Shown piece by piece: positions 1 through 64,000 of a stretch of 64,000 bases of DNA. Origin of the DNA: Haloprofundus halophilus (GTDB taxonomy: Archaea > Halobacteriota > Halobacteria > Halobacteriales > Haloferacaceae); NCBI RefSeq assembly GCF_003439925.1, contig NZ_QQRR01000002.1, positions 62,001 to 126,000 of the forward strand, read 5' to 3'. The stretch's first letter is position 1, and the number at the start of each line of letters is the position of its first letter. The position numbers and the translations under genes were made by a program. Under the pieces are notes generated by a model. That model saw nothing but the letters and a program-made list of their open reading frames with translations. It was not told the origin of the DNA and ran no database searches.

Positions 1-1728
1 CGCGCCGGACTGCTCGGCCTGCGGCCCGTCGACGTCCGCGCTCGTGTCGGTGGACGTCGTGTCGGTGGTCGTCTCGTCCGGCGTCTCGGTGGGCGTCGGC
101 GTCCACTCGCCCTCCGAGGAGTTGCCGGTGTCGACGTTGCTCTCGTCGCCCTGTCGCGCGCTCTCCAGACGAGCGTTCTCGGCGGACTGACGCGGGTCGC
201 TCGGCGTCGGGTCGAACTGCACCCAGCCGACCTCCGGGAAGTACACCTCGACCCACGCGTGGGCGTTCAGCCCGCGGACGACCCACTCGTTCTCGGCGAC
301 CTGCTGACCGGGCGTGTAGCCGGTCGCCATCCGCGCGGGAATCCCCTCCGAGCGGAGCATCACGGCCATCGTCGACGCGTAGTACGTGCAGTATCCCGCC
401 TCCATCTCGAAGAGGAACGCGTCGGCGACGTCGCCCGACGGTTCGTCGACGGTCAGCGAGTACTCCTTGGTCGACTCCAGATGCTCCTCGACGGCGACGG
501 CCTTGTCGTAGGCGTTCTCCTCGTCTTCGGTCACGTTCGCGGCGCGCTCGCGGAGGCGGTCGGACGTGCTGTCGGGCAACTGGAGATACCGCTCCGCTAC
601 CTCGTCGGGGTAGTCGTCGCCGGAGCGCCGCAGCTGCTCGGACGTGTAGCGCGGCGGTTCGCTGACGACGGTGTAGCTCTCGTTCGCGCGGAGCGACCCG
701 CCGGCGCGCAGCGTCCCCTGGTCGGTGACGAGCGCGTCGTCGGCGGGGCCACCCCGCAGTTCGACCGGTTCGGCCGCCGCCGGCAGCGACTCCAGTCGCG
801 TCCGCGCTGTCACGCGCTGGGTGAGTTCGCGGCGCTCGCCCGGCCCGCTCTCCAGTCGGCCGTCGTACACTCGGGTCTCGGATTCGGACCGCACCCACCC
901 GCCGCCGGTGTAGCGGTCGTACACCGAGGTGCGCCAGTAGCGCGGTTCAGCGCTCTCGACGCTGAACCGCACTTTCGGTGACAGTCTGATGCTCCCTTCG
1001 ATGTCGACTTGGTCGCTCGACTGGACGAGATTCTGTTCGCTCGTCGGCGCGTTCGTCTCCGGGAGCAGCGGTTGCGTCGCACCGCCCGGAACGACCGACA
1101 GCGACGCCGAGGCGACGATCATCGCCGCGATTACGATAGCGAACGTATCCAGTTGCGCGCTGACACCTCCGCGGGCTTCGAGCGTTCCCAGGCCGACCGC
1201 GCCGGCGACGCCCACGACGCCGGCGAGCGTCGTCAGGGGGTCCGCGTCGCCCGTGAGTACCAACAGCAGGAGCGTCGCCCCGCCGACCGTCGCCGCGCTC
1301 ACGTAGCGCCGACGGAGCGCCAGATACCACGTGAAGAACACCGGCGCGGGCGTCGCCGCGAGCGCCCACACGTCCGCCTGCGCCAGCCGCAGCACCGACA
1401 GACCGGTGAGCAACGCCACGACGTCTGCGAGCACTCCGTCGAGAGAGAACGCGGCGCGCTGCGCCTCCGGTAAGGAGAAGAAGTACGCCGCGAACCCCGC
1501 CAGGAGAAACAGCAGCGTCAACACGAACGCCGTTCGCGGCCGGAACAGCCGCGCGACTCCCGTCGCGGCCAGCACGGTTCCGGCGACGACGAGGAGATAC
1601 GTCGCACTCTCGCCGACGCCGACGACGTCGGTGATGTGATAGAGCACGCTCGTGAGCGCGAACAGTAACAACGCGACGGCCGCGAGCGCGCCGCCGCGGA
1701 AGGTGCGGCGACTCGTGCGACGGCTCAC
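1..1728 (-). CDS. Transglutaminase-like membrane protein (TgpA type), 3' end off window
   Basis: Membrane protein with an N-terminal bundle of about six hydrophobic segments (roughly residues 10-200, DUF3488/TgpA_N-like) followed by an extracytoplasmic transglutaminase core. The catalytic triad is visible: Cys447 (GYCTYY), His490 (NAHAW) and Asp506 (FDPTPSD). A Thr/Ser/Asp-rich linker follows before the sequence runs off the window edge, so the C-terminus is missing. The start is a GTG at 1728 overlapping the stop of the DUF58 gene (GTGA). MoxR-DUF58-transglutaminase operons are a well-known family association, thought to act in envelope protein processing or assembly; the substrate is unknown. 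Confidence 0.85.
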   Translation of the reverse strand, partial: MSRRTSRRTFRGGALAAVALLLFALTSVLYHITDVVGVGESATYLLVVAGTVLAATGVARLFRPRTAFVLTLLFLLAGFAAYFFSLPEAQRAAFSLDGVLADVVALLTGLSVLRLAQADVWALAATPAPVFFTWYLALRRRYVSAATVGGATLLLLVLTGDADPLTTLAGVVGVAGAVGLGTLEARGGVSAQLDTFAIVIAAMIVASASLSVVPGGATQPLLPETNAPTSEQNLVQSSDQVDIEGSIRLSPKVRFSVESAEPRYWRTSVYDRYTGGGWVRSESETRVYDGRLESGPGERRELTQRVTARTRLESLPAAAEPVELRGGPADDALVTDQGTLRAGGSLRANESYTVVSEPPRYTSEQLRRSGDDYPDEVAERYLQLPDSTSDRLRERAANVTEDEENAYDKAVAVEEHLESTKEYSLTVDEPSGDVADAFLFEMEAGYCTYYASTMAVMLRSEGIPARMATGYTPGQQVAENEWVVRGLNAHAWVEVYFPEVGWVQFDPTPSDPRQSAENARLESARQGDESNVDTGNSSEGEWTPTPTETPDETTTDTTSTDTSADVDGPQAEQSGA

Positions 1729-2798
1729 GCAGTCTCACCCGTCGACCGCTGGCCGCCGTCCGAGCGCGCGGTTTCCGGCCGGTCGGTCGACGACTCCCCG
1801 TCTGCAGCGGCGCTTCTGTCGGTCGCCCGTCGCCTCTCGGTCAGCGCCTCGAACGACGTCTCCCGGTCGTCGACGAGCACCCGAACCGCGTCGCGCTCGG
1901 CGCGGACGACCACGTCGGCGGTCGCCTCCGGCGGTTCCCCTCCGCCGGTTCGCGCCAGCAGTTCGAGCAACCGCCGTCTGTCGCGGGCGGTCGGTTCCGC
2001 GTCGATTCGTCCGCCGGGCGCCGAGACCGTGACCGGCACGCCCGCCTCCAACAGCGCGAACGAGAGGCTGGCGACGGCCTCGGCCATCGCGTCGGCGCGC
2101 TTTGTCTGCCCGCCCGCCGTGAGCGTCACTGCGCGTCGCTCCTCGTCGGCGCTGTACTCCGTGACGATGAGGTTGCCGCGCTTGGCGCTGGAGCGCCAGT
2201 GAACGTCGCGCAGGGCGTCGCCGGGGCGGTACTCGCGGATGGTGTTGAACTCGTCGCGGTCCTCGGTGAGTCCGACGCCGTGGACGCCCGAGAGCTCCGC
2301 GCGCGCCCACCCGGGGACCCGCCGAACCGACGGATAGACGAGCACGCGGTCGGTGTCGCGGCAGGTAAACTCCGTCTCGAGCAGCCCGAACACGTCGCGC
2401 GCGACGACGGTCACGGGACCGAGCGTGCGCTCGCCTCGTCGCTCGTACGTCACGTCGTAGCCGACGGGGTCGCCGCCGACGGTGGTCTCGGTTCTCGCCG
2501 CGCCCGTCCGGCGCGAGAGGCCGTCGCCGACGCGGTCGACGACGTCCGCGCTGTACGGCGTCCCGTCGGTCGCGAGTTCGAGCGTCACCTCGTGGGTCTC
2601 GCCGACGAAGCCGTCGTCGGGGACGGCGCGGTGGACGCTCGGCTCGTCGAACGACTGGAGTTGGACGACCGCGGCGACGAGCGCGACGAGCGCGGGGAAG
2701 ACGACGGCGTTCAGCGAGCGGGAGCCGTACAGTTCGGCGGCGACGACCCCGGCGACGCAGACGCCGACGACGGCCACACCGCGCCGCGTGAGTCTCAT
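1725..2798 (-). CDS. DUF58 domain-containing membrane-anchored protein
   Basis: 357 residues. Two N-terminal membrane segments (residues about 6-45) are followed by a beta-rich region. The DUF58 signature FNTIREYRPGDALRDVHW lies near residue 190, and a vWA-like C-terminal part follows. The ATG at 2798 overlaps the moxR stop (ATGA), and the gene's own stop overlaps the next start, so three genes are translationally coupled. An in-frame upstream extension to 2882 exists but would overlap moxR by nearly 90 bp, so I reject it. DUF58 proteins accompany MoxR ATPases; the biochemical role is not established. Confidence 0.88.
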   Translation of the reverse strand: MRLTRRGVAVVGVCVAGVVAAELYGSRSLNAVVFPALVALVAAVVQLQSFDEPSVHRAVPDDGFVGETHEVTLELATDGTPYSADVVDRVGDGLSRRTGAARTETTVGGDPVGYDVTYERRGERTLGPVTVVARDVFGLLETEFTCRDTDRVLVYPSVRRVPGWARAELSGVHGVGLTEDRDEFNTIREYRPGDALRDVHWRSSAKRGNLIVTEYSADEERRAVTLTAGGQTKRADAMAEAVASLSFALLEAGVPVTVSAPGGRIDAEPTARDRRRLLELLARTGGGEPPEATADVVVRAERDAVRVLVDDRETSFEALTERRRATDRSAAADGESSTDRPETARSDGGQRSTGETA

Positions 2799-3763
2799 TC
2801 CACCGAGACGGCCTCTAACGCCGCCTGAACGACACTCGTCCCGGTTTCGCTTCCCGTCTCCGGACGGATGCGGTGGGCCCACACGCTCCGGAGCTCCGTC
2901 TGCACGTCGTCGGGAACGACGTACTCGCGGGCGTCGAGCACCGCTCGGGCCTGCGAGGCGCGAACCAGCGCGATGCTGCCGCGCGGACTGACGCCCAGTT
3001 CGGCATTGTTCCGCGTGTACGTCGCCAGTTTCGAGACGTACGACCGGACCGGCTCGGACACCTCGACGGCGGCGACCGTCTCTCGCGCCCGCAGCACGTC
3101 TTCGGTGGTCGCGACCGGTTCGAGCGTCTCGATGGGGTGCCGGTTCGAAACGCGGCCCAGCAGTTCCGTCTCATCGGCCTCGTCCGGGTAGCCGAGACGG
3201 AGCTTCTTCATGAAGCGGTCGATCTCGGCGATCGGTAGTTCGTACGTACGACTGAGTTCGACGTCGTTCTGCGTCGCGATGACGGTGAAGGGGTTCGGCA
3301 GCGGGTGCGTCGTGCCGTCGACGGTGACCTGCGACTCCTCCATCGCCTCCAACAGCGCGCTCTGAGTTTTCGGCGGTGCGCGGTTTATCTCGTCGCCGAG
3401 GACGACGTTGCCGAACACCGGACCGGGCTGGAACTCGAACTCGCGCGTCTTCTGGTCGAAGACGTTGACGCCCGTCACGTCCGACGGGAGCAGGTCCGGC
3501 GTGAACTGAACGCGCGTGAACGAACAGTCGACCGAGCGGGCGATAGACCGCGCGAGCATCGTCTTACCGACCCCCGGCACGTCTTCGAGCAGCAGATGCC
3601 CTCTGGCGAGAAGCGTTATGACCATGTGCTCGATGGCGTCGCCGTGGCCGACGATGACGCGCTCGACGTTCTCGGAGATCCGCCCGACGAGGGCCGCTGT
3701 CTCCTCGACGGGTAAGGCTGTGCGTTCGCTCGCTCCGTGGGTCGTCGTCTCTGCGTCAGTCAT
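2795..3763 (-). CDS. MoxR-family AAA+ ATPase
   Basis: 322 residues, full length for the family. Walker A is GVGKT at residues 64-68, in the context LLLEDVPGVGKT. Walker B is VVLGDEINR with Asp124/Glu125, followed by the typical APPKTQSALLEAMEE. MoxR proteins act as chaperone-like ATPases that help assemble or mature partner complexes, often through vWA/DUF58 partners such as the next gene. It is the first gene of the operon. The 200-bp divergent gap upstream is shared with mutS. Confidence 0.92.
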   Translation of the reverse strand: MTDAETTTHGASERTALPVEETAALVGRISENVERVIVGHGDAIEHMVITLLARGHLLLEDVPGVGKTMLARSIARSVDCSFTRVQFTPDLLPSDVTGVNVFDQKTREFEFQPGPVFGNVVLGDEINRAPPKTQSALLEAMEESQVTVDGTTHPLPNPFTVIATQNDVELSRTYELPIAEIDRFMKKLRLGYPDEADETELLGRVSNRHPIETLEPVATTEDVLRARETVAAVEVSEPVRSYVSKLATYTRNNAELGVSPRGSIALVRASQARAVLDAREYVVPDDVQTELRSVWAHRIRPETGSETGTSVVQAALEAVSVE

Positions 3764-3936
3764 ATGATGCGTAGTGAGGACACATTCGGCACTGCTCGGG
3801 CGTCGCGTCGGTCCGGGTTAACTGGCCGTGAGGCTGAGGCGCACACGTCTCTCGCTGTTCTATAACGGTCGAATCCACGTAACTTTGCCGGGCGTACGCG
3901 TGTGGCGCCGCGACGCCGCGGCCCGTTGTCGTGTGG

Positions 3937-3944
3937 CTTTTACC
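3937..3944 (+). promoter_or_regulatory. TATA-like box of mutS
   Basis: CTTTTACC is centred about 27 bp before the ATG at 3967, the spacing expected for a leaderless haloarchaeal transcript. It overlaps the alternative in-frame GTG at 3931. That makes 3967 the real mutS start. Confidence 0.6.
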
Positions 3945-3966
3945 GCCCGCGCTCCCCTCTCTCGGT

Positions 3967-6726
3967 ATGACCGCGGTCACGGGACCTCCGGCGAAGATGC
4001 GGGCGAACCGCGAGGACCTGACGCCGATGCTGAGCCAGTACTACGACCTCTGCGCGGCGTACGACGAGTTCCTGGTCCTCTTTCAGGTCGGCGACTTCTA
4101 CGAGACGTTCTGCGAGGCGGCCGAGGAGACCGCCCGCGTGCTCGAACTGACGCTCACCCAGCGGGAGGACTCGACGGGCACCTACCCGATGACGGGCATC
4201 CCCATCGACAACGCCGCCTCCTACGTCGAGACGCTCTTGGACGCGGGCTACCGCGTCGCCGTCGCCGACCAGGTCGAAGACGCCTCTGAGGCCTCCGGCC
4301 TCGTCGACCGCGCGGTGACGCAGATCGTCACCCCCGGCACCGTCGTCGACGACGAACTGCTCGCGCCGGGGTCGACGAACTACGTCGCCTGCGTCGCCAG
4401 CGAGGAACGAGACGACGCCGGCCGCGCCACCGACGACAGCGACCCCGCACACCACGCCGTCGCCGCCGTCGACGTCTCTACGGGCGAGTGCCTCGTCACG
4501 AGCGCCGACACGCCCGAACGCGCGCTCGAAGAGCTTCAGCGAGTCGCCCCCGCGGAGGTGGTCGTCGGCCCCGACGCCGCCGTCGACCCCGCAGACCTCG
4601 ACGGCGACGCGATGCGCACCGAGTTCGACCCCGACGCGTTCGAGCGCGACGCCGCCGGCGAGACGCTCGCAAAGTACGTTCCTCGGCCCGAGGCGGTCGT
4701 CGGCAACGACGCCGAACTGCGCGCGGTCGGCGCGCTGCTCGCCTACGCCGAGTACACGCAGGGCGACGAGACGCTGGAGTACGTCTCGCGCATCCGGCGC
4801 TACAACCCCCGCGACGGCCTCCGCCTCGACGCGACGGCGCTGCGGAGCCTCGAACTGTTCGAGTCGCAGGGACCATCGGCGGGACCGACGCTGTTCGACA
4901 CCCTCGACGACACCGCCTGCGCGCTCGGTCGTCGTCGCCTCCGGCAGTGGCTCCGCCGCCCCCTCGTCGACCGCGAGCGCATCGTCGCGCGCCTCGATGC
5001 CGTGGACGAGCTCGCGTCTCGCTCCTTCGTCCGCGAGGACCTCCACGACCACCTGCGGGACGTGTACGACGTGGAGCGACTCGTCGCCCGCGTCTCCCGC
5101 GGCCGGGCGAACGCGCGCGACCTCCGCTCGCTGAAGGCGACGCTCGACGTGGTGCCCGACGTGAAGGCGGCGCTCGAAGACGCCGAGAGCGACCGCCTCC
5201 GTTCGCTCCGCGACTCGCTCGACGAACTCGAAGACGTGCGCGACCTGGTGGGCAGGGCCATCGCGTCGGACCCGCCGATGGAGATTACCGAGGGCGGCGT
5301 CATCAGGGAAGGATTCGACGACGAACTCGACGAGTTGCGCGCGACCGAGCGCGAGGGCCGGCAGTGGGTCGCCGACCTCGAAGAGCGGGAGCGAGAGCGA
5401 ACCGGCATCGACTCGCTGTCGGTCGGCCACAACCAGGTCCACGGCTACTACATCGAGGTGACGAACCCGAACCTCGACCGGGTGCCCGACGACTACACGC
5501 GGCGGCAGACCCTCAAGAACTCCGAGCGCTTCTACACGCCCGAACTGAAGCGCCGCGAGGACGAGATTTTCGGCGCGTCAGAGCGCGCCGACGCCCTCGA
5601 ATACGAACTGTTCAGAGACGTTCGTCGCGACGTCGGCGAAGAGAGCGAGCGCATCCAGTCGGTCGCCGACGCGCTGGCGACTATCGACGTGCTGACCACG
5701 CTCGCCTCGGTCGCCGTCGAGAACGACTACGTCCGCCCGGAACTCGGTGCCGAGGGAATCCGCATCGAAGGCGGCAGACACCCGGTCGTCGAGCGCCAGC
5801 AGGAGTCGTTCGTCCCCAACCCCACGGACCTCACCGACGAGCGAATCGCGCTCGTCACCGGGCCGAACATGAGCGGCAAATCCACCTACATGCGGCAGGT
5901 CGCGCTCGTCGTCGTCCTCGCGCAACTGGGGAGTTTCGTGCCCGCCGACTCCGCTCGCCTGCCGGTCGTCGACCGCGTGTTCACCCGCGTCGGCGCGTCC
6001 GACGACATCGCGGGCGGCCAGTCGACGTTCATGCGCGAGATGAGCGAACTGACGACGATTCTGCACCACGCCACGGAGAACTCGCTCGTCCTCCTCGACG
6101 AGGTCGGCCGCGGCACGAGCACGACCGACGGCCTCGCCATCGCGCGGGCGACGACCGAGTTCCTCCACGACGAGGTGGGGGCGACGACGCTGTTCGCCAC
6201 GCACTACCACGAACTCACGGGCGTCGCCGAGGAGCTGTCGGGCGTTCAGAACCTCCACTTCACCGTCGAACGCGGAAACGACAACGACCCCGACGGAGAC
6301 GAAACCGGAGCGGAGGTGACGTTCCTGCACCGCGTCGCCGAGGGCGCGTCGTCGTCGTCGTACGGCGTCGAGGTCGCGCGGATGGCCGGCGTGCCGAGTT
6401 CGGTCGTCGAGCGCTCCGAACGACTCGTCGACGACTCGCAGACCGGCGACGGCGGTGGCGACAGCACCGACTCGGCGACCCAGACCCGCCCCGAGTCGCG
6501 CCCGACTCGGGCCGAGAACACGTCGCTCGCGTCGTTCTCGACGAACGGACAGTCCGCTGACGGGACCGACGAAACCCCCATGCTCGCGGAGCGACAATCG
6601 ACAGACGGCACCGACGACCGCCTCCGCGAGGTGGCCGAAACCCTCCGCGACGTCGACGTGGCGACGACGACGCCGCTGGAGGCGTTGACCCTGCTGAACG
6701 ACCTCCAACGCACCCTCGACGAGTAG
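3967..6726 (+). CDS. mutS: DNA mismatch repair protein MutS
   Basis: 919 residues. Recognises mismatched DNA and recruits MutL. The mismatch-reading Phe-x-Glu motif is present (GDFYE, residues 42-46). Walker A is GPNMSGKST (632-640). Walker B has D711/E712 in [14 protein letters not shown]. An acidic, Thr/Ser-rich stretch of about 100 residues (about 820-910) interrupts the C-terminal region and looks like a halophile-specific linker before a final helix pair. The gene lies 5 bp upstream of mutL. Sequence type is bacterial MutS1; such pairs in haloarchaea are generally viewed as ancient bacterial acquisitions. Confidence 0.96.
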
Positions 6727-6731
6727 ATTCG

Positions 6732-8384
6732 ATGATCTCACGATTAGACAGCGAAACGATAGCGAAGATCGCCGCCGGCGAGGTAGTGACGCGCCCGGCC
6801 AGCGTCGTCACCGAACTGGTGGAGAACAGCCTCGACGCGGGCGCGACCCGCGTCGACGTGACCGTCGACGGCGACGGCACCGAACGCATCCGCGTCGCCG
6901 ACGACGGCGCGGGGATGGGCGAGGACGACGCCGCCCTCGCCGTCGAACGCCACACGACGAGCAAACTCGACGGTCCCGACGACGTCGACGCCGTCGACAC
7001 GCTCGGATTCCGCGGCGAGGCGCTGCCGAGCATGGCATCGGTGGCGACGCTCGACGTGACGACGAACGACGGCGGCCCGCGGGGGACCCGCGTCGTCGTC
7101 GAAGACGGCGAGAAGCGCGTCGACCCGGCGGGACGCGCCGTCGGGACGACCGTCGAAGTCCGGGACCTCTTTCACAACCGCCCGGCGCGTCGGAAGAGCC
7201 TCGCCGCCGCGCGAACGGAGTTCGGCCGCATCAGCGACGTGGTGACCCGGTACGCCCTGGCGAACCCCCGCGTCAGATTCTCGCTCACCCACGACGGCCG
7301 CGAGACGTTCAAGACGACTGGAACGGGCTACACCGACGCCGTCCTCGGGGCGTACGGCCGCGACGTGGCCGGACAGAGCACCGAGTTCGACCACCGGACG
7401 ACAGTCGAGTTCGACGGAGACGAGTACTCGCTCGAAGTCGAGGGGCTGCTCGTCTACCCCTCCATCACCCGCGCGCAGCACAGCCACGTCCACACCGCCG
7501 TCAACGGCCGAGCGCTGCGCGACGAGGTGGTCCGCAGGGCGGCGGTCCGCGGCTACGGCAACCTGCTCTCGAACGGTCGCTTCCCCGTCGCCGTCGTCGC
7601 CGTCTCGCTTCCCCCGGAACTGGTCGACGCGAACGTCCACCCCGCCAAGGAACGGGTCGCCTTCCGCGACGAGTCGGCCGTCGCCGACGCCGTCGAGACG
7701 GCGGTAAACGACGCGCTCACGACCGCCGACCTCCGCCGGAGCGCCGCCGTCGCGATGAACCTCGACTCGTCTCTCGCCTCCGTCTCCCACGACTCCGACT
7801 TCGACGACGTGAGCGTCATCGGGCAGTTCCGCGAACTGTACCTGCTCTGCGAGGCCGACGACGACCTGCTCGTCGTCGACCAGCACGCCGCCCACGAGCG
7901 CGTCAACTACGAGCGTCTCCGAGCGGCGCTCGACGGCGAGGAGGTGGCGTCGGTCGACGTCGACCCCGCCCAGACGCTCTCGCTGTCGCCGCCGGAGGCC
8001 GCCGCGGTGGAGGCCCACCGCGAGACGCTGTCGAGACTCGGCTTCGACCTCGACCCCTTCGGCGGGTCGGCGTTCCGACTCACCGCCGTCCCCGCGCCGC
8101 TCGGGCGCGTGCTCGACGCCGACGCGCTCCGCGACACGCTCGACACCCTCCGGGCGGGTGCGAAACCCGAGGAACTGCGCGACGAGTTGCTGAAGGACCT
8201 CGCCTGTCACCCGTCGCTGAAGGCGGGCGACACGCTCTCCGGCGAGGACGCGACGGCGCTCCTCCGGCGACTCGGCGAGTGCGACCAGCCGTACGCCTGC
8301 CCGCACGGCCGCCCGACGGTGCTCTCCATCGAGGAGGAGGCGCTCGTTCGCGGTTTCCAGCGCGGGCAGTCTCGATTGGCGTAG
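6732..8384 (+). CDS. mutL: DNA mismatch repair protein MutL, endonuclease type
   Basis: 550 residues. The N-terminal GHKL ATPase shows ENSLDAGA, DDGAGM and the GFRGEAL loop. The C-terminal domain carries the nicking-endonuclease motif DQHA(x2)E(x4)E at residues 383-394, plus ACHPSLKAGD and CPHGRP. All are features of latent metal-dependent endonuclease MutL proteins, as opposed to the methyl-directed E. coli type. It therefore probably nicks the strand itself, and no MutH partner is needed. It is co-transcribed with mutS. Confidence 0.96.
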   Translation: MISRLDSETIAKIAAGEVVTRPASVVTELVENSLDAGATRVDVTVDGDGTERIRVADDGAGMGEDDAALAVERHTTSKLDGPDDVDAVDTLGFRGEALPSMASVATLDVTTNDGGPRGTRVVVEDGEKRVDPAGRAVGTTVEVRDLFHNRPARRKSLAAARTEFGRISDVVTRYALANPRVRFSLTHDGRETFKTTGTGYTDAVLGAYGRDVAGQSTEFDHRTTVEFDGDEYSLEVEGLLVYPSITRAQHSHVHTAVNGRALRDEVVRRAAVRGYGNLLSNGRFPVAVVAVSLPPELVDANVHPAKERVAFRDESAVADAVETAVNDALTTADLRRSAAVAMNLDSSLASVSHDSDFDDVSVIGQFRELYLLCEADDDLLVVDQHAAHERVNYERLRAALDGEEVASVDVDPAQTLSLSPPEAAAVEAHRETLSRLGFDLDPFGGSAFRLTAVPAPLGRVLDADALRDTLDTLRAGAKPEELRDELLKDLACHPSLKAGDTLSGEDATALLRRLGECDQPYACPHGRPTVLSIEEEALVRGFQRGQSRLA

Positions 8385-8418
8385 TCGGGCGCTGCCCTCG
8401 CTTCGTCTCGCTACCGCG

Positions 8419-8700
8419 CTACCACGGCTTGCAGTCGATACAGACGAACCCGTCGGTCTCCTCGTCGCGCCAGCGCCGCTGGACCGTCTCGCCGCAGGCG
8501 TCGCAGGCCGCGCCCGTCGACGACCATCGGAACGTGGGGATCGCCGGTTTCGCGTCCTCGGCGTCGCCGTCGCTCGGTGACTTGATGTCGCCGTCGCTCG
8601 GTTCGCTCCGCTCGGTGTCTTCCTCCGGCGACTCCCCGTCGCCGACGCTGTCCGCCCCCGACTTGCCGAGGAACTCGTCCAGCGAGCGGTCCTCTCCCAT
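8419..8700 (-). CDS. Small acidic protein with C-terminal zinc-finger
   Basis: 93 residues. A low-complexity acidic N-terminal half (Asp/Glu/Ser) is followed by a zinc-ribbon-like pair of Cys pairs, CDAC and CIDC, ending CKPW. The start at 8700 is supported by a CTTAAG-type TATA element at 8725-8731, 28 bp upstream. It is convergent with mutL. The fold suggests a nucleic-acid or protein-binding role, but no function can be assigned from sequence. Confidence 0.75.
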   Translation of the reverse strand: MGEDRSLDEFLGKSGADSVGDGESPEEDTERSEPSDGDIKSPSDGDAEDAKPAIPTFRWSSTGAACDACGETVQRRWRDEETDGFVCIDCKPW

Positions 8701-8780
8701 GCTCGTTCGTCGTCGTCGGCGACGCTTAAGCGGTTCCGTTGAACGGTTCACGCGGTGCGCTCGGTGTCGGAGACGAGCGA

Positions 8781-8848
8781 CCGGACGAGGATGCCGAGTG
8801 CGGCCAGACGGGACGCCGAGTGCGACCGGACGAGGACGCCGAACACGG
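8781..8848. repeat. Three degenerate 22-23 bp tandem units
   Basis: Units beginning at 8781, 8804 and 8826 share the pattern CCgGACGaGGAcGCCGAgtgCGg. They fill most of the gap between the zinc-finger gene and the membrane-protein gene. There is no convincing gene here. Confidence 0.55.
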
Positions 8849-8892
8849 CCATCGCCGTGAACGGCGCGACGACGGACGCTAACCACCAACAC

Positions 8893-8900
8893 CCATATAC
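8893..8900 (+). promoter_or_regulatory. TATA box of the 84-aa membrane protein gene
   Basis: CCATATAC is centred 25 bp upstream of the ATG at 8922. Leaderless spacing. Confidence 0.6.
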
Positions 8901-8921
8901 CGGCGGTTCCAACGCCCGTGC

Positions 8922-9176
8922 ATGGTTACGATACTCGACTTCCTCACACAACTCGTCGTGAGCGCGTTCCAACTCGTCGGCCTGTTCGTCACCGACGTGC
9001 TGCTGTCCGGCGGCGACGTCGTCTCCACCGTTTTCCGCGCGGTTTCGATGGCCGCCGGCGGCGCGATGGTCGTCGGCGCGTCGCTCGTGCTACTCTACCT
9101 CGCCGCCGGCGCGGTCGTCCGCGAGTTCGGCGTCAACGTCTCGTCGCCCGGTCGTACGCGCGTCCGGCGAGACTGA
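8922..9176 (+). CDS. Small membrane protein, unknown function
   Basis: 84 residues with two hydrophobic helices (about residues 3-30 and 42-68) and a short basic C-terminus. A good TATA box supports the start. Its last 44 bp overlap the 3' end of mer on the opposite strand, so the two transcripts converge. I recognise no family. Confidence 0.65.
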   Translation: MVTILDFLTQLVVSAFQLVGLFVTDVLLSGGDVVSTVFRAVSMAAGGAMVVGASLVLLYLAAGAVVREFGVNVSSPGRTRVRRD

Positions 9177-10116
9177 TCGCGGATTCGAGGTCCGGACCGA
9201 GCGGCGACCCGACGACCACGCCGTCGGCGTGCCGAAGCACCTTCTCCATCCGCGTCGTCACCTCGCCGACCGTCCCGGCCATGCAGAACGCGTCGACCAT
9301 CGCGGGCGTGACGAGGTCGAAGGCTGCTGAAAACTCGCCCGCGCTTATCTTCTCGCCGATTTCGCCGGCCCGCTCGCGGTCGATACCGTGTCGCTCCAGC
9401 ACCGGCGGGGCCGCCCCCGCGGCGATGAACGCGACCGGCGGCCGGGCGGCCTCGCGCGCCGACTCTCTGCCCTTGGCGACGCTGACCGAGGCGTAGGCCG
9501 CGAGGTCGAACTCGCCGCGCTCGTCGGGTCGGTCCGCGAGTCCCTGTTCGACCTGTTCGCGCGCCCACGCGAGGTCGTCGGGGTGGGAGCCGTTGAACAG
9601 GAGGCCGTCGGCGTGCTTGGCGGCCATCCGGCACATGTGCGGCCCCTCGCCGCCGACGTACACGGGAATCTCGCCTGGCGGGTCGTAGTTCAACCCGGCG
9701 TCGTGCGCCTCGAACGTCCCCTCGTGGTCGACGCGCTCGCCGTTCCAGAGCTTCTGTGCGACTTTGAACGCCTCTAGCACGGGCCGGAGGCCCCGCTCGT
9801 CTTCGAGGCCCAGATTTCGCAACGTCGAGGGATCGCCCGGCCCGATGCCGAACGTCGCGCGGCCGTCGCTGGCTTCCGCGAGCGTCGCCACCTTCGAGGC
9901 GAGCGTGACGGGGTGCGTCTCGAAGGGGTTGGCGACGCCCGGGCCGAGTCGAACCGAGTCGGTCGCGGCGGCCAACTGCGAGAGGACGGCGAACGCGTCG
10001 CGGTTGTTGTAGTGCGCCGAGACGAACACCGAGTCGAAACCGGTCTCCTCGGCGGCGACGCCGAGTTCGACGAGTTCCGAGACCGGATGTTCGGGCGTCA
10101 GTTCGATGCCGAGCAT
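9133..10116 (-). CDS. mer: F420-dependent methylene-tetrahydro-pterin/folate reductase-like protein (Mer, LLM class)
   Basis: 327 residues, a luciferase-like TIM barrel. It has MLGIELTP at the N-terminus, the FDSVFVSAHYNNRD segment and the GPGDPSTLRNLG stretch typical of Mer. In methanogens Mer reduces methylene-tetrahydromethanopterin with F420H2. Haloarchaea lack methanogenesis and use folates, so reduction of methylene-tetrahydrofolate is the likely role. CofE, which adds glutamate to F420, is two genes away. Start choice: an AGGTGA Shine-Dalgarno sequence lies 6 nt before the ATG at 10116, which argues against the adjacent GTG at 10119. Confidence 0.85.
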   Translation of the reverse strand: MLGIELTPEHPVSELVELGVAAEETGFDSVFVSAHYNNRDAFAVLSQLAAATDSVRLGPGVANPFETHPVTLASKVATLAEASDGRATFGIGPGDPSTLRNLGLEDERGLRPVLEAFKVAQKLWNGERVDHEGTFEAHDAGLNYDPPGEIPVYVGGEGPHMCRMAAKHADGLLFNGSHPDDLAWAREQVEQGLADRPDERGEFDLAAYASVSVAKGRESAREAARPPVAFIAAGAAPPVLERHGIDRERAGEIGEKISAGEFSAAFDLVTPAMVDAFCMAGTVGEVTTRMEKVLRHADGVVVGSPLGPDLESAISLAGRAYDRATRR

Positions 10117-10122
10117 CACCGC

Positions 10123-10210
10123 TCACCTCGTCTCGTCGGTCGGCGGCGGGAGTGGCGGCGCTTGCGGGGTGTCGTCATTCGTGTGCGCCGAGGGTGTGCG
10201 CAAATAAAAA
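10123..10210 (-). promoter_or_regulatory. mer promoter and leader with Shine-Dalgarno
   Basis: An A/T-rich element at 10202-10210 (TTTTTATTT on the minus strand) is the only clear promoter signal. It implies a leader of about 60-65 nt. The leader ends in AGGTGA (10123-10128), complementary to the 16S 3' end, 6 nt before the ATG. This is unlike the leaderless genes that dominate the window. Confidence 0.5.
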
Positions 10211-10354
10211 GACCGGCGTCCCGTCACGACCTGCCTCTGTCTGCGCGCACTTCGCCGGTTCCGGCCGCCTGCGTTCGCGTCACGTCGTCGCCCACCGTCG
10301 CGCGCGAAACGCCGCCACGCGAACGTTTTTGCGGCGCTGGTCGCCACCACGACC

Positions 10355-11509
10355 ATGGCAACACCCACCGAACGCGTCCGGGCGGTCGACCGCTCCAGCA
10401 TCCGCGTGATGTTCGACCTCGCGGAGGCGACCGACCGCGACCTCGTCCGCCTCGAAGTCGGCGAACCGGACTTCGACACGCCCGAACACGTCGTCGACGC
10501 CGCCGCCGAGGCCGCCCGCGCGGGAGAGACGCACTACACCTCGAACGCCGGCCTCCCCGAAGTCCGCGAGGCCATCTCCGGGACGATGGCCGACCGCTTC
10601 GACGTGGAGGTCGCCGCCGACGAGGTCGTCGTCACCAACGGCGGGATGGAGGCGCTGCTGCTCGCCGTGCTTTCGACTGTGGGCCCCGGCGAGGAACTGC
10701 TCATCCCCTCGCCCAGCTGGCCGAACTACTGGGCGCAGGCGAAACTCGCCGACGGCGTCCCCGTCGAGGTGCCGATGCCCGCAGACGAGGGCTACTCGCT
10801 CGACGTCGCGCGCGTCACCGACGCGCTGAACGAGAACACCGCCGCGGTCGTCCTCTGTTCGCCCTCGAACCCGACGGGGCGGATGTACGACGAAAGCGCG
10901 ATTCGAGAGGTTGTCGCCGCGGCCGCCGAGTACGACGCCTACGTCATCGCCGACGAGGTGTATCTGGGACTCGCCTACGACCGCGACCCGACGGGCATCG
11001 CGGCGCTCACCGGCCATCCCGACCACGTGCTGACCGTCAACTCCTGCTCGAAGACGTACGCGATGACGGGGTGGCGCGTCGGCTGGCTCTGCGGCCCCGG
11101 CGAAATCATCGACGAGGTGACCAAGATTCACGAGAGCACCACCTCGTGCGCGTCGAGCGTCGCCCAGTACGCCGCGCTCGCGGCGCTGACGGGCCCACAG
11201 GAACCGGTCGAGGCGATGTACGAGGCGTTCCGCGAGCGCCGCGACTACGTCGTCGATCGCGTCGACGGCATCGAGGGTCTCAGCTGTCCGAAACCGCAGG
11301 GGGCGTTCTACGCCTTCCTCGACATCGACGTGGAGGGGTCGAGTCTCGACGTGGCGAAGGAACTTCTCACGGAGTACGGCGTCGTGCTCGCGCCCGGCGA
11401 CGGCTTCGGCGACGCCGGCGCGGGGAAGCTTCGGCTCAGTTTCGCCAACAGCCTCGACCGACTCGAACTCGGCTTCGACCGCATCGAACGCGCGCTCGAC
11501 GAGCGCTGA
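10355..11509 (+). CDS. Class I/II PLP-dependent aminotransferase (AspC-like)
   Basis: 384 residues. The PLP lysine is K233 in NSCSKTYAMTGWRVGW. NPTGRMY, the IADEVY segment and the C-terminal LRLSFAN arginine motif are all present. It resembles archaeal aspartate/aromatic aminotransferases of fold type I, but the exact amino donor cannot be called. A TTTTT element at 10325-10331 sits 27 bp upstream of the ATG. It is divergent from mer. Confidence 0.88.
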   Translation: MATPTERVRAVDRSSIRVMFDLAEATDRDLVRLEVGEPDFDTPEHVVDAAAEAARAGETHYTSNAGLPEVREAISGTMADRFDVEVAADEVVVTNGGMEALLLAVLSTVGPGEELLIPSPSWPNYWAQAKLADGVPVEVPMPADEGYSLDVARVTDALNENTAAVVLCSPSNPTGRMYDESAIREVVAAAAEYDAYVIADEVYLGLAYDRDPTGIAALTGHPDHVLTVNSCSKTYAMTGWRVGWLCGPGEIIDEVTKIHESTTSCASSVAQYAALAALTGPQEPVEAMYEAFRERRDYVVDRVDGIEGLSCPKPQGAFYAFLDIDVEGSSLDVAKELLTEYGVVLAPGDGFGDAGAGKLRLSFANSLDRLELGFDRIERALDER

Positions 11510-11547
11510 GTCGCTTCGCCGCGCGTCGCGTCGCTCGCCGAACCCCT

Positions 11548-12306
11548 TCAGTTCGACTCGAACGTCCACTCTCTGAGCGCCTGCCGAACGAAGTCGCCGT
11601 CGACCTCGCGGAAGTGCGCGTCCGATTCCTCGTGGTCGCCGAACTCGAAGCCGCGGACGACGACGACGGGCGTGCCGCCGTCGCCCTCGCCGGCGACGAG
11701 GTTCGCCGCCGCCGCGAGTTCGTCGACGACGTTCTGGACCGTCACGCCGAGTTCGCGGCCGTCGCGGTCGGACTCGCCGCGCCAGTCGCGGGCGGCGGGC
11801 ATCCCGGCCCAGCCGATGGCGACGCCGCGCTGGCCGTGGCGGAACGGTCGCCCGCAGGTGTCGGTGACGACGACGCGGTCGGCGGGGAGTTCCTCGCGGA
11901 TGCGCTCGGCGCTCTCGGAGGGTCGTTTCGGCAGGAGGAGGAGGTCCGCGTCCGCCACGTTCGAGCGGTCGATGCCGGCGTTGACGCCGACGTGGCCGAA
12001 CCGCGACTCGGTGAGGAGAAACGGGGCCTCCATGATAATCTCGGTGCTCTCCTCCAGGACGGCCTGTGCGAATCGCGGGTCTTTCTCGTCGCCGGAAATC
12101 GCTTCGAGGCGTGCGGCGATCTCTCTGGCGCGCGGCCCCGCCGGGAACTCCGAGAGCTCCGCGAGGCGGCCCTCGCTCTTCGAGACCACCGTGCTGGCGA
12201 CGCAGACGACGTCGTCCGGTTCCAGTTCGATACGCTCGCGAATCAGCGCCGCGAGGTCGTCTCCCGGCCGAATCTCCGGGAGGTCGGGGACGGCGAGCAG
12301 TTCCAT
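11548..12306 (-). CDS. cofE: Coenzyme F420:L-glutamate ligase CofE
   Basis: 252 residues. GTP-dependent addition of gamma-linked glutamates to F420-0. Family features are the N-terminal P-L-I-R-P-G-D-like segment, VVCVASTVVSKSEGR, the long VGVNAGIDRSN motif and DTCGRPFRHGQRGVAIG. The start at 12306 gives the usual family length; in-frame extension upstream is arginine-rich antisense-type sequence. Linked to the F420-dependent Mer gene at 9133. Confidence 0.93.
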   Translation of the reverse strand: MELLAVPDLPEIRPGDDLAALIRERIELEPDDVVCVASTVVSKSEGRLAELSEFPAGPRAREIAARLEAISGDEKDPRFAQAVLEESTEIIMEAPFLLTESRFGHVGVNAGIDRSNVADADLLLLPKRPSESAERIREELPADRVVVTDTCGRPFRHGQRGVAIGWAGMPAARDWRGESDRDGRELGVTVQNVVDELAAAANLVAGEGDGGTPVVVVRGFEFGDHEESDAHFREVDGDFVRQALREWTFESN

Positions 12307-12349
12307 ACTCCGAGGTTGCGGAGCGGCGTGAAAAGCGCCGCGCTGCCGG

Positions 12350-12874
12350 TCAATCGAACTGCAACTCCTCGTACGGTCGCAGCGCCGTCTCGTACTCGCC
12401 GTCTTCGACCTGCGCGACGAACATCGTCGGTTGGGCGGTCGGCGGCGCGCCGGTCGCGCTGCCCGGACGAAGCACTCGAACGCCGTCGACGCGCTCGTCT
12501 GTCGGGTCGTGGTCGTCGCCGAGGACACCGACCACGTCGAGGCCACCTTCGGAGTCGTCGCCGACGGGAGCGCCGTCGAGACGCTCTCGCACGGCGTCGG
12601 CGAGGCGCGCCCGGTCGCGGGTCACGACGAACGTGACGCCCTCCAACTCGACGGCTTCGACCGGTTGAAGGTCCAACTCCGACGGGTCGGCGTCGCCGGC
12701 CACCGCCGTCAGCATGCCGTCGGTGAGCGCCAGCACTGTCTCGTACGCCTCGACCGAGTCGAACTCCCCGGTGTGGAGCGTGTAATCGGCGTCGGCCAGC
12801 CGAGTCCGAACCCACTCGGGGAGGTCGTCCGCACTCGACGGAATGTGCGTGTCGCCGAGTATAGCAACCTGCAT
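12350..12874 (-). CDS. Metallophosphoesterase of the YfcE/MJ0936 family with altered metal site
   Basis: 174 residues. The N-terminal GDTH (D8, H10) and the C-terminal RPGSAT loop identify the family. Other ligands are changed: HTGEFDS has Glu37 where GD is usual, GDAD has Asp61 where Asn is usual, the HGH motif reads TRDR (85-88), and GHTH reads GDDH (119-122). Catalytic activity on the standard substrates is therefore doubtful. The gene is 43 bp upstream of cofE on the same strand and may share its transcript. Confidence 0.75.
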   Translation of the reverse strand: MQVAILGDTHIPSSADDLPEWVRTRLADADYTLHTGEFDSVEAYETVLALTDGMLTAVAGDADPSELDLQPVEAVELEGVTFVVTRDRARLADAVRERLDGAPVGDDSEGGLDVVGVLGDDHDPTDERVDGVRVLRPGSATGAPPTAQPTMFVAQVEDGEYETALRPYEELQFD

Positions 12875-12933
12875 ACGGAATAGACGGCCACGTCGACCAC
12901 AAAAGTCGTTGTGCCGGTCGACTAACGTCGCGT

Positions 12934-15425
<2,492 letters not shown>

Positions 15426-15460
15426 GCGGTCCGACACTCGGCGACGGAGACGACGCGGCG

Positions 15461-15688
15461 TCAGAAGTAGCTGGAGTGGCGGCCGACCCGCGTCTGCGGG
15501 TGAAGCGGCCGTTCCGTCCCGCTGGTCTCGCGGTCGTCAGCCTCGTACTCCGTGACGTACTCGTCGACGATGTCGGCGAGGAGGTCGTCGACGGAGCAAC
15601 CCTCCTCCGCGGCGATATCGGTGACTTTCGTGTACTGTTCGGTCGTGAGGTGCTGTGAGAGCACCGTCTCTGTCTGTTTCGTAGCCAT
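15461..15688 (-). CDS. Small conserved-looking protein, unknown function
   Basis: 75 residues. The Thr/Gln-rich N-terminus and central helix pair (EEGCSVDDLLADIVDEYV) resemble the helical half of a ribbon-helix-helix or small helical regulator, but this is only a resemblance. An AT-rich CGATTTATGG element at 15724-15733 would place transcription start about 14 nt before the ATG at 15688; the ATG at 15727 is therefore unlikely. It converges with the dehydrogenase. Confidence 0.6.
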   Translation of the reverse strand: MATKQTETVLSQHLTTEQYTKVTDIAAEEGCSVDDLLADIVDEYVTEYEADDRETSGTERPLHPQTRVGRHSSYF

Positions 15689-15824
15689 GGATGTCACCGG
15701 CGCAGTGAGAACAGCACGAGGGACCATAAATCGTGTATGGGTGTTCTTGACTATATAGAGACAGTTCGGCCGTGGTCTATACAGCGCGGCAGTCGAGAGC
15801 CGACCCGCGAACGGGACCGCGCCG

Positions 15825-16451
15825 CTACTTCACGAACTTCAGTAAGTCGTCTCGCTTGGCCTCGTGAAAGTGGAATCGGAGCGCCTCCTTGAGCGGTTCG
15901 ATGCTGCCGCGTTTGGCGCTGATGGGGGCGACGACCTCGCCTTCCCACTGCTCCCACGGCGGAAACAGGCCGAGGCGGTCGCAGAGTTCGTTCAGCCGTT
16001 CGTCCCTGTCGTCGACTTTGTCCATCTTGTTGACGGCGACGACGACGGGGACGTCGAGTTCGTCGAGGAAGTAGAACATCTCCACGTCGTGAGGAATCTC
16101 GTCGTCGTTCGTGTGGCGGTCGATGATGTCGACGACGCTCTTGCCGTCGACGACGAGCACCGCGGCGAGAATCGAGTCGGCGTTGTCCTCGATGTAGCGG
16201 ACGATATCGGTTTTGATCCGCTCGCGACGGCCCTCCTCGACGCCGGACATGAAACCGAAGCCCGGGAGGTCGGTGAACATGAAGCTCTCGGCGGCCCAGT
16301 CGAAGTGGTTCGGCTCGCGGGTGACGCCAGGCTTCTTTCCGGTGCTGAACCCGGAGTGGCCGGTCAACTCGCGCATCAGCGTCGACTTCCCGACGTTCGA
16401 CCGGCCGACGAACACCACCTCGGCGTCGCGGTTCGGTCGGTTCTCGAACAT
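15825..16451 (-). CDS. engB: EngB-family GTPase (probable ribosome-associated)
   Basis: 208 residues. G1 [10 protein letters not shown]3 DLPGFGF, G4 NKMD and G5 ISAKRG are all present. Bacterial EngB (YihA/YsxC) assists large-subunit assembly; haloarchaeal homologs are commonly annotated the same way. The start at 16451 is supported by a GTTTATCC TATA box at 16474-16481, 26 bp upstream. Divergent from the folate gene. Confidence 0.93.
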
Positions 16452-16473
16452 ACGCTCGATAGTTCGCTCGGCC

Positions 16474-16481
16474 GGATAAAC
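16474..16481 (-). promoter_or_regulatory. TATA box of engB
   Basis: GTTTATCC (minus strand) is centred 26 bp from the ATG at 16451. The same divergent gap holds a TCTTTTC element at 16642-16648 serving the plus-strand gene at 16675. Between them lie two copies of CCGACTCGGGGTC (near 16579 and 16603). Confidence 0.6.
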
Positions 16482-16674
16482 GCCGCGGGACGCGCCGCTT
16501 GTCGTCGTCGACTCCCGTCCGCGCCGTCGGACGCCGTTCTCGCCGGGGGGCGTCGCTCCGGGCCCGTCCGAGGCCGCCCGACTCGGGGTCATTCGGGTCT
16601 GTCCGACTCGGGGTCGTCCGAGTCGGGCGCGGACCCGGTGGTCTTTTCGTGGCGTCGGCGACAACCCCCTCGCG

Positions 16675-17385
16675 ATGGAGAAACAGGACCTCCGCGAACG
16701 CGTCTGGACCACCCTCGAAACCGAGGGCGTCAACCGCTTTCCGTACCCGCCGGAGGGCCGAATCACGAACTTCGCCGGAGCGAAAGCGGCCGCCGACGGA
16801 CTCGCCGACACCGACGAGTGGCGAGCGGCGGAGACAGTGAAGGCGAATCCCGACGCGCCGCAGCTGCCCGTTCGACGCCGAGCGCTCCGCGACGGCAAGA
16901 CGGTCTACGTGGCCGTCCCCCGACTCCGCGACGGGAAACCGTTTCTGAAACTCGACCCCGCGGAGATAGCCGACATCGACGCCGCGACGACGATCTCCGG
17001 GTCGGCGAAGCACGGCGTCCCCGTCGGCCCCGACGAGATGCCGCACGTCGACTTCATCGTCGCCGGCAGCGTCGCCGTCACCGAGACGGGTGCGCGAATC
17101 GGCAAGGGAGAGGGGTACAGCGACCTCGAGTTCGCGGTGCTTCGGGAACTCGACTGCGTCGACGACGAGACGACAGTGGCGACGACGGTCCACGAACTGC
17201 AAGTCGTCGACGACGCCGAGGTGACGCCCGACGCCCACGACGTTCCGCTCGACCTCGTGGTGACACCCGAGCGGACGGTTCGGACCGAGACGCGGTACGA
17301 CCGGCCCGGCGGCGTCGACTGGAACGCGCTCGGCGCGGAGAAGCTCGCCGAGATACCGGTACTACAGCGTCTGGAACCGAACTGA
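16675..17385 (+). CDS. 5-formyltetrahydrofolate cyclo-ligase family protein
   Basis: 236 residues. Family features are the N-terminal KQDLRERVW helix, [15 protein letters not shown] and [13 protein letters not shown]. The family includes the salvage enzyme that returns 5-formyl-THF to the folate pool and related proteins of uncertain role. In a folate-using haloarchaeon a one-carbon role fits, as does the Mer gene upstream, but the haloarchaeal subgroup is untested. Confidence 0.82.
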
Positions 17386-17449
17386 GCCCGCCCCCTCCTC
17401 GGACGGCCCACTCCTCAGGATATTTCCCCTCTCGCTGTGAGTATCGGGT

Positions 17450-18865
17450 GTGCGACTCGTTCAGGTGATGGTTCCGGCGGGCAAGCGGGAGGCGATTTTG
17501 AACCTCCTCGACGACGAGGGCATCGACTACGCGCTCTCAGACGAGACCAGCGGCCGCGAGTACATCGCCATCGTCTCGATTCCGTTGCCGACGAACGCGG
17601 TCGAACCGGTGCTCGAGAAACTCCGAGAGACGGGAATCGAGCGCGACGCGTACACCGTCGTTCTCGACGCGGAGACGGTTATCTCGCGGCGCTTCGACGG
17701 TCTGCGAGAGAAGTACGCCGAGGAGGAGGATAACGGCGACAGAATCGCCCGCGAGGAGCTCGTCGCCTCGGCCGAGCAACTCGCTCCGGAGATGCCGGTG
17801 TTCGTGACGATGACGGTGATCAGCGCCGTCGTCGCCACGGCCGGCCTGCTGCTCAACGACGCCGCGGTTATCGTCGGGTCGATGGTTATCGCGCCGCTCG
17901 TCGGCCCCGCGATGGCGACGAGCGTCGGCAGCGTCGTCGACGACCGCGACCTGTTCCTGAGAGGGGCCAAACAGCAGATCGCGGGCGGTGCCCTCGCCAT
18001 CGTCAGCGCCGCCGTGTTCGCGTTGATTCTCCGTCTGACCGGCATCGCTCCCTTCGGCGTCCAGGAGGTGTTTCAGGTTCAGCAGGTGCGCCTCCGTCTC
18101 GCGCCCGACGTGCTCTCGCTGGCGGTGGCGCTCGCGGCGGGCGTCGCGGGCGCGCTGAGCATCTCTTCCGGGGTCTCGGCGGCGCTCGTCGGCGTGATGA
18201 TCGCCGCGGCGCTCGTCCCGCCCATCGCCGTCGTCGGCATCGGTATCGCGTGGGGGAGTCCGGCGACCGTTCTCGGGTCGTTCGTCCTCGTGTTGGTCAA
18301 CTTCATCTCGATAAACTTCACCGCTCTCGGGGTGCTCTGGTACATGGGGTACCGCCCCGTCGACCTCTTTCAGCGCCCGAGCGCCGAAGACGCGACGTTT
18401 CGACGCATCCTGGTGCTCGGCGTCGCCATCCTCGTGCTCTCGTCGTTTCTCGGGGGCGTCACGTACGCCAGTTTCCGGACGAGTAGCTTCGAGGAGACCG
18501 CCCGAACGTCCGTCGACGCGGTGCTGTCCGAACACGAGGACCTGACGCGTCTCAACCTCGAAGTCCAGTACGACGACGAGATTCCGTTCCGTCAACCGCG
18601 GCAGGTCACCGTCACGGTCGGCCACCCGGTCGGTATGGACCCGCCGCCGGTGGCCGACGCCATCGTCGAGCGCATCCGCGCGAACACGAACGCACCGTTC
18701 GGTATCGCCAGTTCCGAACGAACCACGGTCGTCGTCAGATACGTCGAAATCGACCGGTCGACGGACCGAACCGGGTCCGTGTCGCAGTCGGAGGGAGCAG
18801 CAGCCCGGTCGGCGGTTCCCTCGCGGACGCGCGCAGCGGTATGTAAAACGGCTCTTTGTGCTTAG
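17450..18865 (+). CDS. DUF389 / TIGR00341 family membrane protein
   Basis: 471 residues. An N-terminal soluble domain (1-95) with a ferredoxin-like pattern precedes about eight membrane helices. The family signature lies around VIVGSMVIAPLVGPAMATSVGSVVDDRDLF, with SSGVSAALVGVMIAAALVPP further on. A C-terminal soluble region (about 350-471) follows. GTG start at 17450. Family function is unknown, although some members are called uncharacterised hydrophobic or transporter-like proteins. Confidence 0.88.
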   Translation: MRLVQVMVPAGKREAILNLLDDEGIDYALSDETSGREYIAIVSIPLPTNAVEPVLEKLRETGIERDAYTVVLDAETVISRRFDGLREKYAEEEDNGDRIAREELVASAEQLAPEMPVFVTMTVISAVVATAGLLLNDAAVIVGSMVIAPLVGPAMATSVGSVVDDRDLFLRGAKQQIAGGALAIVSAAVFALILRLTGIAPFGVQEVFQVQQVRLRLAPDVLSLAVALAAGVAGALSISSGVSAALVGVMIAAALVPPIAVVGIGIAWGSPATVLGSFVLVLVNFISINFTALGVLWYMGYRPVDLFQRPSAEDATFRRILVLGVAILVLSSFLGGVTYASFRTSSFEETARTSVDAVLSEHEDLTRLNLEVQYDDEIPFRQPRQVTVTVGHPVGMDPPPVADAIVERIRANTNAPFGIASSERTTVVVRYVEIDRSTDRTGSVSQSEGAAARSAVPSRTRAAVCKTALCA

Positions 18866-18900
18866 CGCGCCTTGATAGTTTCAGGTGACCATCTGACGGT

Positions 18901-19614
18901 ATGCGCCTCAGATTACCCGCAGTCGTGTTGGCCGTCGCGCTGTTGACGGCCGGGTGTCTCGCACCGTTACAGACCTCGTCTCCGTCCGCCGCAGACGGTC
19001 AGCAGCTCTCCGTCTCCGGGTCGGGCGAAGCCAGCGCCGACCCGGATGTCGCGGTGCTCTCGGTCACGGTCGAAGCGCGCGCCGACAGCGCCGCCGAGGC
19101 CCGCGACACCGTTGCTAACCGCTCCGACACGCTCGTCGCGGCGCTCGTCGACGCCGGCGTCGCCGAGGACGATATCACCACCCAGTACTACGCCGTCCAG
19201 CCCGACTACGACCACAGCGGCGAGGAGCGCCGGGTCGTCGGCTACACCGCCCGCCACGCCTACCGCGTGGAGGCGACGCCCGACCACGCCGGCGAACTCA
19301 TCGACGTCGCCGTCGACAACGGCGCCTCCCGCGTCGACGGCGTCCAGTTCACGCTGAGCGACGAGAAGCGCGCCGAACTCCGCGAAGAAGCCATCGACGC
19401 CGCCGTCGCCGACGCCGAGGGCGAGGCGTCGAGTCTCGCTTCGGCCGCCGACCTCGAACTCGGTGAAGTCAGAACCCTCTCGACGACTAGCGCGAGCGAC
19501 CCGTACTCGCCCCGCTACGAGATGGCCAGCGACGCCGGAGCGGCCGGGACGAGCGTTCGCCCCGGACCGGTCTCCGTCACCGTGACGGTGCAAGCGACGT
19601 ACGCGGCCAACTGA
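18901..19614 (+). CDS. SIMPL-domain (DUF541) lipoprotein
   Basis: 237 residues. The N-terminal hydrophobic segment ends in the lipobox LLTAGC (Cys at about 20), so it is probably lipid-anchored on the outer face. The SIMPL domain follows, with VSGSGEASADPDVAVLSVTVE at its start and alternating strands and helices. The family is found widely in periplasm or cell surface; the role is unclear (some members are linked to oxidative stress). It follows the DUF389 gene by 35 bp and could be co-transcribed. Confidence 0.9.
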   Translation: MRLRLPAVVLAVALLTAGCLAPLQTSSPSAADGQQLSVSGSGEASADPDVAVLSVTVEARADSAAEARDTVANRSDTLVAALVDAGVAEDDITTQYYAVQPDYDHSGEERRVVGYTARHAYRVEATPDHAGELIDVAVDNGASRVDGVQFTLSDEKRAELREEAIDAAVADAEGEASSLASAADLELGEVRTLSTTSASDPYSPRYEMASDAGAAGTSVRPGPVSVTVTVQATYAAN

Positions 19615-19644
19615 GCGACGAAGTAGAGTGGTCCGATTGGTCGT

Positions 19645-19818
19645 CCGCTGACGCCACCTCCCTCCGCCGTTCGCCTCCCGCTGACGCCACCTCCCTCCGC
19701 GGTTCGTTTCCCGGTTCCCCGCTGACGCCGCCTCCCTCCGCGGTTCGCCCCGCTGACGCGCCTTCCATCCGCCGTTCGCCTCTCGGGTGTCCGCTGACGC
19801 CACTCCCCTCCATCTTAC
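19645..19818. repeat. Five imperfect tandem copies with alternating spacing
   Basis: Copies beginning CCGCTGACGCC at 19645, 19678, 19719, 19750 and 19791, most continuing with ACCTCCCTCCGcgGTTCG. Spacing alternates 33, 41, 31, 41 bp. It occupies the noncoding gap between the SIMPL gene and a small membrane-protein gene; no reading frame is preserved. Confidence 0.8.
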
Positions 19819-19905
19819 CGATATGCACCTCGACGTTTCGGCCCTCTTTTCACCCGACTCTGTGGAACCCAGAAAAATTACATCCGGAGACTCGTAGTCG
19901 ACTGT

Positions 19906-20067
19906 ATGCCCCACGACACGCTCGTTTCGTGGCGGACGTTCGCCCTCTTCGTGTTGTTTCCACCGGCCGCACTCGTCGCAATCGTGTTCTTCCCGGTGAC
20001 GGTTCTGGTGCTCTTTTGGCTGTACCAGCGTGGCAAACATCGAGAACTGGCGGAGCGACGAAACTAG
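19906..20067 (+). CDS. 53-residue membrane microprotein
   Basis: ATG at 19906, TAG at 20065-20067. The predicted peptide starts MPHDTLVSWR, has one long hydrophobic span (about residues 11-41, including VAIVFFPVTVLVLFWLY), and ends in a basic tail KHRELAERRN. An AAAATTAC TATA-like element at 19874-19881 is 28 bp upstream. Upstream promoter, single membrane helix and positive-inside tail together make it credible. Function unknown. Confidence 0.6.
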   Translation: MPHDTLVSWRTFALFVLFPPAALVAIVFFPVTVLVLFWLYQRGKHRELAERRN

Positions 20068-20150
20068 TCCGAAGGCCGCCCGAATCGGTAGTGCCGTAGC
20101 ACCTGCTCCCGCCAGGCCTAAGTGTGCTAATAACCAACACGGCATGCAGT

Positions 20151-20276
20151 ATGCACTCACCCATCACTCGCACGGACAAGTCCGCGTTTGACCGGGTTCG
20201 AGATGCAATCCTCAACCGCGGTGACAAGGAGGACGACGAAACGCCGATGGGGCCCGGCACGCCCACGCCTGGATGA
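20151..20276 (+). CDS. 41-residue small protein, unknown function
   Basis: ATG at 20151, TGA at 20274-20276. The peptide begins MHSPITRTDKSAF, has a short helix (DRVRDAILNRG), and ends in an acidic then Pro/Gly-rich tail (MGPGTPTPG). A CTAATAACC element lies about 20 bp upstream. Codon use is consistent with a real gene, but evidence rests on the promoter and composition only. Confidence 0.45.
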   Translation: MHSPITRTDKSAFDRVRDAILNRGDKEDDETPMGPGTPTPG

Positions 20277-20369
20277 CCGTCTACCGGTAGCGGACAGCCG
20301 TTCGGGCGCTATCCAGTCACTTTATTTCGGAAACCTACCGAACACTTCGAGGGAGCCCTCGGCTTCGGC

Positions 20370-21386
20370 TTACTCGCGCCGCGACGGCGGGATGTCAGGT
20401 TCGAAGCCGACGGCGTCGACGGCCATGTCGAGCACGTCGTCGACGCCCTCCCCTTCGGTGACGCTCATGTAGGCGTCGGCGTCGACGTCCGTCGAGCGGT
20501 CGCTCTTGTTACAGACGGTGAGGACGGGCGCGTCGAACCGTCGCTGCAGTTCGTCGCGGAGCTCCAACTGCGCGTCGAGCGGGTAGCCGCAGTCGCCGCT
20601 GGCGTCGACGACGAACAGCACGGCGTCGGCGAGGTGTTCGAGTGCGCTGACCGCCTGCCGCTCGATGTCGTTGCGCTCGGCTTCGGGTCGGTCCAGGAGG
20701 CCGGGCGTGTCGATAATCTGGTAGCGGATGCGGTTGCGCTCGAAGTGACCGAGTTGGACGCCTTTCGTCGTGAACGGGTAGGAGGCGATTTCGTTGCTCG
20801 CGCGGGTCACCGTGTTGACGAACGACGACTTGCCGACGTTCGGGTAGCCGGCGACGACGATGGCCGGTTCGTCCGGGCGCACGTCGGGGAGATTCTTCAG
20901 CGCGTCGCGCGCCTCGCTGACGCGCAGCAGGTCGTCTTCGATCTGCTCGATTATGTCGGCCATCCGCGCGAACGCCTGTTTGCGGTGTTTTCGCGCCGTG
21001 TCGATGTTGCTGCGGCGGAGCTTCGAGACGTACTCGCGGTGGAGCTCTTTGATTTGACGCCCGGCCCACGTGAGGTTCGCGAGGCTCTGCCGGAGCGTGT
21101 CGACGCCGCCGTCGCCCTCGATGTCGTCGGCCTCGGACGCGAACGTTCCCTGTCGGCGGAGCACGGCGTCCGCGAGTTCGTAGTAGAACGGGTCGACCGT
21201 CTCGAAGTCCGGCCACGCCGTCACGACGTTCTGGACGTTGTCCGAGAGGATGTTCGCCGCCGTCTGCAGCATCGACTCCTGGGCTTCGAGGCCCGACTTG
21301 GCTCGCCCCGCCCGCGCCGCCCGCGAGAACGCTTTGTCGATGAGCTCCTCCGACCGGGGCGTCGTCGGAAGATTCTCGAAAATCAT
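20370..21386 (-). CDS. NOG1-type GTPase (archaeal ribosome-biogenesis GTPase)
   Basis: 338 residues. An N-terminal helical domain (1-160) precedes a GTPase domain with G1 GYPNVGKSS, G3 DTPGLLDR and G4 NKSD. Eukaryotic Nog1 acts in 60S maturation; the archaeal homolog is presumed to act on the large subunit. A TTTAGTAC box at 21408-21415 lies 25 bp before the ATG at 21386, favouring it over the in-frame ATG at 21392. Confidence 0.92.
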   Translation of the reverse strand: MIFENLPTTPRSEELIDKAFSRAARAGRAKSGLEAQESMLQTAANILSDNVQNVVTAWPDFETVDPFYYELADAVLRRQGTFASEADDIEGDGGVDTLRQSLANLTWAGRQIKELHREYVSKLRRSNIDTARKHRKQAFARMADIIEQIEDDLLRVSEARDALKNLPDVRPDEPAIVVAGYPNVGKSSFVNTVTRASNEIASYPFTTKGVQLGHFERNRIRYQIIDTPGLLDRPEAERNDIERQAVSALEHLADAVLFVVDASGDCGYPLDAQLELRDELQRRFDAPVLTVCNKSDRSTDVDADAYMSVTEGEGVDDVLDMAVDAVGFEPDIPPSRRE

Positions 21387-21407
21387 GGTCATCCTTTGAC
21401 GACGGGC

Positions 21408-21415
21408 GTACTAAA
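21408..21415 (-). promoter_or_regulatory. TATA box of the NOG1-type GTPase gene
   Basis: TTTAGTAC on the minus strand, centred 25 bp from the ATG at 21386. The spacing decides between two neighbouring in-frame ATGs. Confidence 0.55.
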
Positions 21416-21525
21416 GGGCGTCCGTTTGTGTGGCCCGTGCGCCAACGTTTCACGCTCGGTTCTCTCCGGGGCCCAAATCCGGCCCAGGCACGACGCTTTT
21501 GCCCCGTGACGCCCTACGTTCGCCC

Positions 21526-21888
21526 ATGACAGATTGGCGCGCGGTCGGCGTCGGCTTCGTCGTCCTCCTCGTCGTCGGAGCCGTTGGCCTCTCGGTACCG
21601 ATAGTCGGACAGATCGGCGCGGGTCTCATCGGCGGGTTCGCCGCGGGCTACCTCGCGGGCGGGAGTCTCGGCCGCGGCGCGTGGCACGGCCTCGTCGCGG
21701 GGTCGATCTCGGGTATCGTTCTCACCCTCTTCGTCGCGCTGCTCGGCGGCCTTCTCGGCTTCGCCGGCGGCCCGCTCGGCGGTCTCGTCGCCGGCGGCGG
21801 CATCCTCGTCGTCGGCGCGGTGATCACCCTCCTGTTCGCCGTAGACAGCGCGCTCGCGGGTGCGGTCGGCGCGTGGGCGAAGAGCTGA
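21526..21888 (+). CDS. DUF5518-type four-helix membrane protein (copy 1)
   Basis: 120 residues, almost entirely Gly/Ala/Val/Leu-rich membrane helices: an N-terminal MTDWRAVGVGFV, then a glycine-rich GGFAAGYLAGG loop and two more helices. The same architecture repeats in the next gene, so the pair is a tandem duplication. I place it in the haloarchaeal DUF5518 group from memory; function unknown. Confidence 0.75.
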   Translation: MTDWRAVGVGFVVLLVVGAVGLSVPIVGQIGAGLIGGFAAGYLAGGSLGRGAWHGLVAGSISGIVLTLFVALLGGLLGFAGGPLGGLVAGGGILVVGAVITLLFAVDSALAGAVGAWAKS

Positions 21889-21975
21889 GTCGACGCCGCG
21901 TCTCGCCGGTTTCCGGGAGTGTCCGAGAGTTCGTCAGACGAGTTCAATATCCTGCGTCGCGTTCTCTCCGTTGCT

Positions 21976-22380
21976 ATGGCAGAGTTGAACTGGCGCGCAA
22001 TCGCCATCGGATTCGTCGTCACGCTCGCACTCGGACTACTCGGCGGCAACGCGATCCCGCTGACCGACCTCACGCTCCCCGTCGTCGGATGGGGTGTGAC
22101 GGGTATCGTCGGCGGACTCGCCGCCGGGTACGTCGCGGGCCACGGAATGGGCAACGGTGCCGTCAACGGTATCGTCGCCACGACTATCGGCGCGATACTG
22201 GTGTACGCGGTGCTGGCGGTTCTGGGGACGGTACTCCTCGGCTTCGTCGGCCTCACGTTTGCGCTCGTCGCTCTCCTGTTCCTCGGCCTCTACGCCATCC
22301 CCGGCGCGGTCGGCGGTGCGATTGGTGCCATGCTGAAGCGTTCGTCGCCCGTCGACCGGACCCAACCGACCGGTCGCTGA
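21976..22380 (+). CDS. DUF5518-type four-helix membrane protein (copy 2)
   Basis: 134 residues. It starts MAELNWRAIAIGFVVT, closely paralleling the upstream copy, and contains GGLAAGYVAGHGMGNGAVNG, the counterpart of the glycine loop there. A basic C-terminal tail follows. A TCAATATC box at 21944-21951, 28 bp upstream, gives this copy its own promoter. Paralog of the gene at 21526. Confidence 0.75.
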   Translation: MAELNWRAIAIGFVVTLALGLLGGNAIPLTDLTLPVVGWGVTGIVGGLAAGYVAGHGMGNGAVNGIVATTIGAILVYAVLAVLGTVLLGFVGLTFALVALLFLGLYAIPGAVGGAIGAMLKRSSPVDRTQPTGR

Positions 22381-22421
22381 CGAACCCAAACCGATTTTCC
22401 ACATTTTCGACGTTGCTGACG

Positions 22422-22505
22422 CTCCCGCGTCCGGTGACTACACTCCCACGTCCAGTGACTACACTCCCGCGTCCGGTGACTACTCACTTCCGCGTCCGGT
22501 GACCA
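22422..22505. repeat. Four 21-bp tandem repeats
   Basis: Units at 22422, 22443, 22464 and 22485 with consensus CTCCCGCGTCCGGTGACTACa. The array fills the convergent gap and ends one base before the tsr3 stop codon. The 21-bp period keeps a frame open on the minus strand, but no start or promoter suggests expression. Confidence 0.8.
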
Positions 22506-22506
22506 C

Positions 22507-23010
22507 TTACTCCCGGTCGAGATACTCGGCCTGCACTTCGACGACTTCGGTCGAGTCCGCACACGAAGCGTAGCGCCGCAGCGGCTCCTCGTTCAGTTCC
22601 AGAAAGGTGTGGCCCCACGTGAACTTCGAGAGAATCTCCTCGGCGTAGTCGTCGTGACCGAAGATACAGAGCGCCGCCGCCAGCGCCTCCACCGTCGTGA
22701 GTTCCATCGGTCGGCCGAAGTTCACGGGGTTGCCGGCGACGAGAAACGGCAGTGCGCGGTGGATGCCGCCGAGCGTGAACATCGCGCGTTCGGCGGACTC
22801 CCACGAGCAGTCGAGCGCGACGAGTCCCCGCTCCTCGGCCCGTGGCGCGTCCGCGGGCGACAGCGCCTGGTCGGCGTGGGGGTTGAGGATGACGCCGCGG
22901 GGCGCTGCCCGGTCGGTACGATGTAACTCCGTGAGGTCGAATCGGGCGAGTTTCCTCGCCGTACATTTTGTCGGGTCGTCGTCACCCTCGTACCGGACGT
23001 GAAGCTCCAC
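22507..23010 (-). CDS. Tsr3/DUF367 aminocarboxypropyltransferase for small-subunit rRNA
   Basis: 167 residues. Family landmarks: the N-terminal [37 protein letters not shown] and [17 protein letters not shown]. Tsr3 transfers the aminocarboxypropyl group of SAM to a hypermodified uridine in 16S/18S rRNA. GTG start at 23010, supported by a TTTTTCT element at 23033-23039, 26 bp upstream; a longer in-frame start at 23070 is upstream of that promoter. Confidence 0.9.
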
Positions 23011-23032
23011 ACCGGGGATGGACGACCGTAGC

Positions 23033-23039
23033 AGAAAAA
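23033..23039 (-). promoter_or_regulatory. TATA-like box of tsr3
   Basis: TTTTTCT on the minus strand, centred 26 bp from the GTG at 23010. It decides the start codon. Confidence 0.5.
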
Positions 23040-23240
23040 CGCCTCGTTCGCCGGCCGGACGACGCGTCACTGCGAGCGTTTATCCGCGATGACGGGGCCA
23101 CCTCGCCTCGTGACCTGACGAGCCGACGCGCGTCGAACGAGGCGGGAGCGCGAGCATCCGACGTGCGACTCCGATGGCTCATCGATTCGCTCGTCTGTTC
23201 GCCAAAACCATCATACGGCACCACCACGGAGTGAGGACAC

Positions 23241-23579
23241 ATGGACCACGTCGCCGTCGTCCGCGCGTACTACTCGGCGCTCGACGAACACGACTACCCG
23301 GCGCTGTCTGACCACCTCGCGCCGACGTTCGTCCACGACCGTCCCGACAGGACGCTCGACGGCCGCGAGACGTTCGTCTCGTTCATGCGCGACGAGCGAC
23401 CGAACAAGCGCACGAGTCACGAACTCGACGAGGTGTACGAGAACGGCGACGGCTCGGAGCTCGTCGTTCGCGGCCGTCTGCTCGGCGTCGACGGCGAGCG
23501 CCTGTTCGAGTTCGTCGACGTCCATCGGTTCGAAGGTGACGTCGTCGCCGAACTCCGGACGTTCGCGAGAGACGACTAA
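23241..23579 (+). CDS. SnoaL/NTF2-like protein
   Basis: 112 residues. The N-terminal VVRAYYSALDEHDYPALSDHLAPTFVHDRPD is the usual opening helix-turn of the SnoaL/NTF2-like fold, followed by a curved sheet ending in EFVDVHRFEGDVVAELRTF. Such proteins serve as small hydrolases, isomerases or binding modules. No active-site pattern lets me narrow it. Confidence 0.78.
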   Translation: MDHVAVVRAYYSALDEHDYPALSDHLAPTFVHDRPDRTLDGRETFVSFMRDERPNKRTSHELDEVYENGDGSELVVRGRLLGVDGERLFEFVDVHRFEGDVVAELRTFARDD

Positions 23580-23603
23580 CTCAGCGGGAGTCAGCGGGAG
23601 TCG

Positions 23604-23966
23604 CTACGTCTCCCGTTCGAGGCGCTGTCGGCGTGATTCGTACTCCTCGTCGGTCAGTTCGCCGCGGGCGTAGGCGACCCGAAGTTCTTCGAGTGCACGG
23701 TCGTCACCGCGTTCACCGCCACCGCCGAGCGCGCGGAGGAACAGGTAGCCACCGCCCAGCACGGCGAGAAGCGGCACGAGCATCCAGAGGGCCATCACGA
23801 CGAGCGCCCCCGAGCCACCGCCCCACGCGTCGCCGGCCATGTGGCCGCCCGCCCACCATCCCATCGGCGGCCCGCCGACCAACGCCATCGTCAGCAGCGG
23901 CAGTGCGACCAGTATCGCTAACCCGACGAGACCGATTCGAGCGACTCTCGTAACTGTCTGGCCCAT
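23604..23966 (-). CDS. SHOCT-domain membrane protein
   Basis: 120 residues. Two membrane segments (about 10-30 and 50-75) with a Gly/Trp-rich loop between them (GWWAGGHMAGDAWGGGSG). A C-terminal SHOCT motif follows (LEELRVAYARGELTDEEYESRRQRL). SHOCT modules mediate oligomerisation or anchoring; the role is unknown. Confidence 0.82.
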   Translation of the reverse strand: MGQTVTRVARIGLVGLAILVALPLLTMALVGGPPMGWWAGGHMAGDAWGGGSGALVVMALWMLVPLLAVLGGGYLFLRALGGGGERGDDRALEELRVAYARGELTDEEYESRRQRLERET

Positions 23967-24045
23967 GAGAGAGGGTAGGCGTCGAACGAGAAACAGAGTG
24001 TCGCCGATTCCCAGCGAGAGGGAATCAGTCGAGAAAGTCCCGAAC

Positions 24046-25428
24046 TCAGTCCTTCTTGCCGGCACCGACGGCGCTCTCGCCGACCGGTTCGTGGCCCTCG
24101 ATGACCTCGCGGCCGCCCATGTACGGCCGGAGCGCCTCGGGCACCGTCACGGTGCCGTCGTCGTTCTGGTAGTACTCCAGCAGCGCGACCATGACTCGAC
24201 CGACGGCCGTTCCCGAGGCGTTGAGCGTGTGGAGGTACTCCGCCGACTCGTGGCGCTCGGGGCGGTACCGGAGACCGGCGCGGCGCGCCTGGAACTCCTC
24301 GAAGTTCGACGCCGACGACACTTCGAGCCACCGACCGCCGCGGTCGGGCCCGTCGTCGCTCTCGGTGCCCGGTGCCCACACCTCGATGTCGTACGTCTTC
24401 GCCGACGCGAAGGTGAGGTCGCCGGTGCAGAGCGTCAACACGCGGTACGGCAGGCCCAGGCGCTTCAGCACTTCCTCCGCCTCTTCGACTAAGGCCTCGA
24501 GACGGTCGTAGCTCTCCTCGGGTTCGACGAAGTTGACGAGTTCGACCTTGTTGAACTGGTGGACGCGGACGATGCCCCGCGTCTCGGTCCCGTGTTCGCC
24601 CGCCTCGCGTCGGAAGTTCGGCGTGTACGCCTGGTGTTTGAGGGGGAGGTCGTCCCTCAGCAGAATCTCGTCGGCGTACATGTTCGTCACCGGCACTTCG
24701 GCCGTGGGACAGAGCCACAGGTCGTCGTCCTCGTACGCTTCGGTCTCGCCGCCGCCGATGCGGTAGGCGTCCTCGGCGAACTTCGGTAACTGTCCCGTGC
24801 CGACCATCGACGCGCTCTTGACCGGAATCGGCGGGAACAGGTCGACGTATCCCTGCTCGCGGTGGACGTCGAGGAAGAACTGGATGAGCGCGTGTTCGAG
24901 CATCGCTCCTTCGCCCTTGAGGAAATAGAACCCCGACCCCGTCGTCTTCGCGGCGCGCTGCTCGTCGATGATGTCGAGTTCCTCGCCGAGTTCGAAGTGC
25001 GGCGTCACCTCGTCGGGAAGGTCACGCAGGTCGTCGAACCCCCAGCGGCGGTCCTCGACGTTGTCGTCCTCGTCGTCGCCGACGGGTACGTCCTCGTGAG
25101 GGACGTTCGGGAGTTCGAGAAGCGACTCCTGCAACTCGGCTTCGAGTTCGTCGGCGCGCTGCTCGACGTCCTGAAGCTTCTCCTTCAGTTCCTGTGAGCG
25201 AGCGATGGCCGCGTCGGCCTCGTCGTCCTTCCCGTCGGCTTTCAGTTGGCCGATCTCGCTCGACACCTGGTTGCGCTCGTGCCGCAGGTCGTCGCCCTCG
25301 CTCTTCAGCGAACGCCACTCCTCGTCGACGGTCAGAATCCGGTCGAGGTCCACGTCGTCCATCCCCCGCTGGTCGAGGGCGGCCCGGACCTCCTCGGCGT
25401 GTTCCCGGAGGTACTGTCTGCTGAGCAT
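24046..25428 (-). CDS. serS: Seryl-tRNA synthetase
   Basis: 460 residues, bacterial-type class II SerRS. An N-terminal coiled-coil arm (about 1-110) contacts tRNA. Motif 2 is FRREAGEHGTETRG, with the VHQFNKVE segment following, and motif 3 is GTAVGRVMVALLE. It charges tRNA-Ser. The ATG at 25428 gives the normal length; the frame stays open far upstream only because it is antisense to the MBL gene. Confidence 0.96.
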   Translation of the reverse strand: MLSRQYLREHAEEVRAALDQRGMDDVDLDRILTVDEEWRSLKSEGDDLRHERNQVSSEIGQLKADGKDDEADAAIARSQELKEKLQDVEQRADELEAELQESLLELPNVPHEDVPVGDDEDDNVEDRRWGFDDLRDLPDEVTPHFELGEELDIIDEQRAAKTTGSGFYFLKGEGAMLEHALIQFFLDVHREQGYVDLFPPIPVKSASMVGTGQLPKFAEDAYRIGGGETEAYEDDDLWLCPTAEVPVTNMYADEILLRDDLPLKHQAYTPNFRREAGEHGTETRGIVRVHQFNKVELVNFVEPEESYDRLEALVEEAEEVLKRLGLPYRVLTLCTGDLTFASAKTYDIEVWAPGTESDDGPDRGGRWLEVSSASNFEEFQARRAGLRYRPERHESAEYLHTLNASGTAVGRVMVALLEYYQNDDGTVTVPEALRPYMGGREVIEGHEPVGESAVGAGKKD

Positions 25429-25566
25429 TTGTTCGAGATTCAGTCGGCCCCGGCAAAACCGTGTCGCATCCGTGTGCCGCCGTCTCATCGTCGCCGTCGC
25501 GTCGCCGCCTCTGGTTCCGGTCACCGCCGTCCGAACGCTTTTCTCCGCCGCGGACGCCAACGGTAC

Positions 25567-26484
25567 ATGGCAATCGGCGACGTCGCTCCAGTTCCCGGCA
25601 TCGAGGACACCTACTACGTCGACACCGGCATGTACGACACCGAGTCGTACGGGTCGGTCTACCTCGTCGACGCGGACCGACCGGCGGTGGTCGACACGGG
25701 CATCGGCACCCACTACGAGTACATCCTCGACGCGATGGACGAAGTCGGAATCGACCCCGAGGCGGTGGCGTACGTCCTCCCGACGCACGTCCACCTCGAC
25801 CACGCGGGCGGCGCGGGCTTTCTCGTCGAAGCGTGCCCGAACGCATCGGTCCTCTGTCACGACATCGGCGTCCGCCACCTCGTCGACCCCTCGCGTCTCG
25901 TCGAGGGGACGAAAGCCGCCGTCGGGGACCAGTGGGAGTTCTACGTCGACCCGAAACCCGTCCCCGAAGAGCGCATCGACGGCGTCGAGGGCGGAGACGA
26001 GATAGACCTCGGCGACCGGACGCTCGACGTGATTCACGCGCCGGGACACGCGCCCCACCAGGTGATGTTCCACGACCGCGAGACGGACGCGCTCTACACC
26101 GGCGACGCCGCCGGTATCTGGGTCCCGAGCGAGAACGAGATTCGGCAGACGTCGCCGCCGTCGCAGTTCGACCTCGAACAGTGCCTCGAAGATGTCAACA
26201 CCATCGTCGAGCGCGACCCCGAGACGCTCTGTTTCGGTCACTTCGGCCCCTGTGAGTTCAGCGAGGAGCTGATGGGCGAGTACAAACGCGTGCTCGTCGA
26301 GTGGGTCGAAGCGGTCCGCCGCCAACGCGAGGCGCTCGACGACGACGAGGCGGTCATCGACCACTTCGCCGAACACACCGATATGGCGGGGACGTGGGGC
26401 GAGCGGAAGGCGACCGCCGAGGAACGGTTGAACGTCCGCGGCGTGTTAGGCTACCTCGACTACCGCGACCAGCAGCGCGAGTAA
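25567..26484 (+). CDS. MBL-fold metallo-hydrolase
   Basis: 305 residues. The metal motif THVHLDHAGG is followed by downstream metal residues HAPGHAPH, TGDAAG and GHFGPC. This glyoxalase-II-like arrangement with a C-terminal helical extension (about 240-305) is common in archaeal MBL hydrolases of unknown substrate. Divergent from serS; a CTTTTC element lies about 28 bp upstream. Confidence 0.87.
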   Translation: MAIGDVAPVPGIEDTYYVDTGMYDTESYGSVYLVDADRPAVVDTGIGTHYEYILDAMDEVGIDPEAVAYVLPTHVHLDHAGGAGFLVEACPNASVLCHDIGVRHLVDPSRLVEGTKAAVGDQWEFYVDPKPVPEERIDGVEGGDEIDLGDRTLDVIHAPGHAPHQVMFHDRETDALYTGDAAGIWVPSENEIRQTSPPSQFDLEQCLEDVNTIVERDPETLCFGHFGPCEFSEELMGEYKRVLVEWVEAVRRQREALDDDEAVIDHFAEHTDMAGTWGERKATAEERLNVRGVLGYLDYRDQQRE

Positions 26485-26570
26485 CGCCGCCGACGGTTCG
26501 TTCTCTCCCTCGGGTCGATTCAATCCTATACAACGCACGCCGCGTTGTGGTGTTCGCAAACGTACATTCT

Positions 26571-26577
26571 TTTAAAT
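26571..26577 (+). promoter_or_regulatory. TATA box of the acyl-CoA ligase gene
   Basis: TTTAAAT is centred 27 bp before the ATG at 26601. It is one of the clearest core promoters in the window and fixes the start over the long in-frame extension. Confidence 0.65.
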
Positions 26578-26600
26578 GTGGGATACCGTATCTGCGTGGT

Positions 26601-28625
26601 ATGAACTGGCGGGACGCGGAAGCGGCGTACGACAGCGAGGTCCTCGGTCGAACGACGCTCCCCGTGATGTTCGAGGAGAGCGCCGAACGCAACGCCAACC
26701 GCATCGCCCAGCGGTACAAAGGCGGCATCTACGACCGCTCGCTCGCGCCCGACGTGGTTCCGGCGGCGGCGGCCGACGAGTACGGCACCGTCACCTACGC
26801 GGAGATGCGCAATATCGTCCGCAACCTCGCGGCGGGCTTCCGTGGCCTCGGCCTCGAAACCGGCGACCGAGTCGGTATCCTCTCGCACACGCGGATGGAG
26901 TGGGCACAGACCGACTTCGCGGTTCTCGCCGCTGGCGGCGTCGTCACCACCGTCTACACCTCGTCGTCGGAGCGACAGGTGAAGTACCTGCTCGGCGACC
27001 CCGACGCCTCGGCCGTCGTCGTCGAGAACGCCGACCTGCTGCGGAAGGTGCTCGCGGTCGAAGACGACCTCGACCTGGAGTTCATCGTCGTCGTCGACGA
27101 CCTCGCCGACGGCAGCGGGATGGGCGGGGCGCTCCGCGACCGCGACGACATCCTGACGCTCGGCGACCTCCACGACCGCGGCGCGGCCGTCTTCGACGAG
27201 GCCGAGTACCAGTCGTGGCTCGACGCCCGCGACCCCGAGGACCTGGCGAGTCTCATCTACACCTCCGGGACGACCGGCCAACCGAAGGGCGTCCAACTCA
27301 CCCACCGGAACTTCCGCTCGAACGTCAACCAGTGCTACCGACGGTTCGGGCCGCGGCGCGACAAAGGCGACCTCCCGGTCATCGACACGCAGTCGACGAC
27401 GCTCTCGTTTCTGCCGCTGGCGCACGTGTTCGAGCGCCTCGCCGGTCACTTCCTGATGTTCGCGGCGGGCGCTACGGTGGCGTACGCCGAGAGCCCCGAC
27501 ACGCTCCGCGAGGACTTCCAACTCGTTCAGCCGACCGTCGGCACGAGCGTCCCCCGCGTCTACGAGAAACTGTACGACGCGATTCGGACGCAGGCATCGG
27601 AATCGCCGGTCAAAGAGCGCATCTTCGAGTGGGCGACCGGCGTCGGTCGCGAGTACCACACGACCGAGAGTCCCGGCACGCTGCTCACGGCGAAGCACCG
27701 CGTCGCCGACAGACTCGTCTTCGACCAAGTGCGGGAGGCGCTCGGCGGTCGCATCGACTTCTTCATCAGCGGCGGTGGCAGCCTCTCGGCGGACCTCTGC
27801 GCGCTGTACCACGGGATGGGCCTGCCCATCCTCGAAGGCTACGGGCTGACCGAGACGTCGCCGGTCGTCGCCGTCAACCCGCCCGAGAATCCGCAGATCG
27901 GCACTATCGGTCCGCCGGTACAGGACGTGGAGATCCGCGTCGACGACAGCGTCGTCGGCAAAGAGACGCAGGAGTCGGCGGCCGGCGACGTGGGCGAACT
28001 GCTCGTCAAAGGCCCGAACGTCACGCAGGGCTACTGGAACCGCCCCGAAGAGACCGAAGACGCCTTCGACGAAGAGGCCCCCGTGAGCGACGCGAACGGG
28101 GAGTCGGAAGCACAGAGTGCTTCCGGAAGGTGGTTCCGCACCGGCGACGTCGTCGAGATTCGACCGGACGGCTACATCGCCTTCCGCGAGCGCGCAAAGC
28201 AGATTCTCGTCCTCTCGACGGGGAAGAACGTCGCCCCCGGTCCCATCGAGGACGCGTTCGCGTCCAGCGCGCTCGTCGAGCAGTGCATGGTGCTCGGCGA
28301 CGGCCGCAAGTTCGTCAGCGCGCTCGTCGTCCCCAACTTCGACGGCGTCCGCGAGTGGGCCGAGCGCGAGGGTATCGACCTCCCGGACGGTCCGAAAGCC
28401 ATCTGCCGCGACGACCGCGTGTACGAGCGAATCGAGGCCGAAATCGAGGAAGCGAACGAACAGTTCGAGTCCTACGAGCAGATAAAGCAGTTCCGTCTCG
28501 TCCCCGAGGAGTTCACGGAGAACAACGACCTGATGACGCCGACGATGAAGAAGAAGCGCCGAAACATCCTCGACCGATACGCCGACCAGGTCGACCTGCT
28601 GTACGACGCCCCCGCGGCGAACTGA
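26601..28625 (+). CDS. Long-chain acyl-CoA synthetase (AMP-forming)
   Basis: 674 residues. The adenylation P-loop is YTSGTTGQPKGV; the A5 motif is GYGLTETSPVV; the hinge region is RTGDVVEIRPDGY followed by FRERAKQILVLSTGKN. Length and the insert around 255-300 match FadD/long-chain types. It activates fatty acids to acyl-CoA. Haloarchaea have isoprenoid lipids, so the role is probably catabolic or scavenging. A thiolase gene follows about 4 kb downstream, though on the other strand. Confidence 0.9.
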   Translation: MNWRDAEAAYDSEVLGRTTLPVMFEESAERNANRIAQRYKGGIYDRSLAPDVVPAAAADEYGTVTYAEMRNIVRNLAAGFRGLGLETGDRVGILSHTRMEWAQTDFAVLAAGGVVTTVYTSSSERQVKYLLGDPDASAVVVENADLLRKVLAVEDDLDLEFIVVVDDLADGSGMGGALRDRDDILTLGDLHDRGAAVFDEAEYQSWLDARDPEDLASLIYTSGTTGQPKGVQLTHRNFRSNVNQCYRRFGPRRDKGDLPVIDTQSTTLSFLPLAHVFERLAGHFLMFAAGATVAYAESPDTLREDFQLVQPTVGTSVPRVYEKLYDAIRTQASESPVKERIFEWATGVGREYHTTESPGTLLTAKHRVADRLVFDQVREALGGRIDFFISGGGSLSADLCALYHGMGLPILEGYGLTETSPVVAVNPPENPQIGTIGPPVQDVEIRVDDSVVGKETQESAAGDVGELLVKGPNVTQGYWNRPEETEDAFDEEAPVSDANGESEAQSASGRWFRTGDVVEIRPDGYIAFRERAKQILVLSTGKNVAPGPIEDAFASSALVEQCMVLGDGRKFVSALVVPNFDGVREWAEREGIDLPDGPKAICRDDRVYERIEAEIEEANEQFESYEQIKQFRLVPEEFTENNDLMTPTMKKKRRNILDRYADQVDLLYDAPAAN

Positions 28626-28732
28626 GTCGGGCAACCCGCCGACACCGACCGCACTAGGTCGACCGCCCACCCGGGACGCGGTTTCGGCCTGCGACGAGAC
28701 GATTCTTGAGCGCCGCCTCCCTACCGACGCCC

Positions 28733-29377
28733 GTGCAAGACCTCTCGCACCAGCTCTCGCCCGACACGCCCGTCTACCCCGGCGACCCGTCGGTCCGACT
28801 GCGTCCGCACGCGAGCCACGCCGCGGACGGCTATCGCGTCACCGACATCGGGGTCGGTAGCCACGCCGGCACTCACGTCGACGCGCCGTCGCACGTCCTC
28901 GAAGACGGCGACCCGCTCTCGGCGTTTCCGGTCTCGCGCTTCCGACTCGACGCGGAACTCGTCGACCTCCGACCGCTCGACGCGGGGGCGACGGTGTCGC
29001 CCGCGGCGCTCGAAGCCGCCGACCCTGCTCCCGACGGCGAGGCGCTCGTCCTCCGCACGGGGTGGGACGTCCACTGGGGGACAGGCGAGTACCACGACCA
29101 CCCGTCGCTGTCGCCGGAGGCGGCGGCGTGGTGTGCCGACCGCGGCTACGACGTGGCGCTCGACTGCGCCAGCCCCGACCCGTTCGGGAGCACCGACCTC
29201 ACGGCGCACCGGGCGCTCTCGGGCGCGAACCGGCTAATATTCGAGAACCTGCGCCTCGCTGACGCCGACCTCCCTACCCGATTCCGTCTTCACGCGTACC
29301 CGCCGTCGTTCGTCGGCGTCGACGGCTCGCCAGTGCGCGTCGTGGCCGAAGAACGCGCACCCGTCGTCACCGAGTAA
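28733..29377 (+). CDS. Cyclase/kynurenine-formamidase-like hydrolase
   Basis: 214 residues. Metal-binding motif GSHAGTHVDAPSHV near residues 42-55, opened by the usual DLSHQLSPDTPVYPGDP. GTG start at 28733; a TTG at 28706 would add nine residues but is a poor codon. Members hydrolyse amides or cyclic substrates. No tryptophan-degradation partners are nearby, so the specific substrate is open. Confidence 0.83.
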   Translation: MQDLSHQLSPDTPVYPGDPSVRLRPHASHAADGYRVTDIGVGSHAGTHVDAPSHVLEDGDPLSAFPVSRFRLDAELVDLRPLDAGATVSPAALEAADPAPDGEALVLRTGWDVHWGTGEYHDHPSLSPEAAAWCADRGYDVALDCASPDPFGSTDLTAHRALSGANRLIFENLRLADADLPTRFRLHAYPPSFVGVDGSPVRVVAEERAPVVTE

Positions 29378-29419
29378 CGTTCACGAACGTTTATCGGAGT
29401 GTCCACGAAACCGGGGCGT

Positions 29420-31111
29420 ATGCACCACGTACAGGGACCGCTGCTCTCCATCGACGTCGGGGAACGGACCGCCGAGCGAATCGACGTGGACGACGTGCTC
29501 GACTCGTTCGTCGGCGGCCGGGGCGTCTGCACGAAACTCGCGTCCGACCGCGTCCCGACCGACGCCGACCCGTTCGGGCCCGAGAACAGCGTCCTCTTCG
29601 CCACCGGTCCGCTGCAGCACTCGCAGATGAGCTTCACCGGTCGGATGAGCGCGACGGGTCTCTCGCCGCTCACCGACGGCCTGCTCTCCTCGAACGCCGG
29701 CGGGTTCCTCTCGCGGAACTTCGTGGCTGCGGGCTACGCCGCCGTCGAGGTGACCGGCGCGAGCGACGAACTGCTCGCCGTCCACGTCACCGACGCGGGC
29801 GTCGAGTTCGAGGCGGTGCCCGAACTCGTCGAGGCGACGACCTCCGAGGTCTCCGACTACGTCGAGGAGACGCACGGACTCGGCTCGGACCACGTGCTCT
29901 GCGTCGGCCCGGCGGGCGAGAACCGCGTCCGCTTCGCCTCCATCATGACCTCCGAGAGCCGCGCGTTCGGTCGCGGCGGCCTCGGCGCGGTGCTCGGCGC
30001 GAAGAACGTGAAACTCGTCACGTTCGACGGCGACGCGGAGTCGACGCTCGACCTCGCGGACGTGACCGCGGAGATCCACCGCGAGGCGGCGACCGCCGAC
30101 CACCCGATGAAGCGGTCGGGGACCGCCGGGATGACCGAGTACGCGAGCCAGGTCGGCGCGTTGCCAACGCGCTACTTCTCGGAGCTCTCCTTCGAAGGCG
30201 CGGAAGCCATCGGCGGCGACGCCGTCGCCGAGAAGAAGTACAAGCGCGGCACTTGCTCGGCCTGCGCGTTCGCCTGCAAACTGCCGACCCGCGACGAGGA
30301 GAGCGGCCTGGAAACCGAGGGTCCCGAGTACGAGACGGTGATGGCGTTCGGCGCGAACGCCGGGGTTTCGGACCTCGTCGCCGTGATGAAGTCGAACAGA
30401 CTGTGCGACGAACTCGGGATGGACACTATCTCCTGCGGCGACACCGTCTCGGCGTACCTCGCCAGCGAGGACGCCTTCGGCGACGCCGACCTCGTCCACG
30501 AACTGGTCGAGCGGATCGCCTACCGCGAGGGAGTCGGCGACACGCTCGCGGAGGGCGTCGCCCGCGTCCACGAGGAACTGGGCGTCGAGAACTGGAGCGC
30601 GAAGGGGATGGAGTTCCCCGCCCACGACGGTCGCCACCTCAACGGACAGGGCCTCGCGTTCGCCACCTCGAACCGCGGCGCGGACCACATGTACGCCGAG
30701 TTCTACGCCAAGGAGTACCCGCTGGTCCCCCGCGACCAGGCGGTCGACCCCGACGGACTCGACGGGAAAGCGCCGCTGGTCGTCGAGAAGGAGAACCACA
30801 ACGCGGTGCTCGACAGCGCCGTCGCCTGCAAGTTCTCCCGCGACTTCCTCTCGCCGGAGCGACTCTCGACGCTGCTCGACGCGCCGTACGACGAACTTCG
30901 AGAGATCGGCGCGCGCGTCGTCGAACTCGAACGCGCGTTCAACAACGCCCGCGGCTTCGACCGCGACGACGACGCGGTCCCGTACGACCTCCCCGACTTC
31001 GACGCCGCGCTCGACGAGTACTACGAGGTCCGAGGGTGGAACGCCGACGGAACCGTTCCCGGCGCGGTCGACTCGGCCGGTTCGTCCGACCCGACCTCCG
31101 CAGACGACTGA
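29420..31111 (+). CDS. Aldehyde ferredoxin oxidoreductase (tungsten family)
   Basis: 563 residues. N-terminal AOR domain with GGRGVCTKL and FTGRMSATGLSPLTDG, and a central RAFGRGGLGAVLGAKNVK cofactor-binding stretch. The 4Fe-4S ligands C279-x2-C282-x3-C286 are visible (GTCSACAFACK). The family carries a tungsten-bispterin cofactor and oxidises aldehydes, passing electrons to ferredoxin. A GTTTATCG box at 29389-29396 gives leaderless spacing to the ATG at 29420. Tungstate would come from the TupABC locus at 46276. Confidence 0.9.
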   Translation: MHHVQGPLLSIDVGERTAERIDVDDVLDSFVGGRGVCTKLASDRVPTDADPFGPENSVLFATGPLQHSQMSFTGRMSATGLSPLTDGLLSSNAGGFLSRNFVAAGYAAVEVTGASDELLAVHVTDAGVEFEAVPELVEATTSEVSDYVEETHGLGSDHVLCVGPAGENRVRFASIMTSESRAFGRGGLGAVLGAKNVKLVTFDGDAESTLDLADVTAEIHREAATADHPMKRSGTAGMTEYASQVGALPTRYFSELSFEGAEAIGGDAVAEKKYKRGTCSACAFACKLPTRDEESGLETEGPEYETVMAFGANAGVSDLVAVMKSNRLCDELGMDTISCGDTVSAYLASEDAFGDADLVHELVERIAYREGVGDTLAEGVARVHEELGVENWSAKGMEFPAHDGRHLNGQGLAFATSNRGADHMYAEFYAKEYPLVPRDQAVDPDGLDGKAPLVVEKENHNAVLDSAVACKFSRDFLSPERLSTLLDAPYDELREIGARVVELERAFNNARGFDRDDDAVPYDLPDFDAALDEYYEVRGWNADGTVPGAVDSAGSSDPTSADD

Positions 31112-31122
31112 GGCGCGACGGT

Positions 31123-31194
31123 GCCGCGACGGTCAGCGACCGTTCATCCGCCGACTGAGACGCCGCGACGGTCAGCGACCGCTCATTCGCCGAC
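31123..31194. repeat. 33-bp direct repeat, two copies 39 bp apart
   Basis: Copies at 31123-31155 and 31162-31194 share GCCGCGACGGTCAGCGACCG and continue with TTCATCCGCCGAC or CTCATTCGCCGAC. The second copy runs into the 3' end of the minus-strand gene at 31172, encoding its last residues. Confidence 0.75.
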
Positions 31195-31840
31195 CGAACG
31201 CGTACACCACCGCGGCGAGACCGACGAGCGTCGACACCGCACCGACGCCGGCGGTCGTCGCTCCGCGACGCTCGACGGACGAATCGACGGCGGCGTGTGC
31301 GGTCTCCGAGAGATTCGAGGCCCCCCGGCTCGCGCTGATTCGTTCGAGGCTCAACCGCGTCCGACCGCCTTCGCGGCGGTGGTTCTCGACGGCGAACAGC
31401 GACCCGGTTCGGAGCGTCGACGGTCCGAGAACGAGCAGGTCGACGCGGGTCGCTCGAACACCTCCCGCGGCGGGGTCGACGACCACGACTTCGTACCGTC
31501 GAACGTCTCCGTCGACCGAACGACTTTGTCCCCCGGAGGCGGCGTCGGTGTCGGTCTCCGCGACCCGGCCGACGACGTGCACCAACCGGCCGGTGTAGTC
31601 GGCTCCCTCGGATGTCGGCTCTGGCCCCGTCGCCACCTCGGGCGTCGGCCCCGACCCCACCGCTGCCTCGGGCGTCGGCTCCGAACCCGCCGCCACCTCG
31701 GCCGTGACCGTCTCTCCCTGTCGTTCGTCCGGATTCACCACGAACGCCGGTCCGACAGTCGTCGTCCCCGACCCCGACGCGGCGGCGCGGACCAGCTCTC
31801 GCCGCGTCACGCCGACCGCCGTCTCGTCAGCCTCCGACAT
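31172..31840 (-). CDS. Exported-type protein, paralog of the next gene
   Basis: 222 residues. It begins with a twin-arginine-like motif (TRRELVRAAAS) but with a weak hydrophobic core, then a Thr/Pro/Glu/Gly repeat-rich linker (residues about 50-85). A beta-rich domain starts at DYTGRLVHVVGRV, and a C-terminal hydrophobic segment ends in Arg. The same DYTG domain, length and topology occur in the gene at 31970. A TATA element at 31870-31878 supports the start. No family name known to me. Confidence 0.65.
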   Translation of the reverse strand: MSEADETAVGVTRRELVRAAASGSGTTTVGPAFVVNPDERQGETVTAEVAAGSEPTPEAAVGSGPTPEVATGPEPTSEGADYTGRLVHVVGRVAETDTDAASGGQSRSVDGDVRRYEVVVVDPAAGGVRATRVDLLVLGPSTLRTGSLFAVENHRREGGRTRLSLERISASRGASNLSETAHAAVDSSVERRGATTAGVGAVSTLVGLAAVVYAFGRRMSGR

Positions 31841-31969
31841 TCTGATACGAGCAGAGACCGACGCCACCCCAATAAACGATATCACTTCTCTCACGGCGGG
31901 CGAACGCGGATGACAGCGCGGTGATGTGGTGACGCGACGACGCGACGGTGCGACGACGTGACTGTGCGA

Positions 31970-32638
31970 CTACTCGCGGTCGGTGGAGCGGCCGAACCAG
32001 AGGGCCGCGCCGCCGAGACCCGCGGCGGCAGCAAGCGGTCCGAAGCCGGGCGTCGTCGTCTCCGTCGACCCCGTCGTCTCCCCATCGTCGGCCGTGTCTT
32101 CACCGCCCGTCGCCGTCGACTCCTCGCCGGAGCCGCTCTCGGTGGCCGCGCCGCCACCGTCACCGGTAGAGACGTTTATGGTACTGGCACCGACGGATTC
32201 GAGTTCGAGTTCGACGAGCGGACCGCCGCAGGACTGCTGGTTGCTCACCACGTAGAGGTTTCCGACGCCGAGCTCGTCGGTCCCCTCGACGGCGTAGAGC
32301 AGCGTCTCCTCGCTCGGGTGGTCGTCAGCGGTGCGGTCGATGAGGCGGACGATGTAGACGATGGCCTCGTCGTCGCCGCCGAAGAAGTCGCAGCTGTCGA
32401 GCCTGGAGACGCTCTGGTCGTTCGAGACGCCTCGAACGTGAACGAACAGTCCGGTGTAGTCGGTGCCGCTGAACGTCGGCGCGTCGCCCGAGATCGCCGC
32501 CGTCGTCGTCACCGTCTGCGCGGACCCGACGGCGGCGGGCACGCTCGTCGCCGCGAGTCCGGCGACGGAGACGCCCGCGGCGCGTAGCAGTCCTCGACGA
32601 GTCGTCTCCGCACGCCCTGACGTATCGTTGCGAGCCAT
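31970..32638 (-). CDS. Tat-exported surface protein with PGF-CTERM anchor
   Basis: 222 residues. Tat signal ETTRRGLLRAAGVSVAGLAA, then a beta-rich domain opening with GTDYTGLFVHVRGVS. A Thr/Ser/Asp/Gly-rich linker leads to TTPGFGPLAAAAGLGGAALW plus an arginine tail. That is the PGF-CTERM sorting signal processed by archaeosortase A and replaced by lipid. It is paralogous to the gene at 31172 (matching DYTG start, VYIVRLID versus YEVVVVDP, and VGNLYVVSNQ versus TGSLFAVENH). TATA TTTTTAC at 32663-32669. Probably S-layer associated. Confidence 0.75.
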   Translation of the reverse strand: MARNDTSGRAETTRRGLLRAAGVSVAGLAATSVPAAVGSAQTVTTTAAISGDAPTFSGTDYTGLFVHVRGVSNDQSVSRLDSCDFFGGDDEAIVYIVRLIDRTADDHPSEETLLYAVEGTDELGVGNLYVVSNQQSCGGPLVELELESVGASTINVSTGDGGGAATESGSGEESTATGGEDTADDGETTGSTETTTPGFGPLAAAAGLGGAALWFGRSTDRE

Positions 32639-32703
32639 CGCCTCGGAGGGCAACGCCCAGCCGTAAAAATCAAGCGTCGGCAGCGACGCTCCACTCTCCG
32701 CCG

Positions 32704-32907
32704 TCTACCGCGAGAACTCGATGGCCGCGCCCTGACGCGACGACCTTTTTCGCTTCGCTCCCTCGCTGACGCTCGGTCGCTCGGAAAAAGCTCGAACAAA
32801 AGCCGCCGTCGGGGCCTTCCGTCCGGTCGGACCCTCCTCGGCCCGCACCCGCTCGCTCGCGCTTCGCCCCTGTGGTCTACCGCGAGAACTCGATGGCCGC
32901 GCCCTGA
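32704..32907. repeat. Perfect 32-bp direct repeat of the thiolase 3' end, 172 bp apart
   Basis: The 32 bases at 32876-32907, which include the thiolase stop codon and last coding bases, are copied exactly at 32704-32735. The 140 bp between them holds a CTTTTTC/GAAAAAG inverted repeat (about 32742-32787) around purine-phased GCTCG-type sequence. Only the 3' tip of the gene is duplicated, so copy 1 is a noncoding remnant. Confidence 0.85.
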
Positions 32908-34010
32908 CCGAAGCCGACGCAGAGCGTCGCCAGTCCGCGGTCGACGTCGCGGCGAATCATCTCGTGGACGAGCGCCACGGGGAGGCGAGCGCCGCTCGCT
33001 CCCAGCGGGTGACCGACCGCGATTGCGCCGCCGTTGACGTTGTACTTCTCCTCGTCGATGCCGAGTTCGCCCCGGGCGTAGACCGCCTGCGAGGCGAACG
33101 CCTCGTTCAGTTCGACGAGGTCGTAGTCGTCGATGGAGCGACCGTTACGTTCGAGGAGGTTCCGCGTCGCCGGGACCGGGCCGATGCCCATCACCGTCGG
33201 GTCGACGCCCGCGACGGCGTTGGTGCCGATTTCCGCCAGCACGTCGAGGCCGTGGTCCTCGGCGAACTCGCGGCTGGTGACGAGCGTCGCCGCCGCCCCG
33301 TCCGAAATCTGCGAGGAGTTGCCCGCCGTCACGGTGCCGTCGCCGGTGAACGCCGGCGGCAGGTCCGCGAGCGTCTCCAGCGACGTGTCGCGGCGAATCC
33401 CCTCGTCCTCGTCGACGACGCCGTCCTCGGTCTCGATGGGGACGATCTGGTCGTCGAAGTAGCCTTCGTCGGTGGCCGCCGCCGCTCGCTCGTGGCTGCG
33501 GAGCGCGTACTCGTCCTGTTCCTCGCGGCTGACGCCGTACTCCTCGGCGACTTTCTCGGCGGTCATCCCCATCTGGAGTTGGAAGATGTTGTACCGCTCG
33601 GAGAGCTCCGGGTGGAGGTGCTGGTAGGAGTCGCCGTCCATCGGCACCCGCGACATGTTCTCGACGCCGCCGGCGATGATGGCGTCGCGGTTGCCCGCGG
33701 CGACGGCGTCGCTGGCGCTGATGATGGCCTGCATCGAGGACGCGCACCAGCGGTTGATGCTCGTCGCCGGCGTGTTCTCGCCGAGTTCCGAGAGCAGCGC
33801 GATGACGCGGGCGACGTTGTTGTCCTGCTCGCCGCGCTGTTGGGCGACGCCCCACATCAGGTCGTCGATGTCGTCGCCGGAGAGTCCCGTCTCGTCGAGG
33901 ATGGTGTCGATGAGCGGAACCGAGAGGTCTTCGCTGCGGACGTCCTCGAAGACGCCGCCGCCCTTGCCCTGTGCGGTCCGCCGCGCGGCCGCGATGACTG
34001 GTGTTGGCAT
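32877..34010 (-). CDS. Thiolase-family acetyl-CoA acyltransferase
   Basis: 377 residues. The nucleophilic Cys is C89 (NRWCASS), the His motif is GGAIAVGHPLGASGAR, and the second active-site Cys lies in CVGFGQGAA. It either condenses or cleaves acyl-CoA. Haloarchaeal homologs serve in acetoacetyl-CoA formation or beta-oxidation, and which applies is not visible here. Full length. Confidence 0.92.
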   Translation of the reverse strand: MPTPVIAAARRTAQGKGGGVFEDVRSEDLSVPLIDTILDETGLSGDDIDDLMWGVAQQRGEQDNNVARVIALLSELGENTPATSINRWCASSMQAIISASDAVAAGNRDAIIAGGVENMSRVPMDGDSYQHLHPELSERYNIFQLQMGMTAEKVAEEYGVSREEQDEYALRSHERAAAATDEGYFDDQIVPIETEDGVVDEDEGIRRDTSLETLADLPPAFTGDGTVTAGNSSQISDGAAATLVTSREFAEDHGLDVLAEIGTNAVAGVDPTVMGIGPVPATRNLLERNGRSIDDYDLVELNEAFASQAVYARGELGIDEEKYNVNGGAIAVGHPLGASGARLPVALVHEMIRRDVDRGLATLCVGFGQGAAIEFSR

Positions 34011-34290
34011 ACCTGCCCATCCGGGGTCTATCCTGATAAACGTGGGAGAACCGGGGGCCGGAGAAACCGAGTTTATCCGGCGTCCGTTGCGGCGTCGTCG
34101 CGGCTCGAACGCTCGCCGAGCGCACTGACGACTTCCGCGTCGCCGTCGACGACTTCCGCGCCGACGCCGTCGGCCGACGCGTCGCTATCGGCGGACGCGC
34201 GGTCGGGGACCGACGGTCGGTGTCGCTCGCGAGTGGGGCGTTCGCGCCGGTTCGACGGTATTAAGATTCTCTGGCAGCTAATTCTCGGGG

Positions 34291-35709
34291 ATGAGCACCC
34301 CGGCTCTCGAAGTCGTCGAATTCCTTCTCACGGCCCACGTGTACAACGAAAACCGGGAGTTGGACGAGAACGACCTCCCGCCACGCTATCGGCGCGTCTT
34401 CTGGGCCGAGCGCGACGGGGACACCGACACCGACACCGACTCCGCGGAGGTCGAACCCCTCGGCGGCGTCGAACGCCCGCTCTCGGTCACCGAGACCGAC
34501 GCCCGGACGGCCACCGGCGTCGAACGTCCCTGGGAGGCGGTCTCGGACCTGTTGTTCACCGACCGGACGGAGTTCTCCGGCACGCTCTCGTTCACCCAAC
34601 CGGAGATGGCGCTGGAGTGGTACCTCAAACGCGCCGACCGCGACCGCCTCGTCACGAATCCGACGCTCGCGTTCGTCGCGGAAGGCCGCGACGGCATCGA
34701 CGTGACCCACGAGGAGGCCCGCGAGCAGAACCGCCCCATCCACGCCGACCGCGTCTGGATCGACAGCCTGCTGGAGGCGTACTTCGACACCGACGACGAG
34801 GAGGGCGACGCCGAGATGCTCGACCTCGTCCACGTCCGCGCGCCCGAGGAGATAGAGATGACGCTCGATGACCTCGTGCTCACGAGCGACCAGGAGGGCG
34901 AGATCAGCAAGATCGTCAAAGCCATCGAACACCGCGACTACCTCGCCGAGATCGGCCTCCGCGAGATCGGAAAACTGCTGTTCGTTGGCCCGCCAGGAAC
35001 CGGTAAAACCACTATCTCACGCGCTCTCGCGCACGAACTCGGTCTCCCGTTCGTCGAGGTCAAACTCTCGATGATCACCTCGCAGTACCTCGGCGAGACG
35101 GCGAAGAACGTCGAGAAGACGTTCGAGGTCGCAAAGCGGCTCTCGCCGTGCATCCTCTTCATCGACGAGTTCGACTCCGTCGCCAAAACCCGCCGCAGCG
35201 ACGAGCACGCGGCGCTCAAGCGCGCGGTCAACACCCTGCTGAAGAGCATCGACGACATCTCGCTCATCCGCGACGACGTGCTGCTCATCGGGGCGACGAA
35301 CCACCCCGACCAGCTCGACGCGGCGGCGTGGCGGCGCTTCGACGAGATCGTCAACTTCCCGAAACCCGACCGGCAGATGCGCGCGGACATCCTCCGCGTC
35401 ATCACGCAGCGGATGGATATCGCCGAGTTCGACCCCGAATCGGTCGCCGACAGAACCGAGGGCCTCACCGGGAGCGACCTCCGACTCGTCCTCCGCGAGG
35501 CCGTCTTGGAAGCACTGACCGAGGAGCGGATGTCGCTCACGCAGGACGACATCCTCGACGCGGTCGCCGACTTCGAGGAGCGGGACAACCTGAAGAACAT
35601 GGACATGATGGACAGCGACTCCGACTCGCTCATCGCGGGCAACGGCGAGTCGTCGGACGCCTCGGACCACGGCGACGACCACGATCACGCGCACGACCAT
35701 CAGCACTGA
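34291..35709 (+). CDS. AAA+ ATPase with long N-domain and His-rich tail
   Basis: 472 residues. The N-terminal ~190 residues match no family I recognise. The AAA core follows, with Walker A GPPGTGKT (233-240), Walker B CILFIDEFD (287-295), and an arginine finger region. The C-terminus ends in a histidine/aspartate run (DHGDDHDHAHDHQH) that could bind metal. TATTAAGA box at 34259-34266. The stop overlaps the next gene start (TGATG), so the pair is translationally coupled. Confidence 0.88.
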   Translation: MSTPALEVVEFLLTAHVYNENRELDENDLPPRYRRVFWAERDGDTDTDTDSAEVEPLGGVERPLSVTETDARTATGVERPWEAVSDLLFTDRTEFSGTLSFTQPEMALEWYLKRADRDRLVTNPTLAFVAEGRDGIDVTHEEAREQNRPIHADRVWIDSLLEAYFDTDDEEGDAEMLDLVHVRAPEEIEMTLDDLVLTSDQEGEISKIVKAIEHRDYLAEIGLREIGKLLFVGPPGTGKTTISRALAHELGLPFVEVKLSMITSQYLGETAKNVEKTFEVAKRLSPCILFIDEFDSVAKTRRSDEHAALKRAVNTLLKSIDDISLIRDDVLLIGATNHPDQLDAAAWRRFDEIVNFPKPDRQMRADILRVITQRMDIAEFDPESVADRTEGLTGSDLRLVLREAVLEALTEERMSLTQDDILDAVADFEERDNLKNMDMMDSDSDSLIAGNGESSDASDHGDDHDHAHDHQH

Positions 35710-36533
35710 TGCGCGTCACCCTCCTCGGAACCGGCGACACGACGGGCACGCCCACCGTCGGGTGCGACTGCGACACCTGCCGGGCGGCGCGCGAACGGGG
35801 GGTCGAACGCTCGCGCTTTTCGGTTCACGTCCAGAACGAGCGGACCGGCGAGGCGCTGCTCGTCGACGCCAGCCCCGACTTCCGAAGCCAGTTTCTCTCC
35901 CACGACGTGCCGCTGCCCGACGCGCTGGTCGTCACCCACATCCACTTCGACCACCTCGACGGCCTCGGCAACGCCTACCGAATCTTCGACGACCTCCCGG
36001 TGTACGCCGCCGACGAGACCGACCCGAAGACGGGCGAGAGCGTCGCCGAGACGGTCCGCTCGAAGTTCGACTACCTCGACCGAATCACCGTCCACGCCGT
36101 GACGCCGTTCGAGTCGTTTCGCGTCTGTGGCTTCGACGTGACGCTCGTCCCCGTCGACCATCCGCCGCTGCTCTGCTACGGACTCGTCGTCTCCGACCCC
36201 GAGACGGGTGCGAAGCTCTCGCTGTCGGGCGATACGAGCTACGACGTCCCCGAGGACTCGCGCGCGGCGCTCGCCGGCCCGGACCTCTTTCTCGCCGACG
36301 CTATCGTCCCGGCGGCGCTCTGCGAACACCACCCGGCCGGCGGCCGCCACCGCGACGAGGAGGGCGTCCCGCGGACGTTCGGCCACAAACACATGACCCG
36401 CGAGGGCGCGCTCTCGATGGCCGAGGAGCTGCGCGCGAAGCAGACTCGTTTGGTCCACACTTCGCACTTCTACCCGGCCGACGAGGCGTTCGAGGAACCG
36501 CTGGCGGTCGACGGCGAGCAGTACGTGTTGTAG
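35709..36533 (+). CDS. PhnP-like MBL-fold phosphodiesterase
   Basis: 274 residues. The Cys-cluster opener GTGDTTGTPTVGCDCDTC is the PhnP signature. The metal motif THIHFDHLDG and later VDHPPLLCYG, SGDTSYD and HTSHFYP complete the site. PhnP cleaves cyclic ribose phosphates; related proteins act on lipoyl or pterin compounds. Translation begins at the ATG overlapping the AAA gene's stop. Confidence 0.87.
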   Translation: MRVTLLGTGDTTGTPTVGCDCDTCRAARERGVERSRFSVHVQNERTGEALLVDASPDFRSQFLSHDVPLPDALVVTHIHFDHLDGLGNAYRIFDDLPVYAADETDPKTGESVAETVRSKFDYLDRITVHAVTPFESFRVCGFDVTLVPVDHPPLLCYGLVVSDPETGAKLSLSGDTSYDVPEDSRAALAGPDLFLADAIVPAALCEHHPAGGRHRDEEGVPRTFGHKHMTREGALSMAEELRAKQTRLVHTSHFYPADEAFEEPLAVDGEQYVL

Positions 36534-36536
36534 CTC

Positions 36537-37499
36537 TCACCCGAACTGGTCTAACCCGCTCTGTCGCCGCGCGACACCCGAGGGTTCCCGGACCCACGGC
36601 GAGCGCTCGGCGCGGATCGCGTCCAACCCCGGTTCCGACGGGTCGCTCGCCTCGAACCCCGGACACGACTCGCCGCAGTCGCTGCCGGGGTCGACGACGC
36701 GTCCGAAGTGCTCGCAGTAGGGTCGCCCGTCGTCGGTGAGGTTCATCCGGGCACAGGCGGGCAGGTCGTAGCTCCGCCACCCCTTCCCGTACGCGCGTTC
36801 GGCGATTCGCCGCCGCTTCCGCGCTTTCTCGCCCGCGCCGACGACGGCCACGTCCGTCCGGAGCGGCCGCTCGTCGAGCAGTTCGACGCCGGGGTCGGCG
36901 ACGGAGAGTGTCGCCGCCTCGCGGACGACCTCGCGCTCGCCGCTGTCGGGGTCGAAGCGCCAGACGCCGACCTCCTCGGGGATTCGGTTGAGATGCGCGC
37001 GCGTCACGTAGCTCTCGGTGGCGAGCACCACCTCGTCGAACAGCGCGAGACTCACGTCCGTCCTGAGTTGTCGTTCGAGGTCGCCCGGTCGCCCGAGGTC
37101 GGGTTTGTTCTCGATGCCGACCAGGCGGGAGAACCAGTCGTCGGGGTAGCGCGTCGTCCGGCGGACGTACTCGCGGCCGCCGCGGCGCTCGCGCTCGAAG
37201 AACCCGAGTTCGACGGCGCGGTCGGCGACGCGGCGAGCGACGTCGGGGTGGCAGTCGAAGGCGTCCTTCCAGTACGTCGCGCGGCCGACGCCCGCGGCGC
37301 TCTCGACCGCCAGCGCGGGGATGGTGCTCGGGGTGATTCGCGTCCGCGCGTCGAACTCGGGCCCCGGTTCGACGAGGACGGTGTCGACGATGCGGCTGCC
37401 GGGGGAGGCGACCGCCGCCCCGAGCTGTCGGGCGACGAGCGAGTCCGTCGTCTCTTCGAGATGCGCACAGAGGGCCAACTCGAACCCGAACTCCTGCAC
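36537..37499 (-). CDS. DUF5787 protein, candidate PD-(D/E)XK nuclease with Cys cluster
   Basis: 320 residues, GTG start at 37499 with a CTTTTGCC-like element about 30 bp upstream (37528-37536). The upstream in-frame extension to 37616 is arginine-rich and lacks a promoter. The family name is from memory. Visible features: PD at 119-120 (RYPDDWF), E130-x-K132 in GIENK, Q144-L145 and Y164, the order of a PD-(D/E)XK core of the RecB/Cas4 kind. Cysteines are at 11, 249, 262, 275 and 279, where Cas4/AddB proteins hold an Fe-S cluster. Nuclease activity is an inference. Confidence 0.72.
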
Positions 37500-37663
37500 G
37501 GGCGAGCGGAGGCGGCGGGCGGGCAAAAGGGAACTGGTCGTCGCCGGCGCGGTGCGCGGCGAACCGCCGACGAGTCGGCGGAGACCCGCGGAGAGCCGCC
37601 GAAGCGCCGAAACCAAGTCAGTTGTTCACACGGCGCGAACCGTCAGCCGCGGTGAGAACAGCA

Positions 37664-37714
37664 ACTTTATCACTCGCACGGGGCGAATCTTTCGCAAGAT
37701 TGCTCTTAGGAGGT
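37664..37714 (+). promoter_or_regulatory. aIF2-gamma promoter, palindrome and Shine-Dalgarno
   Basis: ACTTTATCAC at 37664-37673 is the TATA element. AATCTT-TCGC-AAGATT at 37686-37701 is a perfect inverted repeat near the expected transcription start (about 37695). AGGAGGT at 37708-37714 is a strong Shine-Dalgarno sequence 2 nt before the ATG at 37717 and 5 nt before an in-frame GTG at 37720. Confidence 0.6.
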
Positions 37715-37716
37715 CA

Positions 37717-38946
37717 ATGGTGACACAAACACAACAACCGGAGGTGAACATCGGACTCGTCGGCCACGTCGACCACGGGAAAACGACGCTGGTGCAGGCG
37801 CTCAGCGGGTCGTGGACCGACCAGCACTCGGAGGAGATGAAACGCGGTATCTCCATCCGCCTGGGCTACGCCGACGCGACGTTCCGACGCTGTCCGGGTA
37901 TGGACGAACCGGAGTGTTACACGGTCGAAGAGGAGTGCGAGAACGGCGAACCGAGCGAACCGATTCGCACGGTGTCGTTCGTCGACGCACCCGGCCACGA
38001 GACGCTGATGGCGACGATGCTCTCGGGCGCGGCGCTGATGGACGGCGCGGTGCTCGTCGTGAGCGCCACCGAGGACGTGCCGCAGGCGCAGACCGAGGAA
38101 CACCTGATGGCGCTCGACATCATCGGCATCGAGAACGTCGTCATCGCACAGAACAAGGTCGACCTCGTCGACCGCGACCGCGCCGTCGAGAACTACGAAC
38201 AGATCAAGGAGTTCGTCGAGGGAACCGTCGCCGAGGACGCGCCCATCGTCCCGGTGAGCGCCCAGCAGGGCGTCAACCTCGACCTGCTCATCGACGCCAT
38301 CGAGCGCGAGATTCCGACCCCCGAGCGCTCCGACAGCGACGACGCGCGGATGTTCGTCGCGCGCAGTTTCGACATCAACCGACCGGGGACGACGTGGGAG
38401 AACCTCTCCGGCGGCGTCGTCGGCGGCAGTCTCGTCGACGGGACGCTCAGCGTCGACGACGAGATCGAACTGCGCCCCGGCCGCGAGGTCGAAGAGGGCG
38501 GCCAGTCCGAGTGGCAGCCCATCACGACGACGGTTCGCTCGTTGCAGGCGGGCAGTCAGATGCTCGACACGGCAACGCCCGGCGGACTTCTCGGCGTCGG
38601 CACCGGTCTCGACCCGAGTCTCACGAAGGGTGACGCGCTGGCCGGGCAGGTCGCCGGGACGCCCGGCACGCTGCCGCCGACCCGCGAGGCGTTCGAGATG
38701 GAGGTCGACCTGCTCGAACGCGTCGTCGGCGGGGACGACGAAATCGACGAGATTTCGACGGGCGAACCGCTGATGCTGACCGTCGGCACCGCGACGACCG
38801 TCGGCGCGGTCACGAGCGCCCGCGAGAACGAGTGCGAGGTGTCGCTGAAGCGCCCCGTCTGTGCGGCCGAAGGGGCGAAGATAGCCATCAACCGCCGCGT
38901 CGGCGCGCGCTGGCGACTCATCGGCATCGGAACGCTCGTCGAGTAA
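37717..38946 (+). CDS. Translation initiation factor aIF2 subunit gamma
   Basis: 409 residues. GTPase motifs: G1 [10 protein letters not shown]3 [10 protein letters not shown]4 NKVD. It delivers initiator tRNA to the small subunit as part of the aIF2 trimer. Domains II and III follow the GTPase domain as in the family. The SD sequence upstream is close to the first ATG; the second codon, GTG at 37720, has more usual SD spacing and is a possible actual start. It heads the plus-strand information block. Confidence 0.96.
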
Positions 38947-38949
38947 CGG

Positions 38950-39339
38950 ATGGTCGTCGTCGCCATGGACACCAACGCGCTCATGATGCCCGTCGAACTC
39001 GACGTTCGCGTCTTCGACGAACTCGACCGACTGTTCGGTCCGGGGACCGTCGACCTCGTGGTCCCCGAGACCGTCGTCGACGAGTTGGAGACGCTCTCGG
39101 CGGGCAACGGCGAGGAGAGCGTCGCGGCGAGCGTCGGTGCGGATCTGGCGGCCGACCGCTGTCAGCAAGTCGAGACCGAGGCGACGTACGCCGACGACGC
39201 GCTGGTCGAACTCGGCGCGCGCGGCGACTGTGAGTACGTCGCCACGAACGACCAACCCCTGCGCGACCGTCTGCTCGAACGCGGCGTTCGGGTAATCGGT
39301 TTAAGGGGTCGGAACACACTGAGTATCACAGAACCATAA
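38950..39339 (+). CDS. PIN-domain ribonuclease-like protein (Fcf1/VapC-related)
   Basis: 129 residues. DTNALMMP at the start and the acidic PIN residues D7, E44, D84 (approx.) plus ATNDQPLRDRLLERG are typical of archaeal PIN proteins. It sits 3 bp after aIF2-gamma and 1 bp before rpoE1. In archaea this position is held by PIN proteins thought to act in rRNA maturation rather than by toxins. Confidence 0.85.
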   Translation: MVVVAMDTNALMMPVELDVRVFDELDRLFGPGTVDLVVPETVVDELETLSAGNGEESVAASVGADLAADRCQQVETEATYADDALVELGARGDCEYVATNDQPLRDRLLERGVRVIGLRGRNTLSITEP

Positions 39340-39340
39340 C

Positions 39341-39913
39341 ATGTACAAGAGGGTACGACTCAAGGACACGGTCGAGGTGCCCCCGCGGCACCTCGCCGAC
39401 GTGACGCCCGAACGGGTGAAGCGTCTGCTACAGGACAAGTTGGAAGGACGGATGGACGAGGACGTCGGCAGCGTCGTCAGCATCGCCGAGGTGGTAGATA
39501 TCGGCGACGGCTCGGTGCTCCCGAACCGACCGGGGGTGTACTACGAGGCGGAGTTCGACGCGATAACGTACGACCCCCACATGCAGGAAGTCGTCGACGG
39601 CATCGTCGTCGAAGTCGTCGAGTTCGGCGCGTTCGTCGGTATCGGTCCGGTCGACGGACTGCTGCACGTCTCGCAGATATCGGACGAGTATCTCGCCTAC
39701 GACGGCGAGAACCAGCAGTTGGCGTCGACCGAGTCGTCGGACACGCTCGGCGTCGGCGACTCCGTGCGCGTCCGCGTCGTCACCAAGAGCATCGACGAGC
39801 GCAACCCGCGCGACTCGAAGATCGGCCTCACGGCGAAACAGCCCGGCCTCGGCAAGCACGGCTGGCTCCAGGCCGAACGCGAGGAGCGACAGGCCACGAC
39901 GGAGGGTAACTGA
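39341..39913 (+). CDS. DNA-directed RNA polymerase subunit RpoE1 (Rpb7)
   Basis: 190 residues. N-terminal RNP-like domain (MYKRVRLKDTVEVPPRHL), then an S1/OB domain with VVEFGAFVGIGPVDGLLHVSQIS. With RpoF it forms the polymerase stalk that binds nascent RNA and aids open-complex formation. It overlaps Spt4 by 1 bp (TGATG). Confidence 0.95.
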   Translation: MYKRVRLKDTVEVPPRHLADVTPERVKRLLQDKLEGRMDEDVGSVVSIAEVVDIGDGSVLPNRPGVYYEAEFDAITYDPHMQEVVDGIVVEVVEFGAFVGIGPVDGLLHVSQISDEYLAYDGENQQLASTESSDTLGVGDSVRVRVVTKSIDERNPRDSKIGLTAKQPGLGKHGWLQAEREERQATTEGN

Positions 39914-40110
39914 TGGCTAAACCCCGCCTCGCCTGCCGTGAGTGCCACTACATCAACGAACCGGACTCACAGAGCTGTGACCACTGCGGGTCGTCGAGCC
40001 TCACCGAAGACTGGGCGGGGTACGTCGTCATCACCCACCCGGAAGAGAGCGAAATCGCCCGCGAGATGAACGTCGACGAACCCGGCGGCTACGCGCTGAA
40101 GGTCCGGTGA
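39913..40110 (+). CDS. Transcription elongation factor Spt4 (RpoE2)
   Basis: 65 residues. A zinc ribbon with CRECHY and CDHCGS, then EDWAGYVVITHPEESEIA. Spt4 partners Spt5 to raise RNA polymerase processivity. The start overlaps the rpoE1 stop. Length matches archaeal Spt4. Confidence 0.95.
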   Translation: MAKPRLACRECHYINEPDSQSCDHCGSSSLTEDWAGYVVITHPEESEIAREMNVDEPGGYALKVR

Positions 40111-40117
40111 GCCGCTG

Positions 40118-40648
40118 ATGCTGCGGCTCCCCGAAGCGCTCCGGGGAGCGTTCAAAGAGCCGCTGGGCCCCGTCTACGTCGACGCCGAGCGACTGCTCTC
40201 GGAAGCAGAGGGTCCGATTATCGCCGTCGGCGACGTCGTCACCTACCACCTCCGAACCGCCGACCGCGACCCCGACGTGGCCGTCGTCGACGGCAAGACC
40301 AAGCGCGAGGCCGTCGGCGACGAGATCAGCCGCGTCCTCTCGGGGGACAACCCGCGCATCGAAGTCGAGAACCCGGCGGCGACGCTCTCTCGGGAGTTGC
40401 TCGCGGCGCTCCGCGAGGCCGTCGACAGCGACGAGAACACCGTCGTCGTCGTCACCGAGGGCGAAGAGGACCTGGCGACGCTCCCCGCTATCTTGGTCGC
40501 TCCCGTCGGCGCGCTCGTCGTCTACGGCCAGCCCGACGAGGGGATGGTCGGTGTGGCCGTCACGCCGGATGCGAAGGCTGAGGCGCGCGACCTGATGGAG
40601 CAGTTGGAGGGCGACTCCGACGCAGCGTTCGAGACGCTCGGCGTCTGA
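40118..40648 (+). CDS. GTP-dependent dephospho-CoA kinase (DUF359)
   Basis: 176 residues. Family motifs include LGPVYVD, GDVVTYHL, VVDGKTKRE and the VTEGEEDLATLPAI region. The archaeal enzyme carries out the last step of CoA synthesis using GTP. It lies 7 bp after Spt4. Confidence 0.92.
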   Translation: MLRLPEALRGAFKEPLGPVYVDAERLLSEAEGPIIAVGDVVTYHLRTADRDPDVAVVDGKTKREAVGDEISRVLSGDNPRIEVENPAATLSRELLAALREAVDSDENTVVVVTEGEEDLATLPAILVAPVGALVVYGQPDEGMVGVAVTPDAKAEARDLMEQLEGDSDAAFETLGV

Positions 40649-40738
40649 CCCCCGGCTCGCATCTCGCGGCCGTCGTCCGCTCCCCCTCTCTTCGAAATCC
40701 TTTTACTTGCTTCGCCGGGATTTATGAGCAACTGAACT

Positions 40739-41050
40739 ATGGAAATCGAAATCATCGACGAGGAGGAGAACCCGATGTTGCACAGAACGGACGTTCGATT
40801 CACGATGACCCACGACGAGGCGACGCCCTCGCGCCTCTCGGTCCGCGACAGCCTCGCGGCGAAACTCGACAAGAACTCCGACGAAGTCGTCATCCACGAA
40901 CTCGACACGAAGTTCGGCATGCGCAAGACCGCCGGCTACGCGAAAGTGTACGAGAGCCCCGAGTTCGCCCGCGACGTCGAGCAGGAGTACATGCTCGAAC
41001 GCAACAAGATCACCGCGGAGGACGGCGACGCGGAAGCCGAAGAAGCGTAA
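40739..41050 (+). CDS. Ribosomal protein S24e (eS24)
   Basis: 103 residues. It begins MEIEIIDEEENPMLHR and has the family segment DTKFGMRKTAGYAKVYESPEFA. The acidic tail is usual in haloarchaea. A CTTTTAC element at 40700-40706 would give a short leader. It sits 8 bp before the Kae1-Bud32 gene, with no S27ae gene in between. Confidence 0.95.
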   Translation: MEIEIIDEEENPMLHRTDVRFTMTHDEATPSRLSVRDSLAAKLDKNSDEVVIHELDTKFGMRKTAGYAKVYESPEFARDVEQEYMLERNKITAEDGDAEAEEA

Positions 41051-41058
41051 TCTGAGAC

Positions 41059-42654
41059 GTGCGCGTTCTGGGTATCGAAGGGACGGCGTGGGCCGCCAGC
41101 GCCGCGTTGCACGATACAGAACGCGACGAGACTTTTATCGAATCAGACCCGTACGAACCCGACAGCGGCGGCATTCACCCGCGCGAGGCGGCCGAACACA
41201 TGAGCGAGGCCATCCCGCGCGTCGTCGAAACCGTTCTGGAGCGCGCCGAAGCGACGAGTGGGGAACAGAGCCCTCCGATAGATGCGGTTGCGTTCTCCCG
41301 CGGCCCCGGCCTCGGCCCGTGTCTCCGCATCGTCGGCACCGCCGCCAGAGCGCTCGCCGGCGCGCTCGACGTGCCGCTGGTCGGCGTCAACCACATGGTC
41401 GCGCACCTCGAAATCGGCCGCCACGAGTCCGGTTTCGACTCCCCGGTCTGTCTCAACGCCTCGGGGGCGAACGCCCACCTGCTCGGCTACCACAACGGTC
41501 GCTACCGCGTCCTGGGCGAGACGATGGACACCGGCGTCGGCAACGCCATCGACAAGTTCACCCGACACGTCGGCTGGACCCACCCCGGCGGGCCGAAAGT
41601 CGAACGGGCGGCCGCAGACGGCGAGTACATCGACCTCCCGTACACGGTGAAGGGGATGGACTTCTCCTTCTCGGGCATCATGAGCGCCGCCAAGCAGGCC
41701 GCTGACGACGGCGAGGCGGTCGAAGACATCTGCTTCTCGCTCCAGGAACACGTCTTCGGCATGCTCACCGAAGTCGCCGAGCGCGCGCTCTCGCTCACGG
41801 GGACCGACGAACTCGTCTTGGGCGGTGGGGTCGGACAGAACCGGCGCCTCAGGGAGATGCTGGCGTCGATGTGCGAGGAACGCGGCGCGGAGTTCTACGC
41901 GCCGGACCCGCGTTTCCTGCGGGACAACGCCGGGATGATCGCGGTTTTGGGCGCGAAGATGTGCGCCGCCGGCGACACCGTCCCCATCGACGAATCCGCC
42001 ATCGACCCGAACTTCCGCCCCGACCAGGTGCCGGTGACGTGGCGCGGCGACGCGGAGTCGGTCGCCCGCGCCGTCGACGACGACGGCGCCGTCAGGGGCG
42101 CGGAAGCGACCGTCGAGTTCCACGGCGAGCGCGTCGTGAAACGGCGCGTCCCGAAGGCGTACCGCCACCCCGAACTCGACGCGCGGCTCCGCCGCGAGCG
42201 GACGGTCGCGGAAGCGCGGCTCACGAGCGAGGCGCGGCGGGCGGGCGTCCCGACGCCGCTGGTTCGGGACGTCGACGTGCGCGAGGCGACTATCACGTTC
42301 CAGCGCGTCGGCGAGGCCGACCTCGCGGCGACGCTCGACGCCGACGCCGTCGCCGACGTGGGTCGCTCCCTCGCGTCGCTGCACCGCGTCGGAATCGTCC
42401 ACGGCGACCCGACGACGCGGAACGTCCGGGTCGGCGAGAGTCGGACGTTCCTCATCGACTTCGGCCTCGGCTTTCACACCGGCCACGTCGAGGACCACGC
42501 GATGGACCTGCACGTGTTCGAACAGAGCATCGAGGGGACGGCTGCCGACCCCGACCCGCTTCTGGAGGCGTTCGAGGCGGGCTACGCGGAGACCGGCGGC
42601 GACGACGTGCTCGCGCGCCTCCGCACCGTGGAGTCGCGCGGGCGCTATCGCTGA
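41059..42654 (+). CDS. Kae1-Bud32 fusion, N6-threonylcarbamoyl transferase complex
   Basis: 531 residues, GTG start at 41059. The Kae1 half has the HMVAHLEIGRHE metal pair and GVGNAIDKF; the Bud32 kinase half has HGDPTTRNVRV and LIDFGLGF. The fusion forms the KEOPS core that makes t6A37 on ANN-decoding tRNAs, using threonylcarbamoyl-AMP from Sua5. The fusion is typical of many archaea. Confidence 0.96.
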   Translation: MRVLGIEGTAWAASAALHDTERDETFIESDPYEPDSGGIHPREAAEHMSEAIPRVVETVLERAEATSGEQSPPIDAVAFSRGPGLGPCLRIVGTAARALAGALDVPLVGVNHMVAHLEIGRHESGFDSPVCLNASGANAHLLGYHNGRYRVLGETMDTGVGNAIDKFTRHVGWTHPGGPKVERAAADGEYIDLPYTVKGMDFSFSGIMSAAKQAADDGEAVEDICFSLQEHVFGMLTEVAERALSLTGTDELVLGGGVGQNRRLREMLASMCEERGAEFYAPDPRFLRDNAGMIAVLGAKMCAAGDTVPIDESAIDPNFRPDQVPVTWRGDAESVARAVDDDGAVRGAEATVEFHGERVVKRRVPKAYRHPELDARLRRERTVAEARLTSEARRAGVPTPLVRDVDVREATITFQRVGEADLAATLDADAVADVGRSLASLHRVGIVHGDPTTRNVRVGESRTFLIDFGLGFHTGHVEDHAMDLHVFEQSIEGTAADPDPLLEAFEAGYAETGGDDVLARLRTVESRGRYR

Positions 42655-42755
42655 CCGACCGGGTTGCGCTGACCCATCGACCGGGTCGCGCCGCGATTTG
42701 CACGCGCGACGACACAGCCAAAACGATTTATCAGAGGCGAGTGTATCGCTCTCGT

Positions 42756-43031
42756 ATGGCCGACAAACCCGAGACCGGCGAACTGTTCGGCGTCCCGTAC
42801 AACTTCGAGCGCCCGAGCGCCGGTCGGATGCTGTCTTCGTACTGGCAACCCGGTGACCGAATGCTGGTGAAGAAACCGTTCGGCGTGGGCTACACGCTCA
42901 ACCTCGCCAACTGGCGCTCGTGGGTCGTCCTGCTGGTCGCGGCGGTGCTGCTCTTCCAGGAGCGCAAGAGCCGCGAAGAAGCCGAGTACGAGGACGACGG
43001 ACCGGTCGAAGTCGTCGTCGACGACGACTGA
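42756..43031 (+). CDS. DUF5808-type small membrane protein
   Basis: 91 residues. The conserved opening GVPYNFERPSAGRMLSSYW and KPFGVGYTLNLANWRSW precedes one membrane helix (about 56-68) and an acidic tail. I recall the DUF5808 name for this pattern. GATTTATC at 42725-42732 is 27 bp upstream. Role unknown. Confidence 0.75.
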   Translation: MADKPETGELFGVPYNFERPSAGRMLSSYWQPGDRMLVKKPFGVGYTLNLANWRSWVVLLVAAVLLFQERKSREEAEYEDDGPVEVVVDDD

Positions 43032-43068
43032 ACCGCGCTCTTCTCTCACTTCGACGGACCGCGAGTCG

Positions 43069-43320
43069 TCACTGACGCGAACGAGCGAGACCCGTCGCGC
43101 GCCAGACGTTGCCGCGCGTGCCGACCGGACGCAGTTCCAGCGGAACCGACGCCCCGGCGGGCAGTTGCTGTAGCGTCGACTGCAACTGCGAAGTCTCGTA
43201 CTCGGCGATGTGGCGCGTGGCGTTCGAGTCGACTGCCTCGACGGTCATCGCGCCGTGCGCGTTCATCTCCTTCCTGACTGTCACCAACTCCACAGCGCGC
43301 TGTTGCCGTGCCCCGGACAT
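43069..43320 (-). CDS. Small conserved haloarchaeal-type protein
   Basis: 83 residues. A mixed alpha/beta composition with an ARQQRAVELVTVRKEM opening helix and a basic C-terminus (WRATGLARSRQ). TTTTAAG-type element at 43346-43352, 29 bp upstream of the ATG at 43320. I recognise no characterised relative. Confidence 0.65.
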   Translation of the reverse strand: MSGARQQRAVELVTVRKEMNAHGAMTVEAVDSNATRHIAEYETSQLQSTLQQLPAGASVPLELRPVGTRGNVWRATGLARSRQ

Positions 43321-43518
43321 ACCCGGCTTGTTCGACCCTACTGGCTTAAAACCTGATATTTTTCTTACCTTCTGATACCGAGTCCTATGTAGTTCTCGCC
43401 CCATGACAAACGATAATACAGTTTCTCCCGGCGCGTGTGCTCTACGCGTACACTCCGCGTGCGGTCGGCGCTTCGCGAGACCGACGCCTCTTTGCGACCG
43501 GCGACCCCCTCCTCGGAT

Positions 43519-44145
43519 ATGCTCCACTACGTGACGACGAACGAGGGGAAAGTCGCGGAGGCGACGTCGTACCTCGGCGAGTCGGTCGGACAGGTCGACT
43601 TCGACTACACGGAGATTCAAAGCGACGACCTCGGGCGTATCGCGGCTCACGGCGCGCGCGAGGCGTACCGACAGGTGGGCGAACCCGTCCTCGTCGACGA
43701 CGCGGGGCTGTTCGTCGACGCCCTCGGTGGGTTTCCGGGTCCGTACTCCTCGTACGTCGAGGATACCGTCGGCATCGACCGCGTCTGGCGGTTGGGCGAA
43801 CAGGAGGAGAACCGGAAGGCGTCGTTCCGCTGCGTGCTCGCCTACTGCGACGGCGAACCGTTCGCGGCGTCGCCGGACCCGGTGGACCGAGACGACCGCG
43901 TCGCCGCCGCCGCGACGGGCGCGGAGCGAGACGCCGAGGAGACCGAACCTCTGCCCGTCAAACTGTTCGAGGGTGTCGTCCGCGGCCGGCTCGTCGCCCC
44001 GCGCGGCGAGGGCGGGTTCGGCTACGACCCCATCTTCGAGCACGACGGAAAGACGATGGCCGAGATGAGCACCGAGGAGAAAAACGCCATCTCGCATCGG
44101 GGGCGTGCGCTGGCGAAGTTCGGGGAGTGGTACGCCGAGCGATAG
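43519..44145 (+). CDS. rdgB: RdgB/HAM1 non-canonical purine NTP pyrophosphatase
   Basis: 208 residues. Family motifs: TTNEGKVAEA at the start, VDDAGLFVDALGGFPGPYSS, and GGFGYDPIF. It hydrolyses ITP/XTP/dITP, keeping deaminated bases out of DNA and RNA. An acidic insert of about 30 residues (near 118-145) is larger than in most homologs. The final codons form the first half of unit 1 of the hairpin array downstream. Confidence 0.92.
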   Translation: MLHYVTTNEGKVAEATSYLGESVGQVDFDYTEIQSDDLGRIAAHGAREAYRQVGEPVLVDDAGLFVDALGGFPGPYSSYVEDTVGIDRVWRLGEQEENRKASFRCVLAYCDGEPFAASPDPVDRDDRVAAAATGAERDAEETEPLPVKLFEGVVRGRLVAPRGEGGFGYDPIFEHDGKTMAEMSTEEKNAISHRGRALAKFGEWYAER

Positions 44146-44280
44146 CGAGGCGTGCCTCGGAGGGCTCTGTCCTCCGGCGGTTCGCTGAACGGTAGTGAAG
44201 CGAATCTCGAAAATCGAAGATTTTCGGCGGTACGCCGAGCGCTAGCGAAGCAAACCTCGTCGGGCGCGAAGCGTCCGACG
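44129..44280. repeat. Three 50-bp tandem units with covarying hairpins
   Basis: Units start at 44129, 44179 and 44229, each exactly 50 bp apart. The first 29-31 bases are conserved (GGTaCGCcGAgCGnTAGcGAaGC...CTCG); then a hairpin begins at the same column. The stems differ in sequence yet pair in every unit: 8 bp with loop TCT in unit 1, 8 bp with loop GAA in unit 2, 10 bp with loop GAA in unit 3. Two stems use one G-T wobble each. Unit 1 overlaps the rdgB stop. Confidence 0.85.
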
Positions 44281-44418
44281 TAGGTTCAAACGCGAACGAA
44301 TTGAGCGTTTGAATGTCTGAATCGATACATTATCTGAAAAAACACTGTTTAGATGCCTGTTCAAAACAGCTCTACTGTTTTCTATCACCGACTATCAAAC
44401 AGTCCCGACCACGGCCGC
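44281..44418. other. AT-rich convergent gap with ACTGTTT/AAACAGT half-sites
   Basis: Markedly AT-richer than its surroundings. After an inverted pair CAAACGC...GCGTTTG (44287-44311), ACTGTTT-type half-sites occur at about 44344, 44358 (partial), 44373 and, in reverse, 44364 and 44397. T-rich runs suggest bidirectional transcription termination between rdgB and the PIN gene. No gene is convincing here. Confidence 0.5.
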
Positions 44419-44916
44419 TTACGTCCGCGGGTCGCGGTCCGGACCCGGATACTCGCCGCCTTCGACTTCCCGATACAGACTCGCGGCGTCGAACAGCGTC
44501 GCGAACGCCTTCGGGTGGCGGACGCTCAGCGAGACGCGTTTCCGAAGCGTCGCGCCCGCCTGCGCCGTCTGGAGGCGCGGGTCGAGCGTCAGGAGGTGCA
44601 TCGCGCCGCCGTGGTACGCCGAACCCAGCGCCGGGTGGTCGCCGTCGGCGTGGTCGACCGGTTCGCGCAGCGTCTCGACTCTCTCGCGCCAGTCGGTCGC
44701 CAGTTCCGCGTCCGCCAGCGAGGTGACGACGGCCTCGGCGTCGTCCAACAGCGCGTCGCTGGCGACGAGCGTCGTCCACGAGTGCTCGCGGAGACAGTCG
44801 AGCGCTCGCCGGGAGTCGCCGCCGACGAGCAGGTCCGCCGCGAGCACGTCCGCGTCGGCGACGACGCGCGCGGGAGACGCCTCGGATCGCTCGGTCACTT
44901 CCGCGCGCTCAGTCAT
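44419..44916 (-). CDS. PIN-like protein, possible toxin-type partner
   Basis: 165 residues. ADADVLAADLLVGG resembles the PIN opening (D-x-D-x-L-x-x-D-L), followed by central helices and an acidic pocket DHADGDHPALG. Starts at 44916, overlapping by 8 bp the stop of a 32-residue upstream gene. PIN proteins are RNases; in such a pair the small partner may regulate or bind it. Confidence 0.62.
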   Translation of the reverse strand: MTERAEVTERSEASPARVVADADVLAADLLVGGDSRRALDCLREHSWTTLVASDALLDDAEAVVTSLADAELATDWRERVETLREPVDHADGDHPALGSAYHGGAMHLLTLDPRLQTAQAGATLRKRVSLSVRHPKAFATLFDAASLYREVEGGEYPGPDRDPRT

Positions 44917-45007
44917 CCTCGCTCCGCCTCCGTTCGAGCTCGTCGCGCACCTCGTCCTCGGCTACGTCGTACTCCGCCGCTCGCTCGAAGAGGTCGGCCC
45001 AGGTCAT
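44909..45007 (-). CDS. 32-residue acidic helical protein upstream of PIN-like gene
   Basis: ATG at 45007, TGA at 44909-44911. The peptide starts MTWADLFERAAEYDVAED and ends in a charged helix of Glu/Arg/Asp residues. Its stop is inside the next gene's start region (8-bp overlap), implying translational coupling. It could be a small antitoxin-like or regulatory partner; size and overlap are the only evidence. Confidence 0.5.
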   Translation of the reverse strand: MTWADLFERAAEYDVAEDEVRDELERRRSEDD

Positions 45008-45038
45008 ACCCGAAGATGGCGGCGCGACCACAAGACGC

Positions 45039-46142
45039 TTACCGGTCTGCGGTCCCGGCCGCGCCCAACCTCGACGCGCCGAGCCACAGCACGACTCCGA
45101 CGACGAACGCGACGCCGACGTTCGTCGCCACTCCGACGAGGCCCACGAGAACGGTCAGCGCGAGCGACTCCGTCCCAAGTGCGCTCCGAGCCAACTGCGC
45201 CGCGACGAGCACCAGGAGGACGCCCAGAAGCGCCATCGGGAACGCGAGTACGACGCCCGCGAACAGCGCGGCGACGACGTAGAGGGCGCCGAGGACGACG
45301 TTCGCGCCGCCGGTCCGCGCGCCGAAAGCGTACTTGCCGGCGAGGCCGCCGCTACCGTGACACATCGGCAACCCGCCGAAGGGGACGGAGAGAAGCGTCA
45401 TCACGCCCATGCTCGTCGAGAGGTCGTCGGCCGACACGTCCGCGTCGAAGAGGTCCGAGCAGAGAAGCGACGTGGCGACGGCGGCGTTGCCGACGGTCAT
45501 CGCCAACTGCGCCGTCGCACCCTCCACGGCGCCGAGGGTGAGCGCGGGACCGCCAGCGGGGAAGACGCCGAGAGCCGGTAGCTGCGGCGTCGGCACGCCG
45601 GCCGTCGCGGCCGCCATCGCCCCGCCGACGCCGAGCACGACGAGCGTCGCCGCCCGCGGCCGCCCCGCGAGGACGACGCCGAGCGTGAGCGCAACCGCCA
45701 GCGCCGCGAGCGCGAGATTGCCGAGGCCGAGTTCGACGCCGGTCTGCGCCAAGAGGAGCGCGACGGCGAGTTGGACGCCGCGAACCACCGGCTCTCCGAC
45801 GTAGCGTTCGACCGACGAGATGGCGTTCGTCCGACCCGCCAGGAGGAGTACCGCGCCCGCGACGAGGCCGGCGGCGACGAGTTCGCCGTAGCTCAGCGCC
45901 CCGGCGATGGCGAGCGCCGCGAGCGCTTTCATCGGTTCGACCGACAGCGGGAGGCCGTAGGCGACGCCCCAGACGACCTGGAACAGGCCGAAGGCGACGA
46001 GGACGTGCGAGAGCGACATCGGCGTCAGCGCGCCGAGCGCGACGACTATCGGGAGGACCGTAACCGAACCACCCAACGCGCCGGTCACCTCCCCGGTGTC
46101 GAACCGAATCGTCCTGCTCTCTCGAACGTCCGCGAGTGCCAT
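45039..46142 (-). CDS. MOT1-type molybdate/sulfate transporter family protein
   Basis: 367 residues, about ten membrane helices. TGEVTGALGGSVTVLPIVVAL and the GNAAVATSLL and LPMCHGSGGLAGKYAFGARTGGANV segments match the MOT1/sulfate-permease-like family. The ATG at 46142 is chosen because an ATACGATTAC element at 46181-46190 would start transcription near 46160, downstream of the alternative ATG at 46169. Divergent from tupA, so both probably take up oxyanions. Confidence 0.82.
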   Translation of the reverse strand: MALADVRESRTIRFDTGEVTGALGGSVTVLPIVVALGALTPMSLSHVLVAFGLFQVVWGVAYGLPLSVEPMKALAALAIAGALSYGELVAAGLVAGAVLLLAGRTNAISSVERYVGEPVVRGVQLAVALLLAQTGVELGLGNLALAALAVALTLGVVLAGRPRAATLVVLGVGGAMAAATAGVPTPQLPALGVFPAGGPALTLGAVEGATAQLAMTVGNAAVATSLLCSDLFDADVSADDLSTSMGVMTLLSVPFGGLPMCHGSGGLAGKYAFGARTGGANVVLGALYVVAALFAGVVLAFPMALLGVLLVLVAAQLARSALGTESLALTVLVGLVGVATNVGVAFVVGVVLWLGASRLGAAGTADR

Positions 46143-46275
46143 TACCGGGCGCTGTACGGCGGGAATCATGAGTGTTCTCAGTAATCGTATCTCTCCACCC
46201 GAGCGACCGGACGAAACCGCGAGCGGTTACGGCGAGTGAGTAACACTTAACCACCCGCTCTCCATCGATGAATCC

Positions 46276-47313
46276 ATGAAGATACAACGTCGACGGTTCG
46301 TTCAGGCCGCGGGCGTGGGGGCGATTCTCGGGCTGAGCGGCTGTTCGAGTCAGAATCCCTCCGAGAACGACACCGACAACGGTTCGACGGGCAACCAGAG
46401 CGACAGCGGCGGTCAGGGCGACGGCGACGGCGGTAACCGACGAGAACTCACGCTGGCGACGACGACGAGCACGTACGACACGGGTCTGCTCGACGAACTG
46501 AACCCGATGTTCGAAGAGCGGTTCGACGCGACCATCAACACCATCCCGCAGGGAACCGGCGCGGCCATCGAGACGGGCGCGGCCGGCGACGCAGACGTGA
46601 TTCTCGTCCACGCGCGCGGGGCCGAAGACGAGTTCCTCCAGCAGGGTCACGGCGTCAACCGCCGCGACGTGATGTTCAACGACTTCGTCGTCGTCGGCCC
46701 CGAGAGCGACCCGGCGGGTATCGACGGGATGGACAACGCGACGGAGGCGTTCTCGACCATCGCCGAGACCGGGTCGACGTTCGTCTCCCGCGGCGACGAC
46801 TCGGGGACGAACAAGAAGGAGTTGCTCGTCTGGGAGGAGGCGGGCGTCGACCCCGGCGGGCAGTGGTACCGCGCCATCGGTCAGGGGATGGGCGACACGC
46901 TCAACCAGGCGAGTCAGTCGGGCGCGTACACCATCGCCGACCGGGGGACGTACCTCTCGATGCAGGACGAAATCGACCTCGTCGTCCACGTGCAGGGGCC
47001 GCTGCAGGGCGGTCCGGTCATCCTGCAGAACCCCTACGGCGTCATCCCGGTCAACCCCGCCCAGCACGACAACGTCGAGTACGACCTGGCGATGGCGTAC
47101 GTCGGCTTCCTCACGAGCCCCGAGGGGCAGGGCACCATCGACAGTTACACCGCCAACGGCTCGCAGCTGTTCTTCCCGAACGCGCTCTCGGAGGAGCCGA
47201 ACTTCGAACAGTACGTCCCGCAGGGGTACAGCGCCGAGGAGAGTCAGTCGCTCTCGCGGCGCGACAAACAGTATCTCTACTGGGTCGAACACCACGTCCC
47301 GGCGGATTATTAG
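46276..47313 (+). CDS. tupA: Tungstate ABC transporter substrate-binding lipoprotein TupA
   Basis: 345 residues. Tat-type signal [15 protein letters not shown] ends in the lipobox LSGC, then a Gly/Asn-rich linker. The ligand domain has [24 protein letters not shown], the [12 protein letters not shown] stretch and [12 protein letters not shown], the TupA pattern for tungstate. ACTTAACC TATA at 46245-46252. First gene of tupABC. Confidence 0.9.
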
Positions 47314-47337
47314 TCGGGTGCTACCTCAGACAGAACC

Positions 47338-48024
47338 GTGATTCCGGCCTTCGGCGATCTGAACCTGAACTACCTCGTCAGCGTCACCATCGTGTCGCTG
47401 TACGTGAGCACCGTCGCCGTCGGCATCAGCACGCTCGTCAGCCTCCCAGTCTCCGTCGGCGTCGCGTTCGGCGACTTCCCCGGAAAACGCCTCCTCACGA
47501 CAATCATCAGCACCGGGATGGGCTTTCCGAGCGTCGTCGTCGGTCTCGTGGTCCTCCTGACGCTCTCGAACGCCGGCCCCCTCGGCGACCTCCAGTTGCT
47601 CTTTACGCCGCAGGCGATGATCATCTCACAGACGATTCTGGCGACACCCGTCGTCCTCAGCGTCTCCATCTCCGCCGTCGAGAGCGTCGGCGGCGACCTG
47701 CGCGACGCCGCCTTCGCCGCGGGCGGTACGAACACCGACGTGGGGCTACTCGTCCTCCGCGAGGCGCGCTACGGCATCGTCACCGCCGTCCTCGCGGGCT
47801 ACGGCCGCGCCATCAGCGAAGTCGGTTCCGTGCTCATCGTCGGCGGCAACATCGTCTACCCGCCCGAGCAGACCTCCTTCACCCGGACGCTGACCACGGC
47901 CGTCACCGTCGAGGCCCGACGCGGGAACTACGAGACGGGGCTCGCGCTCGGCGCGGTGCTCCTCGTCCTCGTCCTCGTCGTCAACGCACTCGGCGGTCGC
48001 ATCCGCGACGGAGGGCGGGCATGA
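47338..48024 (+). CDS. tupB: Tungstate ABC transporter permease TupB
   Basis: 228 residues, GTG start. Five to six membrane helices with the EAA-type loop GGTNTDVGLLVLREARYGIVTAVLAGYGRAISEVGS. Pairs with TupA and TupC. Overlaps tupC by 4 bp (ATGA). Confidence 0.9.
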   Translation: MIPAFGDLNLNYLVSVTIVSLYVSTVAVGISTLVSLPVSVGVAFGDFPGKRLLTTIISTGMGFPSVVVGLVVLLTLSNAGPLGDLQLLFTPQAMIISQTILATPVVLSVSISAVESVGGDLRDAAFAAGGTNTDVGLLVLREARYGIVTAVLAGYGRAISEVGSVLIVGGNIVYPPEQTSFTRTLTTAVTVEARRGNYETGLALGAVLLVLVLVVNALGGRIRDGGRA

Positions 48025-48995
48025 GCGCGACGAAAGAAGCGACTGACCGCCTTCGCCTCGTCGCCGACGGCGTCTCTCACGGCTTCGACGGGAAGCCGGT
48101 CCTCGAAGACGTCTCGCTCACCGTTGAACCCGGCGAAGTGCTCGCCATCGTCGGCCCCTCCGGGACCGGAAAGACGACGCTGCTGCGACTCCTGGCGCTG
48201 TTCTCGCGGCCGAACGAGGGCCGAATCGCGCTCGACGACGCCCTCGGCGGAACCCACGGTGCGACCGACGGCGGCTCCGTCGCCACCGTTCGAGCGGACG
48301 GGCAGGCCGACGCATCGATGTCCGGGCAGGCCGACGCGTCGATGTCCGGGCAGGCCGACGCATCGATGTCCGGGCAGGCCGACGCATCGACGGACGGGCA
48401 CGCCGACTCCGACGCCCGCGACGCGTGGTCGCTGTCGGACGAAGAGCGTCTCGGACTCCGGCGACGCATCGGCCTGGTCGCGCAGGACCGGTCGCTGTTC
48501 TCGGCGTCGGTCGGCTACAACGCCGCCTACGGCCTCGAAGTCAGGCGGTCGCGGTCGGCCCGGCTCCGCGCCTCGCTCGCGCGGACGGTCGGCGTCTGGT
48601 CGCCGCCGGACGCCGCGCTCGACGCGCTCGACACCGTCGGCATGGCAGACATGGTCGACAAACACGCGGAGTCGCTCTCGTCCGGCGAAGCCCAGCGCGT
48701 CGGCGTCGCGCGGGCGGTCGCGGTCGACCCCGACGTGCTCCTGCTCGACGAACCGACCTCGAATCTCGACCCGCGGAACACCGCCGTCATCGAGGACGCC
48801 GTGCGCGAGGCCAAAGCGCGCGGTATCGGCGTCGCGCTCGCCACGCACGACATGGCGCAGGCGCGCCGCGTCGCCGACAAAACGGCGGTCGTTCTCGACG
48901 GGACGTGCATCGAACACGGGCCCACCGAGCGCGTGTTCGAGTCGCCGCGCGACGACCGCGCCCGCCAGTTCGTCGCGGGCGAACTCGTCTACTGA
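48021..48995 (+). CDS. tupC: Tungstate ABC transporter ATPase TupC
   Basis: 324 residues. Walker A GPSGTGKTT, signature LSSGEAQRVGVARA, Walker B VLLLDEPTSNLD, and the H-loop ATHD. Between Walker A and the Q-loop it has an unusual insertion with four copies of GQADASMS (residues 94-125) encoded by a 24-bp tandem repeat. The fold around it is intact. Co-transcribed with tupAB. Confidence 0.9.
   Translation: MSATKEATDRLRLVADGVSHGFDGKPVLEDVSLTVEPGEVLAIVGPSGTGKTTLLRLLALFSRPNEGRIALDDALGGTHGATDGGSVATVRADGQADASMSGQADASMSGQADASMSGQADASTDGHADSDARDAWSLSDEERLGLRRRIGLVAQDRSLFSASVGYNAAYGLEVRRSRSARLRASLARTVGVWSPPDAALDALDTVGMADMVDKHAESLSSGEAQRVGVARAVAVDPDVLLLDEPTSNLDPRNTAVIEDAVREAKARGIGVALATHDMAQARRVADKTAVVLDGTCIEHGPTERVFESPRDDRARQFVAGELVY
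48300..48395. repeat. 24-bp coding tandem repeat within tupC
   Basis: Four units at 48300, 48324, 48348 and 48372 of GGGCAGGCCGACGCATCGAT-GTCC, the last diverging (CGGAC at the end), followed by a partial fifth copy. In frame, adding eight residues per unit. Confidence 0.9.
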
Positions 48996-49049
48996 GACCG
49001 AGGCGCTCGGGAGTGGTGGACTCATTACGGGGGCCCGCGAACGGGCGGT

Positions 49050-49772
49050 ATGGACGGCGCGTTCGAGGCCTACCTCGCATCCGACGGCGTCACCTTCGGC
49101 GACGACGACGCCGACCTGCTCCGCGCGGTCGACGACTCCGGCTCCGTCAGCGCCGCTGCCGCCGCGCTCGGACGTTCCCGCGCCCGCGCGCTCTCTCGAC
49201 TCGAAACGCTCGAAGGCGCCTTCGGCCCGCTCGTCGAGCGTCGACGCGGCGGGGCCGACGGCGGCGGGAGCGAACTCACCGACGGGGCCGGAGCGCTGCT
49301 CCACCGATTCGCGCGCCTCCGCGCGGCGCTCTCGGGGACGACGGGCGCGCGCGAAGCCGTGCTCTACGGCCGAGTCGCCGGCGTCGACGGCGAACTCGGC
49401 GTCGTCGACACCGACGCGGGACCGGTTCGCGCGCTCGTCGTCGGCGCCGACGGCCACGTGGCCGACGGGGTCGACCCACAGACGCCCGTGCAAGTGAGCG
49501 TCCGCGCCGACGCCGTGACGCTGCACGCGCCCGACGACGCGCCCCCGTCGGCGGCGACGAGCGCCCGCAACCGCTTCGAGGGCGTCGTCTCCGACCTCGA
49601 CTCCGGCACCGCCGTCGCCACCGTCGCGGTCGATATCGGCGCGGACGTGCCGCTGTTCGCGCTCGTGACCGCAGAGAGCGTCGAACGGCTCGGATTGGGT
49701 GACGGTGTGCCCGTCGTCGCGTCGTTCAAGGCGACGGCGACGCGAGCGACGGTAGTCGACGACGAACGGTAG
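49050..49772 (+). CDS. ModE-like regulator with winged helix and two TOBE domains
   Basis: 240 residues. An N-terminal helix-turn-helix (SGSVSAAAAALGRSRARALSRLETLE) is followed by two TOBE-like domains (about 105-160 and 170-235) that bind molybdate or tungstate. It lies 54 bp after tupC. It probably senses the oxyanion and controls tupABC and MOT1. Confidence 0.78.
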   Translation: MDGAFEAYLASDGVTFGDDDADLLRAVDDSGSVSAAAAALGRSRARALSRLETLEGAFGPLVERRRGGADGGGSELTDGAGALLHRFARLRAALSGTTGAREAVLYGRVAGVDGELGVVDTDAGPVRALVVGADGHVADGVDPQTPVQVSVRADAVTLHAPDDAPPSAATSARNRFEGVVSDLDSGTAVATVAVDIGADVPLFALVTAESVERLGLGDGVPVVASFKATATRATVVDDER

Positions 49773-49790
49773 CGACTCCGTGGACTCGTC

Positions 49791-50648
49791 TTACAGTTCC
49801 GCGACGAGCGCTTCGAGCTCTTCCCGCGCCTCGTCGTCCACCGGTTGGTGCGGCGCACGGGCGTAGCCGGCGGGCGCGCCGCGGGCACGCATCGCCGCTT
49901 TCAGTCCGGGGACGCCGTGGACTGACGTCACCGCGCGGTTCAGTTCGACGAGACCGGCGTTCAACTCGCGGGCGCCCTCGGCGTCGCCCTCGCGGTGGCG
50001 TTCGTATATCTCGGCGCACGCTTCCGGGGCGACGTTCGCGAGGCCCAAGATGCCGCCGTCGGCCCCCGCGTCGAGCGCGTGCGCGGCGACGCTGCCGGCA
50101 CCGACGAAGAACTCGAACTCGTCGCCGGCGAGTCGTCGGGTGCGGCCGAACGCTTCGAGGTTCCCGCTGGAGTCTTTCATCCCGGCGACGTTCGGGTGAC
50201 CGGCGAGTCGACCCGCGGCGTCGGACGGGAGCGTGACGCCCGTGTACGCCGGGACGCTGTAGAGGTACACCGGAATCTCGGCGTCGTCGGCCACCTCGCG
50301 GTAGTGCGCTTCCAGCGCCGCCTCGTCGTGCGGGAAGTAAAACGGCGTGACGACGAGCGCGCCGTCGGCGCCCGCGTCGGCGGCCAACCGCGTCTGCCGC
50401 TTCGTCTCGCGCAGGCCGGGGTGGCCGGTTCCGGCGAGCACCGGCACGGAGGCCTCCTCGACGACGAGTTCGACGACCCGGGCGCGCTCTTCGACGCTCA
50501 TCAGTTCGGCTTCGCTGTTCGACCCGCAGGGGACCAGAAAGTCGACGCCTCGGGCTTCGACCCAGGCGACGAGCGCTCTGAGCGCCTCCTCGTCGAGGTC
50601 GCCGTCTTCGTCGAACGGGGTCGCAAGCGGTGGTCCGATTCCTTCCAT
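49791..50648 (-). CDS. DapA/NAL-family class I aldolase
   Basis: 285 residues, TIM barrel. Schiff-base Lys in AGMKDSSGN and the tyrosine in YSVPAYTG are present. The substrate-binding loop reads GSNSEAELMS in place of the common GTTGE, so the substrate probably differs from dihydrodipicolinate. Members include KDG aldolases of sugar degradation. A CTACAATTTC element near 50667-50676 supports the start. Confidence 0.8.
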   Translation of the reverse strand: MEGIGPPLATPFDEDGDLDEEALRALVAWVEARGVDFLVPCGSNSEAELMSVEERARVVELVVEEASVPVLAGTGHPGLRETKRQTRLAADAGADGALVVTPFYFPHDEAALEAHYREVADDAEIPVYLYSVPAYTGVTLPSDAAGRLAGHPNVAGMKDSSGNLEAFGRTRRLAGDEFEFFVGAGSVAAHALDAGADGGILGLANVAPEACAEIYERHREGDAEGARELNAGLVELNRAVTSVHGVPGLKAAMRARGAPAGYARAPHQPVDDEAREELEALVAEL

Positions 50649-51026
50649 GGCGCCCGGTCACGCGCGGCGAAATTGTAGCTTTGGGTCGGGGTCGCACGGT
50701 CCGCTTTCTCCGTCGTCGCGGGCGGAAACGTGTCACACGTCTGAATGGCCGAATTCGGCGTCGTACAGCAGTCACACGTCCGTCTGACGCGGATTTAAGT
50801 CCGTCCACAGGCTCCGTTCATTCGGGCGCGTAGACGGCATCTGTTCCCATCCTCCCACCCGTTCGCGCCCGGATGCACGCCGAACCCCACCCGACTGCAT
50901 CCGAGTTCGCTCCGGGCCGGCCGTCCCCCGCGACCGACCCCGGACCGACCACGTTTTCACGTACTCCGACTCGATTCCACTGCCGACTCGACTCCACTGC
51001 CGACTCGACTCCACTGCCGACTCGAT
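50649..51026. other. 378-bp gap without a convincing gene
   Basis: Holds the aldolase promoter, two copies of TCACACGTC (50732 and 50771), a near-palindromic GGATTTAAGTCC (50791-50802) with TATA character, a GC-rich segment, and then the 17-bp repeats that reach the trkA stop. The reading frames here have atypical composition. Confidence 0.5.
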
Positions 51027-51030
51027 TCAG
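50966..51030. repeat. 17-bp tandem repeats at the trkA 3' end
   Basis: Units at 50966, 50983, 51000 and 51017 with consensus CCGACTCGActCCACTG. The last unit is truncated and overlaps the trkA stop at 51027-51029. Confidence 0.85.
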
Positions 51031-51701
51031 GCGCTCTCGACCGCTGCGTCTCCGAGTAGTTGTCTGCGGACGTCTTCGAGTGACTCCTGCTCGACGATGA
51101 GCGCGACTCTGTCCCCGACTTCGACGGTCGTCTGCGGCAACGGAATCGTCATCGCCTCCCGGTCGTCGCCGTGAGCGTAGATGCGGGCGGTCGACGGCAG
51201 CGCTATCTCGCTGACTCGCTTGCCGACGACCGGCGAGCCGTCGGGGATGGTGACCGCCGACAGCTGGAGATTCTCGGTGAGCTCGCCGATGGCGTTGAAG
51301 TTCCCGCCCAAGAGAGCGGTTTTCGCGCCCGCCGCGCCGAGTCGCTCGGGGTAGATTATCTCGTCGACGTCCTCGGCGTACTCTTTGTATATCTCCTCGC
51401 GGTAGTCGGCGTCGATGCGGAGGACGGTCCGACAGCCGTACTCTTTGGCGATCATGCAGACCGCGTAGTTCGTGTTCAGGTCGCCCGTGATGCCGCCGAC
51501 GGCGACGGCGTCGTCCAGTCCGGCGCGCTCCAAGACGGCCTCGTTGCTCCCGTCGCCCTCGATGACCTCGAACCCGGCCTCTCGGGCGCGTTCGACTTTG
51601 TCCCTGTCGTTCTCGACCAGAACGACTTCGTGGCCCTCTTCCGCGAGGATTCGCGCGGTTCGAGAGCCGACCCGACCGTACCCGACGATAACGAATCGCA
51701 T
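51027..51701 (-). CDS. TrkA/KtrA-type K+ channel regulatory protein
   Basis: 224 residues. RCK_N domain (1-120) with the NAD-binding GYGRVG (7-12) and acidic VEND (E30), then an RCK_C domain (about 135-220) with a predicted ligand pocket. It gates a Trk/Ktr potassium channel. TATA CAAAAAGC-type element at 51726-51733. A membrane pore gene is not adjacent. Confidence 0.9.
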   Translation of the reverse strand: MRFVIVGYGRVGSRTARILAEEGHEVVLVENDRDKVERAREAGFEVIEGDGSNEAVLERAGLDDAVAVGGITGDLNTNYAVCMIAKEYGCRTVLRIDADYREEIYKEYAEDVDEIIYPERLGAAGAKTALLGGNFNAIGELTENLQLSAVTIPDGSPVVGKRVSEIALPSTARIYAHGDDREAMTIPLPQTTVEVGDRVALIVEQESLEDVRRQLLGDAAVESA

Positions 51702-51764
51702 GCCTCTGTATACCGCGCTCCGCCTCAAAAAGCTACGTCCCGTCCGCGACTCGTCGTCGCTCGT

Positions 51765-51883
51765 GTCTCGTCGTCGCTTCCGTCTTGTCGTTGCTCCCGT
51801 CTCGTCGTCGCTTCCGTCTCGCTGCCGCTCCCGTCTCGCTACCGCTCCCGTCTCGTCGCCGTTTCGTCTCGCCCTTGTCGCTC
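51765..51883. repeat. 17-bp degenerate tandem repeats upstream of trkA
   Basis: About seven units (51765, 51782, 51799, 51816, 51833, 51850, 51866) of GTCTCGtcGtCGCTtCC, some with GCTGCC variants. They lie between the divergent promoter side of trkA and the next gene. The period matches the array on the other side of trkA but the sequence differs. Confidence 0.8.
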
Positions 51884-51889
51884 GTCGGT

Positions 51890-52522
51890 TCACCGTCCGC
51901 GCCGCTGTTCGAGTCGTCCGACGAGCGAGTCGACCGTCGCCGAGAGTCTGTGCGTACCGAACAGCGCGACGAGCGCCGCGCCGACGGCGTCGAAGACGAG
52001 GTCGGTCAGCGTGTCTTCGAGGCTGTACTGGACGAGAACCGCCTGGAGACCCAGCAGGTCGGTGACTCCGCGTACGCTGAACTCCAACACCTCCCAGAAC
52101 ACGCCGAAGGCGAGTGTCACGACGAGAACGAACACGGAGAGAAACGGCGGCGGGAAGTACACCACTCGCGTGTGCTCGTCGATGGCACGTACCGTCGCGT
52201 AGCCGACCCCGGCGACGACCGACGCCGACAGCGTGTGCGTGAGGCTGTCCCACCACGGTATCGCGGTGTAGAGACCGAGCATCCCGAGCGAGTGCAGCGA
52301 GACGGCGAGCGTCACCCAGAGCGTCACGCCCGCGCCGAGGCTGATGTCGGTGTCGCGTTCGAGCAGCGCCGGCAGAAACGTCACCGCGAGCGCCATCGCC
52401 GCGTTGACGACGACGCTGAGGTTGCGTCGGGCGACGCCGACGACCAGCGCCCCCGCGATGACGAGTTGGAGACCGCGGCTGAGTCGTCGTTGTCGACGCA
52501 CCGACAGTGGGAACAACGCCAT
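51890..52522 (-). CDS. DUF2238/YjdF-type membrane protein
   Basis: 210 residues with about six membrane helices. The family segments PWWDSLTHTLSASVVAGVG and FWEVLEFSVRGVTD, followed by YSLEDTLTDLVFDAVGA, are visible. Function is uncertain; some homologs respond to stress. A GTTTAAGC element at 52545-52552 supports the start, shared with a divergent gap. Confidence 0.82.
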   Translation of the reverse strand: MALFPLSVRRQRRLSRGLQLVIAGALVVGVARRNLSVVVNAAMALAVTFLPALLERDTDISLGAGVTLWVTLAVSLHSLGMLGLYTAIPWWDSLTHTLSASVVAGVGYATVRAIDEHTRVVYFPPPFLSVFVLVVTLAFGVFWEVLEFSVRGVTDLLGLQAVLVQYSLEDTLTDLVFDAVGAALVALFGTHRLSATVDSLVGRLEQRRGR

Positions 52523-52677
52523 CGTACCGTGTTCTCGCTCCCCGGCTTAAACGGTGTTCCGTCGGCCGACGAGCGCGGTTTCCGGCGGAGACGCGGTCGT
52601 TCGCCCCCGCCGTATCGTGCGCCGCGTTCCCACGGTTCCCGACACGGTTTTTGTCTCGTACACCTTACTCGGGGGCG

Positions 52678-53280
52678 ATGATGGCCACCACGCACGCCCT
52701 GATAGGGGTGGTGCTCGCGCTCGTCGTCGCTCCCGACGGCGGTCTCCTCCCGGTCGCAGCCGCCGGTCTCGGCGGACTGTTCCCCGACTTCGACCTCTAC
52801 GTCGACCACCGAAAGACGCTCCACTTCCCGGTGTACTTCTCGCTCGCGGCGTTCGTCGCCGCCGTCGGCGCCGCGCTCGTCGCGTCGCCGGTCGCGCTCG
52901 CCGTCGCGCTGTTTCTGGCGGCGGCGGCGATCCACTCCGTGATGGACATCTTCGGCGGCGGCCTCGAACTCAAACCGTGGGAGGCCACCTCCGACCGCGC
53001 GGTGTACGACCACTTCAACGGGCGGTGGCTCGCGCCCAGGCGCTGGATTCGATACGACGGCGCACCCGAAGACTTCCTCCTGGGGGCCGTCTTCGGTATC
53101 CCGGCGCTCCTGGTGCTCTCGGGCACCGCGCAGACGGTCGTCGCCCTCGCGCTCGCCGTCTCGGCGGCGTACTCCCTGCTGCGGAAGGCGCTCGTCGAGG
53201 TGGCAGAGCGCCTCGTCGGCACAGCACCGCCGGAACTGCTCGTGTACGTCCCCGAACGCTTCGTCGAGGACTTCCGGTAG
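52678..53280 (+). CDS. DUF457/YdjM-type membrane-bound metal-dependent hydrolase
   Basis: 200 residues, four to five helices. Conserved THALIG near the start, FPDFDLYVDHRKTLHF, and HSVMDIFGG give the metal-binding His/Asp set. The family may hydrolyse membrane-associated phosphate esters; the substrate is not known. A GTTTTTG element at 52647-52653 is 28 bp upstream of the ATG at 52678. Confidence 0.8.
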   Translation: MMATTHALIGVVLALVVAPDGGLLPVAAAGLGGLFPDFDLYVDHRKTLHFPVYFSLAAFVAAVGAALVASPVALAVALFLAAAAIHSVMDIFGGGLELKPWEATSDRAVYDHFNGRWLAPRRWIRYDGAPEDFLLGAVFGIPALLVLSGTAQTVVALALAVSAAYSLLRKALVEVAERLVGTAPPELLVYVPERFVEDFR

Positions 53281-53291
53281 ACGGTCGTCGA

Positions 53292-54428
53292 TTACCCGAT
53301 TTCGCGCTCGCAGAACGTGAACCGCCAGCGTTCGCCGTCCGAGAGCCGCCGTCCGCCGACCGTCCACTCGTCCACCGACTCGTCGGTGAGCGGCCGCGCG
53401 ACGAGGTAGTTCGGACTCGTCACCCGCGAGAGCGGCCCCTCGTCGTTCCGGGCGAAGCCGTACTTGCCGAGCAGTCGCTCGGGGAGCGCTTCGCCGAACA
53501 CCGACAGCAGGTCGGCGTCCTCGTTGTCGGCGACGACGCGCGCGAGCAGCGCGTCTACCGCGTCGACCCACGCCTCGCCGCCGGTGAGCGGAGCGACGTC
53601 CGTGACGTGGACGACGGCCGAATCGAGACCCAGCTGCGTGCCGACGACGAACGCGGCGACGGGACTGCCTCTCCGCTCGGCGAGGAGCGTCTCGTACTCG
53701 AACCGCGGGTTCGCGTACCGCCAGGCGTAGAACTCGGCGTCTCTGTCCGCGTGTACGTGCGAGAGCGGCGACGCGGCGACGAGGCCCGCCAACTCCTCGG
53801 CGGGGACGCCCGTCTCGCGGCGAACGCTCACGTCGGCGTCCGCGGGGGTGCCGGTCCGGAGCGAGAGATATCCCCGAGTCGCCGCCGTCGCGAGTTTGCC
53901 GAGCGTCTTCCCCGCTCGCTCCCCGCCGAGCGACGCCAGTGCGGTCGGGTTCTGCACGCGGTAGTACACCGGGAACTCGCGCGTGACGCCGCGGTGCAGC
54001 GACAGTCGCTCGCCCAGTTTGTCGAGCGCGCCGAGCACCGCCTCGTTGGGAAAGCCGATGGAGACCTGCGGCTCGCGGGTCGCGTAGTGGTCGTAGACGT
54101 GGGTCACCATCTTCGAGAACAGACCCCGCCGGCGGTGGTCGGGGTCGACCATCGGGTCGACCTGCACCACCGCGAGGACGCGCTCGTCGCCGGCGCGGAG
54201 CGGAATCGGGACGCTCGGGCGCGCGCCGACGATTTCGCCGTCGCTCTCGGTTTCGGCGACGGCGACGGGGGTCTCGTCGAGGTACGGGTTCTCGACGTAG
54301 CGCCAGTCGAACCAGTTCGGGTCGGTGCGGTCGAACACTGTCTCGTAGAGCGACAGTACCGCCTCTCGGTCCGTCGGTTCGTACTGCCGTACGCGGTAGC
54401 TCTCGCGCTCGTCGTCCTCGTCGTCCAT
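53292..54428 (-). CDS. GNAT-family acetyltransferase, two-domain
   Basis: 378 residues. An N-terminal GNAT domain with VQVDPMVDPDHRRRGLFSKMV (acetyl-CoA loop), followed by a second GNAT-like half with ATLG-type strands and GEAWVDAVDALLARV. Such two-domain proteins (for example Eis-like) acetylate antibiotics, amines or proteins. The substrate cannot be inferred. Confidence 0.8.
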   Translation of the reverse strand: MDDEDDERESYRVRQYEPTDREAVLSLYETVFDRTDPNWFDWRYVENPYLDETPVAVAETESDGEIVGARPSVPIPLRAGDERVLAVVQVDPMVDPDHRRRGLFSKMVTHVYDHYATREPQVSIGFPNEAVLGALDKLGERLSLHRGVTREFPVYYRVQNPTALASLGGERAGKTLGKLATAATRGYLSLRTGTPADADVSVRRETGVPAEELAGLVAASPLSHVHADRDAEFYAWRYANPRFEYETLLAERRGSPVAAFVVGTQLGLDSAVVHVTDVAPLTGGEAWVDAVDALLARVVADNEDADLLSVFGEALPERLLGKYGFARNDEGPLSRVTSPNYLVARPLTDESVDEWTVGGRRLSDGERWRFTFCEREIG

Positions 54429-54623
54429 CTCGTATCGCCCTTACGTCGACTGCTGACATAGTTGCACGGTGCGACTACCCTTTCTGTCCGAGAGTAGAGG
54501 CCCGCTACTGGCATAAATGTCAACTTTAACCCACTCCTTAGTTAGCGGACGCTCGCGGAATCCGTGTCGTAATCTCGTAACGGACATCGTTCTTTTACCC
54601 GACTTCGGCGAAACGAGGGTGTG

Positions 54624-56192
54624 ATGCACCCTGGCGCGTTCTCCCCCGCTGCACGGTCCGGTAACGCGGCGCGCGTGTACGACGAAACCGCCGCCGAGCG
54701 CGGCGACGCACTCGCCCTCGAAACCGGGAACACGCGGTACAGCCACGCCGAACTCAGCGACCGGTCGGCGCGGCTCGCCGGGGCGCTACACGAACGCGGC
54801 CTCGACCCCGACGACCGGCTCGGTATCTTCCTCTCGAACCGTCCCGAACTCGTGCTCACGGCACTGGCCGCACTGAAGGCTGGACTGCCGTTCTCTCCGG
54901 CAAATCCGCAGTTCACGGCGTACGAACTCGCCTCGCAGTTGGACGACAGCGACGCCGAGGCGCTCGTCACCGAACCGTCGCTGCTCCCGAAGGTCGAAGA
55001 CGCGCTCGACCGCCTCGACGCCGACCCGCTGGTGATTCTCGTCGGCGACGAGCAGCCGCCCGACGCCGGCGGAACCGGCGTCGACACCGTCGCCTTCTCG
55101 GCGCTCGACGCCGAGCCCACGATGGTCCACCGCGATGACGACGACGTGGCGATGCAACCGTACACCAGCGGGACCACCGGGGAGCCGAAGGGCGTACTGC
55201 TGACGCACCGAAACCTGCGCGCACAGTCGTTCATCGCCTTCGAGCGCTCGGCGCTCCGCGCCGACGAGGAGCGGTTCCTCTCGGTGTTGCCGCTGGCGCA
55301 CATCGCGGGGTTCGTCAACCGGACGTGGCAACCGCTGATTCGCGGGGCGACCGTCTACCTGCGGGACCCGAGCGAGTGGGACCCCGAGGCGGCGATGGAA
55401 ACCATCGAGCGCGAGCGGATCACGAAGTTCGGCGCGGTGACCGCGATGTACGTCGACCTCGTCAACCACGAGCGGTTCGGCGAGTACGACCTCTCCAGCC
55501 TCGAAGAGGTGATGGAGGGCGGCGACCGGATGCCGTCGGCGGTCCAGGAGCGCTTCGAGGCGACGGCGGGCGTCGAACTGTTCGAGGCGTACGGGCTGAC
55601 CGAAACCGGCGGCGGGACCCACGTCGGTTTCGGGTCGACGTTCGGTCCGCGACTCGGCAGTATCGGTCAACCGCTTCGGGCGACCGACTGCAGGGTCGTC
55701 GACGACGAGGGCCGGGAGGTACCGCCGGGTGAGACGGGCGAACTGCTCGTCCGCGGCCCGCACGTGTTCGAAGGCTACTACGACCGGCCCGAGGAGACGG
55801 AGGCGGCGTTCACCGAGCACGGCTACTTCCGCACCGGCGACGTGGCCCGCCGCGATGCGGACAACTACTACGAGATCGTCGACCGGAAATCGGACGTCAT
55901 CGTCACCGCGGGCTACACCGTCTACCCGCGCGAGGTGGAGAACGCGCTGTACGAACACCCGGACGTCGTCGCCGCCGCCGTCGTTGGCGTCTCGGACGAG
56001 CGCCGCACCGAGACGGTGAAAGCCTACGTCGTTCGCAGGCAGGGCTCGGCCGTCGACGCCGAAACGCTTCGGGAGTTCTGTCTCGAACGCGTTGCGCCGT
56101 ACAAGCACCCGCGGACCGTCGAGTTCGTCGAGGAACTTCCCCGGACACACAACAGCAAAGTTCGGCGCGTAGAGCTGCGGGAGGGGACGTAG
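54624..56192 (+). CDS. Acyl-CoA synthetase, ANL superfamily
   Basis: 522 residues. P-loop YTSGTTGEPKGV, A5 AYGLTETGGG, hinge and A8 YFRTGDVARRDADNYYEIVDRKSDVIVTAGY, then a C-terminal lysine K (HNSKVRR). It activates a fatty or aromatic acid. A CTTTTAC element at 54592-54598 supports ATG 54624 over the GTG at 54621. It differs from the ligase at 26601, so specificity is probably different. Confidence 0.88.
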   Translation: MHPGAFSPAARSGNAARVYDETAAERGDALALETGNTRYSHAELSDRSARLAGALHERGLDPDDRLGIFLSNRPELVLTALAALKAGLPFSPANPQFTAYELASQLDDSDAEALVTEPSLLPKVEDALDRLDADPLVILVGDEQPPDAGGTGVDTVAFSALDAEPTMVHRDDDDVAMQPYTSGTTGEPKGVLLTHRNLRAQSFIAFERSALRADEERFLSVLPLAHIAGFVNRTWQPLIRGATVYLRDPSEWDPEAAMETIERERITKFGAVTAMYVDLVNHERFGEYDLSSLEEVMEGGDRMPSAVQERFEATAGVELFEAYGLTETGGGTHVGFGSTFGPRLGSIGQPLRATDCRVVDDEGREVPPGETGELLVRGPHVFEGYYDRPEETEAAFTEHGYFRTGDVARRDADNYYEIVDRKSDVIVTAGYTVYPREVENALYEHPDVVAAAVVGVSDERRTETVKAYVVRRQGSAVDAETLREFCLERVAPYKHPRTVEFVEELPRTHNSKVRRVELREGT

Positions 56193-56258
56193 TTTGAGAG
56201 GCTCTCAAACTCACGCGTCACTCATCGCTGTCGTCCGTCTCGCGAGTTCGTGAGAAAA

Positions 56259-56329
56259 GCCTAGGCCGGGATTTGAACCCGGGCTCTCGTCCTTACCAAG
56301 GACGCGCTTTACCGCTAAGCTACCCAGGC
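56259..56329 (-). tRNA. tRNA-Thr(GGT)
   Basis: 71 nt, cloverleaf checked by pairing: acceptor GCCTGGG/CCTAGGC (one G-T pair), D arm GCTT...AAGC, anticodon stem CGTCC/GGACG with loop TTGGTAA (anticodon GGT), T arm CCGGG-TTCAAAT-CCCGG. The encoded tRNA lacks CCA. A T-run follows on the minus strand. Confidence 0.95.
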
Positions 56330-56384
56330 GCTTGCTGCGCATTCAGTCGTTTGCCCGATTCGTCTTTAGGCGTTTCGATTCGGC

Positions 56385-57101
56385 TCAGCTATCGGTAGGC
56401 GATGCCACGGGGTCGTCTTCCCCGCTGCCGGTCGCCAACCGCTTGGCGGCCGTCTCGGACAGGGTAGAGGGAACGGGTGGAAACGCCGTTCCGTGTTCGG
56501 CGGCGAGTTCGTCGGCGTACGTCGAGAGCGACTCCGGCACCGACTGTCCGACCGCCGTCGCGCCGGCGAGCACCGCGAGGTCGAGTACGTCGGCCTCCAG
56601 TCGACGGTCGAATGTTTCGGTCTCGCGGTCGGACTCGCCGTCGTCGACGCTCGAAGCCGGTCGACGACCGAGCGTCTGGTCGCGTCCGAACGCGCGGACG
56701 GTGTCGACGGCGCGCGTCGCCGCCTCCGTCCGCGCGAGTACGAAGAAGCCGCGAGCGACGAGTACGTCGGCGGCGAGAACGAGCATATCCGCCTCGATAC
56801 CCGCGATAAGGTCGCCAGCGCCGTTCTGTCGCGCCGAGACTCCGTCGGCCCACGGTTCCTCTCGGGCGAGGTCGCGAGTGAGACGGAGGCCCTCGTAGAT
56901 CAGTTGGACACCGGCGGCGCGTTCGGCGAGCGCGTCGGCGTTCACGTCGGGGTCGAGCGCCCGCGCGCTCCCCAGTGCGAGCGCTCCCGGCAGCATCGAG
57001 GCGTCCGCCAGGCGCGCATCTAGCGCGTCTAACAGTTTCGGAGGGTCGATATCCGAGAGCGCTTCGCGCGCGGCATCGCGGGTCCGCACGGCGTCGTCCA
57101 T
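56385..57101 (-). CDS. DUF7114-like haloarchaeal protein, prenyl-synthase-like
   Basis: 238 residues, all-helical. LPGALALGSARALDP, QLIYEGLRLTRDLA and DMLVLAADVLVARGFFVLART resemble the architecture of polyprenyl-diphosphate synthases, but the DDxxD metal motifs are absent. The DUF number is from memory. A regulatory or non-catalytic partner for an isoprenoid synthase is possible and unproven. Confidence 0.6.
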   Translation of the reverse strand: MDDAVRTRDAAREALSDIDPPKLLDALDARLADASMLPGALALGSARALDPDVNADALAERAAGVQLIYEGLRLTRDLAREEPWADGVSARQNGAGDLIAGIEADMLVLAADVLVARGFFVLARTEAATRAVDTVRAFGRDQTLGRRPASSVDDGESDRETETFDRRLEADVLDLAVLAGATAVGQSVPESLSTYADELAAEHGTAFPPVPSTLSETAAKRLATGSGEDDPVASPTDS

Positions 57102-57160
57102 CAGTGGACGGTAGCGACGGGAAAGGCAAAGACCTTTGGAAACTCCCCCGCAGAACCGGT

Positions 57161-57862
57161 ATGGTTCGCTTCACCGACCGCGAGCGCCTCCGCGTGGTCA
57201 CCCTCGACCGACCCGAGCGGCGCAACGCGCTCCGCCCCGAGGACCTGGACGCGCTGGAGGCCGCGGTCACCGGTGCCGACGCCGCCGACGTTCCGGTCGT
57301 CTACCTCCACGGCGAGGGACCGGCCTTCTGCGCCGGAGCAGATTTGGACGTGGTCGCCTCGCTCTCGGACCCCGAAGCGTTCGCCCGCCACGGTCAGCGC
57401 GTCGCAAACGCCATCGAAACCGCGGACTGTGTCGTCGTCGCCGGTATCGACGGTGCGGTCCGCGGCGGAGGTGTCGAACTCGCGTTGGCCTGCGACCTCC
57501 GCGTGGCGACGCCGGAGGCGACGTTCGCCGAACCCGGCGTCCGCTTCGGGCTGTTCGGCGCGTGGGGCGGGACGGTCCGTCTCCCGCGGGTGATGCGCGA
57601 GGGCGACGCGCTCGACTTCGCACTCTCGGGGCGCGCTATCGACGCCGAGGAAGCACTGCGGACGGGGTTAGTCTCTCGAATCGAGGAGGAACCGCTGGCG
57701 GTCGCCGAACGCCTCGCGGCCAACGAACCGGACGCACTGGCAGCGGTGAAAGCGCGGATGCGAGACCGGCGGGGGAGAGACGCACAGGAGGCCGCAGAGG
57801 CGGAGGCGTTCGGCGACCTCGTGCGGGCGCACGCCGCCGACATCGCGGCGGACAGAGGGTGA
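57161..57862 (+). CDS. Enoyl-CoA hydratase/isomerase family protein
   Basis: 233 residues. Oxyanion-hole region GPAFCAGADLDVVASL and the later GAVRGGGVELALACDLRVATPEA match the crotonase fold; the catalytic glutamates of hydratases are not clearly both present. Role in fatty-acid or amino-acid catabolism is plausible alongside the acyl-CoA ligases. ACCTTTG element near 57132-57138. Confidence 0.82.
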   Translation: MVRFTDRERLRVVTLDRPERRNALRPEDLDALEAAVTGADAADVPVVYLHGEGPAFCAGADLDVVASLSDPEAFARHGQRVANAIETADCVVVAGIDGAVRGGGVELALACDLRVATPEATFAEPGVRFGLFGAWGGTVRLPRVMREGDALDFALSGRAIDAEEALRTGLVSRIEEEPLAVAERLAANEPDALAAVKARMRDRRGRDAQEAAEAEAFGDLVRAHAADIAADRG

Positions 57863-57864
57863 GA

Positions 57865-58698
57865 TTACAACTCCAGCGCGTCGGGCGCGGGCGGCATCGA
57901 CCGCTTGTGAGCGCTCTGAGCGACCAACTGTTCGACGCGCGCTATCTGTGATTCGGTCACGTCGAGGTGCCGCGCCGTCGCCGCCGTCGACAGCGGGCCG
58001 TCGACGTGCAGCGCGAGAATCGCGTCGAGCGCGTCGTAGCTGATGCCCATCTCCTCTTCGTCAGTTTGTTCGAGCCACATCTCGGCGGAGGGCGTCTTCG
58101 TCACGAGGTCCTCGGGGACGCCGACGTGGGCGGCGAGCTGGCGAACCTGCTGTTTGTATAGGTTGCCGATGGGGTTGCAGTCGACGGCCTGGTCGCCGTA
58201 CTTGGTGAAGTAACCGGTCATCGCCTCGCTGCGGTTGCCCGTCCCCAGGACGATTCGGTTCTTGTGGTTGGCGACGAAGTAGCCCAGCACGCCCCGAGTG
58301 CGCACGTAGACGTTCCCGGCGGCCATCCGGTCCTCGGCCGCCTCGGGGAAGGCGGCGAAGAACTGCTCGGCGATGGGCTGAATCTCGATTACGTCGTAGG
58401 AGATTTCGAGCATCTGCGCGACGCGCTCGGCGTCGCTCATGTTCTCCTCGGTGTTGACCGAACTCGGCATCACGAGGCCGTGGAGCCCCTCCTCGCCGAG
58501 CGCCTCCACGGCGAGGTAGGCGGTCAGCGTGCTGTCGATGCCCCCCGAGAGACCGAGCACCGCGCCCTCTGCGCCGGCGTCGTCGACGACGCTCCGGATG
58601 AACGAGACGACGTGTTCGCGCGTCGCTTCGAGTTCCTCGTCGGAGAGGCGGAGGTCCAGCGGTGCAGTGTCGTCGAGAATCGGCGTGTCGCTACTCAT
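57865..58698 (-). CDS. nadE: NH3-dependent NAD+ synthetase NadE
   Basis: 277 residues. The PP-loop SGGIDSTLTAYLAVEA and the GTGNRSEAMTGYFTKYGD segment with the later NPIGNLYKQQVR are typical. It amidates deamido-NAD using ammonia. CCTATTAG TATA at 58723-58731 supports the ATG at 58698. Confidence 0.95.
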   Translation of the reverse strand: MSSDTPILDDTAPLDLRLSDEELEATREHVVSFIRSVVDDAGAEGAVLGLSGGIDSTLTAYLAVEALGEEGLHGLVMPSSVNTEENMSDAERVAQMLEISYDVIEIQPIAEQFFAAFPEAAEDRMAAGNVYVRTRGVLGYFVANHKNRIVLGTGNRSEAMTGYFTKYGDQAVDCNPIGNLYKQQVRQLAAHVGVPEDLVTKTPSAEMWLEQTDEEEMGISYDALDAILALHVDGPLSTAATARHLDVTESQIARVEQLVAQSAHKRSMPPAPDALEL

Positions 58699-58820
58699 CG
58701 GGTAGTCGTAGACGCGTCGGTGACTAATAGGCATCTCTTCTCGGGATTTGCTGGACGCACGTCCAGTTCCGCGAAACGCTATCTTGAAGTGTTCCCGTCC
58801 GGTACTTTCGGCCGCACTCG

Positions 58821-58891
58821 ACGCAGTGAGCGCCGATGATTCACTGAACGCAGTCCGTCGAGGTACGGTGCGAACGCAGTGAGCGCCGATG
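58821..58891. repeat. 18-bp direct repeat covering the 5' end of tRNA-Gly
   Basis: ACGCAGTGAGCGCCGATG occurs at 58821-58838 and again at 58874-58891, the second copy entering the tRNA at 58883. The copy carries only the first nine tRNA bases, so it is not a functional gene. Confidence 0.75.
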
Positions 58892-58952
58892 GTCCAATGG
58901 TAGGACAGTGGCTTCCCAAGCCACCGGTCCGGGTTCGATTCCCGGTCGGCGC
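58883..58952 (+). tRNA. tRNA-Gly(CCC)
   Basis: 70 nt. Acceptor GCGCCGA/TCGGCGC, D arm GTCC...GGAC, anticodon stem GTGGC/GCCAC with loop TTCCCAA (anticodon CCC), T arm CCGGG-TTCGATT-CCCGG. All stems pair. No encoded CCA. Confidence 0.95.
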
Positions 58953-59010
58953 ACTCCCTTCGGTCGTTTGCCGACCGACGTTCACCTCGCTTCGCTCGGT
59001 GAACTCCCAG

Positions 59011-59526
59011 TCACTCCGTGTACGGCTTCTCGATGTCGGGATCGGCAGTGATGAGCGCGCTGATCCGCCGAGTTATCGCGTCGAACACCGTGATGATGGG
59101 CGAGAGCGCCCGCTCGACGAGCCGGATGGGTGACGCGACGCGTAGCGACCAGTTTTCCGCGTTGCCGAGCCCGTAGGCTTTCGGGACGATTTCGCCGAAT
59201 ATCAGGACGAGACAGCTCGTGAGAAGCGTCGTCGCCGCGATAGCCACTCCGGGCGGGAGATAGCTGGCGATGAGAACGGTCACGATACTCGAAATCGCGA
59301 TGTTCACGACGTTGTTGCCGACCAGCAGCGTCACCAGCAGCCGATGCGGGTCGTCGCGCAACGTCCGAAGCAGTTGCGCGCGGCGGTCTCCCGTCGTCGA
59401 CTGCTGCTCTACCCACTCCGTCGACAGCGAGAAGATGGCCGTCTCCGAACTCGAAAAGAACGCGCTGCACACGAGCAAGACGCCCGTCGCTACGACTCCG
59501 AGAACTGCTACGGTCGAACTCTCCAT
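59011..59526 (-). CDS. DUF21 (CNNM/CorC-like) membrane domain protein without CBS domains
   Basis: 171 residues, three to four helices. The signature FFSSSETAIFSLS and the VGNNVVNIAISSIVTV/FGEIVPKAYG helices match the DUF21 domain of CorC/HlyC magnesium-export proteins. The C-terminal CBS pair and CorC_HlyC domain are missing, so the protein is shorter than usual (about 430). It may act with a partner or be a distinct subfamily. Confidence 0.82.
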   Translation of the reverse strand: MESSTVAVLGVVATGVLLVCSAFFSSSETAIFSLSTEWVEQQSTTGDRRAQLLRTLRDDPHRLLVTLLVGNNVVNIAISSIVTVLIASYLPPGVAIAATTLLTSCLVLIFGEIVPKAYGLGNAENWSLRVASPIRLVERALSPIITVFDAITRRISALITADPDIEKPYTE

Positions 59527-59656
59527 AGCCCGCTCTTCTAGTCGTGCGTGAAAGAGCCTATCGCCGTCCTCCGTTCGGAGGGTCGACGCGGCCGAGTCCG
59601 TGGTGACCTGCACGTGGATCGACGCCGAGGCCGGTCACCGAACGACGAACCCGCGG

Positions 59657-60229
59657 TCACCGAACGACGTACCCGTCGTCTTTCATCGCCCCGACGACCA
59701 ACTCGTCGAACGCCGTCGCCATCTCCGGGGCGAGTCGCTCCACCGCGGGGTCCTGGTCGTGGAACTCGACCGTCCGTTCGCCGGCGTCGACGAACCCGTA
59801 TCGTCGCCCGTACTTCTCGCCGTTGTTGCCGTAGGCGAGGACGGTCACGTAGGGGTCGCGCCCGTCGTATCTCCCGATTTCGTGAACCACCACCGTTGCG
59901 AACTCGGTGAGGTTGGTCGCGTAGTTGCCGACGACCAACCCGCGTTCGAGCGTCTCGCGGTCCCACTCGCGGCGCTCGCCGGTTTTGATACTGCGGCCGA
60001 CGACTCGCTCGGGCGTTATCTCCTCGACCTCCCACTCGTCGATGCGCGCGGAGGCGACGTCGCGGTCGGCGTTCTTGATTCGGTCGCCGACGCGGACGCC
60101 GAGATACACCGCCCGTCCGGGTCGCCACTCGACGCGAATCTCGTCGGGGTCGAGGTAGACGCGCGCCTCCTTTCCGGCGATGGTCCGCCGTTCGATTCTC
60201 GTATGACTGTCGATGTCTCTCAGCGCCAT
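59657..60229 (-). CDS. Conserved haloarchaeal protein, unknown function
   Basis: 190 residues, mixed alpha/beta. GKEARVYLDPDEIRVEWRPGRAVYLGVRVGDRI and YVTVLAYGNNGEKYGRRYGF are memorable segments; I recall a DUF7112-like name but cannot confirm it. GGTTAAATCC box at 60252-60259, 27 bp upstream of the ATG at 60229. Role not assignable. Confidence 0.7.
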   Translation of the reverse strand: MALRDIDSHTRIERRTIAGKEARVYLDPDEIRVEWRPGRAVYLGVRVGDRIKNADRDVASARIDEWEVEEITPERVVGRSIKTGERREWDRETLERGLVVGNYATNLTEFATVVVHEIGRYDGRDPYVTVLAYGNNGEKYGRRYGFVDAGERTVEFHDQDPAVERLAPEMATAFDELVVGAMKDDGYVVR

Positions 60230-60321
60230 GGTGTCTCGGAGGCGCGCTGAGGATTTAACCCGCGCGCCGGACCGGTTTCGAGAGTGCCGGGTCCGCGCTG
60301 TCGACGTTTCGGCCCGCCGCG

Positions 60322-61056
60322 CTATCCGAACCACGGCGCACCGGCCGCCTCTCGGCCGCCTCCGTCGACAATCGCTCGAAGCTCCGCCGTCGCCGGCTCG
60401 TCGTACCAGAAGCGTCGCCGCCACCACGGACCCTTTCCGGAGTCGTTCGACAGTTCGGTGACGAGGCGGTTCGCCGTCGCCCCCGCCTCGCGCGAACTCA
60501 ACGGGACGACGCGCTCGAACAGTCTCGACTTCTCGTCGCCTTCGACGAGCACCTTCGCGTCGAACGGGTCGCGCTTGACGTGGGCGTTCTCGGCGAATCG
60601 CTCCCGTTCGGTCGACGAGAGCGCCTCGTACTGCTCGCCGGTCACCGCCCGACGAACGCGGAACTCGCCGATGAGGTAGGTCCCCCAGTCGTCGTCGACG
60701 ACGCGGTCCGAGGTGGGTGCGCCGCCGTGGAGACTCAGCGTCGCGTAGAAGAACAGCGAGTCGCCCGGCGACAGCTCCGAGAGCGGTCCGGCTTTGACGC
60801 CGTGCTCGTCGCCGTAGGTGTGCCGCGTCGCGCCGTGAACGCCCGCGAACGCCGGGTCGAGATGGACCGACGTATCGAGCACCGACTCCGGGAGGTCGAA
60901 GCCGAACGAGAGGTCGCCGTAGGTCGGCACTCGCTCGCTCGTCCCCGCTCGCTCCGGAATCGGGACGTACTCGAACCGACCGTCCGGATACACCGGTCCG
61001 CGGAAGCCGGGGAGGTTCGTGTTCGCGGCGACGTTGATGGCGATACTCCGAGTCAC
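60322..61056 (-). CDS. Nmad3-like protein (nucleotide modification-associated domain 3)
   Basis: 244 residues, GTG start at 61056. The opening NVAANTNLPGFRGPVYPDGRFEYVPIPE matches the Nmad3 pattern (G-x-x-GP-x-x-x-DG-x-FE-x-IPIP) found mainly in phage and bacterial DNA base-modification operons. Here no modification genes flank it. It may bind a modified nucleotide or be repurposed; activity is unknown. Confidence 0.65.
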   Translation of the reverse strand: MTRSIAINVAANTNLPGFRGPVYPDGRFEYVPIPERAGTSERVPTYGDLSFGFDLPESVLDTSVHLDPAFAGVHGATRHTYGDEHGVKAGPLSELSPGDSLFFYATLSLHGGAPTSDRVVDDDWGTYLIGEFRVRRAVTGEQYEALSSTERERFAENAHVKRDPFDAKVLVEGDEKSRLFERVVPLSSREAGATANRLVTELSNDSGKGPWWRRRFWYDEPATAELRAIVDGGGREAAGAPWFG

Positions 61057-61098
61057 GCCGTCGCTACGGGAGCGCCCGGTAAAGAGTCGTCCGGTCGC

Positions 61099-61431
61099 TC
61101 ACCCAAGCCGCTGGGCGCAGTTGCGGCAGAACGTGAACGTCGTGTCCGCTTCGTTCTCGACGCCGCAGTGCGGACAGATGCGCTCTGTCGCCGACTTCCG
61201 GAACGCCTCCGTCGTCGCCGCCGACATCGCCGGACTCAGGCTCGCGGCCGCGGTTCGATCGTGGGCCATCTCGCGCTCTGCGGATTCGTCGCCGCTCCCG
61301 CCGCGCCGCGCGATTGCGCTGTCGGCCTCGGCGAACGCGCCGCCCTCGCCCCCGAGATATCGGTAGACGAGCAGTTGGAGCACGACCAACCCGAGCACGT
61401 ACACGAGTATCCATCCCCACAGTGCACGCAT
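61099..61431 (-). CDS. Membrane protein with C-terminal zinc ribbon
   Basis: 110 residues. One N-terminal membrane helix (VLGLVVLQLLVYRYLGG), a polar Ala/Ser/Gly-rich middle, and a zinc ribbon CPHCGVENEADTTFTFCRNCAQRLG. TTTATAAG-type promoter at 61470-61479 gives a short leader of about 18 nt. Function unknown. Confidence 0.75.
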   Translation of the reverse strand: MRALWGWILVYVLGLVVLQLLVYRYLGGEGGAFAEADSAIARRGGSGDESAEREMAHDRTAAASLSPAMSAATTEAFRKSATERICPHCGVENEADTTFTFCRNCAQRLG

Positions 61432-61606
61432 ACTGTGCTATTTGTCATCATGGGACTTGTGTCTTCGGTTTACTTATAAACGAACGTCGCCGACGGCGCG
61501 CCGACAGCCGGCCGTAGTGGAGTCGAGAATAGCGGACGAGGGTCGCCGAGACGCGACGAAAGCGGCTGTCGAGCGAGACGAGTCCGTTCGACCGAATCGG
61601 CGGTCG

Positions 61607-62725
61607 TTACTCCGCTTCGGGGAAAAAGCGGACGACCCTGTCGTCGCCGTCGCGCGGCTCGCCCCGCCCGTCGCGGTTGCTCGTCACGGCGTAGAGGTGG
61701 CCGTCCGGACCGGTGAACACCGTCCGGAGCCGACCGAACTCGCCCTCGTACAGGGGTTCGTCTTCGACGACCTCCGTACCGTCGATGCGGAGGCGGCGGA
61801 GGTGTTCGCCGGCGAGCGTTCCGAAGAAGAAGTCGCCCTGCCACTCGCGGTACGGACCGTCGTAGAACGTCGCGCTCGCGGGGGCGATGGTCGGGGTGTA
61901 CTCGGTGATAGCGCCGGTGTACTCGTCGGTGCTCTCGGTGCCGCCGACCTCCGGCCAGCCGTAGTTGTTGCCCGCTTCGAGCACGTTCACCTCGTCGTTC
62001 TCGGCGGGGCCGTGTTCCGTCGAGAAGATGGTCCCCTGCCGGAAGGCGAGTCCCTGCGGGTTGCGGTGACCGTAGGTGAACACCTCGTTGTCGAAGGGGT
62101 TGTCCGGATGCGGCTCCCCGTCGAACGTCAACCGGAGCACCTTCCCGTTGAGCGAGTCGGTGTCCTGCGCGCGGTCGCGGTCGTTCGCGTCGCCGACGGT
62201 GGCCAGGAGGCTGTCCTCGTAGACGGCGAGGCGACCGCCGTCGTGGATGACGTCGCCGGGGATGTCGTCGACGATGGGCTCCCACTCCCAGCCGTTTTCG
62301 AGGTCGTGGCGGACGATACGGTTCGTGAACTCGTACTCGCCGCCGGAGTACGTGTGGTACGTGTACGCCGCCGGTTCGTTCGGGTGAAACACCAGCCCCA
62401 GGAGGCCGCCCTCGCCGTCCTGGACGACGTCGTCGACGGTGAGCAGTTCCTCGGGGTTGCCCTCCCCGTCGGGGATTCGGACGATTCGCCCGAGGCGCTC
62501 GGTGAGGTAGAGGTCGCCGTCGCGCCACGCCGCTCCCCACGGAATCTCCAGCCCCGTGACCACCGTCTCGTGCTGGATGGTCTGCGGCGGCGGGGAGGTG
62601 GTCTCGGCGTCGTCCGTCGACGGCTCGGCGGAGTCGTTTCCGGGCGGGTCGGAAGTGGTCGGGTCGTCGAGGCAACCGCCGAGGGCGACGACGCCGGCGA
62701 GGCCGAGATAGGTCCGTCGGTTCAT
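61607..62725 (-). CDS. PQQ-dependent aldose sugar dehydrogenase-like lipoprotein
   Basis: 372 residues. Lipobox ALGGC after NRRTYLGLAGVV, then a beta-propeller of the soluble glucose dehydrogenase family. The family segments GLEIPWGAAWRDG, GHRNPQGLAF and GPAENDEVNVLEAGNNYGWP are clear. It oxidises aldoses at the cell surface if PQQ is available; PQQ synthesis genes are not in the window, so cofactor use is uncertain. Start ATG at 62725 has a TAGTTTTT element at 62750-62757. Confidence 0.88.
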   Translation of the reverse strand: MNRRTYLGLAGVVALGGCLDDPTTSDPPGNDSAEPSTDDAETTSPPPQTIQHETVVTGLEIPWGAAWRDGDLYLTERLGRIVRIPDGEGNPEELLTVDDVVQDGEGGLLGLVFHPNEPAAYTYHTYSGGEYEFTNRIVRHDLENGWEWEPIVDDIPGDVIHDGGRLAVYEDSLLATVGDANDRDRAQDTDSLNGKVLRLTFDGEPHPDNPFDNEVFTYGHRNPQGLAFRQGTIFSTEHGPAENDEVNVLEAGNNYGWPEVGGTESTDEYTGAITEYTPTIAPASATFYDGPYREWQGDFFFGTLAGEHLRRLRIDGTEVVEDEPLYEGEFGRLRTVFTGPDGHLYAVTSNRDGRGEPRDGDDRVVRFFPEAE

Positions 62726-62820
62726 AGCCGAATATCTGCTTTCGCTAACCAAAAACTATCGCAAGAAAATCACGTTTCGACGTTCAAACCTCTCCGAACG
62801 TCGAGGGCCGAACGCTCGGC

Positions 62821-63720
62821 TCAGTTCGACGACTCGAAGTCGCGTCCGAACTCGTCGAACACGTCGACACCCTCGGGGAGGTCGTACGGAATCTCGCGCT
62901 CGGCCTGTCGGTTCTCGCCGCCGGCCTCCAGCGGTTCGGCTTCGTCCTCCCACCCCGGCTTGATTTTCACGCTCTTCGCGGGCGTGCCGACGGCGACGTG
63001 GTGGGCGGGAACGTCACCCTGTACGACCGACCGCGCCCCGACGACGCTGTTCTCGCCGACTCTGCAGCCGGCGCGGACCATCGCGTCGTAGGTGACGCGC
63101 GCGTCGTCCTCGACGACGGTGTGGAAGTTCTTCACCGCGGTCTGGTCGACGATGTCGTGGTCGTGGCTGTAGAGGTGGACGCCGTCGGAGATGGAGACGC
63201 GATTCCCGATAGTGAGTTTGCCCCGGTCGTCGAGGTGGACGTCGTCGTGGACGACGGTGTTGTCGCCGACGCGGATGTTGTGGCCGTACGTCATCGTGAT
63301 GCCCTTGAACAGGCGGAGGTTCTCGCCGGCCTCCTCGAACAGGTGGTCGGCGAGCATCTGTCGGAACCGGAGGGCGAACTCCACGTTGTCGGCCATCGGC
63401 GTCGCGTCGAACTGCCGCCAGAGCCACTGGAGATGCTTCGAGCGCTTGAACTTCTCCTCGTCCTTCTCGGCGTAGTACTCGGACTCCAACGTCGAGTTAC
63501 ACGGGTCGTACCCCTGCAGGCGGACGCGCTCGGCGTTCGATACGTCTTCGCCCGCCTGCCAGCGCTCGTACGCCTCGCGGTCGCCGTAGAGGTCGATAAG
63601 TACGTCTTGGACCACGTCACAGGTGTCCTCCTCGCCGGAGAGTCGTTCGTCAACCTCGTCGATGAAGGCTCGAACTCCTTCCTCGGCCGCGAGGGGGAGC
63701 GAGATGTGACGTTTTGTCAT
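62821..63720 (-). CDS. Left-handed beta-helix (hexapeptide) acyltransferase
   Basis: 299 residues. The helical N-half (1-150) is unlike most hexapeptide enzymes; the C-half has repeats VVHDDVHLDDRGKLTIGNRVSISDGVHLYSHDHD and GARSVVQGDVPAHHVAVGTPAKSVKIKP, the maltose/nodulation acetyltransferase pattern. It transfers acetyl groups to a sugar or similar substrate. The start at 63720 is the ATG closest to the helix opening. Confidence 0.82.
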   Translation of the reverse strand: MTKRHISLPLAAEEGVRAFIDEVDERLSGEEDTCDVVQDVLIDLYGDREAYERWQAGEDVSNAERVRLQGYDPCNSTLESEYYAEKDEEKFKRSKHLQWLWRQFDATPMADNVEFALRFRQMLADHLFEEAGENLRLFKGITMTYGHNIRVGDNTVVHDDVHLDDRGKLTIGNRVSISDGVHLYSHDHDIVDQTAVKNFHTVVEDDARVTYDAMVRAGCRVGENSVVGARSVVQGDVPAHHVAVGTPAKSVKIKPGWEDEAEPLEAGGENRQAEREIPYDLPEGVDVFDEFGRDFESSN

Positions 63721-63830
63721 CGGACCAATTTGGCTATCATCGCTCAAATCGGTTCGGGTGTGTGCGCGCCGGGTCAGACCACGCGAAACCGGGAGATACA
63801 CTCTTGTCGAAGCGGATTCTCATCGAAGTC

Positions 63831-64000
63831 ATGCGCAGACGGCGATTCTCGCGGGGCGTCGTTTCGGTCGCGGTCGGCACGGTTCTCGCCGGGTGCACTG
63901 ACAGTACCGCGACAGATAAGCCGACCGCCGTCGCACACGAGCGGGCACCGCCTTCGGAGAAGTCGAGAAAGGTACTGCTGCAGAACGACGATACCAGTCG
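63831..64000 (+). CDS. Lipoprotein, 5' part only (runs off window)
   Basis: ATG at 63831; 56 codons visible and the frame remains open at the window edge. Arg-rich N-terminus MRRRRFSRGVV, hydrophobic core and lipobox VLAGC, then a Thr/Asp-rich spacer. Probably a secreted or membrane-anchored binding protein; the functional domain lies outside the window. Confidence 0.7.
   Translation, partial: MRRRRFSRGVVSVAVGTVLAGCTDSTATDKPTAVAHERAPPSEKSRKVLLQNDDTS

Follow-up and report, generated by a model that had tools for sequence, protein, structure and literature searches.

Tandem hairpin repeats with compensatory changes at the 3' end of rdgB in Haloprofundus halophilus, and a recurrent hairpin tip in haloarchaeal intergenic DNA

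How does a hairpin keep its pairing while the sequence of its arms drifts? The question is raised by a short tandem array at the 3' end of rdgB, found in a stretch of 64,000 nucleotides from Haloprofundus halophilus (hereafter the window). A sequence-only reading of this DNA had described three 50-bp units whose hairpin stems differ while pairing is retained. This observation was confirmed, and the structure is larger than first described. The three units are present at 44129-44286, with starts 50 and 50 nt apart, but the array goes on with a fourth A hairpin, giving the order A1-B1-A2-B2-A3-B3-A4 (Table 1). The units show 65-81% identity over 37 nt. In the leading part of each, which had been called mostly conserved, columns 1-28 fold as a hairpin of their own (A) ahead of the hairpin originally described (B).

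Each A hairpin consists of 8 bp, a tandem GA/GA mismatch and a 2-bp step, which in units 1-3 closes a GNTA loop. The A stem is fully paired in unit 1 (8/8) and in unit 2 (8/8, G-U included), and only 5/8 positions pair in unit 3. The B stems were as previously given, with 8, 8 and 10 pairs, 3-nt loops and a common start column; those of units 1 and 3 contain one G-U pair each. Unit 1 does start inside rdgB: A1 takes its 5' arm and tip from the last codons of the gene, TGG TAC GCC GAG CGA TAG (W-Y-A-E-R-stop), and the stop codon TAG lies within the A1 loop. The A2 hairpin would encode W/R-F-A-E-R-stop, resembling an rdgB end.

Table 1. Features of the rdgB 3' region (positions in the window).
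Feature	Position	Strand	Basis or remark
rdgB (Ham1/ITPase family) coding region	43519..44145	+	Pfam PF01725, E 1.9e-48; translation
Unit 1	44129..44178	+	sequence, unit alignment
Hairpin A1: GGTACGCC-GA-GC-GATA-GC-GA-GGCGTGCC	44129..44156	+	fold; covariation, 25 orthologues
Hairpin B1: CGGAGGGC-TCT-GTCCTCCG	44158..44176	+	sequence, fold, shuffling
Unit 2	44179..44228	+	sequence, unit alignment
Hairpin A2: GGTTCGCT-GA-AC-GGTA-GT-GA-AGCGAATC	44179..44206	+	fold; covariance model match, E 9e-12
Hairpin B2: CGAAAATC-GAA-GATTTTCG	44208..44226	+	stem recurs in 26/60 haloarchaeal genomes, control 0
Unit 3 (A3 + B3)	44229..44286	+	aligns with the sole unit of same-genus species G004
Hairpin A3: GGTACGCC-GA-GC-GCTA-GC-GA-AGCAAACC	44229..44256	+	three mismatches; chimeric arms; covariance model
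Hairpin B3: CGTCGGGCGC-GAA-GCGTCCGACG	44258..44280	+	contains GCGAAGC
Hairpin A4: TTCAAACGC-GA-AC-GAA-TT-GA-GCGTTTGAA	44285..44313	+	beyond the extent first described
TTTTC tract (in CGTTTTC)	44378..44382	+	conserved in 5/5 same-genus species; preceding array not conserved
DUF7384 gene, convergent neighbour of rdgB	44419..44916	-	Pfam PF24109, E 6.7e-77

Folding of the region was compared with shuffled sequence. The probability of a stem of at least 8 pairs with a 3-nt loop under base shuffling was 0.0048, 0.0011 and 0.0057 for the three right halves. The + strand folded at -85.5 kcal/mol, as compared with -61.5 +/- 3.9 for shuffles (z = -6.1), and the - strand gave z = -3.1. Background counts for this genome were drawn from 800 kb. 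Hairpins of 8 bp overall had loops of 3 and 4 nt alike (83 and 82), mildly above longer loops; since they show no general excess of 3-nt loops, the loop preference described below is specific to GA-capped tips. Hairpins centred on stop codons showed no general enrichment in the 800 kb. Rfam 15 recognized only two tRNAs above gathering score in the window and only tRNAs at the related loci, while with lax filters the array region gave a single sub-threshold match to a CRISPR repeat (E 0.41).

Three units alone cannot prove compensation, and an alignment of orthologues was therefore used. The 3' flanks of rdgB were read in 30 relatives, in more members of the family and in named GTDB haloarchaea, and 25 orthologous 3' ends, selected on the tip rather than the stem, were scored. 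In this set, 89.6% of cells were paired. Cells with a double change numbered 37, as compared with 14.8 +/- 2.9 after shuffling, and the covariation score was 0.421 against 0.220, with slid-partner controls at or below 0.131. Four variable pairs were then placed on an RdgB tree built without the hairpin codons: about 10/12 of the supported independent contrasts changed in the pairing direction as against about 0.1 in the other, the four columns sharing some of the species pairs. One near-identical pair of loci reads TTCGCT/AGCGAA in one member and TTTGCC/GGCAAA in the other. These results support compensatory change in excess of what relatedness and column composition would give, the structure being kept while its sequence changes. 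Structured homologues in related genomes, on which the sequence-only reading had made its claim depend, are thus present, with covariation above chance; the hairpin was absent from several of the rdgB orthologues examined.

Because one arm is coding, codon choice shifts with the untranslated arm, and in some species the residues shift as well (A to Q or H). Glutamate is encoded by GAG or GAA, always matched by GCGA or GTGA on the far side. Among six relatives the last residues of RdgB vary, with ends such as WYQTRTE, WYHERSG, WFQTRTE and WYQERSD. These C-terminal residues vary in step with the hairpin spanning the stop codon, so that the tail of RdgB appears to be written by the repeat.

The arms of the A hairpins are complementary and yet different between units and species, and the tip is short and invariant. 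In unit 1 the gene end itself supplies the 5' arm, of which the 3' arm is an inverted copy, and later units repeat gene-end-like sequence. At a further locus (L257) the coding end has an exact inverted copy of 10 bp around the stop codon, TTCCAGGAAC-GGTA-GTTCCTGGAA. Species of the same genus carry from one to about three units, with differing stems. One of them, G004, has one unit plus A4, as compared with three units plus A4 here, and because unit 3 and A4 of this genome align with the whole G004 array, two 50-bp units differ between the genomes. The 5' and 3' arms of hairpin A3 belong to different arm types, and the same chimera occurs in G004 and at L249; such chimeric arms suggest exchange within the tip. 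The B3 sequence is also found behind rdgB at two loci of another genus. Loci L061 and L073, from another genus, have several tandem copies of the rdgB end GGTACGCCGAGCGGTAG...GTGAGGCTGT downstream of the gene, which apparently arose by an independent amplification, and the other end of the L073 locus has GC-rich tandem repeats of about 37 bp.

Searches for the array elsewhere depended on what was used as the query. A DNA search of the genome with the whole array returned only the array itself at significant E, and otherwise weak partial matches. The 15-nt core pattern matched exactly only the three array units in this genome and, with one mismatch allowed, 21 sites as compared with 18 for the reversed control. 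The family is visible only by its tip and structure. The tip consists of GA, one GC or AC step, a GNA or GNNA loop, and GA; in the form GAACGNAGTGA it occurs 35 times in this genome, where its reversed control gives 0. Of the 60 Halobacteriales genomes searched, nearly all are enriched in it, above all behind tRNA genes. The A4 tip, GAACGAATTGA, is one base off this form. A covariance model, the search proposed from the sequence alone, also found further copies of the A hairpin, several of them directly behind tRNA genes.

Mismatches and loops were counted in data not fetched by the tip. The tandem GA/GA mismatch occurred in 25 hairpins of this genome, as compared with 0-8 for other dinucleotides, and in 46 at rdgB loci, as compared with at most 2. 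Loops were GNA in 12/19 cases in this genome and 15/21 at rdgB loci, and GNNA in 23/25 cases behind rdgB; loops of 5-8 were nearly absent at rdgB loci. Very stable DNA mini-hairpins have loops of these two classes, GNA and GNNA, and d(GCGAAGC) has a Tm of about 78 C (PMC4686876), although at rdgB a DNA-stability reading of GNTA is confounded, because the loop is partly forced by the TAG stop. Like the mini-hairpins cited in PMC4686876, the present tips have GNA or GNNA loops, here closed by GC/AC steps, and B3 contains the GCGAAGC sequence itself; those hairpins are synthetic oligonucleotides, whereas the present tip is GA/GA-capped and genomic. In the open-access literature searched, no description of the tip or the element was found, though an account may exist elsewhere, and the matches listed for the tip sequence were unrelated primers and genes only.

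The B hairpins are dispersed as well. The B2 stem also occurs inside other hairpin-pair repeats, and B loops are seen in both orientations (GAA and TTC). At seven loci carrying the CGAAAATC hairpin a two-hairpin repeat was observed, with variable stems and constant junctions (GTCGTTCG ... CGTGATCACG ... CGGACGAC); it is dispersed in several haloarchaea and is possibly PATE-like. The tip often lies near a recurring TTTTGGTCCAGCTTTTGCCGAG-like sequence, as at four loci of this genome and similar loci, which looks like another haloarchaeal intergenic repeat.

The enrichment behind tRNA genes was strongly one-sided. For 30 tRNA genes of this genome, 37 tips were present within 300 nt downstream and 2 upstream, with about 1 expected; near these tRNAs 20 tips were in sense and 17 in antisense orientation. 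A direct copy of the tRNA's own 3' end (at least 12 nt, mostly 22) was found behind 17/30 of the genes and an inverted copy (at least 9 nt) behind 10/30, and neither was found upstream. The direct copies lie 50-230 nt downstream, often with an inverted copy of the T-arm and a GA-capped hairpin in between; seven flanks of this genome and three from another family provide examples. In a genome from another family of the order the corresponding counts were 13, 9 and 7 of 30, the last two for direct and inverted copies, with 0 direct and 2 inverted copies upstream; of the tips in the tRNA flanks of the second genome, 11 were sense and 4 antisense. Both the rdgB array and the tRNA flanks contain the tip, and two further loci (L059 and L167) have the inner module AGTCGC...CCGTCTCG in common with the tRNA flanks. 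The tRNA copies might instead be scars of integration, and not the product of the process at the rdgB array.

The position of the array in the transcript can be read from what follows it. The conserved T-tract sits about 65 nt beyond the last hairpin and is likely to be the rdgB 3' end, as intergenic termination in H. volcanii uses a T stretch ending at a C (PMC7237163). Given this published signal, the conserved tract and the lack of a U-tract behind the units, the array hairpins most likely lie inside the rdgB 3' UTR. They resemble the 3'-end hairpins of Haloferax volcanii, which also lie in 3' UTRs with a T stretch ending in C downstream (PMC7237163), but here they stand in tandem, covary and precede the T tract by a long distance, the 3' end of this gene being putative.

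REP/BIME elements of the GTAG- and CGTC-tagged superfamilies (PMC3733652) are among the closest known systems, and the earlier suggestion of a mobile structured repeat fits in part, in that the array is REP-like. Both are short palindromes (5-13 bp stems in REPs) clustered at gene 3' ends; some REPs supply a stop codon, as A1 does for rdgB, and REP subfamilies have alternative complementary stem residues. The array differs in that its invariant part is the hairpin tip, with its GA/GA mismatch and GNA or GNNA loop, rather than a stem or foot, that its arms follow the end of the host gene, and that its host is an archaeon. None of the units has an unpaired GTAG or CGTC foot, GTAG occurring only in the A2 loop (where TAG is stop-like) and CGTC in the B3 stem, and no multi-copy family with a constant stem or loop was found in the genome, only the 35 copies of the tip being repeated. 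With these two defining features absent, the array was not filed as a REP. The PATEs and SMRs of Haloquadratum (PMC3119063) are likewise haloarchaeal, transposase-free and palindromic or bounded by inverted repeats. PATEs are heterogeneous in sequence, and SMRs, which insert into other mobile elements, are about 80-110 bp long, with terminal inverted repeats and >95% identity (PMC3119063). The array, in contrast, lies behind rdgB and is built of 50-bp modules whose stems vary from unit to unit; with 65-81% identity to unit 1 and no second locus, it was not assigned to the SMRs.

Short palindromes are abundant in haloarchaeal DNA, and chance palindromes in a GC-rich tandem duplication were considered as an account of the array; shuffling, the covariation of the 25 orthologues, which already refutes it, and the tree contrasts leave it a negligible probability. 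A series of bacterial-type intrinsic terminators, one of the original proposals, is very improbable. The hairpins are stable, GC-rich and right behind a stop codon between convergent genes, but no unit is followed by a U-tract (0 found directly after a hairpin of the array, 0.7 expected in shuffles), the conserved T-tract is reached only after the last hairpin, and the intergenic signal of H. volcanii is a T stretch (PMC7237163); the array was not classed as an intrinsic terminator. It is also rather unlikely that these are miniature mobile elements inserted at gene ends by a transposase supplied in trans, whether REP/RAYT-like or IS605-related like the Haloquadratum PATEs. The tip and the B stem are scattered across Halobacteriales, most genomes giving 0-2 control matches, which would fit such elements, as would a site at a gene end that supplies the stop codon, known from GTAG REPs (PMC3733652), and the presence of IS605-related PATEs and small mobile repeats in haloarchaea (PMC3119063). 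Yet copies that share tip and loop only, with arms belonging to the host gene, offer no common body for transposition; neither the three-unit array nor its 15-nt core occurs elsewhere in this genome, and the unpaired foot is missing.

A more serious contender, though we consider it doubtful, is a selected RNA structure in the 3' untranslated region of the rdgB mRNA, in which stacked hairpins would guard against 3'-to-5' decay or mark a processing site and pairing would be kept by compensatory point mutations. Strong covariation at an orthologous place argues for it, as do the better fold of the + strand and the T-tract that puts the hairpins within the 3' UTR. In H. volcanii, many 3' ends are preceded by hairpins (PMC7237163). 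The element also stays with rdgB in other genera where the downstream gene is codirectional, and mismatches lean weakly towards RNA, G-T exceeding A-C by 13 to 7 in one count and 36 to 26 in a second. Against it stand the nearly equal use of both strands by the tips near the tRNAs of this genome, the B loops in both orientations, the orthologues that lack the hairpin and loops that are GNTA rather than GNRA; RNA pairing also gives no account of the direct copies of tRNA 3' ends.

The reading we prefer, at about even odds, is that the array consists of haloarchaeal palindromic repeat modules of REP/BIME-like anatomy, grown at the 3' end of rdgB, whose pairing is kept by hairpin-templated copying and exchange between units. 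The anatomy was observed directly; the mechanism is drawn from comparison between species. The tip would fold in transiently single-stranded DNA, and copying across the hairpin, by template switching or conversion, would rewrite both arms together. Exchange between units would also rewrite arms, so that pairing could survive sequence drift, and slippage between 50-bp units would lead to their gain and loss. The array may then be tolerated, or used, as a 3' untranslated structure of the rdgB mRNA upstream of the T-tract terminator. This single process could account for arms of host sequence, a constant tip, paired change, turnover and the lack of a clear strand preference near the tRNAs of this genome. 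The tips in both orientations and the GNA and GNNA loops tilt the identity of the folding molecule towards DNA. Against hairpin copying stand the A tips behind rdgB, which are always in sense orientation, the slight excess of G-T over A-C mismatches, which maintenance at the RNA level predicts, and the absence of a general enrichment of stop-centred hairpins in the 800 kb.

A wider proposal is offered more tentatively than that for the array. Halobacteriales may harbour undescribed palindromic elements that lack a body of their own, each an invariant DNA mini-hairpin tip around which the 3' end of its host (rdgB or one of many tRNA genes) has repeatedly been copied, both inverted and direct, so that every element takes on the sequence of its host. 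The rdgB array would be one case, in which the last residues of the enzyme would also have been rewritten. If hairpin-templated copying of a gene end yields covariation, compensatory change alone is not proof of a functional RNA; because one arm is coding, the rdgB locus is a clean place to separate copying from selection on RNA. The tip enrichment and the copies of tRNA 3' ends bear on how gene ends, integration sites and intergenic DNA evolve in archaea. Elsewhere in the window, short tandem repeats are present at 19643-19811, 48299-48407 and 51750-51873, with periods of 72, 24 and 17/51.
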